A stretch of 64,000 nt of DNA from Caminibacter pacificus (GCF_003752135.1 NZ_RJVK01000002.1:1-64000); one strand, 5' to 3'. Counted from the first letter of the stretch, positions 1-64,000 are shown. Program-made: numbers and translations. The notes: generated from the letters alone by a model not told the origin.

Positions 1-24
1 GCTCTCCCGCGTTTTGGGACTGAA

Positions 25-53
25 AGTATATAATATTCCTACCCTCTTGTCAA
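25..53 (-). promoter_or_regulatory. Strong sigma70 promoter directed out of the left edge
   Basis: On the minus strand TTGACA (53-48) and TATACT (30-25) are separated by exactly 17 bases, so transcription should begin near position 18 and leave the window. The first transcribed bases read GTCCCAAAACGCGGGAGAGC. A perfect -35 is unusual in Campylobacterota and is typical of stable-RNA or very highly expressed genes, but the transcribed gene is not visible. The -35 lies in a small dyad, CTCTTG-T-CAAGAG (44-56). Confidence 0.6.
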
Positions 54-154
54 GAGTTTTTTCCTCTTTTTTAGGAAATTTTATGAAATTTTTTTGAAAA
101 TTAACATTAAACGCCGAAATCTGGGAGTTTTTCTTTGAAGAAAATTTTTAAAAA

Positions 155-865
155 TTAATTACATTTACTTTGAAAGACTTCACCACTTGGAGTAATATTT
201 AATCTAATACATTCATTACATACATTATCTCTACATAAATCAATTTTTATATTATTTGTTACTAATACTCTTTCATTTTTATAAAGAGGATATTCATTAC
301 CTACATGGTTTATATTTCCTTCACTTAAAAATAAATTACCAAAATTATCAAATAGGATTCTTTTTGAATTAGTTGAAGAAGAAATTACTGTGCCATTAAA
401 TTTAATTAGTTTTATTCCATAAGTTTTGGTTAAATTTAATTTTTTATTAGCAGTAGGAGTATTATAATTACCATCCAAATATTTATGGGTAAGCGGATCT
501 CTAGCAAATTCGCTTACAGGGTTCCCAATATGATCGAAATAAGTAGTGCTCTTAGTTGAATCGCTAAATATTTCATAAAAATATTCATTATTACTATTTA
601 CACTAAATCTTATTTGCCACCACTGCATAAACCAAAATTTACTTTGATTAGTATCAGCAGATGAAGTACTTTTAGGGAAAGGTTGATATTTATCATCTTT
701 CATCGCAAGTGATTCTGTATAACGAATATGATTTTCAACTTGGTCGGCAGCGACTTTGAGATTGTTGTCGAAGAAATTGAAATTTATCGTATAAGCGATA
801 ATTCCAATAATTATTATTACAATGATTAATTCAATAATAGTAAAAGAAGGCTTAAGAGCCTTCAT
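155..865 (-). CDS. Type IV prepilin / pseudopilin-like protein
   Basis: Probable fibre subunit or minor pseudopilin of a type IV pilus, type II secretion or DNA-uptake machine. The chosen ATG (865) gives 236 residues starting MKALKPS/FTIIELIIV: a short basic leader, predicted prepilin-peptidase cleavage after Ser7 (the family usually has Gly or Ala there), Phe+1, Glu+5 of the mature protein and a 20-residue hydrophobic helix. The globular part has four cysteines in its last 30 residues, which may form disulfides. The longer open frame to 952 runs inside aclA and is rejected. The ATG is one base past the aclA stop, and the ribosome site GGAAGAAC lies in the aclA 3' end, so it is translated from the acl transcript. 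No other assembly gene is adjacent; a pilT lies at 56.4 kb. Confidence 0.75.
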   Translation of the reverse strand: MKALKPSFTIIELIIVIIIIGIIAYTINFNFFDNNLKVAADQVENHIRYTESLAMKDDKYQPFPKSTSSADTNQSKFWFMQWWQIRFSVNSNNEYFYEIFSDSTKSTTYFDHIGNPVSEFARDPLTHKYLDGNYNTPTANKKLNLTKTYGIKLIKFNGTVISSSTNSKRILFDNFGNLFLSEGNINHVGNEYPLYKNERVLVTNNIKIDLCRDNVCNECIRLNITPSGEVFQSKCN

Positions 866-866
866 A

Positions 867-2714
867 TTAAAGTTCTTCCGCTTTGTCAACTTGGTAAAGA
901 ATGTCATCCCATGGATGTCTATACATTGGCATACCAAGTCTTTTTTCATCAAGGATATGTCCGATAAATCCGATACTTCTTCCTAAGATAAAGAATGCGT
1001 TAAGAGTACCTGATTCAATAAATTCTTCGATTTCTTTTTCAGAATATCCTAACGCTCTCCACATATCAACCATTAAAATTCCGATAGTACCGTCAACGTT
1101 AAGAATTAAGTTTTCTTTTTTAGAAGTTGTTTCTTTTTCAACTTCTAAAGCATAATCAAGTAATGGTGTTGCAGGGAAGAATTCAGCCGCATATTTTTTA
1201 AGACCTTCAACCCTTTTATCAGGATTTCTTACAGATTTGATTCTATGTCCGATTCCAGGAATTGGAATACCTTGTTTTTTCATATATGCTAGGAATTCTT
1301 TCGGACTCATTCCGTTATCATGAGCATATTTGAAATATTTAGCTGCACCGTCAATCGCTCCACCGAATCTCGGTCCGATTGTTAAAAGTCCTGTTACAAG
1401 AGATTCAACAACAGATTTTCCAGCTCTTGCAGTAACTTTTGCATTGTGAGCACCAGATACCGCAGGACCATGGTCTGCAACAGTTTTAATTACAGTTTCG
1501 ATGAAATCAGTTGCCCATTTAGGATATCTTTTTTTGAACCATAACAATGTAATAACATCACCGATACTATATCCTGTATCTGGAGTAGCAACTTGTGAAA
1601 TTGGAATACCTGCATATACTGCCTCTTCACCTCTATCATCAGAAATAGTACATACGAAGTTTCTTGGTTTTCTAATTTTTCCTTTTGCAAGTGCTTTTGC
1701 ATAATCTTCAGGAATAGTAGGTACTTCCGGTTCTTCGATATCTTGAATTACACCTTCACCTTTAAGTTGTTCATAAACTCCTCTAATTACATGCGGTAAG
1801 TCGTTGAAGTTATCTGGTACGTGAATTCCAGCTTCTTTCATAGCTCTGTTTTTAGCTTCCGCTGTTTCTTCTTCAGCATTTGCACTCGCACCTGCGTGTC
1901 CGAATTGTACTCCGCTTGAGAAATGTTTAGCAATTGTACCGATACACCATCCGATTACAGGTTTTGTAATTTTACCTTCTTTAATTGCTTCAATAATTTT
2001 GTATTCTTCTCTACCACCAACTTCACCAAGTAAAATCATATATTTAACTTGAGGGTTTTTCTCCATTCTAAGCATATGATCGATAAATGTAGAACCTACG
2101 AATCTATCACCACCGATTGCAACACCTTCGGCAATACCGTCAGCATTAAGTGCAACGATATTTGAAAGTTCGTTGAAAAGACCACCACTTCTTGTTACAA
2201 GTCCTGCACTTCCAGGTCTATGAAGTTTTGATTTTACGATATTTTCAATAGTACCACCAATGTTCGCAACTTTGAATGCACCCGGAGTAATCGCACCAAC
2301 AGTTGCAGGTCCGATAATAGTTACACCTTTTTGACGAGCTTTTTTATTCATAAGTCTAGCAAGTCTCTCAGGAATACCCTCAGCAGTAATCATAATTACT
2401 CTGAACTGATCCATATCAAGAGCTTCGTTTGTTACGTCATAAGCCGTTCTGAATGATGCAAAGTTTAGAAGTACGTCAGCATCCGGATGATTTTTTACAG
2501 CTTCTGCAGTACTTCTATAAATAGGAATCATAACTTCGTCAGTTCCGAAAAAGAATTTTTCGAATTTATTGCTGCTTGTAGGAGCTACGATAGCAGCAAT
2601 TGACGGTTTTTCTCTTTGAATTACATAATCATAATCAAGCATTCTTTGAATTGCAGATTTATTATTATTCCAGAAAATTGCTTGTGTATCCCTCGTAAAT
2701 AGTGCGTTACTCAT
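867..2714 (-). CDS. aclA: ATP-citrate lyase, large (alpha) subunit AclA
   Basis: Cleaves citrate with ATP and CoA to acetyl-CoA and oxaloacetate, the key step of the reductive TCA cycle. Of 615 residues, the N-terminal half is succinyl-CoA-synthetase-alpha-like, with the phosphohistidine motif VQFGHAGA (His273). The C-terminal part (about 355-615) is citrate-synthase-like, with VADHGPAVSGAH (His415) and GIGHRIKS (His490), as in ATP-citrate lyases generally. Length matches bacterial two-subunit enzymes. It follows aclB with a one-base TAATG overlap, indicating coupled translation. Presence of both subunits supports autotrophic CO2 fixation; this is established for Nautiliales. Confidence 0.97.
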   Translation of the reverse strand: MSNALFTRDTQAIFWNNNKSAIQRMLDYDYVIQREKPSIAAIVAPTSSNKFEKFFFGTDEVMIPIYRSTAEAVKNHPDADVLLNFASFRTAYDVTNEALDMDQFRVIMITAEGIPERLARLMNKKARQKGVTIIGPATVGAITPGAFKVANIGGTIENIVKSKLHRPGSAGLVTRSGGLFNELSNIVALNADGIAEGVAIGGDRFVGSTFIDHMLRMEKNPQVKYMILLGEVGGREEYKIIEAIKEGKITKPVIGWCIGTIAKHFSSGVQFGHAGASANAEEETAEAKNRAMKEAGIHVPDNFNDLPHVIRGVYEQLKGEGVIQDIEEPEVPTIPEDYAKALAKGKIRKPRNFVCTISDDRGEEAVYAGIPISQVATPDTGYSIGDVITLLWFKKRYPKWATDFIETVIKTVADHGPAVSGAHNAKVTARAGKSVVESLVTGLLTIGPRFGGAIDGAAKYFKYAHDNGMSPKEFLAYMKKQGIPIPGIGHRIKSVRNPDKRVEGLKKYAAEFFPATPLLDYALEVEKETTSKKENLILNVDGTIGILMVDMWRALGYSEKEIEEFIESGTLNAFFILGRSIGFIGHILDEKRLGMPMYRHPWDDILYQVDKAEEL

Positions 2715-4048
2715 TATTTCGCTCCTTTTTTATCATCTTCAAGTGCCATTCTTACGATATCAGTAATATGTGTTTCCGGTCCAAATACTTTAATCGGAAG
2801 ACCAAGTCTCTCAGCCGCTTCTTTAATATCTTTTAGACCTTTTTCGTAGTTTGGTCCACCTCTTCTTACGTAAATTCTCACACCAACGTCTTTCATTTTA
2901 TCAGCGTATTTTTCAAATGCTTGGATGATACCTGTAAATGTTTTAGCAACGTCAGTAAAGTTCGCAATAGCCCCACCGATAATTAAAATCTTATCTCTAC
3001 CTTTAGGGTCTTTTTCTCTTGTCATTAAATCAAGTACCGTTTCAGTATAAAATCTTGTTTCATCAGTTGTAGGACCACCTGAATATTCTCCGTAGTTCGC
3101 AAGGTCTTCAACTCCACCTGCAAGGTCGGCAATAGTATCAGCATATACAACCGAAGCACCACCACCCGCAACAAGTGTCCAAATTCTACCTTTTGGATTA
3201 AGTACCGTTAATTTTAATGATGCACCTGTTTTAGCGTCTGCTTCAGCAATTGCTTTTTCTTCAGGTGATTTTTCAGGCATACCGAATGGTGTAGGGAATT
3301 CGATATCACCCCATTTGTCTTTCATCATAAATCCAGCAGTATCGTCAAGTCTTGCAACAAGGTCAAGAAGATATACGTTATCACCAACGATAACTACCGG
3401 GTTAATTTCAAGATATGCAAAGTTTAAGTCTCTAAAGAATTTATAAAAGTTAATTGCAAATTTTTTATATACTTCTTTTTTATCCGCCGGGATATCAGCA
3501 GGAATATTTTCAGAAATAATTTTTTCAATTTCTTCATCAGTCGCATCGATAGGAATTTTAACTTCAGTTACTTTATCCCAATTTTCTTCAACTTCCATAC
3601 CACCGTGCGCTGACATATAAAGTACGTCATAGTTTTCATCAAGAGTAGTAGCAGCAATATAATATTCTTCATCTTCTGTATGCGGTGTAAACGGTTCTAC
3701 GATAAAATGAGTCAGTTCACCTTTTGCCCCGCTTAATAAAGTAACTTCACCGCTTCTTTTTTCATCAATCCATTTAGCTGCGTCTTCAAGCGTAACGTCA
3801 CCTGGTTTGTTTACTTTGAAAAGTACGAGGTTGTTTTTACCTCTTTTACCGAAAAGCATATCAGGTTTTGCAACAAGAGGTTTTTCCTTTAACCACTCGT
3901 ATCCTGGTTCGTTTGCTTTTGCTTTTAATTCATCTCCACTTGTTACTAAAACACTTTCAAATGGATAATTTAGACCTTCAAAATATTTATCCCAATTTTC
4001 TTTGAAAAGTCTTTTTCCGTCATATTCGCGTATTGGTTTTTGAGCCAT
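2714..4048 (-). CDS. aclB: ATP-citrate lyase, small (beta) subunit AclB
   Basis: Partner of AclA. The 444 residues have an ATP-grasp-like N-terminal part related to succinyl-CoA synthetase beta (GKRGKNNLVLF near residue 70) and a C-terminal CoA-ligase/flavodoxin-like part with the conserved glycine stretch WTLVAGGGASVVYAD and GEYSGGPT. It is first in the transcript: the ATG follows CCTAAGGAGTATTA, an excellent ribosome site, and the 77-base upstream gap holds a possible -10 (TACAAT, 4083-4078). It is cotranscribed with aclA and probably the prepilin gene. Confidence 0.96.
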   Translation of the reverse strand: MAQKPIREYDGKRLFKENWDKYFEGLNYPFESVLVTSGDELKAKANEPGYEWLKEKPLVAKPDMLFGKRGKNNLVLFKVNKPGDVTLEDAAKWIDEKRSGEVTLLSGAKGELTHFIVEPFTPHTEDEEYYIAATTLDENYDVLYMSAHGGMEVEENWDKVTEVKIPIDATDEEIEKIISENIPADIPADKKEVYKKFAINFYKFFRDLNFAYLEINPVVIVGDNVYLLDLVARLDDTAGFMMKDKWGDIEFPTPFGMPEKSPEEKAIAEADAKTGASLKLTVLNPKGRIWTLVAGGGASVVYADTIADLAGGVEDLANYGEYSGGPTTDETRFYTETVLDLMTREKDPKGRDKILIIGGAIANFTDVAKTFTGIIQAFEKYADKMKDVGVRIYVRRGGPNYEKGLKDIKEAAERLGLPIKVFGPETHITDIVRMALEDDKKGAK

Positions 4049-4125
4049 TAATACTCCTTAGGATTTTTATTTTAGAAATTGTAACATTTTGTATAAATTA
4101 TTATTCTTTTTGTTATAAAATTTTT

Positions 4126-5274
4126 TTATAAAGTGTTTAAATTCGAAACATTAATTTCATAAATTTTTCTTTTTTTGTGAAAAATCGAAACTTTTTGTTC
4201 ACTTTTTGAATATTTCAGATAAAACTCTTCGCCTTTATTTATTCCGTAAAAGTACAAACTTTTACACAAATATTTATTATTGCAAGCTATATAATCTATC
4301 TTTTTATCTTTTAAAATTTTAACAATAGGCTTGATAAAATAGAAACTGTTACTCAAATTTTTAGCGGGAGTATATCTGTTTAAAAAGATTGCAATATCAA
4401 AAAGAATCAAACTACCGAAAAGAAAAGAAAATATTATTTTATAACCTCTCCTAAATTGAGGAAGTCTTACTCGATATGAATTCAAAAAAATTTTTACCAT
4501 ATAGATAATATAAATAAGAGCAAACGGAGCATAATCATCTATACGAATATGTTGTCTAAAAGATAAAAGTATCGATAATAAAAAAGTGAGAGCCGAAATA
4601 TAATAAATTATATCTTTTTGTAAAAAAGCACCTTTATATAAAGTATAAACATAATAAACAAATACAAAAGGAGAAAAAATCAAAAAATACGTTCCCAAAA
4701 CATCTAAAAAATAACCTCTTGGTTTACCGCCTATTTCATAATTAAAAATATTTGCATTTATTGCAAAAAGAAACAATACGAAAAATAAAAACTTCGTATC
4801 TCTTTTATAAATCGCATAAAATATTAATGCAAAATATAAATTTATAAACGCATAATCTATAAAAGCATATGAAAAAAGCAACAGATAAGAAAACAATTTA
4901 TTCTTTTTATATGTATAAACAAATATAATTGTCAAAAAAATTAAAAAAATAGATTTATTTACGATTAAAGATGAAATTATAAAACCCGGTATCAAAGAAA
5001 AAATAATTACATCAAACTCCAAATCTTTTTGTTTTTTAAAATAATTCTTGGAAAGTAAATAAAAAATAATTACACTTAAAATACTAAAAAAAACAGGAAC
5101 TATTCTTAATGTAAGGTCATTTTTACCTAAAAAAACGAAAAAAATTTCATAAATATATTTTAAAAACCAAACTTTTTCATAAGATTGAACTTCTACTATT
5201 GAAAAAGATAAAAAATTCACTCCATACCATAACAAGAAAAGATAATAAAAAAAGAAAAAAAGAAGAAGTCTCAT
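4126..5274 (-). CDS. Polytopic membrane protein, probable GT-C (GT39/ArnT-like) glycosyltransferase
   Basis: 382 residues with roughly ten hydrophobic segments, very rich in Phe, Ile, Tyr and Leu. After the first membrane segment a short loop with acidic residues (Glu28, Glu33) is followed by FLGKNDLTLRIVPVFFSIL, which resembles the pattern of an aromatic/Gly-Asn stretch then LRLPS-like segment seen in PMT/ArnT family enzymes that use polyprenyl-linked sugars. The C-terminal 70 residues are soluble and basic. The canonical Asp-Glu pair of the first loop is not clear, so activity is uncertain. It overlaps pabA by ATGA (5271-5274) and must be translated with it. Function is inferred from fold-like features only. 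Confidence 0.5.
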   Translation of the reverse strand: MRLLLFFFFYYLFLLWYGVNFLSFSIVEVQSYEKVWFLKYIYEIFFVFLGKNDLTLRIVPVFFSILSVIIFYLLSKNYFKKQKDLEFDVIIFSLIPGFIISSLIVNKSIFLIFLTIIFVYTYKKNKLFSYLLLFSYAFIDYAFINLYFALIFYAIYKRDTKFLFFVLFLFAINANIFNYEIGGKPRGYFLDVLGTYFLIFSPFVFVYYVYTLYKGAFLQKDIIYYISALTFLLSILLSFRQHIRIDDYAPFALIYIIYMVKIFLNSYRVRLPQFRRGYKIIFSFLFGSLILFDIAIFLNRYTPAKNLSNSFYFIKPIVKILKDKKIDYIACNNKYLCKSLYFYGINKGEEFYLKYSKSEQKVSIFHKKRKIYEINVSNLNTL

Positions 5275-5834
5275 AACTCTAAAAAGTTTTTAATAATCTC
5301 TTTTCCGTATTCACTCATAATCGATTCAGGGTGAAATTGTACTCCGTAAATAGGTTTATCTTTTACACGCAGAGACATTATCTCTTTGTCATCTTTCGAA
5401 AAAGAGGTAGGAATAATATTTTTAGGCAAATTTTCAGGATTAACTACCAAAGAGTGATATCTTGTTACTCTGAATTCATTTGGCAAATCTTTGTAAATAT
5501 CGTCTTTTATTGTAATATGAATATCACTTGTTTTGCCGTGCATCAAATTTTTAGCTCTTATGATTTCGCCACCGAATGCATAAGCAATTGATTGATGTCC
5601 CAAACAAACACCCAAAATCGGCTTTTGTATTTTTTTTATCACCTCGACACTAACACCGGCTTCTTTAGGAGTGGAAGGTCCGGGAGAGATAATTATTTTT
5701 TCCGGGTTTAACTTTTTTATCTCTTCCACACTCAATTCGTCGTTTCTGATAACCTTTAGATTAGCTCCTAAATCAAGGCAATATTGAACGATATTATAAG
5801 TAAAACTATCGTAATTATCAATCATTAAAATCAT
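5271..5834 (-). CDS. pabA: Anthranilate / aminodeoxychorismate synthase glutamine amidotransferase subunit
   Basis: Class I glutamine amidotransferase that supplies ammonia to chorismate for p-aminobenzoate (folate) or anthranilate (tryptophan). The 187 residues contain MIDNYDSFTYN at the N-terminus, the nucleophile elbow GVCLGHQ (Cys77) and the catalytic VQFHPES (His168, Glu170). No trpE/pabB is adjacent, so the pathway cannot be decided; the name pabA is the usual default and trpG is the alternative. It follows a short-leader promoter and precedes the GT-C-like gene. Confidence 0.9.
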   Translation of the reverse strand: MILMIDNYDSFTYNIVQYCLDLGANLKVIRNDELSVEEIKKLNPEKIIISPGPSTPKEAGVSVEVIKKIQKPILGVCLGHQSIAYAFGGEIIRAKNLMHGKTSDIHITIKDDIYKDLPNEFRVTRYHSLVVNPENLPKNIIPTSFSKDDKEIMSLRVKDKPIYGVQFHPESIMSEYGKEIIKNFLEL

Positions 5835-5854
5835 AAAGTGCCTTTTTTAGAGCT

Positions 5855-5860
5855 ATTTTA
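5855..5860 (-). promoter_or_regulatory. -10 element for pabA, short-leader type
   Basis: Minus strand TTTGATAAAAT with TAAAAT at 5860-5855, then AAAAAAGG and the pabA ATG 21 bases below. This is the same arrangement as at ribB, serB, tal, metF and ileS. No convincing -35 is seen. Confidence 0.5.
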
Positions 5861-5870
5861 TCAAATTTTT

Positions 5871-7478
5871 TTAAGCTTTATATAGCCTCATAATCGAATC
5901 AAGTTTATTTACAGAGTTATCCAAACTTTTAATAGCCATATTAATTTCTTCAATACTTTTCGTATTATCAAGTGAAATTTTTAATAAATTATCCATTTTT
6001 TCACTAACTTCTTGAATTAAGTTAGTAACTTCTTCAAAATCTTCTACTAATACTTCGACTTTTGAAGTAGAACTTTTCATCTTATCCAAACTACTTAAAA
6101 TTTCCTCTTTTGTTACATGAGTTTCATCTGACAAACTTACGATTTCTTTTGAATTTTCATTTATATCTCCGCTCGCTTCTAAAACAGATTTTACTATTAA
6201 ATTTAAAGTAGCATCAATTTCTGTCAATGAATTTTGAGTCTTTTCCGCAAGCTTTCTTACTTCATCTGCAACAACGGCAAACCCTCTTCCATGCTCTCCT
6301 GCTCTTGCCGCTTCAATAGCCGCATTTAAAGCTAAAAGATTTGTCTGGTCTGCAATTTCACGAATAACATCCAAAATAGATTTTACGTTTTGAGCTTCTT
6401 GACTTAATTGTTTTATTTTTTCCGCTAATTGACTTTCTTTGTCAGAAATTATCAAAACTTTTTGAGACAATTTATCAATTTGATTACTTGCATTATCCAA
6501 TTCATCCTGCGTTGAAATAATATCGGTTTTTGTTGAAAGTGCGAACTCTTTTGAATTTTCCACTTTTTCTAAAATGGCTTTTAAAGCATTATCAATTTTT
6601 TCAATATATTTTGATTCTTCTATAATTCTTTTTTCAACTTTAGCAGAATTATCAGCTAATGCATTAGCCGTACTTGCGTTTTGATTACTTAAATTTTTAG
6701 TCTCAAGAATAGTTTCTTGAAGTTTTTCAATAAGAAGATTCATATTTTTTGCAACTTCACCTATTTCATCATTACGTTTAATTTCGATTCTTTTCGTTAA
6801 ATCCCCTTCACCGTTTACAATATTTAAAATATTTTTATTTAATAAATCAAATGAATTCATTAACCTTTTATAAATATAAATCATAGCACCGCCAATTAAC
6901 AATAACAATATCAAAAATAGTACAGAAATAACTATAGTCGTATTCAACACTTCATTATCTACTTTTTTTAATATATTCACGAGTTTAACTTCATGCTTTT
7001 TAATAAACTTATTTAAAAAACTTGTTAGTTTTTCGGCATATATATCTACTTGTTCCATAAGCTTATTTTTTGTTTTTATATGTCCTTGAATGTAAACATT
7101 TACCATTTGAAGGCTCAATTTATAAAATTTATCCAAATCTTTTTCAAATTGTAACAACAACTGATAAACTTTTGGATTATCAACTTTATGAACTTTTTGA
7201 AGCTTTTTAAGAATTTTTTTTGCATTTAAATAATGCTTTTGAGCCTCTTGCAAACTAGTTTTGTCGTTAGTTAATGCCGCATCCGTAGTAAACTGTTGTA
7301 TTTGGACAATATTGTCTTTTAATGCATAAAAACTCAATAACGAAGGAATCACATGTTCGATTGAAACATCAATTTCTTTTTTTACATTTGAAGAAAGAGT
7401 GTAAAGAAATACACCGCTACCCACAATAAAAACAAACACTACAGCACCTACTGTCTGAAAAAATCCTCTGATACTCAT
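5871..7478 (-). CDS. Methyl-accepting chemotaxis protein
   Basis: Membrane chemoreceptor of 535 residues. Transmembrane helix 1 at about 9-27, a mainly helical periplasmic ligand domain (30-175, four-helix-bundle type), helix 2 at 179-203, HAMP at about 205-255, and a cytoplasmic coiled coil with the invariant hairpin tip [20 protein letters not shown] (374-393). Start: the open frame extends to 7700, but that part covers metF on the other strand; ATG 7478 follows AAAAGGTTGGTG and places a normal signal anchor at the N-terminus. No C-terminal CheR-tethering peptide is visible. Ligand unknown; it probably signals to the flagellar motor whose parts lie at 44-47 kb. Confidence 0.93.
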
Positions 7479-7559
7479 CACCAACCTTTTTCTTTTTTTT
7501 ACATAAGTCTTACATATGTTAATATCGTCATTTAGATAATTTTTTTTATAAACTTTTGG

Positions 7560-7565
7560 TAAAAT
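7560..7565 (+). promoter_or_regulatory. -10 element for metF, short-leader type
   Basis: TAAAAT at 7560-7565 in TTTTGGTAAAATTTTAAGAA, followed by AAAAAGG (7572-7578) and ATG at 7585. The distance from -10 to start is 20 bases, the same as for ribB. Confidence 0.5.
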
Positions 7566-7584
7566 TTTAAGAAAAAGGCAATTG

Positions 7585-8481
7585 ATGCTAAAAGAGAAGT
7601 TGAAAGACAAAATAATTACACTAGAAACAACCCCGCCAAAATCGCCGACTCTTAATGAAATGCTAAAAAAACTCGAAGATTCAAAAGCATACGAATACAT
7701 TGACGGCTTTTCTACTACGGATTGTCCTTTGAGTAAATTAAAATATAATTCGATAATTGCAGCTTACAGACTACAAGAAAAGTTTAAAAAACCCGTAATT
7801 GCTACTATGACTATGAGAGACAGAAATAAAATCGCTCTTCAAAGCGACCTCTTAGGAGCAAACGATTTGGGAATAACCAATATTTTAGCACTAACAGGAG
7901 ACCCGGCAAAAATGTCTGACCAGCCGAATGTAAAAGGTGTTGTGGAAGGTAGTAGCTTATTACTGCTTGAAATAATTAGAGCTTTTAATAACGGAATGGA
8001 TTACGGTGGAAAAGAATTCAAAATCAAACCAAAGCCAATAACTCCTTTTGCGGTTAGCAATTCATACGCAAAAAACTTCTCGACTATCGAAAGAAAAATA
8101 TTTAAAAAAGTAAAAAATTACGCCGTTGGTATCATTACTCAGCCTGTATATGATATTGAAATAGTTGATAAAATGATAGGAATAAGAAATAAAGTCAGAA
8201 AAGAATTTGAAGATGAAAGAAAAGAGTTTGAAATTATTTTCGGATTTTTCCCAATTACAAGGCTTAAAACCGCACAATTTTTACATTCTCACGTTCCGGG
8301 AATATACGTACCCGATAAATGGATAGAAAAACTTATAAAAGCACATAAAATAAGTGAAGAAGAAGAATACAAAGTAGGACTTGAACTTAGCAGAAATCTT
8401 TTTCAAAAACTTTTAAAAATTCATCCTAAAATTCATATTATGACTGCAAACAGATTCGAAATCGTAAAAGAGCTTTTTTAA
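7585..8481 (+). CDS. metF: 5,10-methylenetetrahydrofolate reductase
   Basis: FAD-dependent TIM-barrel enzyme reducing methylene-THF to methyl-THF for methionine synthesis. The 298 residues show [12 protein letters not shown] near the N-terminus, TTDCPLSK and MTMRDRN (about 45-90), the family LALTGDP at about 110-117, and QPVYD near 192. ATG 7585 is preferred to TTG 7582 because AAGG lies 6 bases above the ATG but only 3 above the TTG. It is transcribed divergently from the chemoreceptor and converges on the beta-barrel gene with a four-base overlap. Confidence 0.9.
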
Positions 8482-8490
8482 AAAGCTCTT
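8468..8490. terminator. Palindromic convergent terminator spanning both stop codons
   Basis: AAGAGCTTTTT (8468-8478) and AAAAAGCTCTT (8480-8490) are perfect inverted repeats around one central T. The GC-containing stem with U tract on either strand can act as a bidirectional terminator, and it lies entirely on the overlapping 3' ends of metF and the barrel gene. Confidence 0.5.
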
Positions 8491-9359
8491 GAATACGATA
8501 ATAAATAAACTGCTGAATTCACATCAACACCGTCTTCTTTAAAACTTGAATATGTAAATCCTACACCGAAAGTATTTACTTTATCCCATGTATATTTTAC
8601 ATTTACTCCGAAGCTGTTTTTATATTCTTCTCCAAGATTATATACCACAAAACCGCCGTTTTCTACTCTATAAGCACTTTTTCCAAAATTAGCACTAAGT
8701 GTTGTAGTCCAGTTTTTAATGTAATTACTTAAAGTAATATTATAATTTCTATAATTTTGTCTTCCTGTAACACCTTTATCTGTAATATGAATTAGATTTG
8801 CTTGAAATTTTAAATAAAAACTTCCGCTTGGCGAATAATAATTTCCAAAATTAAATCCGACATAAGGAGAAACTTGCTTAACGTTAAATCCATCATAATA
8901 AGAAGCATAATAATCCATTCCTGCATTATATTTTAGATATTTATAATATTCTAATCCCACAATATATACATTATCAAAACTATCATTATTGTTTTTTTGG
9001 TCTATAAACATCGAATGAGCACCTAATTTAAAAGCAAACTTATCACCTAAATAAAAATTTATAATCCCAGTAATATCATTTTGATTATAATCGTTATTAT
9101 TATAATCAACATTTGCAATAGAAATTTTATTATTTCTTGCATATTTTGCATATGACTTATAAGTAATATACGTATGTTCCGCGTCAAGTTCAAGTTTTAT
9201 TTTATTAAAAAATTTACTGGCATATACACCGCCTACAAAACCGTAATCTTTAGCCGCTTCTTTTGAATAATCAATATAAGCCCCGTATGGCATTACAACT
9301 GTTCCTGCAGCAAATACACTACTCGCAAGTAACGCTGTACTTAAAATTAGCTTTTTCAT
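8478..9359 (-). CDS. Outer-membrane beta-barrel protein, unknown function
   Basis: 293 residues. A clear signal peptide (MKKLILSTALLASSVFA, cleavage before AGTVV) is followed by alternating hydrophobic/polar strands rich in Tyr, Asn, Gly and Phe, ending in SYSRAF with the C-terminal Phe typical of Bam-assembled barrels. The strand pattern suggests about 12-14 strands. The second of two tandem ATGs (9359) is chosen because GGAG is six bases above it. It is last in the PqqD/ATP-grasp operon, immediately after the stop of the regulator, so a role as that system's outer-membrane channel or receptor is inferred. No specific family recognised. Confidence 0.8.
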   Translation of the reverse strand: MKKLILSTALLASSVFAAGTVVMPYGAYIDYSKEAAKDYGFVGGVYASKFFNKIKLELDAEHTYITYKSYAKYARNNKISIANVDYNNNDYNQNDITGIINFYLGDKFAFKLGAHSMFIDQKNNNDSFDNVYIVGLEYYKYLKYNAGMDYYASYYDGFNVKQVSPYVGFNFGNYYSPSGSFYLKFQANLIHITDKGVTGRQNYRNYNITLSNYIKNWTTTLSANFGKSAYRVENGGFVVYNLGEEYKNSFGVNVKYTWDKVNTFGVGFTYSSFKEDGVDVNSAVYLLSYSRAF

Positions 9360-9362
9360 CAT

Positions 9363-9953
9363 TTACTCCTTTAATTTATATCCTAAATTTTTTACGTTTT
9401 CTATTTCAAATCCTAATTTTCTCAAATTCGAAATTATCACTTTTATCGAATTAATACTATCGATACTCTCACTCATAGCCGATATATCTTCTTTTGAGAG
9501 ATATTTATTTCTATTTTTTATCAAAATAGCCAATACATCACTTTCAGCTTTTGTAAGTCTTAAAGGTTTAGAGTTTTCATATAATTGATTAGTACTTAAG
9601 TTAAAAATAAATTTTTTATATTTAAAAACTCTCGATTTTAATTTTATTACTTTTTTTTCTAAATATTCAAGTCTTATCTTAAGTTTATAAAGTTCATCAT
9701 ATGAATAACAATAATTCGCTACACTTAAAGCTTTTTTATAAATAAACTCATCACAAACTTTACAAACGAATATAATTATAACATCATCAGCTAAAAATTT
9801 TTTAATTTCGACTAAAGAAGGATAAAAATCAAAATTTAAAATAATTACGTCATATTTTTTTTCTATTACTCTTGTATAAAAATCGTCTTCGTTATTTACA
9901 AACTCTTTTTCAAAATCATAAATGTCCGTATAATCGAATACCAGTATTCTCAT
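9363..9953 (-). CDS. OmpR-type response regulator with degenerate receiver
   Basis: 196 residues: an N-terminal receiver-like domain (1-105) and a C-terminal winged-helix DNA-binding domain (about 112-196; KPLRLTKAESDVLAIL, and the wing NVKNLGYKLKE). At the phosphoacceptor position the usual Asp is Asn40 (IILNFDFYP), and the acidic pocket after the first strand reads FDYTD, so phosphorylation-independent control, as in the atypical orphan regulators HsrA and CosR of this phylum, is likely. No kinase is next to it. ATGA overlap (9950-9953) with the TPR gene above it. It may sense system state by another route, or act constitutively. Confidence 0.8.
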   Translation of the reverse strand: MRILVFDYTDIYDFEKEFVNNEDDFYTRVIEKKYDVIILNFDFYPSLVEIKKFLADDVIIIFVCKVCDEFIYKKALSVANYCYSYDELYKLKIRLEYLEKKVIKLKSRVFKYKKFIFNLSTNQLYENSKPLRLTKAESDVLAILIKNRNKYLSKEDISAMSESIDSINSIKVIISNLRKLGFEIENVKNLGYKLKE

Positions 9954-10543
9954 TTTTTCAAATACTCTTTCGCTATAACGTTATTCGGATCTAATATAAG
10001 AACGTCACTAAATATTTTTTTAGCCGTATCTTTTTTACCCATATACCAATAGTTTTCCGCTAATAAATTCAAAAACAATACGCTTGTAGGATATAGCGTA
10101 AGCATTTTTTGAGCAAGCTCGGAAGCTACTTTATAGTTTTTTTTACCCATAAGCGCAACTATTTCATAATAATTTCCGTAATAATTATAATAGTCGGTTT
10201 TAAGCAAAGAATTTCCGATTTTCAAAGAATTATCATAATCTCCAATAGTATTATAAACTCTCATAAGACCGAGTTTCGGCTCTACAGAATAAGGCAAAAT
10301 CATTGCTGCTTTTTGATAATGTTTTATTGCGTTTTGATAGTTTTTGTTTAAATAAAAAAGCCAAGCAAGTCTAAGATTTATCGTATATCCGTCCGGATAT
10401 TTTTTATATACGGGAATCAATACTTTAATAGCGTCTTTATAATCTCCCATTTTTTCATAATTATACGAAGAATAATACGCCTCTTTTATATCAAGTGCAA
10501 ATAATGATAGTGTCAAACTAATAATTGCTATGATTTTTCTCAT
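9950..10543 (-). CDS. Periplasmic tetratricopeptide-repeat protein
   Basis: 197 residues with a signal peptide (MRKIIAIISLTLSLFA) and about four to five TPR units, for example GDYKDAIKVLIPVYKKYP, NYQNAIKHYQKAAMILP and KKDTAKKIFSDVLILDP. It should serve as a periplasmic protein-binding scaffold. Translation starts at ATG 10543 after CTAAGGAGAATTA, inside the last 26 bases of the transporter/peptidase gene, so the two are translationally linked. It may link the inner-membrane transporter/peptidase with the outer-membrane barrel; that is inference from context. Confidence 0.82.
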   Translation of the reverse strand: MRKIIAIISLTLSLFALDIKEAYYSSYNYEKMGDYKDAIKVLIPVYKKYPDGYTINLRLAWLFYLNKNYQNAIKHYQKAAMILPYSVEPKLGLMRVYNTIGDYDNSLKIGNSLLKTDYYNYYGNYYEIVALMGKKNYKVASELAQKMLTLYPTSVLFLNLLAENYWYMGKKDTAKKIFSDVLILDPNNVIAKEYLKK

Positions 10544-12536
10544 TAATTCTCCTTAGTTCAAAATTTTTTCCTTTAATTAGTGAAAACCCTTTTTCATAAA
10601 AAGAAAAATGTACTTCTCCGTACTTAGAAAAAACTTTCAATTTTTCTTTCGTATATTCCACTTTTTGGTTAAAAAATTTATGATTAAAAGAGCTTATAAA
10701 CTGCATAATAGCAAGTTTGTGTAAACGAAACCTAAATTCTAAAGGTAACACATCAAAATATTTTACATTTTTGTTTATTAAAGGCAATTTCGGTAACAAT
10801 TTAAAAAGCTCTTTTAAATACGACTCTCCACCTTTATAGTCGTAAAAATAAAAAAGTCTCTCGGCCGTATAAAAATAGAGCTCGTTTTCTCCATCAGTTA
10901 AGAAAAACTCACCTTTATCGTTCATTTTTACTTTAAAAATCACTTCTTTATTATTCGAATCCCTATATTTAAATTCATCATCCAAAATAAAATTAACTCT
11001 AAGTTTCATAGAATTATCAAGTACCGGTGCTTCTATACTTTCATATTCTTTTGGCAAATCATAATAATACAATTTTCCGTTTTTTATAAAATCCACAAAC
11101 TTAAAAGGTAAAGTTTCACTTCCTAAAACCGCGTATTTTTGGACTTGGATATGAATATGAGGTTCGGGTGAATAGCCGCTATTTCCGCATTTTCCTATAA
11201 TATCCCCTACTTTTACGTAATCTCCTACATTTACATTGATAGAATTTTGCATAAGATGAGAAATTTCTACATAATATCCGTAATCGCTTTTTATAATTAT
11301 ATAGTTACCCCAATTATTCACTCTATCTACGTTACCTATAAAATTATCGGGCAAATCGTCTCTTTTTGCAACAACATATCCGTTAACGGGTGCCAATACC
11401 GGTTTGCCAAAAGCATAATAATCTTCTAAAAAAAGGCCGTCGTTTTGGTATGTTTTTCCATTCTTTTTTATTACGAAATCATAAGCGTATTTCCATTTTC
11501 CTTTATGAGTCCATTTCCCTTCAAATCCTTGATATACAAACCATTCTCCCGAAAATGGAAGATAAATTTTTATTCCGTCTCCTCCGAACCTATAAATTTT
11601 GCTCAAATAATAACTAAGCGACTTTTCAGGAGTTTCCTTTATATAATAATTAAAATATTTATATCCGACCCAATAAAGCAAAATCAAAAACGAAACCACA
11701 ATAATATTAAAAGGAAGCGTATAAACAGGCAGTGAGTAGATATTAAAAAATACTTGCATCGCATCTATAAAAACGACACTTATAATCACTCCTATTAAAG
11801 CTAAAAGGTAGTTTTTCGGATGTGGAATCAAAAATATTCCCCCAAGAGCCATAGCTATAAGAATAAAATTAAAGTTATAAATAGAACTCACCGCTTCGTA
11901 ATAAGGTACGAAAATAGCATGTGTGTAAACACCGACTACAAACCCTAAAACAGCCATAAAAAACATTATTCTCGATATTGAAAAAATAATGATAGAAATT
12001 ACAACTCCCGCTATTACATAAGGCAAAAACAGTATCGTTCCCATCGATTTAAAAAAAGAATCTATAAAAACATTATGGAAACTAAAATCGATAAAAGGAG
12101 TTCGGTGAAGTAGATTTGATAAAAGATTGGTGTATTTTAAACTCGCAAGATAAAAAAGCATACTTACTACCGCAAACGGAAAAGATAAAATCGGCACGTT
12201 AAACCAAGAAAAAAATTTGTTTAATGAAAACGAAAATAAAAAAGTAATAATTGAAAGTAAAATAGTTAAAATTATAGCCGCATAACTTATATCAAAAAAA
12301 TATCCTACTCCCATACCTACAAGTAATGAGTTGTATAAATAAAATCCGTATTTTAAATATTCCTCTCTTATTCCTACGATTTCCGCAAAAGCAATAGTCG
12401 AAACTATTGAAATAATCGCATAAAAACCTACACTCGGCAACAAAAAAGATAAAATAAAAAGAAAAATCCCCACCCACCAATAATTTAAAAAAATTATGGC
12501 TGAGTAAGGTTTAAAAAAGAGTTTTATCTTCTCCAT
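10518..12536 (-). CDS. Urea transporter (UT family) fused to M23/LytM-type metallopeptidase domain
   Basis: 672 residues. Residues 14-296 form about ten membrane helices with urea-transporter hallmarks: NYWWVGIFLF, GIREEYLKYGFYLYNSLLVG in the first half, and LPVYTLPFNI (269-278) in the second. Residues 320-500 are an M23 domain: YAYDF with Asp353 as likely zinc ligand, GKPVLAPVNGYVV, ISHL (His427), and the PHIHIQ motif (His460, His462). The usual His four residues before Asp353 is absent, so zinc binding may be altered (His344 is a candidate) and activity is unproven. The last 170 residues are a basic extension of unknown fold. It is two bases below the PLP decarboxylase gene in the same operon. 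The transporter would sit in the inner membrane with the peptidase in the periplasm. Confidence 0.85.
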   Translation of the reverse strand: MEKIKLFFKPYSAIIFLNYWWVGIFLFILSFLLPSVGFYAIISIVSTIAFAEIVGIREEYLKYGFYLYNSLLVGMGVGYFFDISYAAIILTILLSIITFLFSFSLNKFFSWFNVPILSFPFAVVSMLFYLASLKYTNLLSNLLHRTPFIDFSFHNVFIDSFFKSMGTILFLPYVIAGVVISIIIFSISRIMFFMAVLGFVVGVYTHAIFVPYYEAVSSIYNFNFILIAMALGGIFLIPHPKNYLLALIGVIISVVFIDAMQVFFNIYSLPVYTLPFNIIVVSFLILLYWVGYKYFNYYIKETPEKSLSYYLSKIYRFGGDGIKIYLPFSGEWFVYQGFEGKWTHKGKWKYAYDFVIKKNGKTYQNDGLFLEDYYAFGKPVLAPVNGYVVAKRDDLPDNFIGNVDRVNNWGNYIIIKSDYGYYVEISHLMQNSINVNVGDYVKVGDIIGKCGNSGYSPEPHIHIQVQKYAVLGSETLPFKFVDFIKNGKLYYYDLPKEYESIEAPVLDNSMKLRVNFILDDEFKYRDSNNKEVIFKVKMNDKGEFFLTDGENELYFYTAERLFYFYDYKGGESYLKELFKLLPKLPLINKNVKYFDVLPLEFRFRLHKLAIMQFISSFNHKFFNQKVEYTKEKLKVFSKYGEVHFSFYEKGFSLIKGKNFELRRINEKNHSNY

Positions 12537-12537
12537 T

Positions 12538-13872
12538 TTACTTCAAATACTCCGGAAGCACTTCTTTTTCAACTACATAATCCAAGTCATCAGCTTCTCT
12601 TATGAGATGAGGCGTTCCGTTCGTATCTATCAACACGGCTCTTGGTCTGTATCTAATAAACTGCATAGATTGTGTAATATTATAAGCCCCAACAGGCCAA
12701 ATAGTAAGAACACTTCCTCTATCAAGCGGAGGTAAAGTAATATTTTCCGCTATAACGTCAATATTCATACAAAGCGGTCCGTTTATTTGGCTCGGTTCGT
12801 TAAGACCTTCGTATCTTTTATCAAGGAAAATATTAAAGTTATACCAAAACGCAGTATATAATAGATTCACACCCGCATCAACGATATAACTTTTCTTTCC
12901 GTCAGGCAATCTTTTACTCGCAAATACTGTTGTCAATAAATATCCCGCTTCATCAATCAGAGCTCTTCCGGTTTCAAGATATAGTTTCGGAAGTTTTCCT
13001 TCGTTGTATTCGTAAATCGCGCTTGTAATAGCTTCCGCATACTCTTCGGCAGTAGGCACTACCACTTCCGGAGCTTGATAAACTCCTTTTAATCTGTTTT
13101 TACTTGCAAAACCACCGCCTACGTCGATGTATTCTATTTCATATCCGAAATCCTTTTCGACTCTGTTTTTGAGCTGAATTAATTTTTTCGTTTCGTTTTT
13201 GTATGCTTCGGCACTCAACATAAATGTTCCGATATGAGAATGAAGACCGGTTAAGATTAATTTTTTACCCTCATAAATTCTTTTTACGGCGTCATAAGCT
13301 TCGCCGTTATCGATATTAAACCCGAATCTACTCCAAGCAGGATAAACTCCCGTATCCATATTGCATCTGATAGCTACTGGAATTTCCATTCCGAGCTCAT
13401 CCGCTATCTCCTCAAGGTCGTTAATCTCATACCAATGGTCGATATGAATTTTCGCTCCCTCTTTTACGGCAACTTTAAGTGCATCTTTAGGTTTATACGG
13501 TCCGTTGAAAATAATATCTTTTCCTTCAATACCAAGACGTCTTGCTTTTTGATATTCAAATTCGCTAACCACCTCGGCTTTACTTCCCAATTTATGATAA
13601 ATCTTACAAATAGCGTCAAGATAATTGGTTTTATAACTCCACCAAAATTCAACTTCAGGATATCTGCTTGTAAATTCTTCTTTGAATTCTTTATATTTCT
13701 CTTCAATCACTCTTTGTGAAAAAACAAAAAGAGGAGAGCCGAATTTTTCAGTCAATTCGTGAACGTCCACTCCGTCTATTTCGCTTTTTATTCTTTGAGT
13801 TTTAAGAGGACTTCCGTATTTACTCGCAAGTGCGAAATCCACTCTGTTTATTGTTGGTTTTTCATATTTCAT
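12538..13872 (-). CDS. PLP-dependent fold-III decarboxylase (diaminopimelate/ornithine decarboxylase-like)
   Basis: 444 residues, an alanine-racemase-fold barrel plus C-terminal beta domain. Lys81 in WWSYKTN aligns with the PLP lysine of LysA (YAVKAN). HSHIGTF (211-217) and DVGGGF (250-255) bind cofactor, ETGR (300-303) replaces the EPGR substrate helix of LysA, Cys368 in GPLC aligns with the catalytic Cys, and VGAYNIT holds the PLP-contacting Tyr. A separate true lysA lies at 51.6 kb, so this paralogue should act on another amino acid or on a ligated product. A 40-residue N-terminal extension precedes the barrel. It lies 11 bases after the ATP-grasp gene and 2 bases before the transporter/peptidase gene. 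Confidence 0.85.
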   Translation of the reverse strand: MKYEKPTINRVDFALASKYGSPLKTQRIKSEIDGVDVHELTEKFGSPLFVFSQRVIEEKYKEFKEEFTSRYPEVEFWWSYKTNYLDAICKIYHKLGSKAEVVSEFEYQKARRLGIEGKDIIFNGPYKPKDALKVAVKEGAKIHIDHWYEINDLEEIADELGMEIPVAIRCNMDTGVYPAWSRFGFNIDNGEAYDAVKRIYEGKKLILTGLHSHIGTFMLSAEAYKNETKKLIQLKNRVEKDFGYEIEYIDVGGGFASKNRLKGVYQAPEVVVPTAEEYAEAITSAIYEYNEGKLPKLYLETGRALIDEAGYLLTTVFASKRLPDGKKSYIVDAGVNLLYTAFWYNFNIFLDKRYEGLNEPSQINGPLCMNIDVIAENITLPPLDRGSVLTIWPVGAYNITQSMQFIRYRPRAVLIDTNGTPHLIREADDLDYVVEKEVLPEYLK

Positions 13873-13883
13873 ATTTCAGCTCC

Positions 13884-14888
13884 TTATAGCTCTTTTGTTG
13901 ATAATAATTTTGAAAAATCACTAAAATCTCTCACAGTCTCTTCTACATATCTTACATACATTTTCTCAACCGGATACTCAAGATTCGGCGTTACTTTTTC
14001 GCCTTTTATAATATCCACCATCATTTTAGGAAGATTAATTCCAAGCATTGTCGCAAAATATACCCAAGCCGGAAATCTCGGATTAATTTCTATCAAATAT
14101 ACGTCGTTTCCGTTTGCTATAGCTTCAAGCTCGAAAGCTCCTCTCCATCCGGTAACTTCGACGAATTTTTTCGCCATTTCCAAAAGTTTTTCGTTTTTAA
14201 TACTAACGGCACTCCAAACTTTTCCAAGGTCCGTAGTCGTTAGTTTTTTAATACCCACACCACCTAAAAGCTCTGCGTTTGCAAGTCCTACGTAGTTTAT
14301 CTCTATACCGCTGACAACTTCTTGAACCAAAAGAGGAAAACCCCATTCGTTTGAAATTTTGTAATAATATTCAATCGCTTCGTCAAGATTATAAGCGATA
14401 TAAGCTTTATAATAATTTCCTTTTACCATTACAGGAAAACCAATCTCTTTTGTCGCTTTTATCAAATCGTCAAGTGAAATTATTTCGATTGTTTTCGGGT
14501 GTTTTACACCGAGTTTTTCACTAAATTCGGGAAGTCTTTTTTTCTCCCTCATCTCAAAATTCTCAAGAGTCGGTAAAAAGGTCTTTATTCCCATTTTTTC
14601 AAGTTCGTTTTGATACTTAATATACATCGGAAGTTCGGCATCAAGATTCGGTATTAAAATATCAAGTCCGCTTTTTTCTTTTATTTGGTTAAGTCTTTGT
14701 TTCGTATCTTCCCAGCCGACACTCGGAAACGGCATTAAATAGACTTTTTCAAAAAGTCCTTGATAAATACCCGGTTCGTTCGGATCGTAACTCAAACCGA
14801 TTAAATCATACTCGCTTAAACTTTTGGCAACAGGTACTCCGGGAGCGGGGTTGTCCGTGTTATTAAGACCGCTAAGTGCTATTTTCAT
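13884..14888 (-). CDS. ATP-grasp ligase, carbamoyl-phosphate-synthase-L-like
   Basis: 334 residues: an N-terminal pre-ATP-grasp Rossmann-like domain (1-105; MKIALSGLNNTDNPAPGVPV), then an ATP-grasp domain with MREKKRLPEF, FPVMVKGNY (ATP-binding Lys), LVQEVVSG and the metal-binding LIEINPRFPAW. Such enzymes join a carboxylate to an amine or other nucleophile through an acyl-phosphate. The substrate is unknown. ATGA overlap with the PqqD-like gene and 11 bases to the decarboxylase gene argue that the three act on one molecule, perhaps a peptide held by the PqqD-like protein. Confidence 0.85.
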   Translation of the reverse strand: MKIALSGLNNTDNPAPGVPVAKSLSEYDLIGLSYDPNEPGIYQGLFEKVYLMPFPSVGWEDTKQRLNQIKEKSGLDILIPNLDAELPMYIKYQNELEKMGIKTFLPTLENFEMREKKRLPEFSEKLGVKHPKTIEIISLDDLIKATKEIGFPVMVKGNYYKAYIAYNLDEAIEYYYKISNEWGFPLLVQEVVSGIEINYVGLANAELLGGVGIKKLTTTDLGKVWSAVSIKNEKLLEMAKKFVEVTGWRGAFELEAIANGNDVYLIEINPRFPAWVYFATMLGINLPKMMVDIIKGEKVTPNLEYPVEKMYVRYVEETVRDFSDFSKLLSTKEL

Positions 14889-15121
14889 TGAATAAGTCCG
14901 TAAACTTTCAATTTAATAAAAAAATCCTCGACATCAATATAAACTTTTCTCCAATCCTCCCCGCTCTCTTCGGATAAAATCTTAACAATCTCCTCTTTTG
15001 TTTTTCCCTCTTTTATAAGCTCAACTATTCTTTTTGCCGTTGAATTCAACTGAAAGCTCGTTCCCAAAGACGGAATAAATCCCATATTATTCTCGTCGAT
15101 TACCATTTCGTTAATAAGCAT
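14885..15121 (-). CDS. PqqD-like protein (RiPP recognition element type)
   Basis: 78 residues. The pattern of an N-terminal beta region (MVIDENNMGFIPSLGTSFQL), LNSTAKRIVELIKEGKTKEEI and a second helix pair (VDVEDFFIKL-type ending in YGLIQ) matches the PqqD family, small winged-helix proteins that bind leader peptides of ribosomally made natural products. It heads the operon: ATG 15121 follows AAAGGAGCGTTT, and a TATAAT lies at 15154-15149. No adjacent radical-SAM gene or obvious precursor peptide is present, so whether it binds a peptide here is unknown. Confidence 0.72.
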   Translation of the reverse strand: MLINEMVIDENNMGFIPSLGTSFQLNSTAKRIVELIKEGKTKEEIVKILSEESGEDWRKVYIDVEDFFIKLKVYGLIQ

Positions 15122-15148
15122 AAACGCTCCTTTGTTTTATTTAAGGAT

Positions 15149-15154
15149 ATTATA
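15149..15154 (-). promoter_or_regulatory. -10 element of the PqqD/ATP-grasp operon
   Basis: Minus strand CTTATAATATCC with TATAAT at 15154-15149, 28 bases above the ATG. The -35 is poor (ACCTTC at 17 bases). It lies in the 63-base gap after the TRAP permease gene and would give the seven-gene operon its own short leader. Confidence 0.5.
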
Positions 15155-15184
15155 AGAAAAAAAAGTAAAGAGAAGGTAAACGGC

Positions 15185-17308
15185 TTAGGCTTTTTGAGCT
15201 TTTTGCCAGAAGAAAATTACCGCCCATATCACCAAACCGATAGCGTAAGAGACGTATTCGTTAGGCAAATGTAAATATTTCACCATTAAATTAGGCAGCA
15301 TAAAAAGAGGAACGGCTGCTAAGAAAAGAAGTCTTTGGATGATATTGATTCTTTTTAGGAAATAGCCCTGAGTTGCGGATGAGAAACTAAACATACCAAG
15401 AAGAGCCGTTATGAAAATAATTGCGATTTTTATCGGGTCGCTTATAAAAGTAAATTCGTTGTAATCCCATTCGTTTGTAGATGCTATAAGTAAAAGTTCC
15501 GTATTAAAGAAAAACATAAAAGGTAAAATCGCCGTTCTTATGTCATACGCAAAACCTTGAAGTCCGGTTTTTATAGGGTCTGCTTTTGCAATCCCCGCAG
15601 CCGCGTATGCCGCAATACCTACAGGAGGAGTATCGTCAGCTAAAATACCGAAATAAAATACGAACAGGTGTGCAGCAATTGCAGGAATCAAAAATCCGTT
15701 ATCTTGAGCGAGTTGCAACATAACGGGAGCCGTTAAAGACGCAACTACGATATAGTTTGCCGTAGTTGGAAGCCCCATACCCAAAATCAAAGAAATAAAC
15801 GCAGTAAGTAAAAGAACGATTAAAATATTTCCGTTTGATAGAGTGTCTATTACGTCAAGAAGCACTTGACCGATACCCGTAAGTGTAATACTTCCCACAA
15901 CAATACCGGCAATAGCCGTTGCAAGTGCGATAGGCACCATATTTCTTGCTCCGTTTACCATTCCATGGAAAATATCGATAAAACCTTGGATAAAGTCTTG
16001 TTTTTGAAGTTTTCTTTTTTCGATAAATAGTGCATAAAAAGGATATTGAATAATCATAATCACCATCAAAAGCCAAATTGCGCTAAAAGCCGCCATTTGA
16101 GCCGATTGTCTAAGAACGATAAGTACATACATCAAATAAACGACAGGAATCAAATAATGAAGACCGCTTATAAACGTTTTAAGTTTCGGCGGAAGATTTC
16201 TCGGGTCTTCACCTTTTAGACCCAATTTTTTAGCTTCCAAATGAACGATATATAAAAGCGCTAAGTAACTCACAACCGCTGGAATTGCAGCGGCTATAAT
16301 CACATCCGTATAAGCAAGTCCCAAAAATTCCGCGATAATAAACGCTGCAGCTCCCATTACAGGCGGCATAAGCTGTCCGTTTGTAGAAGCGGCGACTTCT
16401 ACGGCCGCAGCTTTTTCAGGTGGAAATCCTGCTTTTTTCATAAGAGGAATTGTAAATACACCCGTAGTAACTACGTTAGCCGTAGAACTACCGCTGATAA
16501 TCCCGGTAAGTCCGCTTGCAACGACACTCGCTTTTGCCGGACCTCCGCTATATTTACCCAAAAACGCATACGCAAGCTTGATAAAATATTCACCTGCCCC
16601 GGCTCTCTCAAGCAAACTACCGAATAATACGAACAAAAACACGAATCCCGCCGATACGCCAAGAGGCACGCCGTAAATACCTTCGGTAGTCAAATACATC
16701 TGAGCTACGATTTTTTCGATACTCGCTCCCTTATGAGAAATAATCTCCGGCAAATACTGACCGAATTTATCATAAAGCAAAAAGACTATAGCCACGATAC
16801 TTAAAGCCATACCGATAACTCTTCTCCCCGCTTCCAAAAGAATAATTATAAAAATAACTCCGATAACGATATCTCTTGTCAAATAATCACCGGGTCTATT
16901 AGAAAGACCGACATAGTCAATAGCAATATACGCAGCCCCAAGACCCCCGATTATCGCTAAAATCCAATCCCACCATTGAATGTTTTTTAGAAATTTCGGT
17001 TTTTTGGCAATAGGATAGATTAAAAATGCCAAAACCATTGCAAAAGCCAAGTGAATACTTCTGACAATAGTAGAATTTACAGGAAAATAACTGACGTAAA
17101 GTTGATATAAAGACCATGCGAAAGCTATAAGCGCAATCAACCAATAATAAACACTTTTTGGAGGAAAGTTTCTTTGACCTTCAAGCTCGGTTAATATCTT
17201 CTCTTCCAAATCCTTATCGACTTTACCCTCTTTAAGAGCTTCTTTTTCTACTTCGTCCACCTCTTTTTCAAGATTAGGATCGGCATCGAAAACTTCAGGT
17301 TTTGACAT
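15185..17308 (-). CDS. TRAP transporter permease, fused 4TM-12TM (DctQM-type, TAXI class)
   Basis: 707 residues. A 55-residue acidic cytoplasmic start is followed by four small-subunit helices, then the large-subunit region with GSSTANVVTTG, STNGQLMPPVMGAAAF and GLPTTANYIVVASLTAPV, hallmarks of the ion-coupled permease of TAXI-TRAP systems. With the binding protein encoded 78 bases upstream it makes a complete sodium- or proton-driven uptake system. Substrate unknown; TAXI systems are often linked to dicarboxylates or glutamate. Start: ATG 17308 after AAAGGAGTAGCC. Confidence 0.93.
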   Translation of the reverse strand: MSKPEVFDADPNLEKEVDEVEKEALKEGKVDKDLEEKILTELEGQRNFPPKSVYYWLIALIAFAWSLYQLYVSYFPVNSTIVRSIHLAFAMVLAFLIYPIAKKPKFLKNIQWWDWILAIIGGLGAAYIAIDYVGLSNRPGDYLTRDIVIGVIFIIILLEAGRRVIGMALSIVAIVFLLYDKFGQYLPEIISHKGASIEKIVAQMYLTTEGIYGVPLGVSAGFVFLFVLFGSLLERAGAGEYFIKLAYAFLGKYSGGPAKASVVASGLTGIISGSSTANVVTTGVFTIPLMKKAGFPPEKAAAVEVAASTNGQLMPPVMGAAAFIIAEFLGLAYTDVIIAAAIPAVVSYLALLYIVHLEAKKLGLKGEDPRNLPPKLKTFISGLHYLIPVVYLMYVLIVLRQSAQMAAFSAIWLLMVIMIIQYPFYALFIEKRKLQKQDFIQGFIDIFHGMVNGARNMVPIALATAIAGIVVGSITLTGIGQVLLDVIDTLSNGNILIVLLLTAFISLILGMGLPTTANYIVVASLTAPVMLQLAQDNGFLIPAIAAHLFVFYFGILADDTPPVGIAAYAAAGIAKADPIKTGLQGFAYDIRTAILPFMFFFNTELLLIASTNEWDYNEFTFISDPIKIAIIFITALLGMFSFSSATQGYFLKRINIIQRLLFLAAVPLFMLPNLMVKYLHLPNEYVSYAIGLVIWAVIFFWQKAQKA

Positions 17309-17350
17309 GGCTACTCCTTTTAAATTTGAAAAAAATAAAAAAGGCTTTTA

Positions 17351-17379
17351 CCTTCTTTATTTTTTTCAAAAAAAGAAGG
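17351..17379 (-). terminator. Hairpin between TRAP binding-protein and permease genes
   Basis: CCTTCTTT (17351-17358) and AAAGAAGG (17372-17379) form an inverted repeat. In the minus-strand transcript it falls 7 bases below the binding-protein stop. It lacks a long U tract, so partial termination or 3'-end protection, giving more binding protein than permease, is the likely role. Confidence 0.4.
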
Positions 17380-17386
17380 GGAAAAA

Positions 17387-18340
17387 TTATAGAAGTCCCG
17401 CTTCTTTGAATGCTTTTACTGCTCCAGGGTGCATCATATTATGATCGAAACCTTTTAGTAAGTCTTTTTTAGTTAAGTTTTTATATGCAGGGTGCATTTT
17501 TTTGAATTTGTCAAAGTTGTCAAGAATCGCTTTTGTTAGATAATATACGGTTTTTTCATCCATTTTGTTACTTGTAACAAGGATAGCTTTAACTCCGTAT
17601 GTTTTTGTAGGATGATTTACACCTTTGTACATTCCAGCAGGAATCACTCCCCATGCATAATAAGGTTTTTCAGCTACAAGTTTTTGAGCCGCAGGTACGT
17701 TATCAAGAGAAATCAAATCGATTGCCACTGAGTTTGCCGCGTCTTTGATATTTGCAGTTGGATGTCCTACCATATAGAAATATCCGTCGATTTTTTTATC
17801 TTTAAGAGCGTTCGGACATTCAGCCGCTTTTAGTTGCTCTACTTTGATATCTTTTAAATTCATTTTTTTGCAGTAATCAAATAATGTTTTTACAGCAGCT
17901 TCGTTACCGCTTCCAGGGTTTCCGATATTGATTCTGTGACCTTTTAAGTCAAAAAAGTTTTTAATTCCGCTATCTTTTCTAACTACAAGAGTCAAAAGTT
18001 CAGGGTGAATTGACATAACAACTCTTAAACCTTTAAACGGTTTACCTTTAAATTTTCCCTCTCCGTTGTATGCTTGATATACTACGTCTGATTGAGCGAT
18101 ACCGAAATCAAGCTCACCTTTTTTAATAGCGTTGATGTTATATACGCTTCCTCCCGTACTTTCTACAGTACATTTAATACCTGTTTGTTTTTTCATCTTG
18201 TTCATAATTCTACAAATTGCTCCACCTGTCGGATAATATACTCCCGTTACTCCACCAGTTCCTATCGTGATGTATTCATAAGCAAACGCACTCGTTGCTA
18301 ATACTGCCGCAGATAATGCGCCTATAACCAATTTTTTCAT
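17387..18340 (-). CDS. TAXI-family TRAP transporter solute-binding protein
   Basis: Periplasmic substrate receptor of 317 residues. A signal peptide (MKKLVIGALSAAVLATSAFA) precedes YEYITIGTGGVTGVYYPTGGAICR, the typical TAXI beginning, then CTVESTGGSVYNI, GELDFGIAQSDV and NIGNPGSGNE. Start: ATG 18340 is preferred to the in-frame GTG 18346 because the GTG is part of the ribosome site AAAGGAGTG. Transcribed first, ahead of the fused permease. Four cysteines in the mature protein may form disulfides. Confidence 0.94.
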   Translation of the reverse strand: MKKLVIGALSAAVLATSAFAYEYITIGTGGVTGVYYPTGGAICRIMNKMKKQTGIKCTVESTGGSVYNINAIKKGELDFGIAQSDVVYQAYNGEGKFKGKPFKGLRVVMSIHPELLTLVVRKDSGIKNFFDLKGHRINIGNPGSGNEAAVKTLFDYCKKMNLKDIKVEQLKAAECPNALKDKKIDGYFYMVGHPTANIKDAANSVAIDLISLDNVPAAQKLVAEKPYYAWGVIPAGMYKGVNHPTKTYGVKAILVTSNKMDEKTVYYLTKAILDNFDKFKKMHPAYKNLTKKDLLKGFDHNMMHPGAVKAFKEAGLL

Positions 18341-18374
18341 TGGCACTCCTTTTAAATAAATTGTTATTCATTTT

Positions 18375-18380
18375 ATTATA
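18375..18380 (-). promoter_or_regulatory. -10 element for the TRAP operon
   Basis: Minus strand TTCGATATAATAAAATG: TATAAT at 18380-18375, with a weak -35 TTTAAT (18403-18398) at 17 bases. It lies in the 115-base gap between guaB and the binding-protein gene, where no small gene was seen. Confidence 0.55.
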
Positions 18381-18455
18381 TCGAAAATTTAACATATATT
18401 AAAGAAAAATTAAGATATAAGTAAAAATAATGAAAAAGAGGGAAAGTTATAAGTT

Positions 18456-21242
<2,787 letters not shown>

Positions 21243-21256
<14 letters not shown>

Positions 21257-21371
21257 TCTCATCCTTTATATCTATTTTTAAACTTTTAAGCCACAAATAA
21301 ATCAAATAACTACCGCCTACAAGTACGATAATCGTAAATAGGACAAACCAAAAAGGTACAGGTTTATCCAT
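21243..21371 (-). CDS. Small single-pass membrane protein (42 aa) between ileS and gatA
   Basis: ATG 21371 to TAA 21243 encodes 42 residues: [20 protein letters not shown], a hydrophobic helix continuing through YLIYLWL, then a basic/acidic tail ending DENDNS. AAAGG lies six bases above the ATG, which sits inside the last codons of ileS (8-base overlap), while its stop lies past the gatA start. The tight fit between two overlapping genes argues that it is real. I recall a small membrane protein (Cj1060c) at the same place in C. jejuni. Function unknown. Confidence 0.7.
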
Positions 21372-24099
21372 TAAGAGCCTTTTGACATCTCTCACAAAGC
21401 TCGTTTTCTTCTTTTGATAAATATCTCCAACATCTCGGACATTTGTGAAGAGGAGATTTTTTAACTTTCACTACGAATTGCTCATCTCCCACATGGAATT
21501 CATCAAGCGTTTCACCCTCTATATTGTCACAAATCATACTTACGTTAAAAAATTCAGCCATTTCATCTACCAATAGTTTATCGTAATTAGTCTCAATAGC
21601 AAGCTCAAGAGTGTCTTTTATTACTTTTTCTTTTTTGAGTTTATCTACGATTTCGTAAAATCTTCTTCTGATTTCCAAAATATCCTCATCAATAGGATTC
21701 TCAACAGCCGCAAGCGGAGTATAGATAAAATCGAAAATATCACGTGCGTCTTCTTTAATTACTTTAGGAGCATGCTCTACCGCTTCGTCCATAGTATATG
21801 TAAGCACAGGCGCTAAAAGCGGCAGCATCTCTTTTAAAATAATCGCCATTGTACTTTGTGAATTTCTTCTTTTTGGCGAATTTAGAGGTTCACAATATAA
21901 TCTGTCTTTACATACGTCAAGATAAATAGCGCTAAGTTCCGTTACGATGAAGTTATTTAGAATATTAAACGCTTTTGAAAAATCATATTTTCCGAAAAGA
22001 TACACAACCTCATCAAACACTTCTTTCGTTCTGCTTAAAATCCATTTGTCAATCATTGACGGATTATCAAGTTTTATCTCTTCAAGGTCGTTTACGTTAG
22101 CAAGCAAGAATCTTATTGTATTTCTTATTTTTCTATATTGTTCCGCCACTTGTTTTAGAATATTCTCACCAAGTTTGATATCTCCGCTATAATCGCTCGT
22201 AGCAACCCAAAGTCTAAGAATTTCGGTACCGAATTTTTTTGCCACTTCGCTCGGAGCTACTACGTTTCCTTTGGACTTACTCATTTTTTCACCTTTTTCA
22301 TCAACGGTGAATCCGTGAGTAAGAATGGATTTATAAGGAGCTCTGTTTTCTACCGCTGTAGATACTAAAAGCGAACTTTGGAACCATCCTCTATGCTGGT
22401 CGCTTCCCTCAAGATACATACTCGCAGGATATTCACCGGCGTCGTATCTGCCCGATTTAAGCACAGCAAACCAAGTCGAGCCGCTATCGAACCATACATC
22501 AAGAATGTCGTTTACTTTTTCAAGATTAGGAGCAAGAGATTTTTTTGATTCCGGCAATAACTCTTCAATACTCATATCATACCAAGCATCGGCGCCTTTT
22601 ACTTTAAAAATATTATAAATATGCTCGATAATCTCATCGTCTATTAAAAGCTCTCCCGTTGTTTTATCTCTAAAAAACGCAATCGGCACACCCCAATCTC
22701 TCTGACGGCTTACACACCAATCAGGTCTGTTGCTAACCATCGTAGATAGTCTGTTTTTACCGCTTGGAGGTGTAAATTCTACGTTTTGAATCTCTTTTAG
22801 GGCTTTGTTTCTTAAAGTATCGCCCTCATACTCTTTATCCATTACGATAAAAAATTGTTTGGTCGCGCGGAAAATAACAGGATTATGACATCTCCAACAG
22901 TGCGGATAGCTGTGTGTGAATTTTGAAGCTTTGATTAAATTTTCACCTAAAATCTCTAAAATTTTTTCATTCGCTTCAAAAATATGCATACCTACGAAAT
23001 TCTCAGGTAAAAGACCTTCTTTTACGATAATAGGAGAATATTTTCCTTCATCATCAACAGGTTGTAAAATCTCTTCGTATCCGTATGCTCTCCAAACTCT
23101 GTAGTCTTCTTCACCATGCCCCGGAGCCGTATGAACGCATCCCGTACCGCCGTCCATTGTTACGTGCTCTCCAAGAAGAATTACCGATAATCTATTGTTT
23201 AGAGGATTTACGGCTTTTAGTCCTTCAAGCTCTTTAGGATCGAATTCTTTTACGATTTCGCCGTTTACCACACCCTCTTCTTTTAATCTCTCATAAAGAG
23301 GTTTTGCAACTATAAAATTATCACTCGTTAAAACATAAGGAGTTTCAGGATTCAGAGCAATTCCCATATTCGCAGGAAGCGTCCATGGCGTAGTAGTCCA
23401 GATGATAATTTTCGCGCTTTTAGTCCCGAGTGCTTTGTTTGCTTCTTTGCTTAGAGGAAACGCTACGTAGATTGAATAATCTTCTTTGTCTTCATATTCA
23501 ACTTCCGCTTCCGCAAGAGCGGTTTTATCGTGCATACACCAAAATACAGGCTTACTTCTCTCTATTAAAAGACCTTTTTTGGCAATTTCGGAGAGTGCTT
23601 TATAAATGTCGGCTTCAAATTCGAAATCCATAGTTTTATATGGATTTTCCCAATCACCGATAATTCCCAACGATTTAAACTCTTCTTTTTGAATTTCGAT
23701 AAATTTCGCGGCGTGTTCGCGGCATAGTTCTCTGATTTTTGTTTTCGGAAGGGTTTCTTTTTTCTCTCTACCAATCTTTTTTTCCACTTGTTGTTCTATT
23801 GGCAGTCCGTGACAATCCCAACCAGGTACGTATCTGATATCGAATCCTTGGAAATAGTAATATTTATTAATAATATCTTTTAAAACTTTATTAAGTGCGT
23901 GACCGATATGAATATGTCCGTTTGCATACGGAGGTCCGTCGTGTAGATTGAATTTGTCGTTTCCGCGTCTATTTTCTTTCATTCTTTCATAGACGTTTTG
24001 ACTAAACCATTTTTGGTATCTTTTAGGCTCGTTTTGTGGAAGATTCCCGCGCATCGGAAAAGAGGTTTTAGGCAAAAGGAGAGTCTCTTTATAATCCAT
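21364..24099 (-). CDS. ileS: Isoleucyl-tRNA synthetase
   Basis: Class Ia enzyme of 911 residues that charges tRNA(Ile) and edits mischarged valine. HIGH motif in [15 protein letters not shown] (His64-His67), editing-domain segment [18 protein letters not shown] in [12 protein letters not shown] near residue 600, and a C-terminal zinc knuckle CPRCWRY...CERC (last 30 residues). Length is normal. Transcribed ahead of the small membrane protein, gatA and guaB. Confidence 0.97.
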
Positions 24100-24121
24100 T
24101 CAATTGTCCTTTTTACGCAGT

Positions 24122-24127
24122 ATTATA
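24122..24127 (-). promoter_or_regulatory. -10 element for ileS, short-leader type
   Basis: Minus strand TTTTGATATAATACTGCG: TATAAT at 24127-24122, then AAAAAGG and the ATG 23 bases below the -10. Same extended -10 as at pabA, ribB, serB and tal. Confidence 0.55.
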
Positions 24128-24133
24128 TCAAAA

Positions 24134-24928
24134 TTATCCGGCGTTTGTTATAACTTTTACTATGTTCGGGTCGGCTTCGTAAAAATATTCTTTGTCAGGA
24201 TAATCGAACTTGCTTAAAATGTATCTTATGACGTTTATTCTCGCTCTTTTTTTATCATTCGCATCCACTTCAACCCATGGAGCATATGGCGTAGCGGATA
24301 AATCGAACATCTCTTGTTTATATTTTTGATAGTCCTCATAATGCTTATAACTCTCCCAATCAAGAGATGAAAGTTTCCAATTTTTAAGAGGGTCGTTTTC
24401 TCTTGCTTTGAGTCTTTTTTTCATCTCTTTTTTTGAAATTTGAAGCCAAAACTTAATAAAATATATCCCCTCATCCACAATCAAATCTTCAAATTTAGGC
24501 ACTTGTCTTATGAATCTGAGATACTCTTCGTGAGTGCAAAAATTAAAAACCCTCTCCACAGTCGCACGATTGTACCAGCTTCTATTAAAATAGACCATCT
24601 CTCCACCTGCCGGAAAATGAGGCACGTATCTTTGAAAATACCACTCAGTCTTTTCTCTGTCGCTCGGTTTTGGCAGTGCTACGCTTCTGGCTACTCGAGG
24701 ATTGAGATGCTCTAAAATTCTTTTAATCGTGCCGTCTTTTCCTGCGGTATCGACTCCGTCGAAAGTTACCAACATTCTTTTTTTATTATTTACTATCCAA
24801 GCTTGAAGTTTTACAAGTTCTACTTGGAGTTTTAAGAGCTCTTTTTCATAAAATTTTCTTTTTAACTTTCCGTTGCTTTTAAAAACTTTCTCTTTTGGAA
24901 GTGTGTATTCGGGTAGTTTTGTTTTCAT
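24134..24928 (-). CDS. ppk2: Polyphosphate kinase 2 family protein
   Basis: 264 residues. Phosphorylates nucleoside di- or monophosphates with polyphosphate, or the reverse. Walker A in FDGVDTAGKDGTIKR (about 55-69), the PPK2 signature PKPSDREKTEWYFQRY and HFPAGGEMVYFNRSWYNR with the lid and Walker B residues (DEGIYFIKFWLQISK). Single-domain length fits class I or III. Transcribed divergently from the cinA-like gene from a 44-base symmetric promoter region. Confidence 0.9.
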   Translation of the reverse strand: MKTKLPEYTLPKEKVFKSNGKLKRKFYEKELLKLQVELVKLQAWIVNNKKRMLVTFDGVDTAGKDGTIKRILEHLNPRVARSVALPKPSDREKTEWYFQRYVPHFPAGGEMVYFNRSWYNRATVERVFNFCTHEEYLRFIRQVPKFEDLIVDEGIYFIKFWLQISKKEMKKRLKARENDPLKNWKLSSLDWESYKHYEDYQKYKQEMFDLSATPYAPWVEVDANDKKRARINVIRYILSKFDYPDKEYFYEADPNIVKVITNAG

Positions 24929-24943
24929 AGCAGCTCCTTTTGT

Positions 24944-24956
24944 TATAATTATTATA
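24944..24956. promoter_or_regulatory. Mirror-symmetric divergent promoter for ppk2 and the cinA-like gene
   Basis: TATAAT occurs on the plus strand at 24944-24949 and on the minus strand at 24956-24951, separated by one base. The surrounding 44 bases are a near-perfect dyad: CTCCTTTTGTTATAAT against CTCCTTTGTGTTATAAT, so both -10 elements and both ribosome sites are mirror images. Leaders would be only about 17-18 bases. The -35 regions fall inside the opposite coding sequences and are weak. Confidence 0.6.
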
Positions 24957-24972
24957 ACACAAAGGAGAGAGC

Positions 24973-25983
24973 ATGGAAGTAATTTTTGTCGGTAAAGAGT
25001 GGAGATTCAAAAAAGCGCTAAAAGAAGAGCTTTTCAGATATATCAGCTTTGACGCGATAAAGTATATCGATAGTTTCGATATCGATTTTAGACCGAGCAG
25101 CGATACGTTAATTGTCACAAACCAAAAAACTTATCCTTTGGTTACGAGAATAATCGCAAGGCTTGCAAACCAAAACATAGTGGTAAAAAACGACATTTTA
25201 GTACCGGAAAAAAGTAAATTTTCTAAAAACAGCTTTTTAGTGGAGCTCGGTGGTAAAAACGTAAACGTAATATTGTTGGAAAAAGAGGTACCGGAAATAT
25301 TTATAATAACCCCGTCTTTTGAGAGAATAAACGTATTCAAAATGGACAAAGATACGGCTTTAATGTTTTTGGAGCCTATTTTAAACGCCCACAAACTCGA
25401 TTATACCATATATGAAAACGAAGGAGGATTTGTAGAAATCGTCACAGAACCTTTAAGCGATACGATAAAAAAAGAGATAATTTCGACAATTCCTTATGTT
25501 GTCTTCGGAAATCTTTTCGAACATATCGTTAAAACTCTCCCTCCTAAAAAAATCACTTTTGCCGAAAGCTGCACGGGAGGGCTTATTGCAAGTCATCTTA
25601 CTAAAATAAGCGGCTCAAGCAATTGTTTTGACGGAAGCGTAGTAACATACGCAAATAGAATAAAACACGAATGGCTCGGAGTGGAAAACTCAACTCTCGA
25701 AAAATACGGAGCAGTTAGCGAACAGACGGTAAAAGAGATGCTCTTAGGAGCTATAGAAATCAGCAAAGCCGATTTTGCTATTGCCGTTAGCGGAATAGCC
25801 GGGCCTACGGGTGGCACTCCGACAAAACCGGTAGGTACGGTTTATATAGGAGTCGCGGATAGGAAAAATCTTCAAGTCGAACTATTACACTTAAAAGGCG
25901 ATAGAAATTACATTCAATACCAGGCTATGATGAATGCTATCAGACTTTTTATAAATTTCGCAGGGCTATACGAAACTAATTGA
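24973..25983 (+). CDS. CinA/PncC-like nicotinamide-nucleotide amidase with atypical N-terminal domain
   Basis: 336 residues. The C-terminal 160 match the CinA amidase (PncC) domain that deamidates NMN: ITFAESCTGGLIASHLTKISGSS, DGSVVTYANRIKHEWLGV, GAVSEQTVKEM and AVSGIAGPTGGTPTKPVGTVYIG. The first 175 residues do not show the molybdopterin-binding COG1058 motifs of standard CinA, but a separate alpha/beta domain that I do not recognise (SSDTLIVTNQKTYPLVTRI region). Start ATG follows AAAGGAGAGAGC. A role in NAD salvage is expected from the C-terminal domain; the N-terminal role is unknown. Confidence 0.8.
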   Translation: MEVIFVGKEWRFKKALKEELFRYISFDAIKYIDSFDIDFRPSSDTLIVTNQKTYPLVTRIIARLANQNIVVKNDILVPEKSKFSKNSFLVELGGKNVNVILLEKEVPEIFIITPSFERINVFKMDKDTALMFLEPILNAHKLDYTIYENEGGFVEIVTEPLSDTIKKEIISTIPYVVFGNLFEHIVKTLPPKKITFAESCTGGLIASHLTKISGSSNCFDGSVVTYANRIKHEWLGVENSTLEKYGAVSEQTVKEMLLGAIEISKADFAIAVSGIAGPTGGTPTKPVGTVYIGVADRKNLQVELLHLKGDRNYIQYQAMMNAIRLFINFAGLYETN

Positions 25984-26797
25984 TAGTTTCGTTTTTGTCG
26001 TATTTTCCGTCATTATTCGTATCCAAATACAAACTTAATTTTCCATTTTGATAATTCGCAAGTCCGTTTGAATTGTCAAATAAAAATTTATTTTCGAACT
26101 CCACCAATTCTCCGTTTTGAGACAAAAAGTCTTTTGTAGTTTCGGAAATTAATGCATAAGTGTTATCATCAAAAATAATTCTTCCTCCGTTATATTTCCA
26201 AGTAACGTTAGAATCGTTTATTTGAGAAATTATATTTGCATTTTCAAGTTTATAGCTGTTTGAATTCTTTAAAAAAGTTACATTCTCATTTAAAGAAAGA
26301 TTCGTTATATCACAATTATCATTAATGGTATTTACCAAATCGATAGTCGAATCTTTTGAAAAAATAGTATTATCCAATTTAAAATCACTCAAAAAAGTAT
26401 ATTTTTTATCTGTACAAATACCACATACGTCGCAATTACTAGCATCTACTGACAACGTTCCGTCTAAAAAATGAGAATTTAATTGACAATTGTCATAATT
26501 TATCACATATCCGCTTGTAGTTTTACTAATCTGTGCCAATCCTCCGTTATCACACGCAATATTCGAAGAAACTTTCGTAGATAACGTAGATGTCGATAAA
26601 AGGTCACTATTAATACTCTGTAGAGTTATAACGTCAGTAACATCGTTGTTTTCCAATGTTTCGGCACTTTGTTGAACTTTTTCCAATGAAGCGTTTGCCA
26701 TTTGCGTCACCATATCGACACTATTACTCGAACTACCCCCACACCCAATCATAAAAACACTAAACAATCCCAATGTTGATGTTATTACATTATTCAC
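25976..26797 (-). CDS. Predicted lipoprotein with C-terminal Ca-binding-like loop
   Basis: 273 residues. N-terminal lipobox FMIGC with Cys19, then a Gly/Ser linker (GGSSSNSV) and a long beta-rich body full of Asn, Asp, Ser and Thr. The cluster CDVCGIC near residue 120 could form disulfides. Near the end DTNNDGKYDKNE resembles an EF-hand or dockerin-type calcium loop. No family recognised. It converges on the cinA-like gene with an eight-base overlap and starts after GGGGTGAATA. Likely surface or periplasmic. Confidence 0.65.
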   Translation of the reverse strand: MNNVITSTLGLFSVFMIGCGGSSSNSVDMVTQMANASLEKVQQSAETLENNDVTDVITLQSINSDLLSTSTLSTKVSSNIACDNGGLAQISKTTSGYVINYDNCQLNSHFLDGTLSVDASNCDVCGICTDKKYTFLSDFKLDNTIFSKDSTIDLVNTINDNCDITNLSLNENVTFLKNSNSYKLENANIISQINDSNVTWKYNGGRIIFDDNTYALISETTKDFLSQNGELVEFENKFLFDNSNGLANYQNGKLSLYLDTNNDGKYDKNETIN

Positions 26798-26878
26798 CCC
26801 GACCCCTTTTTTTTATGAGATAATAAACTATATAAATTATGCAAAAATGACAAAAATTTCTAAAAGTATATATTTTGA

Positions 26879-26884
26879 TAAAAT
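26879..26884 (+). promoter_or_regulatory. -10 element for ribB, short-leader type
   Basis: TTTTGATAAAATTACG with TAAAAT at 26879-26884, then GAAAAAAAGG and ATG at 26904, 20 bases below the -10. The block TAAAATTACGAAAAAA also occurs at the sensor-kinase gene of 38.8 kb. Confidence 0.55.
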
Positions 26885-26903
26885 TACGAAAAAAAGGCCT
26901 TTG

Positions 26904-27920
26904 ATGTCAGAAGCAATTGAAAGAGTTAAACAAGCGATCGAAGATATAAAACAAGGCAAAATCATAATTATGATTGATGATGAAGATAGGGAAAACGAAG
27001 GCGATTTGGTATATGCCGGAGTGTTTTCGACTCCTGAGAAGGTAAATTTTTTAGCAAGTAAAGGAAAAGGGCTTATTTGTGTGAGTATCACCAAAGATAT
27101 CGCAAAAAGACTCGAACTAAACCCGATGGTTCCTCAAAATCAAGAGAGTTTTTCGACGGCTTTTACAATAAGTGTTGATGCAAAAGAGTGCAAAACGGGA
27201 ATAAGTGCTTTTGAGAGGGATTTGACTATCAAAAAACTCTCATCCCCTACCTCAAAACCGGATGATTTTGTAAAACCGGGACATATTTTCCCGCTTATCG
27301 CAAAAGAAGGAGGCGTGCTTGTCAGAACCGGTCATACCGAAGGAAGCGTAGATATCTGCAAACTTGCGGGCGTATTCCCAAGTTCCGTAATATGCGAGAT
27401 TATGAACGAAGACGGCACGATGGCAAGAAGAGACGATTTGAAAAAATTCGCAAAAGAGCATAATCTAAATATCGTCTATATCTCCGACATCGTAGAATAT
27501 AGAATGCAATTTGAAAGCTTAGTCGAAAAAACGGCTGAAGAAGAAATAATCCTAAACGACGTCAAATTTAAAAAAATAGTCTTTAAAGACCATTTGGGAC
27601 AAACTCACTACGTAATAGCCAATAATCCAAAAGAAACAACAAACGTTAAATTTTACAAAGTCACCAAAAACGTAGATTTTTTACTAAACGATTCACTGAT
27701 GAAAGAGTATCAAAAAGTGCTCGAATATATAAAATTCAACAACGGAGTTATCGTATTTATCGATTCTAACAGCAAAGACAATAAAGAATTCGGAATCGGA
27801 GCGCAGATATTAAAATCTTTGGGTATTAAAAATCTGAATCTAATATCAAAACACAAAAGCGAATTAAACGCTCTTAAAGGTTTCGGAATCAATATCAAAG
27901 ATTACGTGGAGATAAAATGA
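26904..27920 (+). CDS. ribB: 3,4-dihydroxy-2-butanone 4-phosphate synthase with degenerate GTP-cyclohydrolase-II-like tail
   Basis: Makes the four-carbon precursor of riboflavin from ribulose 5-phosphate. Of 338 residues, 1-205 are the RibB domain: MIDDEDRENEGDLVYAG with the catalytic acidic residues, RTGHTEGSVDICKLAG and ICEIMNEDGTMAR. The last 125 residues resemble a reduced RibA-like domain but lack its cysteine zinc site, so no cyclohydrolase activity is expected. ATG 26904 is chosen because AAAAGG precedes it by six bases; an upstream in-frame codon (26847) overlaps the promoter. First gene of a plus-strand run to 30349. Confidence 0.9.
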   Translation: MSEAIERVKQAIEDIKQGKIIIMIDDEDRENEGDLVYAGVFSTPEKVNFLASKGKGLICVSITKDIAKRLELNPMVPQNQESFSTAFTISVDAKECKTGISAFERDLTIKKLSSPTSKPDDFVKPGHIFPLIAKEGGVLVRTGHTEGSVDICKLAGVFPSSVICEIMNEDGTMARRDDLKKFAKEHNLNIVYISDIVEYRMQFESLVEKTAEEEIILNDVKFKKIVFKDHLGQTHYVIANNPKETTNVKFYKVTKNVDFLLNDSLMKEYQKVLEYIKFNNGVIVFIDSNSKDNKEFGIGAQILKSLGIKNLNLISKHKSELNALKGFGINIKDYVEIK

Positions 27921-28792
27921 AAGCGATAATACTACACAATATGGGAGGGGCCAGAAGCGAAAAGGAGCTTAAAGAATTTCTTTATAATATGTTTAAAGAC
28001 AAAAGAATAATCAACTCTCCAATCCGTCATATCTTAGCTCCTCTTATCTCAAATATAAGATACAAAAAAGTATGGAAAAACTACGAAACAATTGGCGGTA
28101 GCAGACTTCACAAAGTAACCGAAAGTTTATGTGAAAAAATGAAAAACGAAAAATACGACGTAATTTATGCTATGAGATATACCGCTCCTTATTTAAAAGA
28201 TTCGATTCATAAATACGATGAAATTATTTTTATTCCGATGTACCCTCATTACTCTTTTACGACAGTAGAAAGTGCTCTGGATGATTTGAAAAACACCAAT
28301 TTCAAAGGTAAGGTTAAAATAGTAAAACCTTTTTATCAAAACGAAGAATTTAATGAAATTTTAAAAGAAAATATATTAAATTCCGTTGAAAATCCGAGTG
28401 AGTGGAATTTGATATTTTCAGCTCACGGACTACCTAAAAAAATAATAGAATCCGGAGATAGCTACGAAGAAGAAGTAAAAAAACACGTAGAAATTTTAAA
28501 AGAGAAACTGCCTCAATTCAAATCGGTCAGTTTGGCGTTTCAATCAAGATTTGGCAGAGGAGAATGGTTACAGCCTTATCTTGATGAAAAATTAAAAGAA
28601 TTTAAAAATGAAAAAGTGCTTATTTATCCGATATCTTTTATGATAGACAACAGCGAAACAGATTTGGAATTGAAAGTGGAATATAAACATTTAGCGGATG
28701 AAATAGGAATAAAAGAGTATAAAGTTGTAGAATGCCCTAATGATAGTGAAAAAGTGGCCCAATTTTTATTAAAACTTGCGGAGGAAGCATGA
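27917..28792 (+). CDS. hemH: Ferrochelatase
   Basis: Inserts iron into protoporphyrin IX or, in the alternative pathway, into coproporphyrin. 291 residues with ILHNMGGARS at the N-terminus, YTAPYLKDSI, the metal-site motif FSAHGLPKK (His near 172), FQSRFGRGEWLQP and the late ISFMIDNSETDLEL. Overlaps ribB by ATGA and dtd by ATGA, so the three are translated in series. No transmembrane tail. Confidence 0.92.
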   Translation: MKAIILHNMGGARSEKELKEFLYNMFKDKRIINSPIRHILAPLISNIRYKKVWKNYETIGGSRLHKVTESLCEKMKNEKYDVIYAMRYTAPYLKDSIHKYDEIIFIPMYPHYSFTTVESALDDLKNTNFKGKVKIVKPFYQNEEFNEILKENILNSVENPSEWNLIFSAHGLPKKIIESGDSYEEEVKKHVEILKEKLPQFKSVSLAFQSRFGRGEWLQPYLDEKLKEFKNEKVLIYPISFMIDNSETDLELKVEYKHLADEIGIKEYKVVECPNDSEKVAQFLLKLAEEA

Positions 28793-29214
28793 AAGCGGTA
28801 ATCCAAAGAGTAAAAAAAGCAAGTGTAAGCGTTGAAAATAAACTCATCAATCAAATAAATGAAGGAATTTGCGTACTTATTGGATTTGAAAAAGAAGACA
28901 CCGAAGAGAAACTTAAAAAAATGGCGAAAAAAATTGCAAATTTAAGAATTTTCGGTGATAGATTCGAAAAAAGCGTTATCGATATAAATGGTGAGGTTTT
29001 ACTCATACCGAATTTCACAATCCCAGCAATTACAAAAAAAGGCACAAGACCGAATTTTCAAAACTCGATGTCACCAGAGAGTGCAAAAGAATTTTATGCT
29101 AAAATGATAGAAGAACTTAACCGATATATTCCGACAAAAGAAGGAGTTTTCGCAGCTCATATGGAAGTCGAAATCTTAAACGACGGACCCGTTACCTTAA
29201 TCTTGGAGGTTTAA
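28789..29214 (+). CDS. dtd: D-aminoacyl-tRNA deacylase
   Basis: Removes D-amino acids and misattached glycine from tRNAs. 141 residues starting MKAVIQRVKKASV as usual. The Ser-Gln-x-x-Thr catalytic motif region reads LIPNFTIPA, so the usual SQ is PN, and the Gly-cisPro motif is intact in NDGPVT. The SQ to PN change is worth checking; the rest is typical, including KGTRPNF and AHMEVEILNDGPVT. Confidence 0.88.
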   Translation: MKAVIQRVKKASVSVENKLINQINEGICVLIGFEKEDTEEKLKKMAKKIANLRIFGDRFEKSVIDINGEVLLIPNFTIPAITKKGTRPNFQNSMSPESAKEFYAKMIEELNRYIPTKEGVFAAHMEVEILNDGPVTLILEV

Positions 29215-29607
29215 ATGAAAAAATTACTCTTAACTTTACTTGCGGTAATCGCTTTTGCTTATGATATTAAAGAGTTCGTAACTTGCAAAAAAGTGGTCGA
29301 TTTAACACCTCAACAAATTACCGACACATTTACGACAAAAGACAAAAAAGTTTATGCTTTTGCTTATTTTACCAATATTAAAGAAAACAGACTCATCGAC
29401 TTTGTTTGGGAAAAAAATGTAAACGGCGTTTGGAAAATCTATGCCGACGTTCAATTACCTATATACACCGGTTCGAGATGGAGAACATACTCAACTATCA
29501 ATATTCAACCGTGTTTTGTCGGAAAATGGAGAGTAAGTATCGTTGATAACGATCAGGTAGTCGATTCTAAAGAATTCAATATTACAGATGAAAACACGAG
29601 TGAATAA
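29215..29607 (+). CDS. Secreted DUF2914-type protein
   Basis: 130 residues. Signal peptide MKKLLLTLLAVIAFA, then a single beta-sandwich-like domain with WEKNVNGVWKIYADVQLPI, GSRWRTYSTI and CFVGKWRVSIVD, a pattern I associate with DUF2914. Two cysteines could pair in the periplasm. Its ATG is the base after the dtd stop, so it is cotranslated. Function unknown. Confidence 0.7.
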   Translation: MKKLLLTLLAVIAFAYDIKEFVTCKKVVDLTPQQITDTFTTKDKKVYAFAYFTNIKENRLIDFVWEKNVNGVWKIYADVQLPIYTGSRWRTYSTINIQPCFVGKWRVSIVDNDQVVDSKEFNITDENTSE

Positions 29608-29893
29608 ACTAAAACAAGAAATTTTAACTTTAATTAACAAAAAAGCAAACGTTGAAATTGCAATAATAAAACTTTATACCATACAAAATAATGACATTGA
29701 AATTTCATATTACGAAGATTGTGAAATTAATGGGATGCTTAAAGCCTTAAAAATTATCGATGAAAAAGAGTTTTTATCTTTTTTAGAAAATCTCTCGAAA
29801 ATGAAATGTAAAATTTTCACTAAAAATTATCCTGTTTGCAAAATTGAAAAAGAAAAAGTAGAAATTATAGACGCGGATTATTTGCCGTTTTAA
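29588..29893 (+). CDS. Hypothetical protein, 101 aa
   Basis: Starts inside the last 20 bases of the DUF2914 gene and ends 9 bases before the Nudix gene, so it fills the operon gap. Lysine- and isoleucine-rich, with a helical first third (LKQEILTLINKKANVEIAIIKLY), an acidic middle (ISYYEDCEI) and a beta end (KVEIIDADYLPF). No signal peptide or membrane segment. The ATG has no clear ribosome site; a GTG at 29600 is an alternative. No family recognised. Confidence 0.55.
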   Translation: MKTRVNKLKQEILTLINKKANVEIAIIKLYTIQNNDIEISYYEDCEINGMLKALKIIDEKEFLSFLENLSKMKCKIFTKNYPVCKIEKEKVEIIDADYLPF

Positions 29894-29902
29894 AGGACAA
29901 CA

Positions 29903-30349
29903 ATGAAACTTTGCGATGAAGCCAAAAAATTAAATATTCCGGATTGGGTAAGACCGACTCCTTTTTTAACGGTTGACGGAATTATAAAAATCTTTAATCC
30001 CGATTTTAAAGGAATAGTACTTATAAAAAGAAAAAATCCTCCTCTCGGATATGCACTGCCGGGAGGTTTTGTAGATTACGGCGAAAAAGTTGAAGAAGCT
30101 CTTATTCGTGAAATGAAAGAAGAGACGAATTTGGATGTTATGATTGAAAAAATTTTAGGTGCATATTCAGACCCCAACCGCGACCCGAGAATGCATACCG
30201 CAAGTATCGTTTTCGTTTGTCACGCTTTTGATTATCCGAAAGCCGGAGATGACGCTAAAGAAACGTTTGTCGTTAAACTCGAAGATATTCCGTGGGATGA
30301 ACTGGTATTTGACCACAAAAAGATTTTAGAAGATTTTATAAAAAACTAA
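29903..30349 (+). CDS. Nudix hydrolase
   Basis: 148 residues with a complete Nudix box [20 protein letters not shown] followed by ETNL (G-5x-E-7x-REUXEEXGU form, starting about residue 55). The preceding [11 protein letters not shown] and the later [12 protein letters not shown] resemble ADP-ribose or nucleotide-sugar pyrophosphatases. Starts after AAAGGACAACA, last gene of the plus-strand run, converging on the short DUF2202 gene. Substrate not determined. Confidence 0.9.
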
Positions 30350-30351
30350 AA

Positions 30352-30371
30352 GAGGAATTATCTCATTCCTC
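30352..30371. terminator. Inverted repeat between convergent genes
   Basis: GAGGAAT (30352-30358) and ATTCCTC (30365-30371) pair around TATCTC. It lies between the Nudix stop and the end of the DUF2202 gene and may stop or protect both transcripts. There is no T tract, so the call is weak. Confidence 0.3.
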
Positions 30372-30990
30372 CTCCGGCTCCAGCGAACCAATACCAATTT
30401 CTGTATTCTCTACCGATTCCTCTTTTGAACGGATAATTTTTACACCACTCTTTACTCATCAATTCACACGCTGTTTTACCGGTTAAGTTTTTCAATGACC
30501 AATTAAAAGCATTATAATGATTATAGCTTCCCGCTCTTAAAAATTTAAAAAGAGCTATAACATCAGGAGAAGTTGCCGTTTTTAGGTATTTGTCCAAATC
30601 ATCAACATCAGTCACCTCTACCATAATTCCGGCTTTTAAAGCATCTACCGGAGATTTTTTACCAAGAGCTATTAATTGATTATAAAGTTTTTGCAAATGA
30701 GGATTTGTAAATTTCCCTATTACATCTCCTCTTACAGGAAGAGGAAGATTATAATGTTTCATAACATTCGCAACACTTGTTTCATGCACTATTTCGGCAT
30801 TATATATTCGATTAAATACGCTTAAATTCGGATACATTTTGCCTAGAGTATAATATACGTCTTTTGCGAGTTTTTCTTCTTCATACATATAACTCAAAGC
30901 TTGTTTTTCATTATTCGTAATCGTTACTTTTTTACTAAACGCAAACAATGATGTAATTACAAATAACATAGAAAGTAAAATTTTTTTCAT
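30358..30990 (-). CDS. Exported DUF2202 (ferritin-like) protein, short form
   Basis: 210 residues with a signal peptide (MKKILLSMLFVITSLFAF). The four-helix region contains YMYEEEKLAKDVYYTLG and AEIVHETSV with an ExxH pair, like di-iron ferritin-like DUF2202 proteins; in the second half the matching position reads GSYNHYNAF, with Asn in place of the Glu of the longer paralogue. The C-terminus is Gly/Trp/Tyr-rich (YRNWYWFAGAGGGMR). It follows a 31-residue membrane peptide gene by two bases and is controlled by the promoter at 31121-31149. Periplasmic metal handling or redox is the inferred role. Confidence 0.8.
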   Translation of the reverse strand: MKKILLSMLFVITSLFAFSKKVTITNNEKQALSYMYEEEKLAKDVYYTLGKMYPNLSVFNRIYNAEIVHETSVANVMKHYNLPLPVRGDVIGKFTNPHLQKLYNQLIALGKKSPVDALKAGIMVEVTDVDDLDKYLKTATSPDVIALFKFLRAGSYNHYNAFNWSLKNLTGKTACELMSKEWCKNYPFKRGIGREYRNWYWFAGAGGGMR

Positions 30991-30992
30991 TT

Positions 30993-31088
30993 TTATCCTT
31001 TAATTAAAATTTTAAGTGCCGGTAAAAAAACCAGCGTAAAAAACATAAGCAACATAAAACCGTAAGTGAATCTTTTATCAGCACTCAT
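30993..31088 (-). CDS. Small membrane peptide (31 aa) upstream of the DUF2202 gene
   Basis: ATG 31088 to TAA 30993. The first residues MSADKRFTYG are charged, then FMLLMFFTLVFLPALKILI is one membrane helix, ending KG. The ribosome site AAGGAGGGGAAA is among the strongest in the window, and the gene is the first open frame below a consensus sigma70 promoter, so expression is likely. Stop and next start are two bases apart. It resembles the small one-helix subunits that accompany membrane redox complexes, but no homologue is recognised. Confidence 0.7.
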   Translation of the reverse strand: MSADKRFTYGFMLLMFFTLVFLPALKILIKG

Positions 31089-31101
31089 TTTCCCCTCCTT
31101 A

Positions 31102-31150
31102 TTTGACATATGTTTATAAAATTATACAAAACTTTCTAACATATGTCAAA
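31102..31150. promoter_or_regulatory. Paired palindromic operators bracketing a promoter
   Basis: TTTGACATATGTT (31102-31114) and AACATATGTCAAA (31138-31150) are perfect 13-base inverted repeats 23 bases apart, and each contains the 8-base palindrome ACATATGT. Centre-to-centre distance is 36 bases. One copy overlaps the -35, the other the expected start site, the classic layout for repression by a dimer bound at both ends. Confidence 0.6.
31121..31149 (-). promoter_or_regulatory. Consensus sigma70 promoter for the 31-aa peptide and DUF2202 gene
   Basis: Minus strand TTGACA (31149-31144), 17 bases, TATAAT (31126-31121): a perfect match to consensus. The expected start is near 31114, giving a leader of about 26 bases to ATG 31088. 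Confidence 0.75.
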
Positions 31151-31930
31151 CTATTGAGAGGCTATCTCAGCTATATCTATAGGAGTTAAATTGTTTTTAA
31201 AAGCAATCTCCCTTAAAGTCATCTTTTTATCAGCTTTTATTCCTCTTTCTTTGAGATTATATATAGCTTTATTTATATCAATATGATATTTCTTACAAAA
31301 TTCCTCCAAACTCATTCTTCCCATACCGCTTCCCGGCATAAATTTCGGTTTTATAGTTGGTTCTTTTTTCAAGTTTTTAATCATTTGATAAATTTCAACG
31401 GGAGTTTTATTGTTTTTTTGCGCTATCTCTTTTAATGTTTCATCAAGCTCAGCACTAATTCCGTTCTTTTTTAATGTTTTTAAAGCTTCCGTTTCATTTA
31501 TTCCCAATTTTTTACAAAAATCGTTTAAGGTTAAAAGCTCACCGTGAGCTATGGGAATCTGATATTTGTTTTGTGGCCATAAAGATTTTACATATTCTTC
31601 AAAATCGCTAACGGCTTTAAACGGTTGTAAATTATTTACCGTTCCGAAAATAATAAAAACAACAATCGCCAAAGAAAACAGTGATTCTTTGGCAATTAAA
31701 TATTTTTTTAAAACCTTCCAATTTACAACGATATGCCAAATAGCTACTATCACCATTAAAATACCGAAAATAACGTGCAAATTATCCCATGCGTCTTTTC
31801 CAAGACCCAAAAACGTCCAACCCGTAAAATAAGCAACCCTTCCGTGAGGCATAATATATAAAACAATTCCGCTAAAAATAATCATTACGGTTGAATAAAA
31901 CAAAAACAGATCTATCCATTTTCGTTTCAT
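31151..31930 (-). CDS. DUF4405-type membrane protein with two C-terminal repeats
   Basis: 259 residues. Three to four helices in residues 5-100 contain histidines placed as in b-type cytochrome membrane anchors (MPHGRVAYFTGW, NLHVIFGILM, AIWHIVVNW), which fits DUF4405. The C-terminal half has two homologous units of about 50 residues: LTLNDFCKKLGINETEALKT... and MSLEEFCKKYHIDINKAIYN..., each ending in an IA-KNN-TPV/I helix; one Cys per unit. ATG 31930 is chosen: it overlaps the preceding stop as ATGA and has AAAGG eight bases above, unlike the GTG at 31939. Probably heme-binding or a membrane redox partner; inference. Confidence 0.75.
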   Translation of the reverse strand: MKRKWIDLFLFYSTVMIIFSGIVLYIMPHGRVAYFTGWTFLGLGKDAWDNLHVIFGILMVIVAIWHIVVNWKVLKKYLIAKESLFSLAIVVFIIFGTVNNLQPFKAVSDFEEYVKSLWPQNKYQIPIAHGELLTLNDFCKKLGINETEALKTLKKNGISAELDETLKEIAQKNNKTPVEIYQMIKNLKKEPTIKPKFMPGSGMGRMSLEEFCKKYHIDINKAIYNLKERGIKADKKMTLREIAFKNNLTPIDIAEIASQ

Positions 31931-32838
31931 TTCGCACACCTTTTACTTCTTGAAATATACTCAAATCCGCTTGTTTTATCTTCTAATTTACAAACAATAA
32001 AACTATACATTCCCTGATATCCTTCAATCTCGACTATATCTCCAGCTCTAACGGCAACCTCAGGTAATATCCATGTAGGAGCTATAGCGACTCTTATTGT
32101 TTTATTTTTAGTTTCAACATCCATCATCCACCAAGTAACGCCTTTTCTAAGTCCCGGTAATTGATAAACTTTTACTACTTTTCCATAAATTTCACTAAGC
32201 GCGTTATTAAACCCGAACGCTTTTCCTTTTGAAGACAAAATATTATCGAAATAAGATTTTGAGATATATTTAGGCGTATAATCGCTACCGTAACTTCTAA
32301 GGAGTCTTACAAATGCCCTCATATGATTTTCACTACCGTGTCTTAAAGCCGAATATACGAATTTTATATCTTTATTATCCGTATCTCTTATTGCTCTATT
32401 CAAATCGTAAATATCCAAATCCTCAATCAATGCTCCGACTTTCAAAGCGGCAACCGGACTTTTTTCACCCATTGCAACGAGTTTATAATAGAGATTTTGT
32501 AATTTTCTATTTTCAAAAACTCCCACTTTATCTCCGATTTTTTCAACAGGATCGGGAAGATTGTATTTGTTTAACAAAAGTTTAATCATATGCATATGCC
32601 AGCTTTCACTTTTTGAGATATTTTTAAATACCGGCAAATGCCATTTACTATAGAGCGTAATATAAACGTCTCTTGCAAGTTTTTCTTCTTCTCTCATATG
32701 CATCAAGTCTTTTATTTCCATACGTGAAAGAGCTTGTTTAGGCATAGAAATTACATATTTTTCAATCGGTTTTTGTTGATAGTTGCTTGCAAAAAGAGTT
32801 GTCATAGCAACTAAAGACATTGCAATTAATCTTTTCAT
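31927..32838 (-). CDS. Exported DUF2202 (ferritin-like) protein with C-terminal extra domain
   Basis: 303 residues. Signal peptide to about residue 18. The DUF2202 helical domain (35-195) has MREEEKLARDVYITLY, ESWHMHMI (Glu78, His81) and GSENHMRAFVRLL, keeping both ExxH-type pairs expected of a di-iron ferritin-like site. Residues 205-303 form a beta-rich unit with GKVVKVYQLPGLRKGVTWWM and AGDIVEIEGYQGMYSFIVC that looks like an OB fold. Starts after AAGGAGGGAAA, downstream of the two-component pair, with an 11-base direct repeat in its promoter region. Confidence 0.82.
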   Translation of the reverse strand: MKRLIAMSLVAMTTLFASNYQQKPIEKYVISMPKQALSRMEIKDLMHMREEEKLARDVYITLYSKWHLPVFKNISKSESWHMHMIKLLLNKYNLPDPVEKIGDKVGVFENRKLQNLYYKLVAMGEKSPVAALKVGALIEDLDIYDLNRAIRDTDNKDIKFVYSALRHGSENHMRAFVRLLRSYGSDYTPKYISKSYFDNILSSKGKAFGFNNALSEIYGKVVKVYQLPGLRKGVTWWMMDVETKNKTIRVAIAPTWILPEVAVRAGDIVEIEGYQGMYSFIVCKLEDKTSGFEYISRSKRCAK

Positions 32839-32882
32839 TTTTCCCTCCTTAAAACTTTTAATTGTATTTTACACCTTGTAAA

Positions 32883-32898
32883 TAAACACAAAATAAAC
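32883..32898 (-). promoter_or_regulatory. Direct repeat GTTTA-N6-GTTTA, likely response-regulator box
   Basis: Minus strand GTTTATTTTGTGTTTATTT: GTTTA at 32898-32894 and 32887-32883, 11 bases apart, the spacing used by OmpR-family regulators. The same repeat lies upstream of the regulator gene itself (34702-34717). Confidence 0.5.
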
Positions 32899-32910
32899 AA
32901 AAATGAATAA

Positions 32911-34026
32911 TTATTCAGATTTAAAATTAATGGAGACCTTTACGAAGTTTTCCTGATTTTTTATCTCGAAATCAAAACCGTATCTTTTGCAAATCTCTTT
33001 AACGATAAAAAGCCCAAGCCCGAATCCGCCTTCACTACTATTTTCTCTTACAAATTTTTTTGTTATCTCTTTTAAATTTTTTATTTCGCCTTCGTTTACT
33101 ACGCTAAATACGCCATCTTTTAAATTAATAAATATTTCCTTATTCGGAGATGAATATTTAATTGCGTTTGATAAAATATTGTCAATTAACCTAGTTAAAT
33201 CCTCTTTGTCGATTTCAATAATCTCATTATGAAGATTTTTTATGATTTTTATATTTTTATTTTCTATTTGAGTTTCAAACATTACAAGCCTATTTTGTAT
33301 AAACTCGGCCAAATCCACCTTTACGATATCTCTTTTTTGCTGATGATGAAGTCGCACAAATGTAAGGTCTTTAAAAATCTTAGATAGTCTAAAAGCCGCG
33401 TTTTCGATTCTTTTTAATTCTTTTGAAGGGACGTTTTTCATCTTTAGAATTTCAATATTACTCAATATCACGCTTATAGGAGTATTCATTTCATGAGTCG
33501 TATCTCTTATGAAACTTTCAAGATTATTAATCACATCTCTCATCGGACGCAAAAAAATTTTTCCTAAAATAAAAGCGATAATACAGACAAACAAAAAGGC
33601 AAAAACGGCAAATACCAAAAGCTCTTTTTTTATATTTTCGACCTCTTTTTTTATACTTTTTTCAAAAATTATCTCAATTTTTCCCCATCGTTTAAATAAA
33701 ATTTTTTTATAGTAAAGTTTATTATCTTTTACTAAAAAAGGCTCGTTTATATTTTTATTAAAATCTCCGTACATAAATTCTCCGTTTACGAAAACGGCGT
33801 ATTTGGTATCGTCAATTTTAAAAGGAACTTGTCGGTCTATTAAAAGTTTGAATTTTTTATCTTTCAAAAAATTACTAAGCTCTTTTTGAATAGTCATAAT
33901 ATCGTTTTTGATAACGGAATGAAGTGCTAATTTATAATAAAACCACTCCCCTACCGCTATCAAAAACATAGTAGAAAGTATATAAACAAGCAAGAATCTC
34001 TTAAGTGATTTTTTTTCAGCCAACAA
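32911..34026 (-). CDS. Sensor histidine kinase (paired with OmpR regulator)
   Basis: 371 residues. Membrane helix at about 10-28, a short periplasmic sensor (about 30-133), second helix 136-158, then a HisKA domain with DTTHEMNTPISVI (His178) and an ATPase domain with NILSNAIKYSS (N box), and GGFGLGLFIVK (G box). No HAMP is obvious. It starts with TTG (34026) after AGAGGATATAGAT, inside the last 11 bases of the regulator gene. The adjacent DUF2202/DUF4405 genes are the probable targets. Confidence 0.92.
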   Translation of the reverse strand: MLAEKKSLKRFLLVYILSTMFLIAVGEWFYYKLALHSVIKNDIMTIQKELSNFLKDKKFKLLIDRQVPFKIDDTKYAVFVNGEFMYGDFNKNINEPFLVKDNKLYYKKILFKRWGKIEIIFEKSIKKEVENIKKELLVFAVFAFLFVCIIAFILGKIFLRPMRDVINNLESFIRDTTHEMNTPISVILSNIEILKMKNVPSKELKRIENAAFRLSKIFKDLTFVRLHHQQKRDIVKVDLAEFIQNRLVMFETQIENKNIKIIKNLHNEIIEIDKEDLTRLIDNILSNAIKYSSPNKEIFINLKDGVFSVVNEGEIKNLKEITKKFVRENSSEGGFGLGLFIVKEICKRYGFDFEIKNQENFVKVSINFKSE

Positions 34027-34666
34027 ATCTATATCCTCTATCTTTTAATGTTTCGATACTATCTTTTCCTAAAATATTTCTCAAATCTTTAATAAACACT
34101 CTTAAAGAATTTTCATTTACCTCTTCGTCATAATCATAAATTGCATTAAAAATTTCATCTTTGCTAACAACCTGATTTTTATTTTTTATAAAAAATTTCA
34201 AAAGTTTTGCGTGTTTTGGCTTGAGATGTACCTCTTTTCCGTCTTTATACAAAGTCATATTTTTCAAATCGAATTCAAAATCTCTGATTTTAACTCGTTC
34301 GCTATCCCCATAAACTCTTTTGATAATAGCATCGATTCTAAGTTTTAATTCTTTCAAAGAAAAAGGTTTTCTTATATAGTCGTCTCCTCCGCTTAAAAAA
34401 CCTTTTTCAACGTCTTTTTCACCGTCAAGAGAAGTTAGAAAAATTATAGGAACTTTGCTAAATTCTCTCACTCTTTTTGCCACTTCAAAACCGTTCATTT
34501 CAGGTAATTTTACATCCAATATTACAACATCAAAATCTTTTTCGTAAATTTTCTCAACCGCACTTTTACCGTCAAACGCACTATCACATTTAAAACCTTG
34601 AAGTTCTAAAAAATCTTTTATAGTATCATGCAAATCGTAATCGTCTTCTACGATTAAAATATTCAT
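34016..34666 (-). CDS. OmpR-family response regulator
   Basis: 216 residues: receiver with acidic pocket VEDD, phospho-acceptor Asp51 in VVILDVKLP, conserved Lys in YIRKPF; winged-helix domain 125-216 with KPKHAKLLKFF and the wing ETLKDRGYRFVG. Intact unlike the regulator at 9.4 kb. First gene of the run regulator-kinase-DUF2202-DUF4405; its own upstream region has the GTTTA repeat, so autoregulation is likely. Confidence 0.95.
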   Translation of the reverse strand: MNILIVEDDYDLHDTIKDFLELQGFKCDSAFDGKSAVEKIYEKDFDVVILDVKLPEMNGFEVAKRVREFSKVPIIFLTSLDGEKDVEKGFLSGGDDYIRKPFSLKELKLRIDAIIKRVYGDSERVKIRDFEFDLKNMTLYKDGKEVHLKPKHAKLLKFFIKNKNQVVSKDEIFNAIYDYDEEVNENSLRVFIKDLRNILGKDSIETLKDRGYRFVG

Positions 34667-34701
34667 ATTTTCCCTTTTTTACAAAGAATACCCGATAAAA
34701 A

Positions 34702-34717
34702 TAAACAAAACTTAAAC
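34702..34717 (-). promoter_or_regulatory. Direct repeat GTTTA-N6-GTTTA upstream of the response regulator gene
   Basis: Minus strand GTTTAAGTTTTGTTTATTT: GTTTA at 34717-34713 and 34706-34702, period 11. Matches the box upstream of the DUF2202 gene (32883-32898), suggesting both are bound by the regulator encoded just downstream. Confidence 0.5.
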
Positions 34718-35070
34718 TAAAATTCTTTAATCAATTCTTTTTTTGTAAATTTAGGAGGCTTTCTTACGAAATACGTCCAAGCTTTTACGCTTTTACCGTT
34801 TATTTTAACACAAATTTTTTTGCGGTAGTAGTAATTGGGAGCTTCTTCTATTTTATCGAGAATTTTTAAGAGTTTCGGAGTGATTTTATAAACTTCGCCT
34901 TTTATTTTATATCCGCCTTTTTTTTCTATCAGATACGGATACCAGCCGCTTTTACTGACTATTAAAGGATAAGGCCTACAAGTTACACCCTCACCCAAAA
35001 ACTTAGCGCTTTTCAAGTAAGAGTGCAATCTTTTGCCTCTTTTTAAACTTCCGTATACGAATACGATCAT
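34717..35070 (-). CDS. Gamma-glutamylcyclotransferase-like (GGCT/AIG2 fold) protein
   Basis: 117 residues starting MIVFVYGSLKRGKRLH, the YGSL substrate loop of this fold, with a later LDKIEEAPNYYYRKK that provides the catalytic Glu. Members cleave gamma-glutamyl peptides or amines to 5-oxoproline. The exact substrate is open. ATGA overlap (35067-35070) with the small secreted protein gene upstream. Confidence 0.8.
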   Translation of the reverse strand: MIVFVYGSLKRGKRLHSYLKSAKFLGEGVTCRPYPLIVSKSGWYPYLIEKKGGYKIKGEVYKITPKLLKILDKIEEAPNYYYRKKICVKINGKSVKAWTYFVRKPPKFTKKELIKEF

Positions 35071-35465
35071 TTACATTTATAAAATACGATTAGTTGTTTA
35101 GGCACAACAATCAAAGCCGCATTATCGCTTGTAGTGTTTTTATCAGGCATAAAAATAAGCGCACCGCTTTTTGAAACGTATTGATTATAGTTTTTCCATT
35201 TTCCTCTGAATTTTAAAACTTCCGATTTTCCGTTTGCACTTAAACTCAAATCTTTACTATCTTGAAGTTTTGCTTTTACACTATAAATATCTCCAAGAGC
35301 TTTTTTAAGTGCCTCTTTTGTTTTATCGTTTGCAGGAATATTTCTCGTTTGATTACCTTCTTTAAAAGAAATACCTACAGTTTGACATTGATATGTTTTC
35401 CCAACTTGCATATTAAATGCAAATAATACTGCACCTGAAATAGTTGCTAATAGTAATTTTTTCAT
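35067..35465 (-). CDS. Small secreted protein, unknown function
   Basis: 132 residues with signal peptide MKKLLLATISGAVLFA, then FNMQVGKTYQCQTVGISFKEG and a compact beta-rich domain ending VFYKCK. Two cysteines, one near each end of the mature part, suggest a disulfide. No family recognised. Translationally coupled to the GGCT-like gene. Confidence 0.65.
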   Translation of the reverse strand: MKKLLLATISGAVLFAFNMQVGKTYQCQTVGISFKEGNQTRNIPANDKTKEALKKALGDIYSVKAKLQDSKDLSLSANGKSEVLKFRGKWKNYNQYVSKSGALIFMPDKNTTSDNAALIVVPKQLIVFYKCK

Positions 35466-35498
35466 AAATCACCTTTCTTTTGAAATCGAAAAATTATA

Positions 35499-36293
35499 TC
35501 ATAAATATTGTGAAATCATTGTTAATGCCTCTTTGGCACCTTTCTTAATCTCGATATCGGCTCCGTCACTTTCTCGTGGATTTATCCTTATAAGTTTTGC
35601 TTGGTACATATCTTTTATTCTCTCACTCATATGCCTAACGGTCGGTACCGCTTTTCCGGCCCCTATTTCCACAATTACGAGTTTATCGTCGATTTTGCTT
35701 AACCAACGATTAAAATTCTCAAGCTGCCTATCCACTCGATTTTCAACAAATCTAAAATCTCCGAACATCAAAATATTCGGTCTTGCGATTTTACCGCACT
35801 CTTTACAATACGGAAAATTCAAAGCCTCGAATTTTTCCATATCTATTTCGATAATTTCGTTATTTTCCCATATTTCGTCACTACACGGCTCAGTGCATTG
35901 TAAATAGTGAATACTTCCGTGAATTTCCACTATTTTATTTTCACTAAAGCCGGCTTTTTGAAACTGCCCGTCGACGTTTGATGTGAATACGAATTTTTCA
36001 TGAGGCATATTCAAAAGGATTTTAAACCCTTCATGAGGAGTCGTACTTCTGTATAAATTAAGCCTATGCCCGTAAAACGCCCAAGCAAGACGCGGATTGA
36101 TATCAAACCACCTCGGATTTGCAAGTGCTTGAAAATTAAGACCCAATTTTTTAGCTATAGGATAAGCTCTCCAAAATCCCTCATCTCCTCTAAAATCGGG
36201 CAGCCCGCTATCCACTCCCATACCGGCACCTGCCGTTATGAGTAGATATTTCGCTTCTTTAATAGCTTTTGCCGCGGATTTTATCTCATTCAT
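35499..36293 (-). CDS. Sir2-family NAD-dependent protein deacylase
   Basis: 264 residues. NAD site GAGMGVDSGLPDFRG, TSNVDGQF, catalytic His in EIHGSIHYLQC, a structural zinc set of four cysteines (CTEPC and CKECG) and RPNILMFGDF, then VIEIGAGKAVP. The fifth-residue region AYPIAKKLGL replaces the short helix of bacterial CobB, so the class is uncertain. ATG 36293 is preferred to 36308 because GGGAAG lies just above it; it overlaps the 66-residue gene by eight bases. Confidence 0.88.
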   Translation of the reverse strand: MNEIKSAAKAIKEAKYLLITAGAGMGVDSGLPDFRGDEGFWRAYPIAKKLGLNFQALANPRWFDINPRLAWAFYGHRLNLYRSTTPHEGFKILLNMPHEKFVFTSNVDGQFQKAGFSENKIVEIHGSIHYLQCTEPCSDEIWENNEIIEIDMEKFEALNFPYCKECGKIARPNILMFGDFRFVENRVDRQLENFNRWLSKIDDKLVIVEIGAGKAVPTVRHMSERIKDMYQAKLIRINPRESDGADIEIKKGAKEALTMISQYL

Positions 36294-36486
36294 CAACTTC
36301 CCTTGCATAAAATACGTGAACTATATAAACATCATCGTCAATCTCAATTTTTACATCCAAAATATCGATATCTTGTGTCTCTTTTTCAAGAATTTTTTCT
36401 CTTATAAGCTCTTCGATTCCATCGATATCGATAGTCCTAAAACTCAACATTCCCCAATTTTCGTTTTTTCTGTATTTGATTTTCAT
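36286..36486 (-). CDS. Small conserved-looking hypothetical protein (66 aa)
   Basis: Acidic 66-residue protein: MKIKYRKNENWGMLSFRTID, a helix (GIEELIREKILEKE) and a beta pair (DILDVKIEIDDDVYIVHVFY). It starts after AAGGGGATAAG and overlaps the Sir2 gene, so it is probably translated with it. Soluble, no known motif. Confidence 0.6.
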   Translation of the reverse strand: MKIKYRKNENWGMLSFRTIDIDGIEELIREKILEKETQDIDILDVKIEIDDDVYIVHVFYAREVDE

Positions 36487-36487
36487 C

Positions 36488-36586
36488 TTATCCCCTTGCC
36501 GCTTTTTTCATCCTCCGCTTATTTGTTTTTATACTACATTTCACAAACTCACCAAAATTCTCCATTGTCAATTCTTCATTATCCAT
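36488..36586 (-). CDS. Possible 32-aa peptide in the moaA-downstream gap
   Basis: ATG 36586 to TAA 36488 gives MDNEELTMENFGEFVKCSIK followed by a basic end TNKRRMKKAARG. It fills the gap between moaA and the 66-residue gene. The start has only GGAAAA above it, and the DNA here is a purine-rich degenerate repeat (ATGGA/ATGAA/ATTGA steps), so a chance frame is quite possible. Confidence 0.25.
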   Translation of the reverse strand: MDNEELTMENFGEFVKCSIKTNKRRMKKAARG

Positions 36587-36601
36587 TTTTCCATTAAAAA
36601 A

Positions 36602-37558
36602 CTATCCCCCCGTTTCCCAAAACGCTCTGCTTGAAACTTCCTCTTCTTGCCAATCGTTCTTTTCAGGTTTGTTTTTTACCACCTCTCTTAAAATTTCGGC
36701 GGCTTTTTTAATATCACCTTTTCTTATCGCTTCTTTAATATTATAACTTTCCGTAAAGAAAAGACAAGGAATCAAATACCCCTCCGCCGTCAAACGAATC
36801 CTATTACAACTTTTACAGAAATCTTCACTATGAGGCTCTATTATTCCGAATACATATCCGTCTTCAAGCTCGAAATATTTACTCGCACTGTTGTCTTTAG
36901 GTAGCTCTTTAAAATTATATTTTTTAGAAATTTCTTTTAATATCTCATCCGAAGAAACTCTTTTTATTCCTGGGTACGCTCTCTCATTTTCCATAAACTC
37001 TATAAACCTGATAGTCATTCCGTGTTTTTTCGCCCACTCGAGCAAATCCAAAATTTCTCCGTCATTTATACCTTTCATCACAACGGTATTGAGTTTCACC
37101 AAAAGCCCCTCTTTTTTCGCCTCCAAAATCCCTTCAATTACTTTATTCAAGACATCTTTTTGTGCGATTTTCGCAGCGACTTCCGGTTTTAGACTATCAA
37201 GTGAGACGTTTACTCTTTTAAGCCCGGCTTTTTTGAGTTTTTTTGCATATTCTTTCAAATAATACCCGTTTGTAGTTAATGCCAAATCAAGCTCGGGCTT
37301 GTAATCATGAAGCATTTTTACAAATACATCCAAATCTTTTCTAAGAAGAGGCTCACCCCCTGTGAGGCGTATTTTTTTAACACCCTCATCTATCGCAAGA
37401 CGCAAAAATTCAAACATCTCTTCATAGCTTAAAATATTTTCGTGAGGTTCCCATTCAAAAGGAGTATTCGGCATACAATAAAGACACCTGAAATTACATC
37501 TGCTTGTTACGGATACGCGGATATAATCTATTGTTCTGTTGAAAGAATCGATAAGCAT
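36602..37558 (-). CDS. moaA: GTP 3',8-cyclase MoaA
   Basis: Radical-SAM enzyme starting molybdopterin (here likely tungsten or molybdenum cofactor) synthesis. 318 residues with the SAM cluster C21-x3-C25-x2-C28 ([12 protein letters not shown]), LTGGEPLLR, and the C-terminal second cluster Cys248, Cys251 and Cys265; it ends in the required Gly-Gly. A TATAAT lies at 37591-37586. Other moa genes are not in the window. Confidence 0.96.
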
Positions 37559-37585
37559 AGGAAAATCCCTCTTTTTTTTAGAGAG

Positions 37586-37591
37586 ATTATA
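37586..37591 (-). promoter_or_regulatory. -10 element for moaA
   Basis: Minus strand CTGATATAATCTCTC, TATAAT at 37591-37586, 28 bases above the ATG. The leader contains ATCTCTCT and AGAGGGAT, which can pair and would hide the AGAGG ribosome site. Confidence 0.45.
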
Positions 37592-37605
37592 TCAGAAAAT
37601 ATTAA

Positions 37606-37899
37606 TTAATAACATTGAAATACTGACTCAGTTTCTAAACACTCAAAACAAAAAAACACATATATCATACCTACATCGCCGAAAATATACTCTGCTTCTT
37701 CTGTCGGATAACCGTTATAATCGAATGAATCAATCTGTGAAACAAAAACCATCTTGTTTTTACATTTTGGACATATTGGAGTTTGATCATTTTGAATCCA
37801 TTCAGGGTCACCACCAAATTTGGTTCTCTTACCTAAATTTTCAGGATAATTTAATTTTTGATAAGTAGTAAATTTAACTCCTAATTCTCTTAATTTCAT
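37606..37899 (-). CDS. Putative immunity protein (DUF1963/YwqG-like fragment)
   Basis: 97 residues. GGDPEWIQNDQTPICPKCKNKM and FVSQIDSFDY resemble the C-terminal half of YwqG/DUF1963-type proteins, a fold often used for immunity in polymorphic toxin loci; CPKC and the later CFEC could bind zinc. No signal peptide, so cytoplasmic. It lies 15 bases below the HNH-like lipoprotein gene with its own good ribosome site (AAAGGAGAAAA). The immunity role is inferred from order and fold. Confidence 0.55.
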   Translation of the reverse strand: MKLRELGVKFTTYQKLNYPENLGKRTKFGGDPEWIQNDQTPICPKCKNKMVFVSQIDSFDYNGYPTEEAEYIFGDVGMIYVFFCFECLETESVFQCY

Positions 37900-37914
37900 T
37901 TTTCTCCTTTCGCA

Positions 37915-38577
37915 TTAATTAATGGATTCTTCAATAGACTCAATAAATCCAAAAATGATTCCTATTGTACCTAAAAACCAAATCCATAAATCTGGATAAA
38001 TATAACTTACATATGCAGCGATTGATATAAAAACTACAACTGTTATTAGTCCTATTCCTGCAGCTGTTTCAGAACTCACTCTTAAACCAAACATACTAGC
38101 AACAGCTGAACCCAACCATACTAAAAATACACTTATTTTACTATTTGCACCGAAAATCTTTAAAATTAAACTCCCGAGTCTTGCAAAGATACCAAAAAAT
38201 CCACTCCCGATTAATTTTAATTCACCTACAGGTTGTTTAGTTCTATAATCGTATAATTTTATTAATCCTACAAATCCTCTTTTTCTTAGCATTTTTTCTA
38301 CTTGATATAAAATTTCACTTTTTGTAGCATTAGGGTGTTGTCTTATCCATTCATACCATTCTCTATTCCATTGAGTTTTGTGTAATGCCAGATTCCCGGT
38401 TCTATGATCTTTCTTAGTAATTGCAATAGTATATTTATCAACATCTATACCTTTTTGTAAAAACCAATTTCTAAATTGCTGTGGAAAAATATGATGATAT
38501 TCAGTACTAGAATCACTACAACCACTAAAAAATAAAATCACAATAAGACTGAAAAATATTAACAGTATTTTTTTCAT
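37915..38577 (-). CDS. DUF2380-like HNH-type lipoprotein toxin candidate with membrane helices
   Basis: 220 residues. Lipobox LFFSGC (Cys19), then EYHHIFPQQFRNWFLQKGID, TKKDHRTGNLALH and QWNREWYEWIRQHP, a His-rich array matching the HNH/EndoVII-like domain of DUF2380, a family I recall from myxobacterial lipoproteins. The second half has three hydrophobic helices (about 125-215). ATG 38577 is used because AAAGGAGAAAG precedes it and it begins a proper lipoprotein signal; the longer frame to 38610 has none. A secreted or contact-delivered nuclease toxin is possible, but the attached membrane helices are odd for that. Confidence 0.6.
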   Translation of the reverse strand: MKKILLIFFSLIVILFFSGCSDSSTEYHHIFPQQFRNWFLQKGIDVDKYTIAITKKDHRTGNLALHKTQWNREWYEWIRQHPNATKSEILYQVEKMLRKRGFVGLIKLYDYRTKQPVGELKLIGSGFFGIFARLGSLILKIFGANSKISVFLVWLGSAVASMFGLRVSSETAAGIGLITVVVFISIAAYVSYIYPDLWIWFLGTIGIIFGFIESIEESIN

Positions 38578-38587
38578 TCTTTCTCCT

Positions 38588-38758
38588 TTAAATTTTTCTT
38601 CTAGTATCATCCTCCAGAAGCCCTACTCTGTAAAAAAAATCAATTAAAATCAGTGTAATTACAAAAAGCGCAATCCCCTCACTTACACTTTCATTTATAA
38701 ATATATATACCGAAGTAACCCCCAAAAACATTACAAATGCAGTTATAACCTTTTCCAT
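38588..38758 (-). CDS. Small two-helix membrane protein (56 aa) heading the toxin-like operon
   Basis: ATG 38758 to TAA 38588: MEKVITAFVMFLGVTSVYIF (helix 1), INESVSEG, IALFVITLILIDFFYRV (helix 2), then an acidic/basic tail. GGGGGAAAGG precedes the start. It ends 11 bases before the lipoprotein gene, so three genes form one operon. Its two-helix shape recalls holin-like or membrane anchor proteins; no family recognised. Confidence 0.6.
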   Translation of the reverse strand: MEKVITAFVMFLGVTSVYIFINESVSEGIALFVITLILIDFFYRVGLLEDDTRRKI

Positions 38759-38829
38759 CCTTTCCCCCTTTTTTTAGTATTTCAAAAAAATTAAATACAA
38801 AAAACCTTTCAGTTCTCTTTCACTTTCGC

Positions 38830-38835
38830 TAAAAT
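38830..38835 (+). promoter_or_regulatory. -10 element for the sensor kinase gene, short-leader type
   Basis: TAAAAT at 38830-38835, followed by TACGAAAAAAGGG. The block TAAAATTACGAAAAAA is shared with the ribB promoter, where the start codon lies 20 bases below the -10; here the codon at 19 bases is ATT (38854). Confidence 0.5.
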
Positions 38836-38871
38836 TACGAAAAAAGGGCAAAAATTAAGCGAGTTGTATTT

Positions 38872-40488
38872 TTGATCAGTCTTTTGATTTTTGTTTTTTT
38901 GTTATCTTTACTTTTTATCGGAACCGCATATATAAAAATTCAGAACAAATACATAAACTCCCAAAAAGAGCTAATTTTTTATAAAATTGAATATCTTTCA
39001 AACAATTTCCTACAAGAAATACTCAAAGAATACAACCTGAAAAAAAAAGAGATAATAAAAGCCCACAAATATCTACTATCACATTTAAAAAAAGAAGACA
39101 TACAACAAATCAAAAAAAAACTTGGTCCTAATTTTCATATATTCGTTACCAACAAAAATTTCGTAATCACACACACGACATTTAAATACGACCAAAACTT
39201 CTCGCTAGCCTTTGTAAAAGACCTCTTAATGTCTCATAAAACCATTCATGTCTCACCACCTATATGTGAGCCGGCTACAACAAACTTTATTTCATTTAGT
39301 GACGTATATAAAAACGGGATAGTTACGCAAATAGGTTATATTTATAAAAATCCTAAAATAAACTATTTCAAAGAACAAATAAAAAAAATAAAACAGAACA
39401 ATCCTTTCATAAAAGAAATCACCCTTTATTTCATACATCCCAAAACAAAATACGCCCAACAATGCAACATAATAACGCCTCTATATAGAAAATACACACT
39501 AAAAGAGATGAAAGAAGCAAGAAAAGAAGGTATGAAACTTTACAGGGCTCTTTTAAAGAAAAACCCTATAATTACAAAAAACGCAATGTATATATTAAGC
39601 TATAACCCGTTTGAAAAAGAAAGTTACGTTATCTTAAAAATAGATATTAATTATGCAGTTTTCAGTGAAAGAATAAAAAAAATGGCTGCCATTTTGATTT
39701 TTACTTTTATTATTATTTCACTTATAGGTACAGTAATAGTACTTTTGATAAACTCCACACTTAAAACCCTTGAGAGTTTTACACAGTCAATAAAAAATGA
39801 AACCGTTTTTAAAAATAATGTTGAGGATAAAAACTTAAAAGAAGTAATTACGGCATACAACAATACACTTAAAAAACTTCAAGAAGCTATAAAATCAAAA
39901 GATGATTTCATACATTTTGCCCTCCACGAATTGGCAACTCCTATTAGTATTTTAACTTTATATATGGATGATTATGATGAGCTCAAACCTGCCATTAAAA
40001 AATTATATTCATCATACAAAAATATGAGTTATTACATTGACAAAAACCATAAAAGAGTAAAAAAAATAAATTTAAAAGAGCTTGTTTCAAAACGAATTGA
40101 ATATTTCAAAGACATAGCAAAAAGCGAAAATAAAAAAATAATAGCATCACTAGAGGATTTTTATATCTGTGCAAACGAAGAAGATATGGAAATATTAATA
40201 GACAACAACATAAAAAATGCCCTTAAATATTCTACATCCGAGGCAATACGTATAAATCTGAAAAAAAACGTTTTGAGTTTTGAAAACGGCGGCATAATTT
40301 CCGATAAAGAAAAAATCTTTAAAAAATTTTATAGAGAAGAAAACGTAAAGGGCGGTTTTGGTCTTGGGTTGTATATTATAAAAACAATCGCTGAAAAATA
40401 CGAAATTAAAATCGATGTATTATCAGAAAATAAAACGGTAAAATTCATATATACTTTGAAGGAGAGCAATGAAAATTGCAGTAATTGA
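38872..40488 (+). CDS. Sensor histidine kinase with large periplasmic domain
   Basis: 538 residues from TTG 38872. Membrane helix at the very start, a periplasmic sensor of about 240 residues (25-265, with C132 and C198), a second helix (273-293), then HisKA with ALHELATPISIL (His352) and an ATPase domain with NNIKNALKYS and GGFGLGLYIIK. The TTG has no ribosome site. ATT at 38854 has AAGGG five bases above it and would add the residues M-KRVVF, a normal basic anchor start, so initiation there is likely. It overlaps the regulator gene by 20 bases. Confidence 0.88.
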   Translation: MISLLIFVFLLSLLFIGTAYIKIQNKYINSQKELIFYKIEYLSNNFLQEILKEYNLKKKEIIKAHKYLLSHLKKEDIQQIKKKLGPNFHIFVTNKNFVITHTTFKYDQNFSLAFVKDLLMSHKTIHVSPPICEPATTNFISFSDVYKNGIVTQIGYIYKNPKINYFKEQIKKIKQNNPFIKEITLYFIHPKTKYAQQCNIITPLYRKYTLKEMKEARKEGMKLYRALLKKNPIITKNAMYILSYNPFEKESYVILKIDINYAVFSERIKKMAAILIFTFIIISLIGTVIVLLINSTLKTLESFTQSIKNETVFKNNVEDKNLKEVITAYNNTLKKLQEAIKSKDDFIHFALHELATPISILTLYMDDYDELKPAIKKLYSSYKNMSYYIDKNHKRVKKINLKELVSKRIEYFKDIAKSENKKIIASLEDFYICANEEDMEILIDNNIKNALKYSTSEAIRINLKKNVLSFENGGIISDKEKIFKKFYREENVKGGFGLGLYIIKTIAEKYEIKIDVLSENKTVKFIYTLKESNENCSN

Positions 40489-41056
40489 AGACGATATTTC
40501 TCTTAACCGACTTATAGTAAAAACCCTAAAAGACAACGGATATGACGCAAAGGCATTTTATGATGGGGAAAGTATATTAAAATCCAAAGAAAAATTCGAC
40601 CTCTATCTTATAGATATAAACTTACCTAAAGTAGGAGGGCTAGACCTACTTGATTACCTTTCTCCGGCAGTAGTAATATCAGCCTACATCAAAGGCAGCA
40701 TAATAGACACTGCTTTTAAAAAAGGTGCTATAGACTATATAAAAAAACCTTTTGTCAAAGAAGAACTTCTTCATAAACTTAACAAAATTTTTCCAAAAGA
40801 AATAAAAATAAAAAACTATACTCTAAAACCTTCCCAAAGAGTCCTAATTTCAAACAACACTTACTCAATCCTCACAAAAAATGAAGTAAATTTTTTAATG
40901 CTCTTCAAAAATAAAGACTTTGCCACTCTTGATGAGATAATAAACGCTACGGGAAAAGAAGGAAATTCGCTTTATATTTTTATTACTAGATTAAAGAAAA
41001 AAACGGGAATAGAATTTGAAAATATAAAGGGATACGGATACAAAATAAAAACTTAA
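40469..41056 (+). CDS. OmpR-family response regulator
   Basis: 195 residues: receiver with IEDD pocket, Asp49 in YLIDINLP, and IKKPF; a compact winged helix from about 115 with LTKNEVNFLMLF and the wing ENIKGYGYKIKT. Partner of the kinase encoded just upstream. Its genes diverge from the toxin-like operon across a 95-110 base region, so control of that operon is possible. Converges on msrA with a four-base overlap. Confidence 0.93.
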   Translation: MKIAVIEDDISLNRLIVKTLKDNGYDAKAFYDGESILKSKEKFDLYLIDINLPKVGGLDLLDYLSPAVVISAYIKGSIIDTAFKKGAIDYIKKPFVKEELLHKLNKIFPKEIKIKNYTLKPSQRVLISNNTYSILTKNEVNFLMLFKNKDFATLDEIINATGKEGNSLYIFITRLKKKTGIEFENIKGYGYKIKT

Positions 41057-41562
41057 TTTCCGTATTTTTCCAAAAATTTCATAACTTTATGTGCTACGAC
41101 ATACGCACAATACGGCTGATTTGGATTTTTGGCGAAGTAGTTTTGATGATACTCCTCCGCTTCGTAAAACTTCTCAAGAGGTTTTACTTCCGTCACTACG
41201 TTAATGCCTTTATTTTTTAGCTCTTCTATTTTTTTAAGCGCTTTTTCTTTTTGCTCATCGTTTAGATACAAAATAATCGAGCGATACTGTGTACCCACGT
41301 CGTTGCCCTGTCTGTTTAATTGAGTCGGGTCGTGGATATCAAAGAAAATATCAAGAAGTTTATCGTAAGTAATTTCGTTTTCGTCGTAATCTATCATCAC
41401 AACTTCCGCATGCCCGGTAACGCCAGTGCATACCTGCTCGTAAGTCGGATTCGGTCTTCTGCCTCCGGCATATCCGACTACAACGTCCTTAACTCCTCTC
41501 ACTCTTCTAAAAACCGCGTCCAAACACCAAAAACACCCTCCCCCAAATACCGCTTTTGCCAT
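41053..41562 (-). CDS. msrA: Peptide-methionine (S)-S-oxide reductase
   Basis: Repairs oxidised methionine. 169 residues with GGGCFWC (catalytic Cys10; Cys13 is the resolving candidate), VGYAGGRRPNPTYEQVCTG, GHAEVVMIDYD and EEYHQNYF. No signal peptide, so cytoplasmic. Single-domain length typical. Confidence 0.96.
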   Translation of the reverse strand: MAKAVFGGGCFWCLDAVFRRVRGVKDVVVGYAGGRRPNPTYEQVCTGVTGHAEVVMIDYDENEITYDKLLDIFFDIHDPTQLNRQGNDVGTQYRSIILYLNDEQKEKALKKIEELKNKGINVVTEVKPLEKFYEAEEYHQNYFAKNPNQPYCAYVVAHKVMKFLEKYGN

Positions 41563-41565
41563 TAT

Positions 41566-42360
41566 TTATCCTTTTAAGTTAATATTTAAATCTCTAATCC
41601 CAAACTCCCCTCTTCTGCCGACAGGATATCCGAGCGGAGAGCTAAGAAACCTAACCGTATCGTAATAAAAATCGTGAGCTTGATGACAATGTCCGAATAT
41701 CCAATATTTTACATTATTCGCAAACAAATCGTATCCGTAGAATGTATAAAAGCTATTCATAAGCACATCATCAAAACATTTGATATAAAGCGGAGGTACG
41801 TGAGTAAAAACGATATCGGCATCATAAATAAAACTTCTGATTTTTTCCTTTTCAAAAGATGAAAAAGTAGGAGGGTCGATTTTCGGGTGGATATATTTGG
41901 CGTCTCTCATTATAACTTCCCACTGCCCTCTTATCACTTCAAGAGAAATACCATGCCTAACCGCATAGCTAAAATCATACCATCCTCCGGCACCCAAAAT
42001 CTTCATCCCCGCAACATCGGCGATGTCTCCGTCCAAAAAATAAACCCCTTCGATAAAACGGATATACTCTTTCAGCTCGCTAAGTCTTGCGTGGGATGTT
42101 TTGTATTTATTAAGAGATTCCTCATCCAAAAGATAAAGGTCGTGGTTACCGAATGTCACCAAAACAACGCCGTAATATTTTTTTATCTCTTCTAAAAAAA
42201 GGGCGTTTTGTAAATTGTCATGCCCCAAATCGCCGGCAATTATTAAAACATCCGCAGTTTTGGGAAAAAGAATGTTTTTTATAAAATCTTTGATTTTATT
42301 TCGGTTTTTTTCTTTTACCCAAAAATCAAGGTGAATATCGCTTTTATACGCTATTTTCAT
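41566..42360 (-). CDS. Calcineurin-like metallophosphoesterase
   Basis: 264 residues with the di-metal signature: SDIHLDF, IIAGDLGHDN, TFGNHDLY, FTHVPPL and IFGHCHQAHDF. Similar to uncharacterised phosphoesterases; substrate unknown. It overlaps the end of dxs by 17 bases and ends three bases before msrA starts, so it belongs to the same transcript. Confidence 0.9.
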   Translation of the reverse strand: MKIAYKSDIHLDFWVKEKNRNKIKDFIKNILFPKTADVLIIAGDLGHDNLQNALFLEEIKKYYGVVLVTFGNHDLYLLDEESLNKYKTSHARLSELKEYIRFIEGVYFLDGDIADVAGMKILGAGGWYDFSYAVRHGISLEVIRGQWEVIMRDAKYIHPKIDPPTFSSFEKEKIRSFIYDADIVFTHVPPLYIKCFDDVLMNSFYTFYGYDLFANNVKYWIFGHCHQAHDFYYDTVRFLSSPLGYPVGRRGEFGIRDLNINLKG

Positions 42361-44158
42361 CGGCTATTTTTTCCGCTATACTCAAATAATCCACACCCAA
42401 AAATCTCTCGACCTCATCGACACTTCCGTGCGGTATGAACTTATCAGGATATTCGAAGCTTTCGATTTTAACGTTAAGGTTTTCTTCGTTTGCGAAACTA
42501 TCGAGCATTTCGGCAATTCCGCCCTCTTTTGCGTTGTCGCTTATTACATACCATTTTTTAGCTTTCAGGCTTCTTAAAAGCTCTTTATCAAAAGGTTTTA
42601 CAAACCTCAAATCCAAAATTCCCGTTTTTATACCTCTTTTTTCAAGCTCTTTATGCACTTTGTAAGCTTTTCCTACTCCGTTGCCGTAGGCTATAAGCAT
42701 AATTTCATCGTTTTGAACTAAAATTTCACCTTTTCCAAGCTCGAAAACGCTCGCTTCAAAAACCCCATCAGGCAATACAAACGCACCTCTTGGATACCTA
42801 AACGCACTCGGTCCTTTGTCGAAGTTATATGCAAATTCGACAGCTTTTTTGAGAGTTTCGAAGTCTCTTGGCGCAAAAAGAGTGATATTAGGCAAGATTC
42901 TTAAATATCCGATATCGAAAACTCCCTGATGAGTCTCTCCGTCAGCCCCGACTATCCCCGCTCTATCAATAGCGAATCTAACGGGATAATTATCAAGACA
43001 AACGTCATGAATAATCTGGTCGTATCCTCTTTGCAAAAACGTAGAATATATAGCAACAAACGGCTTAAACCCCTCTTTTGCCATAGGAGCCATAGAGGTT
43101 ACGGCGTGTTGTTCGGCAATTCCTACATCCCAAAATCTATGCGGAAACGCTTGCATAAGCTCTTTCATCCCGGTACCGCTTGGCATTGCGGCCGTAACTC
43201 CTACCACTCTTTCGTCTTTTTTTGCAATTTCAAGAAGCTTTTGCGCATACACTTTCGTAGCGCTTAAAGACGATTTTTTAAGAGGCTCTCCCGTTTTCAA
43301 ATCAAAAGGCCCGACTCCGTGCCAATGTTCGTAATACCCCTCGGCTTGTTTGTAGCCTTTTCCTTTAATTGTTTTTGCATGTACTACGACAGGCTTTTTA
43401 AGCTCTTTTGCAATTTTTAAAGTTTCGATTATCTCTTCTAAATTATGCCCGTCGATAGGACCGATATACTCAAGCCCCATCTCTTCAAACCAAATTCCGT
43501 TAACACTAAAAAACTCTTCGACTTTTTTTGCGGTGTATTTCAAATCTTCAGGTGCGGCTTCAAGGATTTTTTTGAATTTTTCTTTGAAATTTTGATAAAA
43601 CTTTCCGGCTTTTAGACGAGTTAAATATTTACTGATAGCCCCTATAGGCTTTCCGATACTCATTTCGTTATCGTTTAAAATAATTACAACCGGCAGTTTC
43701 AAATATCCAAGCTCGTTTAGAGCTTCATAGACCATACCCGCACTCATAGCGCCATCACCGATTAAAACGACAGGCGTTCTATCCTCTTTTTTAAGTTTGA
43801 TAGCTTTTGCGGCTCCTACCGCTATAGAAATAGACGTAGAAGAGTGCCCCGCACTAAAATAGTCGTATTTACTTTCACTCGGCTTCGTATATCCACTAAT
43901 GCCTCCGAATTGTCTTAAAGTATCGAATTTTTCCCATCTGTCGGTCAATAGCTTATGAGCGTACGCCTGATGAGAGACGTCAAAAATAAAAGGGTCCTTT
44001 TCAACGTCAAAAACATAATGCATACCGATTATAAGTTCCACCGCTCCCAAAGTCGAACTTAAATGTCCTCCTTTAGCGGATACGACTTCCAAAATTCTTT
44101 TTCTAATCTTTTCAGCTAAATTTTCAAGCTCTTGCAAACTATAACTTTTTATATTCAT
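42344..44158 (-). CDS. dxs: 1-deoxy-D-xylulose-5-phosphate synthase
   Basis: Thiamine-diphosphate enzyme that starts the MEP isoprenoid pathway from pyruvate and glyceraldehyde 3-phosphate. 604 residues with KGGHLSSTLGAVEL, FSAGHSSTS, the ThDP motif GDGAMSAGMVYEALN...LPVVIILNDN, and GIAEQHAVT with the catalytic Glu. ATGA overlap with fliH, the same neighbour as in C. jejuni. Confidence 0.97.
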   Translation of the reverse strand: MNIKSYSLQELENLAEKIRKRILEVVSAKGGHLSSTLGAVELIIGMHYVFDVEKDPFIFDVSHQAYAHKLLTDRWEKFDTLRQFGGISGYTKPSESKYDYFSAGHSSTSISIAVGAAKAIKLKKEDRTPVVLIGDGAMSAGMVYEALNELGYLKLPVVIILNDNEMSIGKPIGAISKYLTRLKAGKFYQNFKEKFKKILEAAPEDLKYTAKKVEEFFSVNGIWFEEMGLEYIGPIDGHNLEEIIETLKIAKELKKPVVVHAKTIKGKGYKQAEGYYEHWHGVGPFDLKTGEPLKKSSLSATKVYAQKLLEIAKKDERVVGVTAAMPSGTGMKELMQAFPHRFWDVGIAEQHAVTSMAPMAKEGFKPFVAIYSTFLQRGYDQIIHDVCLDNYPVRFAIDRAGIVGADGETHQGVFDIGYLRILPNITLFAPRDFETLKKAVEFAYNFDKGPSAFRYPRGAFVLPDGVFEASVFELGKGEILVQNDEIMLIAYGNGVGKAYKVHKELEKRGIKTGILDLRFVKPFDKELLRSLKAKKWYVISDNAKEGGIAEMLDSFANEENLNVKIESFEYPDKFIPHGSVDEVERFLGVDYLSIAEKIADENSV

Positions 44159-44928
44159 TCATTCCCTTCTATTGCTTCTTTTAGTGCTTTAAATCTCTCA
44201 TGAATATTCCCGTCTATATTTCCTATATCGCTCAAAATCACAACACCGCCCTCTTTAACGGCTTCATCCGGAATTATCTCTATATTATCAAATTTTCCTT
44301 TTAAAAATTCCGCATTTTTCGGATTTACTTTTAAAGTAATTTTACTTGCTTCTTTTAAATCCTCCATTAAAGATTTAGCAAGTGCATGAGCTACGGAGTT
44401 TGAATCTTTGCTAAGCTCTTTTTGAATAATCTCTTTTGCCATATCAAGAGCTACGGATGTAAGTTCTTTTTCCAAATTATTAATTTGCTCTTCAAATTTT
44501 TTATTCACTTCCTGAAGTTTAGCAATAGAATCTTCATATAATTTTTTCGTTTCATTTAGCATAGCCTCACACTCGGCTTTTGCTTCTTGCTTTGCTTTTT
44601 CATAGACTTCGTTATAAATTTTTTGTTTTTCTTCCTCGCACTTGTTATAACAGTTTTTTATCTCTTTTTCAAATTCCATTTGAGATTTGATTATATTATT
44701 CGAAAGTTCTTCTATCTTTTCAAGAAGTCTCTCGACTACTTCGGAATCTGGTGCAGGTGAGTTTTGGGTAACAGAAGGGTCGTTTTCTTCTTGAGGTTTT
44801 TTGGTTTCGGCTGAAAAATCAACCTTTTTAAATTCGTTATCCTCATTTTTAACATCATCAAGACTTTTAAACTGGTACGGTTTCACAATATGTCTATCAC
44901 TTTTTCCACCATTTACTATTCTACTCAA
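44155..44928 (-). CDS. fliH: Flagellar assembly protein FliH
   Basis: Regulator of the FliI export ATPase and link to the C-ring. 257 residues: a disordered proline/acid-rich first 70, a long coiled coil (about 65-155; lysine/glutamate-rich), and a C-terminal domain with ALDMAKEIIQKELS and LKVNPKN. Starts with TTG (44928) after AGAGGTAA, overlapping fliG by eight bases; no in-frame ATG lies near. Confidence 0.88.
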   Translation of the reverse strand: MSRIVNGGKSDRHIVKPYQFKSLDDVKNEDNEFKKVDFSAETKKPQEENDPSVTQNSPAPDSEVVERLLEKIEELSNNIIKSQMEFEKEIKNCYNKCEEEKQKIYNEVYEKAKQEAKAECEAMLNETKKLYEDSIAKLQEVNKKFEEQINNLEKELTSVALDMAKEIIQKELSKDSNSVAHALAKSLMEDLKEASKITLKVNPKNAEFLKGKFDNIEIIPDEAVKEGGVVILSDIGNIDGNIHERFKALKEAIEGNE

Positions 44929-45946
44929 TTACCTCTTCCTCCGCTCCGATACTTACTTTACCTTCTTCGGCAAGTTTTTGAACTATTTCTATAACTTTTC
45001 TTTGAGCAGCTTCAACTTCTTTTACTTTAACAGGCCCTAAAAACTGCATCTCCTCTTCAAACGCAGCTGCCGCTCTTTGAGACATATTCGCTAAAAATTT
45101 TTGTTTAAGCTCTTCAGGCGCACCTTTTAAAGCCACCATAAGAGTGTTTTTATCAACCTCTTTTAAAATTTCGCGAATAGCTGTGTTGTCGAGTTTTAGA
45201 ATATCTTCGAAAGTAAACATCTTTTCTTTAATCTCTTCTGCCAAGTCGTTATTTAGCTGCTCGATATATTTAAGGGTTGTTTTAGCCGCTTTTTGACCTA
45301 AGCGGTTAAAAATTTCAGCAACGAATCTAACTCCTCCGATTTCGACTTTATAGCCTGTTAGAGATTCGAGTTTGGTTTCTAAAATAGCACTAACTTTTTT
45401 AATCACAGCCGGCGAAATATCTCCTAAATTACTCATCCTCATCAAAACTTCCGCTCTTACTTCATCCGGAAAATAACTAAGCGTCTCAGCCGCGCTCGTA
45501 GGGTCCATATGCGCTAAAATAAGTGCGATTGTTTGAGGGTGCTCGTTTACGATAAAATCCGCAAGCTGTTGAGGTTTGACTTTTTGTAAAAATCCGAAAG
45601 TCTGTTCGCTTTGAAGAGATTTTGCAAGTCTGTCAAGAACTTTTTTCGCTTCTTCAGGCCCCAATGCTTTGTAAAGAATCTCTTTTGCATAATCAAGACC
45701 GCCGCTTGCAATATATTGATTTGATTGGAAAATGACATAAAACTCTTCTAAGACAGCTGCGGCCACCGCCTTATCTATAGCTTTTGCCGTTGCGATATAT
45801 TTTGAAATTTCCGTTATCGCCTCGACATCCATATATGAAAAAATCTGCGCCGTTAAATCTTCTCCTAATTGAATTAACAAAATAGCTATTTTTTCAGCCA
45901 TTGAAAGTTCGTCTAAAATTGCCTGTTGTTGTGGTGAGAGCGCCAT
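44921..45946 (-). CDS. fliG: Flagellar motor switch protein FliG
   Basis: C-ring torque protein, 341 residues. N-terminal FliF-binding domain, middle domain with the conserved EHPQTIALILAHM, and C-terminal torque helix with FEDILKLDNTAIREIL and LMVALKGAPEELK carrying the stator-facing charged residues. It lies one base below fliF and overlaps fliH by eight bases. Confidence 0.97.
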   Translation of the reverse strand: MALSPQQQAILDELSMAEKIAILLIQLGEDLTAQIFSYMDVEAITEISKYIATAKAIDKAVAAAVLEEFYVIFQSNQYIASGGLDYAKEILYKALGPEEAKKVLDRLAKSLQSEQTFGFLQKVKPQQLADFIVNEHPQTIALILAHMDPTSAAETLSYFPDEVRAEVLMRMSNLGDISPAVIKKVSAILETKLESLTGYKVEIGGVRFVAEIFNRLGQKAAKTTLKYIEQLNNDLAEEIKEKMFTFEDILKLDNTAIREILKEVDKNTLMVALKGAPEELKQKFLANMSQRAAAAFEEEMQFLGPVKVKEVEAAQRKVIEIVQKLAEEGKVSIGAEEEVIE

Positions 45947-45947
45947 T

Positions 45948-47627
45948 TTATGTTCCTTCCGGATGTTCTTCTTTGATTAAGTTTTCAAGTACTTTCGCAA
46001 CTTGTTCGGTGTTTTCTTCTACCATTTTCGTAATTCTCTCAAGCAATACTTCGTATTTTAACTCTTCTTCGTTTAAATCGCTGCTAATACCGAGCTGTTG
46101 CTCTACTTTTTCTTTTAGTTCTTTTATTTTATCATAAGTAGTCTCAAGTTCTTCTTCGTTTATTTCAAGTTCAGGTTTCGGAAGTTCTTCTTCTTCGACT
46201 TTAACCTCAAGCATTTTTTGAGTAAACGGAGTAATTACTTTTTTGTAAAAAACAAACAACACGATTGCCAAAAACAGATACTTAAACACCGGTGCAAACG
46301 GTCCTAAATAATTTTCCATAATATACATAATTTTTCCTGTAGGAGTCGTATTGGCACTTGCCGTGGTTTTTGCAAATTCAAAACTGCTAACGGTTACGCT
46401 ATCGCCTCTTTTCGGGTCGTATCCGATAGCGTTTTTTACTAAGTTTTCAATGTTTTTCAGTTCAAGCGGGCTTAGAGGAATATATTTTTTAGTACCGTTT
46501 ACGTCTTTATAATGTCCGTCCACTACGACGGCTGCCGTAATTCTCTTAATCTTTGCAAAAGGCTCTTTTACGTCTTTTATCGTCGTTGAGATTTCATAAT
46601 TGGTAGTAGTTTCGCTTTTATTGTATTTATCTATAACCTGTCCGCCTTTTGTTCCTTGTACGGGACCGATATTACTCACAACTCCGGGCACTCCGCCCAC
46701 TTCTTTAGGCTTCATACCCACACGGCTCTCTTCTAACGTCTGTTCGCTTCTTACGACGTTATCGGGTGAATAGATAGTGGATTTTGATTTTACTTGTGAA
46801 AAATCTATATCCATAGAAACTTTTGCAACTACTCTATCTTTTCCACCTACAATTGGCGCTAAAATCGATACGATTTTATCTTCAAGAGCTTTTTCCATTC
46901 TTTTTCTATAAAGCATTTCGGTTTTTAAAAGTTCGTTATTTTGAGTCAGCTCGTCATTTTCTCCAAGAGGATTTCCGTATTGGTCGACTATTTTTACATT
47001 ATCGGGTTTTAATCCGGGCACGGCCGAAGCCACAAGCCATTTGATTCCTTGAATCTGTTTTGGAGTAAGTATCATATTCGGTCTGAGTTTTATCAACACC
47101 GAAGCCGTAGGAGGCAGCTGTTTATCTACAAAAACCGAAGGTTTGGGAATAGCGATATTAACTTTGGCTTCTTCCACTGCCGCTATCGATTCGATAGTCC
47201 TTGCAAGCTCACCCTCAAGAGCTCTTAGATATTTTATCCTCTGCTCGAAATCCGTTGCCCCGAACGAACTCTTATCAAAAAGCTCGAATCCCACTTTGCT
47301 CGATTTCGGAAGCCCTTGAGCGGCTACGTCAAGTCTTACTTTTTGTACCATCTCTTTAGGTACTTCGATAACTCCGTTTTGAGGGATTTTATAAGGAATC
47401 TGTTTTTTATCGAGATATTGCACGATTAAAGCGGCATCTTGAGGTTTTAGATTTTCGAATAAAATAGCGTATCCGGGAGTTTTTTTAGAAGAGGTGGTGT
47501 TAAAAACCACCAAAAAGGAGATTATCGCAATTACGGCGACAATACTACCGATAATAATATATTTTTGAGTTTTGTTAAGTCTATTGAAAAAATCTATTAT
47601 CTGCTTAAAAAGAGCCTCAAAATTCAA
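45948..47627 (-). CDS. fliF: Flagellar MS-ring protein FliF
   Basis: 559 residues. Transmembrane helix at about 23-43, ring-building domains with [14 protein letters not shown] and [14 protein letters not shown]-type segments, second helix near 445-465 and a C-terminal cytoplasmic FliG-binding tail. Starts with TTG (47627) after GAGGGAG, the TTGA overlapping the hisC stop. First flagellar gene of a block flanked by metabolic genes. Confidence 0.96.
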
Positions 47628-48694
47628 CTAATCTCCCTCAACGTATTTATTACTTTGTCGTTTTCCTCAGGTTTTCCTATCGTAATTCTCAGTGCATCAA
47701 ATCCGTAACTCGCCATATTTCTGACAATAATACCTCTTTTTAGAAGTTTATCTGCTATTTCAGTCGATTGTGGAATGTATAAAACGATAAAGTTAGTAAA
47801 ACTATCTATATAATTAAACCCTTTTTCTCTCGCAAAATCAATATATTTTTGCATTTCTTTGAAATTATTTTCAATTCCCATTCTCACCCACTCTTCATCT
47901 TTTAACGCTTCAAGAGCCGCTTTCAAAGATAAAGTGGTAATATTAAAAGGCGGTCTTAGTTTGTGAAGATTTCTTATAATCTCTTCGTTTGCTATTCCAT
48001 ATCCAACTCTCATTCCGCCAAGTCCGTAGGCTTTACTAAACGTCCCCGTATATAAAACATTCGGATATGAAATGAGTCTTTTAACATCAAGTGCTTTTTT
48101 TGCGTCTTTATATGCCGCAAACTCTTGATAAGCCCCGTCAACTATCACCAAAGTGTCGTTATCTATTTTTTCTATAAAATCATACACCTCATCGGCATCC
48201 AAACATTCTCCAAGAGGATTGTTCGGTACGCACAAAAAGATAATTTCAGGCTTCTCTTTTTTATAAATTTCCAAAAATTCATCGAGATTATGCATACTTG
48301 AAGGTGTTTTTAAAATTTCGGCGCCTACTTGTTTGGAATAAATCTCATACATTGCAAAAGTAATACCCGCCATCAGTACTTTTTTCGGAGCTACTCCGTG
48401 AATTGCGAATTCAAGTACTTGGTCGCTTCCTGCACCTATTATAAAATTTTTATCCTCCAAAGAAAATTTTTTAGCAAGCCCCTCTTTGAGCTCGAAAAAA
48501 CTATCATCAGGATATCTATGCATCAAATGAGCGATATTTTTTACCGCTTCTATTACTTTAGGAGACGGGCCGTATGGATTTTCATTGCTTGCAAGTTTGA
48601 TAATTTCATTAGGCTTTATTCCGAATTCTCTTACAACAAGCTCTATCGGTTTTCCGGCTTCATAGACTTTTAAATCTTTTAGTTTTTCAAACAT
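47624..48694 (-). CDS. hisC: Histidinol-phosphate aminotransferase
   Basis: PLP class I/II aminotransferase of histidine synthesis, often also used for Tyr/Phe. 356 residues: [24 protein letters not shown], the PLP lysine in [18 protein letters not shown] and a C-terminal [10 protein letters not shown]. Downstream of pheA after a 111-base gap; start preceded by AAAAGGTGAGGAT. Confidence 0.95.
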
Positions 48695-48805
48695 ATCCTC
48701 ACCTTTTAATATTTTTCATCCAACAAACTCACAATTTCACTACTCCACCACTTCACCTCTTCACTACTCTCTATTCCTTTTCTCTTACTCTTTTCCCTAT
48801 TACCC
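48695..48805. other. Gap with purine-rich degenerate repeat
   Basis: The minus strand here is a run of GAGTAGTGAA / GAGGTGAAGT / GGAGTAGTGAA-like steps followed by AAATTGTGAG. No open frame with a ribosome site was found on either strand. Similar decayed repeats occur at 36540-36600 and perhaps 58500-58545. Confidence 0.35.
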
Positions 48806-49882
48806 TCAACAATCCCTAAGATAACTACCAAGCCAAATCATATTTTCCGATTCAATCAGCTCTTTTACTTTTTCATCGTCAATATGACCCTCGAAATCTA
48901 TATAAAACCAAGTATTAAATGTATCGTCTTTATTCGGGCGTGATTCTATTTTTAAAAGATTGATGTTTTTGTCTTTGAATTTTTTTAAAAGCTCAAACAA
49001 AGCCCCCGTTTTATGAGATGTTTTTGCGATTACGCTCGTTTTGTCGTTGCCTGATTTTTGAGTTTTGAAATCGCTGATAATAATAAAACGGGTTCTGTTT
49101 GATTTATTGTCTTCAATTTTTTCAAAAAGCAAAGGCACGTTGTATAATTTCGCCGCTATTTTAGAGCAAATAGCTCCTGAATTTTCATCGTTTTTTGCAA
49201 GTTCGGCAGCTTTTGCCGTAGATTCGGTAGGTATGAATTCCACATCCAAAAGTCCGTGAGTTTCCAAAAACCCGAGACATTGATTATAAGCTTGAGGATG
49301 AGAATAGATTCTTTTTATTTTTTTCAAATCGTCTTGCATAGAAGCAAAAGAGTGATGTATCTCCATGCAAATTTCGGCTACTATTTTCACTCCGTATTTT
49401 TTCAAACTATCAAGAGTAATACCCACAACCCCTTCGGTATTGTTTTCAATAGGCACTACTCCGTATTTTGATTCCTTATTGGCTACCGATTTAAAAACCG
49501 CTTCGATATTAAGAAGTGAGAGATATCTTGCGTTCGCTCCGAATCTACTCTCGGCCGCTTGGTGAGTAAATGTCCCCTCAGGTCCTAAAAAGGCGATTCT
49601 CTCTTTTCTCTCAAGTGAGCGGGAAATTGCAAAAATCTCTAAAAATATGGCTTTTATCTCGTCTTCACCCAATACTCCGTTTTGCTGTTTGCTTAAATTC
49701 GTAAGCCTTTGGATTATCTCTTTTTCTCTTTCGGGTCTGTAAATAGGGGCGTTTGTGTTGTTTTTTAGTTCACCGACTTCCTTTACGATTTCCATTCTTT
49801 TATTCAAAAGAGTTAATATTTCGTTATCTATTTCATCAATCTTTTTTCTAAGTACTAAAAGCTTCTTTTCAAGTTCGCTCAT
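48806..49882 (-). CDS. pheA: Bifunctional chorismate mutase / prephenate dehydratase
   Basis: 358 residues, phenylalanine pathway. Chorismate mutase domain 1-90 (RKKIDEIDNEILTLLNKRMEIV), prephenate dehydratase 95-275 (FLGPEGTFTHQAA; VPIENNTEGVV; SNRTRFIII with the TRF motif) and a C-terminal ACT domain (about 285-358; KTGALFELLKKF and ESRP) for feedback by phenylalanine. It overlaps the HAD gene by 14 bases. Confidence 0.96.
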   Translation of the reverse strand: MSELEKKLLVLRKKIDEIDNEILTLLNKRMEIVKEVGELKNNTNAPIYRPEREKEIIQRLTNLSKQQNGVLGEDEIKAIFLEIFAISRSLERKERIAFLGPEGTFTHQAAESRFGANARYLSLLNIEAVFKSVANKESKYGVVPIENNTEGVVGITLDSLKKYGVKIVAEICMEIHHSFASMQDDLKKIKRIYSHPQAYNQCLGFLETHGLLDVEFIPTESTAKAAELAKNDENSGAICSKIAAKLYNVPLLFEKIEDNKSNRTRFIIISDFKTQKSGNDKTSVIAKTSHKTGALFELLKKFKDKNINLLKIESRPNKDDTFNTWFYIDFEGHIDDEKVKELIESENMIWLGSYLRDC

Positions 49883-50621
49883 TTATCACTCCGTTTCTTA
49901 AATAGTCTTCAAGATTTTTATATATCTCATCCGGTTTTTTTGTTATCTCTTCAGGCGATTTTATTTTTCCGCTTAAAACAAGCACGCTTTTCATTCCCAA
50001 ATCTTTTGCCGGAAGCAAATCTCCGTACAAATCATCGCTTATAATGGTTATTTTATCATAATCAAACCCTAAAATCTCTTTGGCTCTGTTAAAAAACGTA
50101 GCACTTGGCTTTCCGACCACTTTGTAATCTTTATTTACGGCGTATTTTAACATCTCAAGAATAGCCCCAAGTCCCGGATATCTTTTGTCACCTTTCGAAT
50201 ATAAAGAGGTCTTATGCATTCCTATAAGTTCGGAACCTCTCAAAAGCATTTCGATAATATCCGCAAACTCCTCATTTGAAAAAAGCTTTATTCCAAGCAC
50301 CACCGCATCCGAATTTTTATAATCAATTTCATATTTTTTCATAAGCTCTACGAATTTTTCATTCCCGTAAGGCGCTATTTTTTTACCTTTTACGTAATCG
50401 TCCAAAACCATTAAAGGGTCGAGATAGTTCTCAAATTCAAATCCCAAGTTTTTCAAATAATCAATAAACTCTTTTGAATCTCTTTTGGTGTTATTCGTTA
50501 GTAGAATAAAAGGAATTTTTTTTGAATTTAGGTATTTTAAAAATTCAACGGCCCCCGGAAGAGGCAAAAAATTTTTATCGTCTATGAGAGTGCCTTGAAT
50601 GTCAATAAAATAGCCTCTCAT
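49869..50621 (-). CDS. HAD-superfamily NagD-like hydrolase with altered DxDGT motif
   Basis: 250 residues. N-terminal motif I reads FIDIQGTLIDD, so the nucleophile Asp is kept but the second Asp (acid/base) is Gln. Motif II LTNNTK, a C2 cap with a NagD-like fold, motif III Lys in KVVGKPS and motif IV ISDDLYGDL are present. C. jejuni has a HAD gene (Cj0315) in the same place. Substrate unknown. Confidence 0.85.
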   Translation of the reverse strand: MRGYFIDIQGTLIDDKNFLPLPGAVEFLKYLNSKKIPFILLTNNTKRDSKEFIDYLKNLGFEFENYLDPLMVLDDYVKGKKIAPYGNEKFVELMKKYEIDYKNSDAVVLGIKLFSNEEFADIIEMLLRGSELIGMHKTSLYSKGDKRYPGLGAILEMLKYAVNKDYKVVGKPSATFFNRAKEILGFDYDKITIISDDLYGDLLPAKDLGMKSVLVLSGKIKSPEEITKKPDEIYKNLEDYLRNGVINERT

Positions 50622-50622
50622 T

Positions 50623-51546
50623 TTAACTCCTCGAATTTAAAAATTTATCGCTCAATTCTTTAACTTCTTTTTCACTAAAATTCAAATAGTAATGTTTTCC
50701 TAAATTTTCAGCCGTTTTTTTCAGATTTTCTTCTTTTATAGGATATCTGATATCCTTGGCAATCATAAAATCCTTAAAACATTTCTCTTTTTTGTGTTTT
50801 CTTAGTTCTTTAGAATCCAAATCAAAATCAAAAACCAGATTATCAAGCTCGACTATTCTATTTTTCATAAAAAATATTTTGTAATATTCTCTACTTAAAA
50901 CGCTTTTAAACGAAAGAATAAAAAAATCTTTTCGATAATTGTGAGAGATAAATTCAAAAAGCGGATAATAATCGATATCACCGGCTAAAATAAAAATTTT
51001 ACTAATATTTTCATTTTCATGAAGCAAATCTTCCACAACTCCCAAAATTAAAGCCCTATCGGACATATCTTTATATCCTCTGACATAAGGAGTTATCGTT
51101 TGAATCCCTTTTCTTCTTAAAAAATCAATTATATTAAATCCATATTCTTTCATCTCTTTTACGGCATAAAGATTACTAAAATCCGCATAAGCTTTAATAA
51201 ATCTAACTTGGGTTTTATATTTGTCGTTAATTTTTTCAATCAAAAGATCAATTTTTTCATCAAGAAATTTTTTGATAAATTCAATCGTTTTTTGATTTTT
51301 TTCTTGGCGAATTCTTTTTTCTTCTTCCGTTTCGTCTTTTTCTTCGAAATCATATCTGCTTAAAAAATCTTCAGCAAAATCCAAAACGGAATACCAAAAA
51401 TTTTCAAAATCAATATAAACTCCGCTATAACCGCTTAGATTTTTAATTTTTTGATCTATATGAGGAAAAAAATCGTTTTTAATAACCTCAAAAAATTCCT
51501 CATCACTTAACAAATCCAAAAGATTTTTTTTATCTCCTTTTTCCAT
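50623..51546 (-). CDS. NYN-domain (PIN-like) protein, putative ribonuclease
   Basis: 307 residues. The core GVYIDFENFW (about 42-51), KAYADFSN, MSDRALILGVVEDLL and IFILAGDIDYYPLFEFI carry the acidic residues of the NYN/LabA nuclease fold. The helical stretch between the first two motifs (about 65-110) is long and highly charged; the C-terminal 90 residues are a lysine-rich helical tail that may bind nucleic acid. It sits inside an otherwise conserved gene order between lysA and the HAD gene, where the C. jejuni order I recall has none. Confidence 0.75.
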   Translation of the reverse strand: MEKGDKKNLLDLLSDEEFFEVIKNDFFPHIDQKIKNLSGYSGVYIDFENFWYSVLDFAEDFLSRYDFEEKDETEEEKRIRQEKNQKTIEFIKKFLDEKIDLLIEKINDKYKTQVRFIKAYADFSNLYAVKEMKEYGFNIIDFLRRKGIQTITPYVRGYKDMSDRALILGVVEDLLHENENISKIFILAGDIDYYPLFEFISHNYRKDFFILSFKSVLSREYYKIFFMKNRIVELDNLVFDFDLDSKELRKHKKEKCFKDFMIAKDIRYPIKEENLKKTAENLGKHYYLNFSEKEVKELSDKFLNSRS

Positions 51547-51555
51547 ATCTCCCTC

Positions 51556-52761
51556 TTATACCAAATAATCAACTTCGCAAGCGATTAAATCTTCAAAAGT
51601 TTCTCTTCTTCTGATTAATCTGTCGTTTCCGTCTTCAATAGCAACTTCCGCGGCTCTTGGGCGGGTGTTATAGTTGCTTGCCATCGTAAATCCGTAAGCA
51701 CCTGCGCTATGTATCACTATCAAATCTCCCGGATTCGTTTTAGGTACGTCGATATCTTTTGCAAAAAAATCTCCGCTTTCACAAATCGGACCAACGATAT
51801 TGGCTTTGCTTATTTCTTTATTGTCGTTTAGAACTTCGATTTTGTGATATGCGTTATATAGACTCGGTCTTATCAAATCGTTCATAGCCCCGTCAACAAT
51901 AACGAATCTCTTATCTCCGTTTACTTTCTCGTAAAGCACTTTTGTCAAAAACCATCCGCCGTTTCCTACCATAAACCTACCCGGCTCGCAAATAATAGTC
52001 ACGTCAAGTCCGCTAAGAGTCGAGAGAATCGCTTGAGCGTAGTCGTAAGGTTTAATCAACTCTTCGTCTTTATACTTAATACCAAGCCCGCCACCGATAT
52101 CGAAAAACTTAATATCGACGTTAATAGCTTTTAAACTTCTAACAAGATTAGCGACTATCTCACTGGCTTCTCTTATAGGCTCGAGTTCCGTAAGCTGGCT
52201 TCCGATATGAAAATGAATACCAACAGGATTTAGATTTTCGCTTTTTTTAGCAAAAATATACATCCCCTTAGCAGTTTCGATATCCACACCGAATTTGTTT
52301 TCGTGAAGTCCGGTTGAAATGTAAGGGTGAGTTTTCGGGTCGATATTAGGATTTACTCTTATAGAAATTCTTGCTACTTTTCCAAGTTCTTTAGCGATTG
52401 CATCAACTCTTTTTAGCTCTGCTTCACTCTCTACGTTTATCATCAAAATATCTTTTTGAATCGCTTCTTTTATTTCATCGTCTCTTTTTCCCACGCCTGA
52501 GAATATTATTTTGTATTTATCAACACCTGCCAAAAGCGCTCTTTTTACCTCTCCGATACTAACGCAATCAGCACCGCTTCCCAAATTTGCAAAATGTCTG
52601 ATAACCGAAAGATTGGAATTGGCTTTTACCGCATAAGCGATAATACTTTTTCTTGCTTTAAAAGCGTTTTTAAGTGCGTTATACTGCTGCGTAAAATGAT
52701 TAAAATCATAAACGTATAAAGGCGTATCGTATTTTTGTGCTAAATATTTAAAATCAATCAT
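51556..52761 (-). CDS. lysA: Diaminopimelate decarboxylase
   Basis: Last step of lysine synthesis. 401 residues; PLP Lys46 in YAVKANSN, HFHIGSQ, DIGGGLGI, CEPGRFMV, GPICESGDF and AGAYGFTMASNYN, all canonical. Overlaps the lptF-like gene by eight bases. The paralogue at 12.5-13.9 kb differs at the substrate helix. Confidence 0.97.
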   Translation of the reverse strand: MIDFKYLAQKYDTPLYVYDFNHFTQQYNALKNAFKARKSIIAYAVKANSNLSVIRHFANLGSGADCVSIGEVKRALLAGVDKYKIIFSGVGKRDDEIKEAIQKDILMINVESEAELKRVDAIAKELGKVARISIRVNPNIDPKTHPYISTGLHENKFGVDIETAKGMYIFAKKSENLNPVGIHFHIGSQLTELEPIREASEIVANLVRSLKAINVDIKFFDIGGGLGIKYKDEELIKPYDYAQAILSTLSGLDVTIICEPGRFMVGNGGWFLTKVLYEKVNGDKRFVIVDGAMNDLIRPSLYNAYHKIEVLNDNKEISKANIVGPICESGDFFAKDIDVPKTNPGDLIVIHSAGAYGFTMASNYNTRPRAAEVAIEDGNDRLIRRRETFEDLIACEVDYLV

Positions 52762-53773
52762 AACTTCTCCTTATTACTAAAAAATCTATTACAACAATCG
52801 CCAAAAACGGCACTGCTAAAGTCCAAAACGGTAAAATTCCCTGTTTTGCGAATTTAAAAATCAAAAGTTCACCCGCCCATAAAAGAACCGAAAATGTGAC
52901 GGATTTTATCATAAAAAGAGAAACGTTTGAAATTCTGACATGTATCGGAGCTGTGAAAAAAAGATATATTAAAAAAGCTATCATTAAAAGCGGCGTAAAG
53001 ATTTTAAAAAAGACTATGGATAAAATCATATTCAAATCTATATCTTTAAAATATCTGATGGTTATATACGCGTCATAAAATGAGATATTATCAAGCGTTT
53101 TTAAGTTCGAAAGGATTTTGGGGGTAAAATTTTCCAAAAAAACGAGCGGTTTTTGCTCTTTTTGCCAAACGTTTTGTTTTAAAGTCATAATTTCGGCGTT
53201 TTTAGTTTTCCATTTGTCATTTTCGAAAACGGCTCTTTTTGCATAAATAACTTTTGTGATTTTTCTGTTTTTTATCTCAAAAACTTTTATACCCCACGCC
53301 ATTTTCGAAAAAGGATTGATACTTTTTATATATACGATATTATTTTTATACTTCAAAAAAAGATTATAGGTTTTATAGTTGAAATTTTCTTTTATCGATG
53401 TAGCGTATTGGTTTGCATAAGCAAGTTTTGAAGATTGCAAAAGATACATCAAAGCGGTAACCGATAAAGCGAAAATCAAAAATGGTTTAAGAAGTTTTTT
53501 GGGTCTGAATCCCAAAGAATAAAAACTGACGAATTCGTTAAATTTTATCATCGACGAAACACTAAGCAAAAATCCGAAAATTATCGCAAGCGGAAAAAGA
53601 GTGTATGAAGCGTATATAAAAACATAAAAAGCATATAAAACCTGAAGATTCGAAGAAGACGGAAGTTTTGCGTAATTAAACATAAAATCGACTATTACGT
53701 ACAAAAAAGATAGTCCTATAAAAACAAGCATAAAACTTTTAAAATATTTTTTTAACAGATATCTAAAATACAC
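52754..53773 (-). CDS. LptF/LptG (YjgP/YjgQ) family permease
   Basis: Inner-membrane subunit of the lipopolysaccharide transport ABC system. 339 residues: three N-terminal helices, a periplasmic beta-jellyroll (about 125-245) and three C-terminal helices, the family layout, including IKFNEFVSFYSLGF coupling helix. GTG 53773 is preferred because AAAAAAGGG lies five bases above; the upstream GTG 53779 abuts that site. Start overlaps the pth stop as TAGTG. Confidence 0.87.
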   Translation of the reverse strand: MYFRYLLKKYFKSFMLVFIGLSFLYVIVDFMFNYAKLPSSSNLQVLYAFYVFIYASYTLFPLAIIFGFLLSVSSMIKFNEFVSFYSLGFRPKKLLKPFLIFALSVTALMYLLQSSKLAYANQYATSIKENFNYKTYNLFLKYKNNIVYIKSINPFSKMAWGIKVFEIKNRKITKVIYAKRAVFENDKWKTKNAEIMTLKQNVWQKEQKPLVFLENFTPKILSNLKTLDNISFYDAYITIRYFKDIDLNMILSIVFFKIFTPLLMIAFLIYLFFTAPIHVRISNVSLFMIKSVTFSVLLWAGELLIFKFAKQGILPFWTLAVPFLAIVVIDFLVIRRSYD

Positions 53774-54312
53774 TAACACCCTTTTTTAGAATAACGACTC
53801 GGGGCGTTTTTTATATCTTTTATCGCTTCTTTGATTAAAGGAAATAGTTTTTCCAAACACTCAAGCTCTTCATCTTCAAAATCACTAAGTACGTAACTAA
53901 CCACCATCTCTTTTCTCTCGGGTCTTCCGACACCGATTCTAACTCTCCAATAATCATTTCCAATATTAGCATCAATCGATTTTAATCCGTTATGACCTCC
54001 GCTACCGCCGCCTTTTTTGAATCTCAATGCGCCCAATTTCAAATCTATATCATCATGAATTACGATAATATCGTCATTTTCTATCTTATAAAAATCTTTA
54101 ACAAGCCTAACGCTCTCACCGCTTAAATTCATATAAGTTGTAGGTTTTAAAAAAAGATATTCGTCGGATTTATAAAGTTCGCCTTTGAATTTGGAAGAAA
54201 GTTTTGTAGCGTTAAATTCTTTTATAAGATAATCAACTGCCAAAAAGCCGATATTGTGACGATTTTTTTCATATTTAGAACCGGGATTTCCAAGACCTAC
54301 GATCAGTTTCAT
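53773..54312 (-). CDS. pth: Peptidyl-tRNA hydrolase
   Basis: Recycles peptidyl-tRNA. 179 residues with [18 protein letters not shown] (catalytic His20), [18 protein letters not shown] and [13 protein letters not shown]. Follows rplY across a 46-base gap containing a hairpin. Confidence 0.97.
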
Positions 54313-54327
54313 ACAACCTCTTTAAAA

Positions 54328-54344
54328 CTCGCCAAAAAAGCGAG
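54328..54344 (-). terminator. Hairpin between rplY and pth
   Basis: Minus strand CTCGC-TTTTTTG-GCGAG followed by TTTT. It would partly terminate the rplY transcript, so that pth and lysA are expressed at a lower level. Confidence 0.5.
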
Positions 54345-54358
54345 AAGCTTTTTTGGGA

Positions 54359-54895
54359 TTATTTAGCCTTAATAACACCTACAACCGGAATTGAAGGGTT
54401 TAGATAGCACTCAACACCTTCTGGCATTTCGATATCTCTAATTAAGATGTTATCACCAACATCAAGATTGCTTACGTCAAGTTCGAAGTAATCAGGTAAG
54501 TTTTCAGGCGCTGATTTAACTTTGATTCTTCTTCTGTGATATACAAGTACACCTTTGTTTTTAAGACCGATAGGAGTACCTTTTAGTTTAATCGGAACGT
54601 AGAAGTATTGTTTTACTCCTGGTTGAGCCACAAGTAAATCTACATGTAAAAGTTCACCTGTAATAGGGTCTTTTTGATATTCTTGCACTACAACGTTGAA
54701 TTCTTTATCTCCAACTTTTACCGGGAAGATTAAATGTTCTTTGTTTTTTAGATATTTGATGAAATCACCTGTTTTAAATGCTGCATTTACGTTTTCAACA
54801 CCTTTTCCGTAAATGTTAGCTATCAGATAACCATCTCTTCTAAGCTTTTTAGTTGCAGACTTAGAAGTACTCTCTCTGATAATTCCTTCAAGCAT
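54359..54895 (-). CDS. rplY: 50S ribosomal protein L25/Ctc
   Basis: 5S rRNA-binding protein; 178 residues is the long Ctc form: an L25 domain ([36 protein letters not shown]) and a C-terminal TL5-type beta domain ([38 protein letters not shown]). Same position next to pth in C. jejuni. Confidence 0.95.
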
Positions 54896-54897
54896 AA

Positions 54898-56370
54898 TTA
54901 CTCCTTAATTTTTTTCGAATTGGAATTATATCTAAATTTTTTCAAATTTATAATAAACCTGATTCCGTTTTTGATATTTTGAGCTTTTATATCGCCTCCG
55001 TATTTATCCAAAATCATTTTCACTATATATAGTCCGATACCGCTGCCGCCGGTTTTTGAGTAGTTAAAATCAAAAATTTTCTCAATATCACCCTCAACAC
55101 CTCCGGCATTATCTTCATATATTATTTCATAATCTTTTGCCGTTATTTTTATAACTCTTTCATCAACATTTCTTTGATTAAAAATTTTTATCGAATTGTC
55201 TATTAGCGATAACAAAATATGCTCGAAATCATTTTTTCGGCCGTATATTTTAAAATTTTTTATTTGTGTTTCTAATTTTACATTATTAATAATCAACAAA
55301 TCTTTAACCAAATTTTTAACACTCTCAACCGCTTCGCTTATCAAAAACTCTTCATAATTTTTGGTATTCAAAAAGTTTCTGAAATTATCCAAAGTTTCGT
55401 TTAAGTGATTAACATATTCCTGAATATTGTTTATCGATTTTTTAATCTCATCGTCAATACACCCTTTTTTCTCGATTATCATCTTCAAAAGCCCGCTCTC
55501 AAGCATAATCGCACTCAAAGGCACTTTCCACTGATGAGCCACCGCATCCATCATCTCACCCATTTGGATGTATTTTGATTCTCTTAAAATCAACTCTTCT
55601 TGTTTTATTCTTTTCTCACTCTCTTCTTTTACTCTTTTTTCGAGATTTTTATTCATCTCTTCGAGTTTTTCGTTTAAAGAACAAATCTCTTCAAGATGTC
55701 TTTTCTCTTCTTTTACAAGCCTATAATAAAAAAACGCAATCATTAGAGCAAAAATATCGACAAGCCCTAAAATGGAAAAGAGTTTTATTTTATATTCGTC
55801 AAAACTTTTCTTTATATCGCTAATTTTTAAATCCGCACCTATTACGTATCTGCCGTATTTAGAATCTATCGGAATCAAAATACTTCTAAAATATCCCCAC
55901 CTATCTTTTGATTCTTCAAAAGCGATTTTTCCGTTTTTAAATACGTTTTTTAAAGTTTCGGTAGCTTCCGGATATTTTTGCATATATGCATAAATATCTC
56001 CGTTTTTTATATCTTTTTGAGTCAAGGAAGAAGCCAAAAAATATACCGAGTTATTTTTGTCAATCATAGAATAAACATATGTAACACCGGCATTTTTTGC
56101 AAATTTTGTCAGTAAAAACGAGTAGTTTTCATCATCATTTTTAGATAAAGTGCCTAAAAATATTTTTTTATAAAATTTTTCACCTAAAACGAACTCGTTT
56201 GCATTCATAGCGGCGGAGAAGAGTTTTGAATCCGTATATTTATAAAAAAATTCTTTAAAAAATAGATAACTTTTCACTCCGGCTAAAACACTCAAAAAAA
56301 TAATAAACCCGACAAGCAGGTTTTCTACTAAAAGTTTTCTTTTAATTTCATTATCAAGATTACTTATCAC
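54898..56370 (-). CDS. Sensor histidine kinase, orphan
   Basis: 490 residues. Helix at about 15-35, periplasmic single-Cache-like sensor (about 40-190), second helix 197-218, a coiled coil (225-265) with repeated [12 protein letters not shown], then [12 protein letters not shown] with His279 and an ATPase domain ([21 protein letters not shown]). Start: GTG 56370, because AAAGG lies five bases above it; GTG 56376 is directly against that site. No response regulator is adjacent. It overlaps pilT, so it may act with it. Confidence 0.88.
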
Positions 56371-57490
56371 CGTCACCTTTAAGAGAAATCACATCTTCAT
56401 CGGTACCTGCTATACCTTTTTGGAATTTTTCTTTTTTAAGTTTTAGTAAGAAATCATCCGGACTAGTAGCAAATTCGATTGCTCTTTCTTCACTTACTTT
56501 TCCTTCAAGAACCAAATCCACTAAATGCTGATCGAAACTTTGAGTACCGTATACTTTTTTACCTTCTTCGATTGCGTCTTTGATTTCTTGGTCTCTGTTT
56601 TGAAGAATAAGCTCTTTTATTCTTGCGGTTTTAAGCATAATCTCCATAGCTGCTACCCTCTTTCTATCCACTGTCGGTACAAGTCTTTGAGAAATAATAC
56701 CCTCAAGCACGGAAGCTAAAACAAGTCTGATTCTCGGCTGCTCATCAGGCGGGAAAATACCAATAATCCTATTAAGTGTCTCTTTTGCATCAAGTGTATG
56801 CAACGTAGAAAATACTAGATGCCCAGTCTCAGCAGCGTGAAGCGCTATTTCCATTGTTTCTTTATCCCTCATCTCACCGACCAAAATAATATCCGGGTCC
56901 TCACGAAGTGCCGCACGAAGAGCACTTGAGAAACTCAGAGTATCTTCTCCTAAACTTCTTTGATTGATTAAAGCCTTTTTCTCTTTGTGAATAAACTCTA
57001 CCGGGTCCTCGATAGTTATAATATGTTTTGGTTTTTTTTCATTAATTTCGTTAATCAACGCGGCAAGAGTAGTAGATTTACCACTACCCTTAACTCCCGT
57101 TACAAGTACAAGTCCTCTTTCCATCATGGCAAATTTTTTTACGACTTTAGGAAGTCCGAGTTCTTCTATTGTTGGAATTTTTATAGGAATAACCCTAAAC
57201 ACTATAGAAGGGCCGTCAACCTGAAAGAATGCATTGACCCTAAAACGATAGTTTTCATCCAATTTATAAGAAAAATCTATCTCTTTTTTTTCGACTAATT
57301 CGTTAAATCTGCTTCTTAAAAGTTCTTTGAGAAGGTTTATAACACCTTCTCTCGTAAGTTTAGGTGATTCGACTTTGTGCAAAATTCCGTGAATTCTAAC
57401 TCTTATACCACTACCGGCTTTGACGTGTAAGTCTGAGCCGTGATTTTTAATTAAAGCATATAAGTATCTATTTAATTCTTCTCTTACCAT
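56360..57490 (-). CDS. pilT: Type IV pilus retraction ATPase PilT
   Basis: 376 residues. N-terminal PAS-like domain (GSDLHVKAGSGIRVRIHG), Walker A TGVKGSGKST (131-140), Asp box ITIEDPVEF, Walker B PDIILVGEMRD, His box ETGHLVFSTLHTLDA and the retraction motif region AAMEIMLKT, all PilT-like. A charged 35-residue tail follows. No pilus assembly gene is adjacent; a lone prepilin gene is at the left end. Cotranscribed with the kinase gene. Confidence 0.93.
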   Translation of the reverse strand: MVREELNRYLYALIKNHGSDLHVKAGSGIRVRIHGILHKVESPKLTREGVINLLKELLRSRFNELVEKKEIDFSYKLDENYRFRVNAFFQVDGPSIVFRVIPIKIPTIEELGLPKVVKKFAMMERGLVLVTGVKGSGKSTTLAALINEINEKKPKHIITIEDPVEFIHKEKKALINQRSLGEDTLSFSSALRAALREDPDIILVGEMRDKETMEIALHAAETGHLVFSTLHTLDAKETLNRIIGIFPPDEQPRIRLVLASVLEGIISQRLVPTVDRKRVAAMEIMLKTARIKELILQNRDQEIKDAIEEGKKVYGTQSFDQHLVDLVLEGKVSEERAIEFATSPDDFLLKLKKEKFQKGIAGTDEDVISLKGDGDK

Positions 57491-57491
57491 T

Positions 57492-58445
57492 TTATTCCTT
57501 TATAGAGTTAAGCATCCCTTCAAAAGCTTCTTCAAACGCTTTAACTCCTTCATCAAACAACTCTTGATATACTTTTTGCATATTAATCCCTGCCGGTGTC
57601 AAAAAGCTCATAAACGCATCGATATGTTTCGTTTGAAAATGAAACGACTCTTCAAGTTCTTTATCTTTTATCTCTTCGATTACATCAAGCGGTAACGTTA
57701 ATACGCTATGAGGCAAATATAGATTTTGTACGTAATAGTCTTTTGGTAAATATTCTTGTTTTACTCCCGTACTTGCAAAAAGCGCTCTAATATTCGGATG
57801 CCCTTTTTCTTCGATTTGGTTGTAAATTTTAATAGCGTTAAAAAATCCGACTCTATCTTTTGCAAGATTTTGCATTGCAAGTTGCGGATTTAGTTTTCTA
57901 TCGAATCTACTCACAAAAATTGAAATAACTCCGTCGATAGTTCTCGGACCTTTGCTTATCGCTTCAAGAGCTCTCATGGCTTGGTTCGGTGAAAAGACAA
58001 GAGTTGCGTTGATATTGATACCTCTTTTTGCAAGCTCTTCCATTGCTTTATACCCGGCTTCGTTTGCCGGAATTTTAATCATAACGTTATCTCTTTGTAT
58101 TTTATCATAAAGTCTTAGAGCTTCGTCAATAGTTCCTTTTGCATCGTTAATAAGTCTCGGGTCAACTTCTATACTCGCATATCCGTCATCACCCTCTTCG
58201 TATTTATCTTTTAAAATATCGCAAGCAAGTTGAATATCTTTTACGGCAATCTCTTCATATTTTTCTTTTGGAGATTTTCCTTTTAGTCTTTCAAAATCCT
58301 CTTTATAAATATCTTTTTTTAAAGCGTTTGCAAAAATAGCCGGATTACTCGTAAGCCCGTTTACCAGACCGCTATTTACCAAATCTTTGAATTCGCCTTG
58401 CAAAAACTCCCTATCAAGATAATCAACCCAAATACTCGTACTCAT
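57492..58445 (-). CDS. tal: Transaldolase
   Basis: Pentose-phosphate enzyme moving a dihydroxyacetone unit. 317 residues: SIWVDYLDREFL, NGLTSNPAIF, SIEVDPRL and the Schiff-base lysine in VMIKIPANEAG; INATLVFS follows. Length fits the 300-380-residue TalAB-like bacterial form. tal followed by serB is also found in C. jejuni, though a promoter for each is seen here. Confidence 0.95.
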   Translation of the reverse strand: MSTSIWVDYLDREFLQGEFKDLVNSGLVNGLTSNPAIFANALKKDIYKEDFERLKGKSPKEKYEEIAVKDIQLACDILKDKYEEGDDGYASIEVDPRLINDAKGTIDEALRLYDKIQRDNVMIKIPANEAGYKAMEELAKRGININATLVFSPNQAMRALEAISKGPRTIDGVISIFVSRFDRKLNPQLAMQNLAKDRVGFFNAIKIYNQIEEKGHPNIRALFASTGVKQEYLPKDYYVQNLYLPHSVLTLPLDVIEEIKDKELEESFHFQTKHIDAFMSFLTPAGINMQKVYQELFDEGVKAFEEAFEGMLNSIKE

Positions 58446-58468
58446 TATTACTCCTTATCATTTTTTCG

Positions 58469-58474
58469 ATTTTA
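58469..58474 (-). promoter_or_regulatory. -10 element for tal, short-leader type
   Basis: Minus strand TTTGATAAAATCG, TAAAAT at 58474-58469, followed by AAAAAATGATAAGGAG; the ATG is 24 bases below. Confidence 0.5.
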
Positions 58475-58543
58475 TCAAATTTACATTATAAAAAATTAAC
58501 CCTCTCAACAAAAGAGCAAATTTCTACAATTTCACTAACTAAC

Positions 58544-59167
58544 TCACAAAAACTCAAGTATTTTCGTCAAATCTTTTTCTTCTATAATTATATTGGCTTC
58601 TTTTTTCAAAACTTCTTTAGCACAAAAAGCAACTCTTGTATTCGCATGTTTAAACATGCTCAAATCGTTCGCACCATCACCAACTACCATAGTCTCTTCA
58701 GGACTTACCCCCAAAATATTTTGAATTCTAACAAGCATATCGCCTTTTGAATGACTAAACATCATCTCACCGCCTACAAGACCTGTGAGTCTTCCGTCTT
58801 TTGCGTGTAATGTATTACTAAAATCGGCATCAAATCCCAATTTTTCTCTTGCATAAGAAGTCGCGTTTCTAAAGCCGCCGCTAAAAACAACCACTTTTAT
58901 ATTATCTTTTTTTAAAGCCTTAATCGTCTCATCGGCTCCGGGCATAAACGGAAGATTATGACAAATTTCATCTACTTTTTTCTCTTCCAAGCCTTCAAGA
59001 AGTTTTACTCTCATAATAAGACTTTCAAAAAAATCAAGCTCGCCTCTCATTGCCATTTCGGTAATTGCGGCAACTTTATCTTTAAGTCCTAAAGGTTCGG
59101 CTAAAAAATCTATAGTCTCGCCGTCCATTAATGTCGAATCGAAATCAAAAACAGCCAATTTCAACAT
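58544..59167 (-). CDS. serB: Phosphoserine phosphatase
   Basis: HAD enzyme ending serine synthesis. 207 residues; DFDSTLMDGE (Asp8, Asp10), FSGGFRNA, HSKGDML (conserved Lys) and VVGDGANDLSM. The amino-terminal ACT-like part of longer SerB proteins is absent, as is normal for this length. Confidence 0.94.
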   Translation of the reverse strand: MLKLAVFDFDSTLMDGETIDFLAEPLGLKDKVAAITEMAMRGELDFFESLIMRVKLLEGLEEKKVDEICHNLPFMPGADETIKALKKDNIKVVVFSGGFRNATSYAREKLGFDADFSNTLHAKDGRLTGLVGGEMMFSHSKGDMLVRIQNILGVSPEETMVVGDGANDLSMFKHANTRVAFCAKEVLKKEANIIIEEKDLTKILEFL

Positions 59168-59188
59168 TTATCGCCTTTTTTTATTCAA

Positions 59189-59194
59189 ATTTTA
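59189..59194 (-). promoter_or_regulatory. -10 element for serB, short-leader type
   Basis: Minus strand TTTGATAAAATTTG, TAAAAT at 59194-59189, then AATAAAAAAAGGCG and the ATG 22 bases below. Confidence 0.55.
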
Positions 59195-59226
59195 TCAAAG
59201 AATGCCACCATTTAATCATTTTATGT

Positions 59227-59232
59227 TAAAAT
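59227..59232 (+). promoter_or_regulatory. -10 element for tatAC
   Basis: TATGTTAAAATTC: extended -10 with TG and TAAAAT at 59227-59232, 31 bases above the tatA ATG. The string TATGTTAAAATT recurs at the DUF505 gene. Confidence 0.5.
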
Positions 59233-59262
59233 TCTCTAAAATCTCAATTTAAAGGAAACAAA

Positions 59263-59496
59263 ATGGGTGTAAGTACTTGGCAAATTATCGTAATTTTATT
59301 AGTGGTATTACTTCTTTTCGGTGGTAAAAAAATCCCTGAACTTGCTCAAGGTCTCGGAAAAGGTATCAAAAACTTCAAAGACGCTGTAAAAGAAGGCGAA
59401 GAAGAAGCGTCTGTAAAACCTACTGAAAAAGTAGAAGACAAAGCAAACACTACAACTACTCAAAATACTCAAAACACAACACAAAACAATGCTTGA
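59263..59496 (+). CDS. tatA: Twin-arginine translocase subunit TatA
   Basis: 77 residues: one membrane helix (about 4-20; [15 protein letters not shown]), the hinge [20 protein letters not shown] amphipathic helix and a Thr/Asn/Gln-rich tail. Forms the Tat pore for folded proteins. Overlaps tatC by eight bases. No tatB is seen; TatA may do both jobs, or tatB lies elsewhere. Confidence 0.95.
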
Positions 59497-60250
59497 AGAT
59501 TTAAAACCGCATATTGCCGAGCTCCGCTCTCGGCTTATTAAAATAGTAGTAATTTATTTCATATTTTTCATATTGGCGTTCGTATTTTGGAAAGAGATAT
59601 TCCAATGGATGAGCCAACCTCTATTAGAAGCGCTTAAAGTATCCAAAAACAGCGAAATTATCTTTACCGGACTTGCCGAGCCGTTTTTTACGGCTGTGAA
59701 GATTTCGCTTTTTGCGGGACTTTTTATGTCGCTTCCTTTTATCTTATATCAAATATGGGCTTTTATTGCGCCCGGATTATACGAACACGAAAAAAAACTT
59801 ATCATTCCGTTCGTTTTTTGGGGAACGGTAATGTTTGTAGCCGGAGCGGCGTTTGCGTATTATGTCGTATTTCCGGTCGGGTTTAAAATGCTTATTCAAT
59901 TCGGTGGTAGCGAATTTACGGCAATGCCGAGAATGAGCGAATACGTAAGTTTTTTCGGCAAACTGATGCTCGGATTCGGTATAGCGTTTGAAATGCCGGT
60001 AGTAACGTATTTCTTGGCAAAATTGGGTCTTGTTACCGACAGAACGCTAAAAGATTTTGCAAGATATGCAATTGTTATTATTTTCATCTTAGCGGCCGTT
60101 TTAACACCGCCGGATTTATTCTCACAACTTGCAATGGCAACTCCTTTGCTCGTACTTTACGGGGTATCGATTATTATCGCTAAAATCGTAAACCCTGAAA
60201 AAGAAGCGCCTCAAGAATCTCAAGCCCCTAAACAAAAAGAAAAAGAATAA
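59489..60250 (+). CDS. tatC: Twin-arginine translocase subunit TatC
   Basis: 253 residues, six membrane helices. [18 protein letters not shown] is the typical start (HLxELRxR motif with Glu and Arg that recognise the twin-Arg signal), followed by [17 protein letters not shown] and a conserved [20 protein letters not shown]. The C-terminus is a charged linker rich in Glu, Pro, Lys. Confidence 0.96.
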
Positions 60251-60362
60251 TTTTTCTTCTTTTTTTCTTTATTACATTAAATATTATTAAACTATACTTT
60301 TTTGCCGATTTTGGTTAACATTTCACTTTAAATCCTCCGACCTGCTCTAGCCAAAACAAAAG

Positions 60363-60401
60363 TTTAGTCATATTGACTAAATAAAAATTATATGTTAAAA
60401 T
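60363..60401 (+). promoter_or_regulatory. Promoter and palindromic operator of the DUF505 gene
   Basis: TTTAGTCA-TAT-TGACTAAA (60363-60381) is a perfect 19-base palindrome overlapping the -35 TTGACT (60373-60378); 17 bases on is TAAAAT (60396-60401). ATG 60429 follows AGGAGGCGCGCA. The rest of the 178-base gap (60251-60362) holds a weak A/T hairpin after tatC (60236-60265) and, on the minus strand, an 18-codon frame (60371-60315) with no ribosome site. Confidence 0.6.
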
Positions 60402-60428
60402 TGCAAAAAAATTAACAGGAGGCGCGCA

Positions 60429-62285
60429 ATGATTATTAAGAAAGAAGCAGCAAAAATTATATTGGAACTGCTTAACAGCGACACAAAAACAATTAAAACG
60501 GAAGCTTTAAACAATGAAGCTGTAGAAGAGTTAAACCTTGGTGGAATTATCAGATTCCCAATGCCGGCGGTAGCTGAATTTACATATTCGGGTGCGATTG
60601 TAGCCGATGTACTTAACAGAGTTAAAGACAAAATCGAAAACATCGACGAATGGAAAGATAACTTCAAATGGGTAAGTAGTGAAGTTATCGCAATGATTGA
60701 TGCTGCTGTAAAAAACAAAAACAAAACGACAAAAATTTCAAACGACGAACTTGAAAAAAGAGGATTTGCAGAAAATGGTGAATTAACTCAAGAAGCACTT
60801 GATTTATACGAAGCATACAAAATTACAAATCCTGAGCTTGTAATTGATGCGGAGCTTGCAGAATACATAAGAAAATCACCTATGGGTCCGACAGATGCTC
60901 ATTATCTACCGGTAGAAGGTAATAAAAAAGACTTACTTGAAGCGATGAGACTAATCGCATACTCTATTCCAAACGGAGAATTCTTCACATTCACCGAACT
61001 TGGACAAGCGGTAAAAGAAACATTAACTTACGGTGGATGGGCAAGTGAAGGAAGCGTACTTGATTTATCAATTTTAGAAGATATCGCAAAAGTAGCTGAC
61101 GGAGAAGAAATCGACCTTGATAGTCTTGCGAATCTTGAAGCTTTAGGATATGTTGCCGATGTAGACGAATTAACAAAAGCCGGAGAAAAAGCTCTTGAAG
61201 TTTACAGAATCTACAAAGACAAAACAGAAAAACCTTTAAAAACATTCGCAATTTCTGAAGAAGAAGTTGAAACACTAAAAACTATTAAACATATTTGGGA
61301 TGAAAAAGTTCCTGAAAACCCTGAAGAAACACCGACATTTAACGAAATTAAAGCGGAATTACTTGAAAGAAAAATCAGAGAATATAAAAAACTCCTTGAA
61401 AAATACGGTAGAAGACTTGATGAAATGCCTAAGAAAAAACAAGAAATCGCTAAAAAATTCGCTGATTTGGCTGATAAGAAAAAATGGTTTGATGAAAACT
61501 TCGATTTAAGAGAATACCTATACAGCCTTGAAGCGTTCGGACTAATTACTGAGGGTGTTGATGAAAAAGGAAAAGCCGTTTATTTCGTAACACCTGACGG
61601 AGAAAAAGTAATCGAAGATCAAAACTATGACGAAAGAGCGATTCACAGCTGGTCTGTTAAAACACTCGCTATTTCAAACAAAATCTTCAGCGCTCCGAAT
61701 AGAGAGTGGGTGGAAGAAGCAAGAAGAGAAAGAATTCTCGGTACATATGAACCAAGCAAATCTGGACTTATGTATGAAGAACTTGCAACTCATCCGAAAA
61801 TGCCTTATATGACAAGATATGAAATGGATATTTTCAAAATGATTCCGGATGCGGGAATTGCTTGTGAAAACATTCTTGAAGGTAAAGATGAAGACGAAAG
61901 AAGAAAAATTCTTGAAGCTATCGACAAACTTGAAGCAAAAGGATTCATCGAAGTTATGCCTGACGGACATATCGTAGAGACTGAATATGGAAAAATGATG
62001 GATGAAGCGATGAGCGGTGTTCCTGAAGGATTCGGAGCTCCTATTAATCCGACAATTTACAGAGTTGTAAAAGCAATTGCGGATACGGGAAGTATGTATG
62101 TAAAAGAACAAAAAGTAAGAATTCTTCCTGAAAACATTAAAAAAGCCATTAAAGCTTCAGGACTTAGCAAAGAAACATTCGATAAAGCGTATATCGCAGC
62201 AAGAGAAGCGAAATATCTCGGAAGAAATAGCGTAAACGAAGCTGGATTATTAATGCTAAAAGCGGTAGAAGCACTAAACGCTTAA
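60429..62285 (+). CDS. DUF505 family protein
   Basis: 618 residues, acidic and lysine-rich, no signal or membrane segment. It contains several repeated winged-helix-like units of the form LxxLxxxGxIxxxxxGxxxxTxxG, e.g. [40 protein letters not shown] and [20 protein letters not shown]. This matches DUF505, which I associate with methanogens, Aquificales and Nautiliales. Function unknown; the repeated winged-helix look suggests nucleic-acid or protein binding. A perfect AGGAGG ribosome site and a promoter with a near-consensus -35 suggest high expression, and the palindrome suggests regulation. Confidence 0.8.
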
Positions 62286-62350
62286 TCTTCTCCGCTTTTT
62301 TTTATTAAACAAAATATATCTCTGACACCACTTTCAAGGCGAAAAGAGGC

Positions 62351-62366
62351 AAAAAGCCAAAAGGCT
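62351..62366 (-). terminator. Rho-independent terminator after the CDF gene
   Basis: Minus strand AGCC-TTTT-GGCT followed by TTTTT, beginning within the stop codon of the CDF gene. The stem is short. Confidence 0.45.
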
Positions 62367-63261
62367 ATTCGCACTCTTCAAGAAGTTTATTTATATGAGA
62401 GTCGTCATACGGGTCTGCATGAATATTTATAATCCACTTTTTATCAGGGTCGATTGCTCTTATCTTATCCTCTACGTTTTCGATTATCGTATGGGCGAGT
62501 TTGAGTTTCATATCCGGAGTCAATACCAAATGAACGTCAACAAAGTTTCTATTTCCGGCTTTTCTGGTTCTTAAACAATGATAATCAAGCACTAAAGGCT
62601 CTTTTTTTATTATCTCTTTTATCTTTTCAACCGTCTCAAAATCCAAAGACACATCAAGAAGTATCTCAAATCCCTCTTTTACGATTTCACTTGCTTCTTT
62701 AATAATATAAATACCTATCAAAATAGACAAAATAAAGTCGATATAATACCAACCGGTAAGTTTTACAACGATTAAAGAAACCAAAACCGCACCGTTTGTT
62801 AAAAGGTCCGTTTTGTAATGAAGTAAATCGGATTTAATTACCAAATGATTTGTTTTTTTAACCACATAAGCCAAAAACAGCACCAAAGCAAGAGTGGCCA
62901 GCATAGAAAAAAGCATTACGTAAATAGAAATATTTATTTCGGTAATAGCTTCGTGGTGAATTATTTTTCTGATACCTTCATAAATAATAAAAAGACCGCT
63001 TGCACTAATAAAAAGCCCCTCGAAAAGTGCGGCAAGCCCTTCAATCTTACCTTTTCCGTAATTAAATTTATGGTCGGGCTTACTCTCACTTACCCTAACG
63101 GCGATATTGTTGAAAATAGAAATCACCATATCCAAAATCGAATCAAGAGCACTTGCAATAACAGCCACACTTCCGCTCATAAAACCTACAACAACCTTTG
63201 CAACGGCTAAAACCAAAGCGGTAAGAGTGGCTACCGTAGTAGCCAAACGAGGTAAACTCAT
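62365..63261 (-). CDS. Cation diffusion facilitator family transporter
   Basis: 298 residues, six membrane helices plus a cytoplasmic C-terminal domain. Metal site in helix 2 SALDSILDMV (about Asp40 and Asp44) and helix 5 HYKTD with His/Asp, as in FieF-type proteins for Zn, Fe or Cd export. The cytoplasmic domain has HCLRTRKAGNRNFVDVHLV and a late His, ending HADPYDD. ATG 63261 is preferred to TTG 63264 because AAAGGA lies five bases above it. Confidence 0.92.
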   Translation of the reverse strand: MSLPRLATTVATLTALVLAVAKVVVGFMSGSVAVIASALDSILDMVISIFNNIAVRVSESKPDHKFNYGKGKIEGLAALFEGLFISASGLFIIYEGIRKIIHHEAITEINISIYVMLFSMLATLALVLFLAYVVKKTNHLVIKSDLLHYKTDLLTNGAVLVSLIVVKLTGWYYIDFILSILIGIYIIKEASEIVKEGFEILLDVSLDFETVEKIKEIIKKEPLVLDYHCLRTRKAGNRNFVDVHLVLTPDMKLKLAHTIIENVEDKIRAIDPDKKWIINIHADPYDDSHINKLLEECE

Positions 63262-63307
63262 CAAAATCCTTTTTTGCGTGAAATATTATTTATTAAATCG
63301 TTCCAAG

Positions 63308-64000
63308 TCAAGATAATTTAATACCGTTTTTTAAAATATCTATTAAAACGGTAGCGTAAGAGCCTTTTGGAAGCGTAAAAACTATTTCGTATTGTGCATA
63401 ATCTTTTAGATAATTTTTCTCTAATATTTCAGGAAAAATCCACGCAGCTCTTCTATCGCCTTTTGCCGGAATAAGCTCGTCGTATTTTTCTTCTATTTCT
63501 CTTGCTTTGTCCTTAGCTCTTAGAGCTTTTTTACCCGGCAAAAGACCCGTTACGGTAATGTCTTTATTTAGAAATCTTTCGGTATCTTCTACATTTTCCA
63601 AATAAAAGAATTTACCCACCGGATAGTGACTCATCACGTCTCCCGGTAAAAGTTTAAACGGATGTTTTTGAGCTTTTACAAACTTTATAAGCTCTTTATC
63701 ATATCCGGCAAACTGAAGCTCTTTTTCGCTTAAATCAAAAATGTTACTAAGTTTTATTCTCTCATTTAGCCAATCGTTAAAGAGTTTTGATTGATAAGCG
63801 CTTATTAAAAATTTTTCAAGTTTTCTGTTCTTTACGAATTTGTCACCTTCGATTATAGCCTTGCCCTCTTCCCAGTTATTTCCGAATTTTCCGAATCTTT
63901 GATATCCGAAAAAGTTCGGAATTCCGTATTTTTTAATCTCTTTTAACACATTATCAAGCTTCTTTGCATCCACAGGAAGTACTTTTTTTAACCTAACAAA
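63308..64000 (-). CDS. truD: tRNA pseudouridine synthase D (C-terminal part, cut by window edge)
   Basis: Makes pseudouridine 13 in tRNA(Glu). The open frame runs to the right edge without a natural start; reading across GTG 63973 continues upstream as ...FVRLKKVLPV, so the visible 231 residues are the C-terminal part. IPNFFGYQRFGK is the conserved TruD motif, followed by the TRUD-domain insert region and the C-terminal RRAAWIFPE...FTLPKGSYATVLI. The catalytic Asp lies outside the window. Confidence 0.9.
   Translation of the reverse strand, partial: FVRLKKVLPVDAKKLDNVLKEIKKYGIPNFFGYQRFGKFGNNWEEGKAIIEGDKFVKNRKLEKFLISAYQSKLFNDWLNERIKLSNIFDLSEKELQFAGYDKELIKFVKAQKHPFKLLPGDVMSHYPVGKFFYLENVEDTERFLNKDITVTGLLPGKKALRAKDKAREIEEKYDELIPAKGDRRAAWIFPEILEKNYLKDYAQYEIVFTLPKGSYATVLIDILKNGIKLS

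Follow-up and report, generated by a model that had tools for sequence, protein, structure and literature searches.

A conserved operon around a urea-transporter-fold/M23 peptidase fusion in Campylobacterota and a second phylum

Results

Gene content of the locus

We analyzed a stretch of 64,000 nucleotides from Caminibacter pacificus (NZ_RJVK01000002.1:1-64000; hereafter, the window). Positions 8478-15121 carry seven ORFs, all on the minus strand, as an earlier note on this DNA had claimed. The first encodes a PqqD-like (RRE-fold) protein of 78 aa (14885..15121; PF05402, 9.5e-10), and the second an ATP-grasp ligase of 334 aa (13884..14888; ATPgrasp_Ter PF15632, 1.3e-8). They are followed by a PLP decarboxylase of alanine-racemase fold with an FslC/FigC-like pocket (444 aa; 12538..13872; Orn_Arg_deC_N PF02784, 6.2e-32), and by a protein of 672 aa (10518..12536), here called UT-M23, in which a membrane domain of UT fold (PF03253, 3.7e-62) is joined to an M23 metallopeptidase domain (Peptidase_M23 PF01551, 2.4e-14) and to a C-terminal domain of ~190 aa. 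The remaining three genes encode a TPR protein with a signal-peptide-like N-terminal segment, predicted to be periplasmic (197 aa; 9950..10543; PF14559, 1.1e-14), an atypical OmpR-type regulator, which is an optional member (196 aa; 9363..9953; Trans_reg_C PF00486, 1e-7), and a 14-strand outer-membrane beta-barrel recognized from its AF2 model, with no Pfam match (294 aa; 8478..9362). Pfam thus confirms the domains named in the earlier note for the first six genes, and AF2 modeling does so for the barrel. In NCBIfam, no operon protein was placed in a named family above cut-off, and an Rfam search gave no match.

The genes are tightly packed. The PqqD-like and ATP-grasp genes overlap by 4 nt, and gaps of 11 nt and 1 nt separate the ATP-grasp gene from the decarboxylase gene and the latter from UT-M23. 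Downstream, UT-M23 and the TPR gene overlap by 26 nt, the TPR and regulator genes overlap by 4 nt, and the regulator and barrel genes abut. Overlaps or gaps of 1-11 bases had been described; this is correct for the gaps, which reach 11 nt, whereas the UT-M23/TPR overlap slightly exceeds that range. The proposal of a single promoter is not established. Although the 63-nt gap upstream of the PqqD-like gene contains a TATAAT-like stretch, the number of sigma-70 matches in the operon region is close to chance (47 versus 37 +/- 6 in shuffles), and immediately upstream, likewise on the minus strand, comes a TRAP permease gene. This TAXI-type TRAP transporter (15185-18346; permease fused to binding protein) is kept in some Nautiliaceae and missing from other relatives, and because of these absences we do not count it as part of the operon. 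On the other side, a methylenetetrahydrofolate-reductase-like gene (7582-8481) is convergent with the operon, its stop overlapping the barrel gene by 4 nt.

Conservation in two phyla

A scan with the ATP-grasp protein yielded 33 loci from Nautiliaceae, Sulfurimonas, Sulfurovum, Nitratifractor and relatives, to which 12 further genomes were added. The gene set recurs in many vent-dwelling Campylobacterota, including N. profundicola, with a constant core order (PqqD-like protein, ATP-grasp, PLP decarboxylase, UT-M23, TPR protein, 14-strand barrel) and variable flanks. Among the Campylobacterota loci, some of which are one genome represented twice, the PqqD-like gene lies directly upstream of the ATP-grasp gene in 43 of 43 (and in 17 of 17 further loci), the ATP-grasp gene adjoins the decarboxylase gene in 43/44, the latter adjoins UT-M23 in 39/42, and the TPR gene is found at most 1.3 kb from UT-M23 in 33/36. 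The barrel gene is nearly always present (35 homologs among the fetched loci), its position shifting between downstream, upstream and divergent. The regulator gene occurs in only part of the loci, and we therefore consider the core to consist of six genes. Since the flanking genes differ between loci, the operon is kept as a unit, rather than through mere synteny. When 150 genomes of Campylobacteria were sampled, the ATP-grasp protein and full-length UT-M23 were found in an identical set of 13. In one genome (G150, locus L048), the PqqD/ATP-grasp/decarboxylase triad is unlinked from the UT-M23-TPR-regulator block, and both are retained. At another locus (L066; G052:C1:843500-862500), stops or frameshifts interrupt the genes for the decarboxylase and UT-M23 while the PqqD-like and ATP-grasp genes are intact, which reflects either a decaying operon copy or an assembly error. 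Searches of plasmids returned no UT-M23 and no operon copies.

Homologs were also observed in a second phylum, sampled as 200 genomes drawn around a contig labeled Mariprofundaceae (Pseudomonadota). There, the ATP-grasp protein was found in 29 genomes, UT-M23 in 28 and both in 24 (Fisher p = 3e-22). The best ATP-grasp matches show 35-51% identity, with one fragment at 64%. We fetched 18 of these loci, in which the gene order is the same wherever the contig permits; accessory genes were sampled only. In one of the genomes (G223), a 16S fragment has its closest relatives in Alphaproteobacteria (85%), and the second phylum is thus probably Pseudomonadota. The contig labeled Mariprofundaceae itself (L053) carries a 3.6-kb operon fragment, ~63% identical to the window ATP-grasp and resembling the copies in Sulfurimonas, which is probably misbinned.

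The earlier note had treated the genes as one functional unit, a view to be given up if they did not co-occur in other genomes. The ATP-grasp and UT-M23 genes do occur together in both phyla, which upholds this view and rules out a chance cluster, and because gene order is conserved in two phyla, the arrangement itself is not fortuitous.

The decarboxylase resembles enzymes acting on conjugated amino acids

The best PDB match of the decarboxylase is the N-citrylornithine decarboxylase FslC/FigC (7kh2). In our tree, the operon decarboxylases form a group with FslC that excludes LysA and the ACP-linked enzymes (100/98), although the FslC branch is long. Their pocket carries the motifs GPLCMNID and GAYN, and T340, W343, Y344, C368 and M369 are invariant in 28 of 28 sequences. 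M369 and T340 occupy the positions of FigC M355 and T327, and the Tyr of FigC is kept as Y344. In FigC, M355 and T327 stand in for the residues by which a free amine or carboxylate on the side chain is bound, M355 replacing the acidic residue that holds the amine; the specificity helix is lined by T327, T330 and Y331, and citrate is contacted by H357, R387 and perhaps N389 (PMC7857480). The equivalents of these last three residues in the operon enzymes are I371, Q401 and M403 (L in some). Given the kept FigC-type Met, Thr and Tyr and the loss of the citrate contacts, the pocket suggests as substrate an amino acid whose side chain already bears an acyl group, one other than citrate.

Two more specific identities were rejected. 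As a LysA, the protein scores 229.4 bits on TIGR01048, against a cut-off of 297.9, and its loop reads CMNID in 28/28 sequences instead of CE(S/T)xD; the true lysA of the window is found at 51556-52761 (545.7 bits on the same model). As FslC/FigC proper, it scores 215 bits on NF041039, where more than 500 are required, and its citrate contacts are replaced. The operon enzyme shares with FslC/FigC (rhizoferrin pathway, Francisella) the Cys-Met pair, GAYN, and the Thr and Tyr of the specificity helix, but its partner is an ATP-grasp ligase and not an NIS synthetase. The invariant Met at the free-amine contact and the grouping with FigC, subject to the long-branch caveat, place it among the conjugated-amino-acid decarboxylases. 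FigC, SbnH, AcsE, MccE and BtrK are treated as relatives with substrates of this kind, MccE (microcin C) and BtrK (butirosin) acting where the amino-acid moiety is linked to a peptide-nucleotide or to a carrier protein (PMC7857480). MccE and BtrK have the same fold as the operon enzyme, whose carrier, however, is not an ACP; the ACP-linked plasmid enzymes, with CTP replacing CMN, group separately.

The adjoining ATP-grasp ligase, with CarB-like relatives in the PDB and a conserved metal-binding motif (EINPRFP), is a natural candidate for making such an acyl bond. The decarboxylase pocket suggests that decarboxylation follows ligation, consistent with the order of reactions put forward in the earlier note.

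A urea-transporter fold with an altered pore and a peptidase predicted to be cytoplasmic

The AF2 model of UT-M23 has a pLDDT of 89, and its UT part matches 3k3f (target TM 0.80); with 210.6 bits on PF03253 (threshold, 25), this places it in the UT fold family. It scores well below a urea transporter of the Yut type (113.7 versus a cut-off of 274.6 on TIGR03441), and the positions of dvUT Gln24 and Glu187 are occupied by S/A and mostly T, respectively. From the alignment and the dvUT numbering, we take these two positions to correspond to residues of human UT-B. The counterpart glutamines in human UT-B contact pore ligands (PMC10541013). Other pore residues are mostly kept in Campylobacterota, where the pore Phe and Leu are largely retained as in dvUT/Yut, and drift in the second phylum. 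UT-M23 also differs from dvUT/Yut in its fusion to M23 and in its genomic context: no convincing urease was found in UT-M23 genomes, only partial matches in ~400-aa proteins. N. profundicola, moreover, does not grow on urea (PMC2628731). On these grounds, together with the lost pore residues, we reject a role in urea nutrition and consider the UT domain unlikely to be a urea carrier.

Five residues of the M23 domain (H344, D353, H427, H460, H462) are invariant in 53 of 53 sequences, identifying it as an M23 metallopeptidase. The charge distribution of UT-M23 favors an N-in/C-in topology (10.5 versus 1.9 K+R), and the bias has this sign in 16 of 16 proteins from the second phylum; this topology is the one known for UT proteins. 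By the positive-inside rule and by homology, the M23 domain is therefore predicted to face the cytoplasm, which is unusual for an M23 enzyme. A murein hydrolase would act on peptidoglycan in the periplasm. This M23 subfamily has relatives in haloarchaea, which have no murein; its substrate thus need not be peptidoglycan. These relatives, membrane-tethered M23 proteins of Thermus, Thermomicrobium and haloarchaea, share with UT-M23 the motifs H...YAYDF, HL and CGNSGxSxEPHLHxQxQD, as well as the lead-in PE and LPFxGxW. Where UT-M23 has its UT domain, they carry small, unrelated membrane segments, and no ligase or decarboxylase gene adjoins them at the loci inspected.

In the open-licence literature, where absence is not proof of novelty, we found no paper combining a urea transporter with peptidase M23, and none combining any three of urea transporter, M23, PqqD and ATP-grasp.

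Envelope components and regulator

The TPR and barrel proteins both have signal-like N-termini, as read from sequence. The AF2 model of the barrel (pLDDT 81) has 14 strands and resembles OmpG, FadL and CymA. A periplasmic TPR protein paired with an outer-membrane barrel recalls the exporters PgaA, BcsC and Slam, but here the two are separate small proteins. Nor does the window barrel, which has no Pfam match, show the SlipAM domain that Slam carries in one chain with its TPR part. In the window regulator, the receiver Asp is replaced by N, and only 11 of 26 orthologs retain the D; it thus departs from an OmpR-type response regulator with a phosphorylatable receiver, and its earlier description as atypical is borne out.

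Discussion

A possible pathway for synthesis, release and export

We propose, tentatively and at somewhat less than even confidence, that the six-gene core is a module that makes, releases and exports an acylated amine, a product derived from an amino acid by amide linkage and decarboxylation. In the cytoplasm, the ATP-grasp ligase would join a carboxylate to an amino-acid side chain through an amide or ester bond, with the PqqD-like protein presenting one of the partners, perhaps a peptide. The FigC-like decarboxylase would then strip the alpha-carboxylate from the conjugated amino acid, giving the acylated amine. The M23 domain, anchored by the UT domain on the cytoplasmic side of the inner membrane, would cut an amide bond in the product, which would cross this membrane, possibly via the altered UT pore, and leave the cell by way of the TPR protein in the periplasm and the 14-strand barrel. 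The pathway outlined in the earlier note survives in its ligase, decarboxylase and envelope-spanning parts. It had the membrane fusion as part of the path across the envelope; with the M23 domain predicted to be cytoplasmic, cleavage would instead precede transport, and passage of urea through the UT domain is improbable. It speaks against an export module that the operon encodes neither an active transporter nor a source of energy for crossing the inner membrane. Moreover, UT proteins are channels that conduct very small molecules passively, and a larger product would not fit.

A more specific proposal, which we regard as doubtful, is a widespread natural-product or signal system in which the UT fold has taken on a new role, either anchoring a cytoplasmic M23 enzyme that releases the product or serving as its exit pore. 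A PqqD/ATP-grasp/decarboxylase line working without a precursor would supply this enzyme, and the TPR-barrel pair would carry the product away. The module appears to be undescribed. A six-gene core kept in order across two phyla, with invariant catalytic residues, must serve something worth keeping. Its elucidation would give a first function to a precursor-free ATP-grasp/PqqD/FigC-like set and would show what urea-channel folds can become, possibly revealing a secreted metabolite of vent bacteria. Its presence in N. profundicola makes it testable in culture.

Alternative interpretations

The PqqD-like protein scores above the gathering threshold of PF05402 (39.1 versus 23.4), which places it in the RRE (PqqD) family, and it is the only member of that family in the genome. 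It could thus belong to a RiPP pathway with a remote precursor gene, in which the RRE would bind the leader, the ATP-grasp and the MccE/FigC-like decarboxylase would modify the core, M23 would remove the leader, and the TPR protein and barrel would export the product. MccE, which belongs to this decarboxylase family and acts on a group carried by a peptide, offers a precedent (PMC7857480). A plasmid of Tropicibacter oceani (L091, 8901-18362) carries three radical SAM genes and a trypsin-like protease gene together with a membrane-tethered M23 of the UT-M23 subfamily, an association in keeping with such a pathway. RiPP precursor genes are usually adjacent, however, and we found no conserved small ORF within ~1.5 kb of the operon in Campylobacterota or within ~7 kb at the 18 second-phylum loci; that no precursor peptide is visible, already remarked in the window, thus extends to both groups. 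The operon also differs from known RiPP clusters in having no radical SAM or lasso genes, and in six second-phylum loci (L105, L108, L109, L110, L111, L113) a TetR-type DNA-binding domain precedes the PqqD-like domain in a fusion protein. The PqqD-like protein therefore suggests a peptide partner, yet none was found encoded nearby, and we consider the RiPP interpretation unlikely.

The envelope proteins might also work inward, the barrel, the TPR protein and the UT domain importing a small amide or amine for salvage by the cytoplasmic enzymes. UT proteins are channels, OmpG/CymA-like barrels are often uptake pores, and regulators accompany the operon, all of which agree with uptake. A ligase together with a decarboxylase is biosynthetic in logic, however, the urea-contact residues are lost and no convincing urease was found, so that salvage seems to us rather improbable.

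We give similarly little weight to envelope modification, in which a surface protein or glycan would receive the conjugated amine, with the TPR-barrel pair working as a surface export device akin to Slam or PgaA. The TPR protein does have weak matches to PgaA, PrsT and Slam models, the barrel has 14 strands, and in one group a TPR-SlipAM-like protein adjoins the operon. The SlipAM match of this protein (L107) is nevertheless under the curated cut-off, and no surface lipoprotein or glycan genes were recognized in the conserved neighborhood.

Finally, the FslC-like decarboxylase would agree with a metallophore of the rhizoferrin/vibrioferrin type, but such a pathway is very improbable: the genome has 0 matches to an IucA/IucC synthetase and no Fur-box excess upstream of the operon, on which grounds we reject an NIS metallophore, and the conserved core has no TonB receptor, while the FigC citrate contacts are not conserved.

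Accessory genes in the second phylum

Histidine kinase genes lie near the second-phylum operons. At two loci (L107 and L112), genes for a FecR-domain protein and a TPR-SlipAM-like barrel protein are found directly upstream of the PqqD-like gene, the FecR protein of L112 having a long Gly/Pro/Thr-rich repeat tail. Two others (L101 and L102) carry a second, divergent TPR-barrel pair upstream of the operon.
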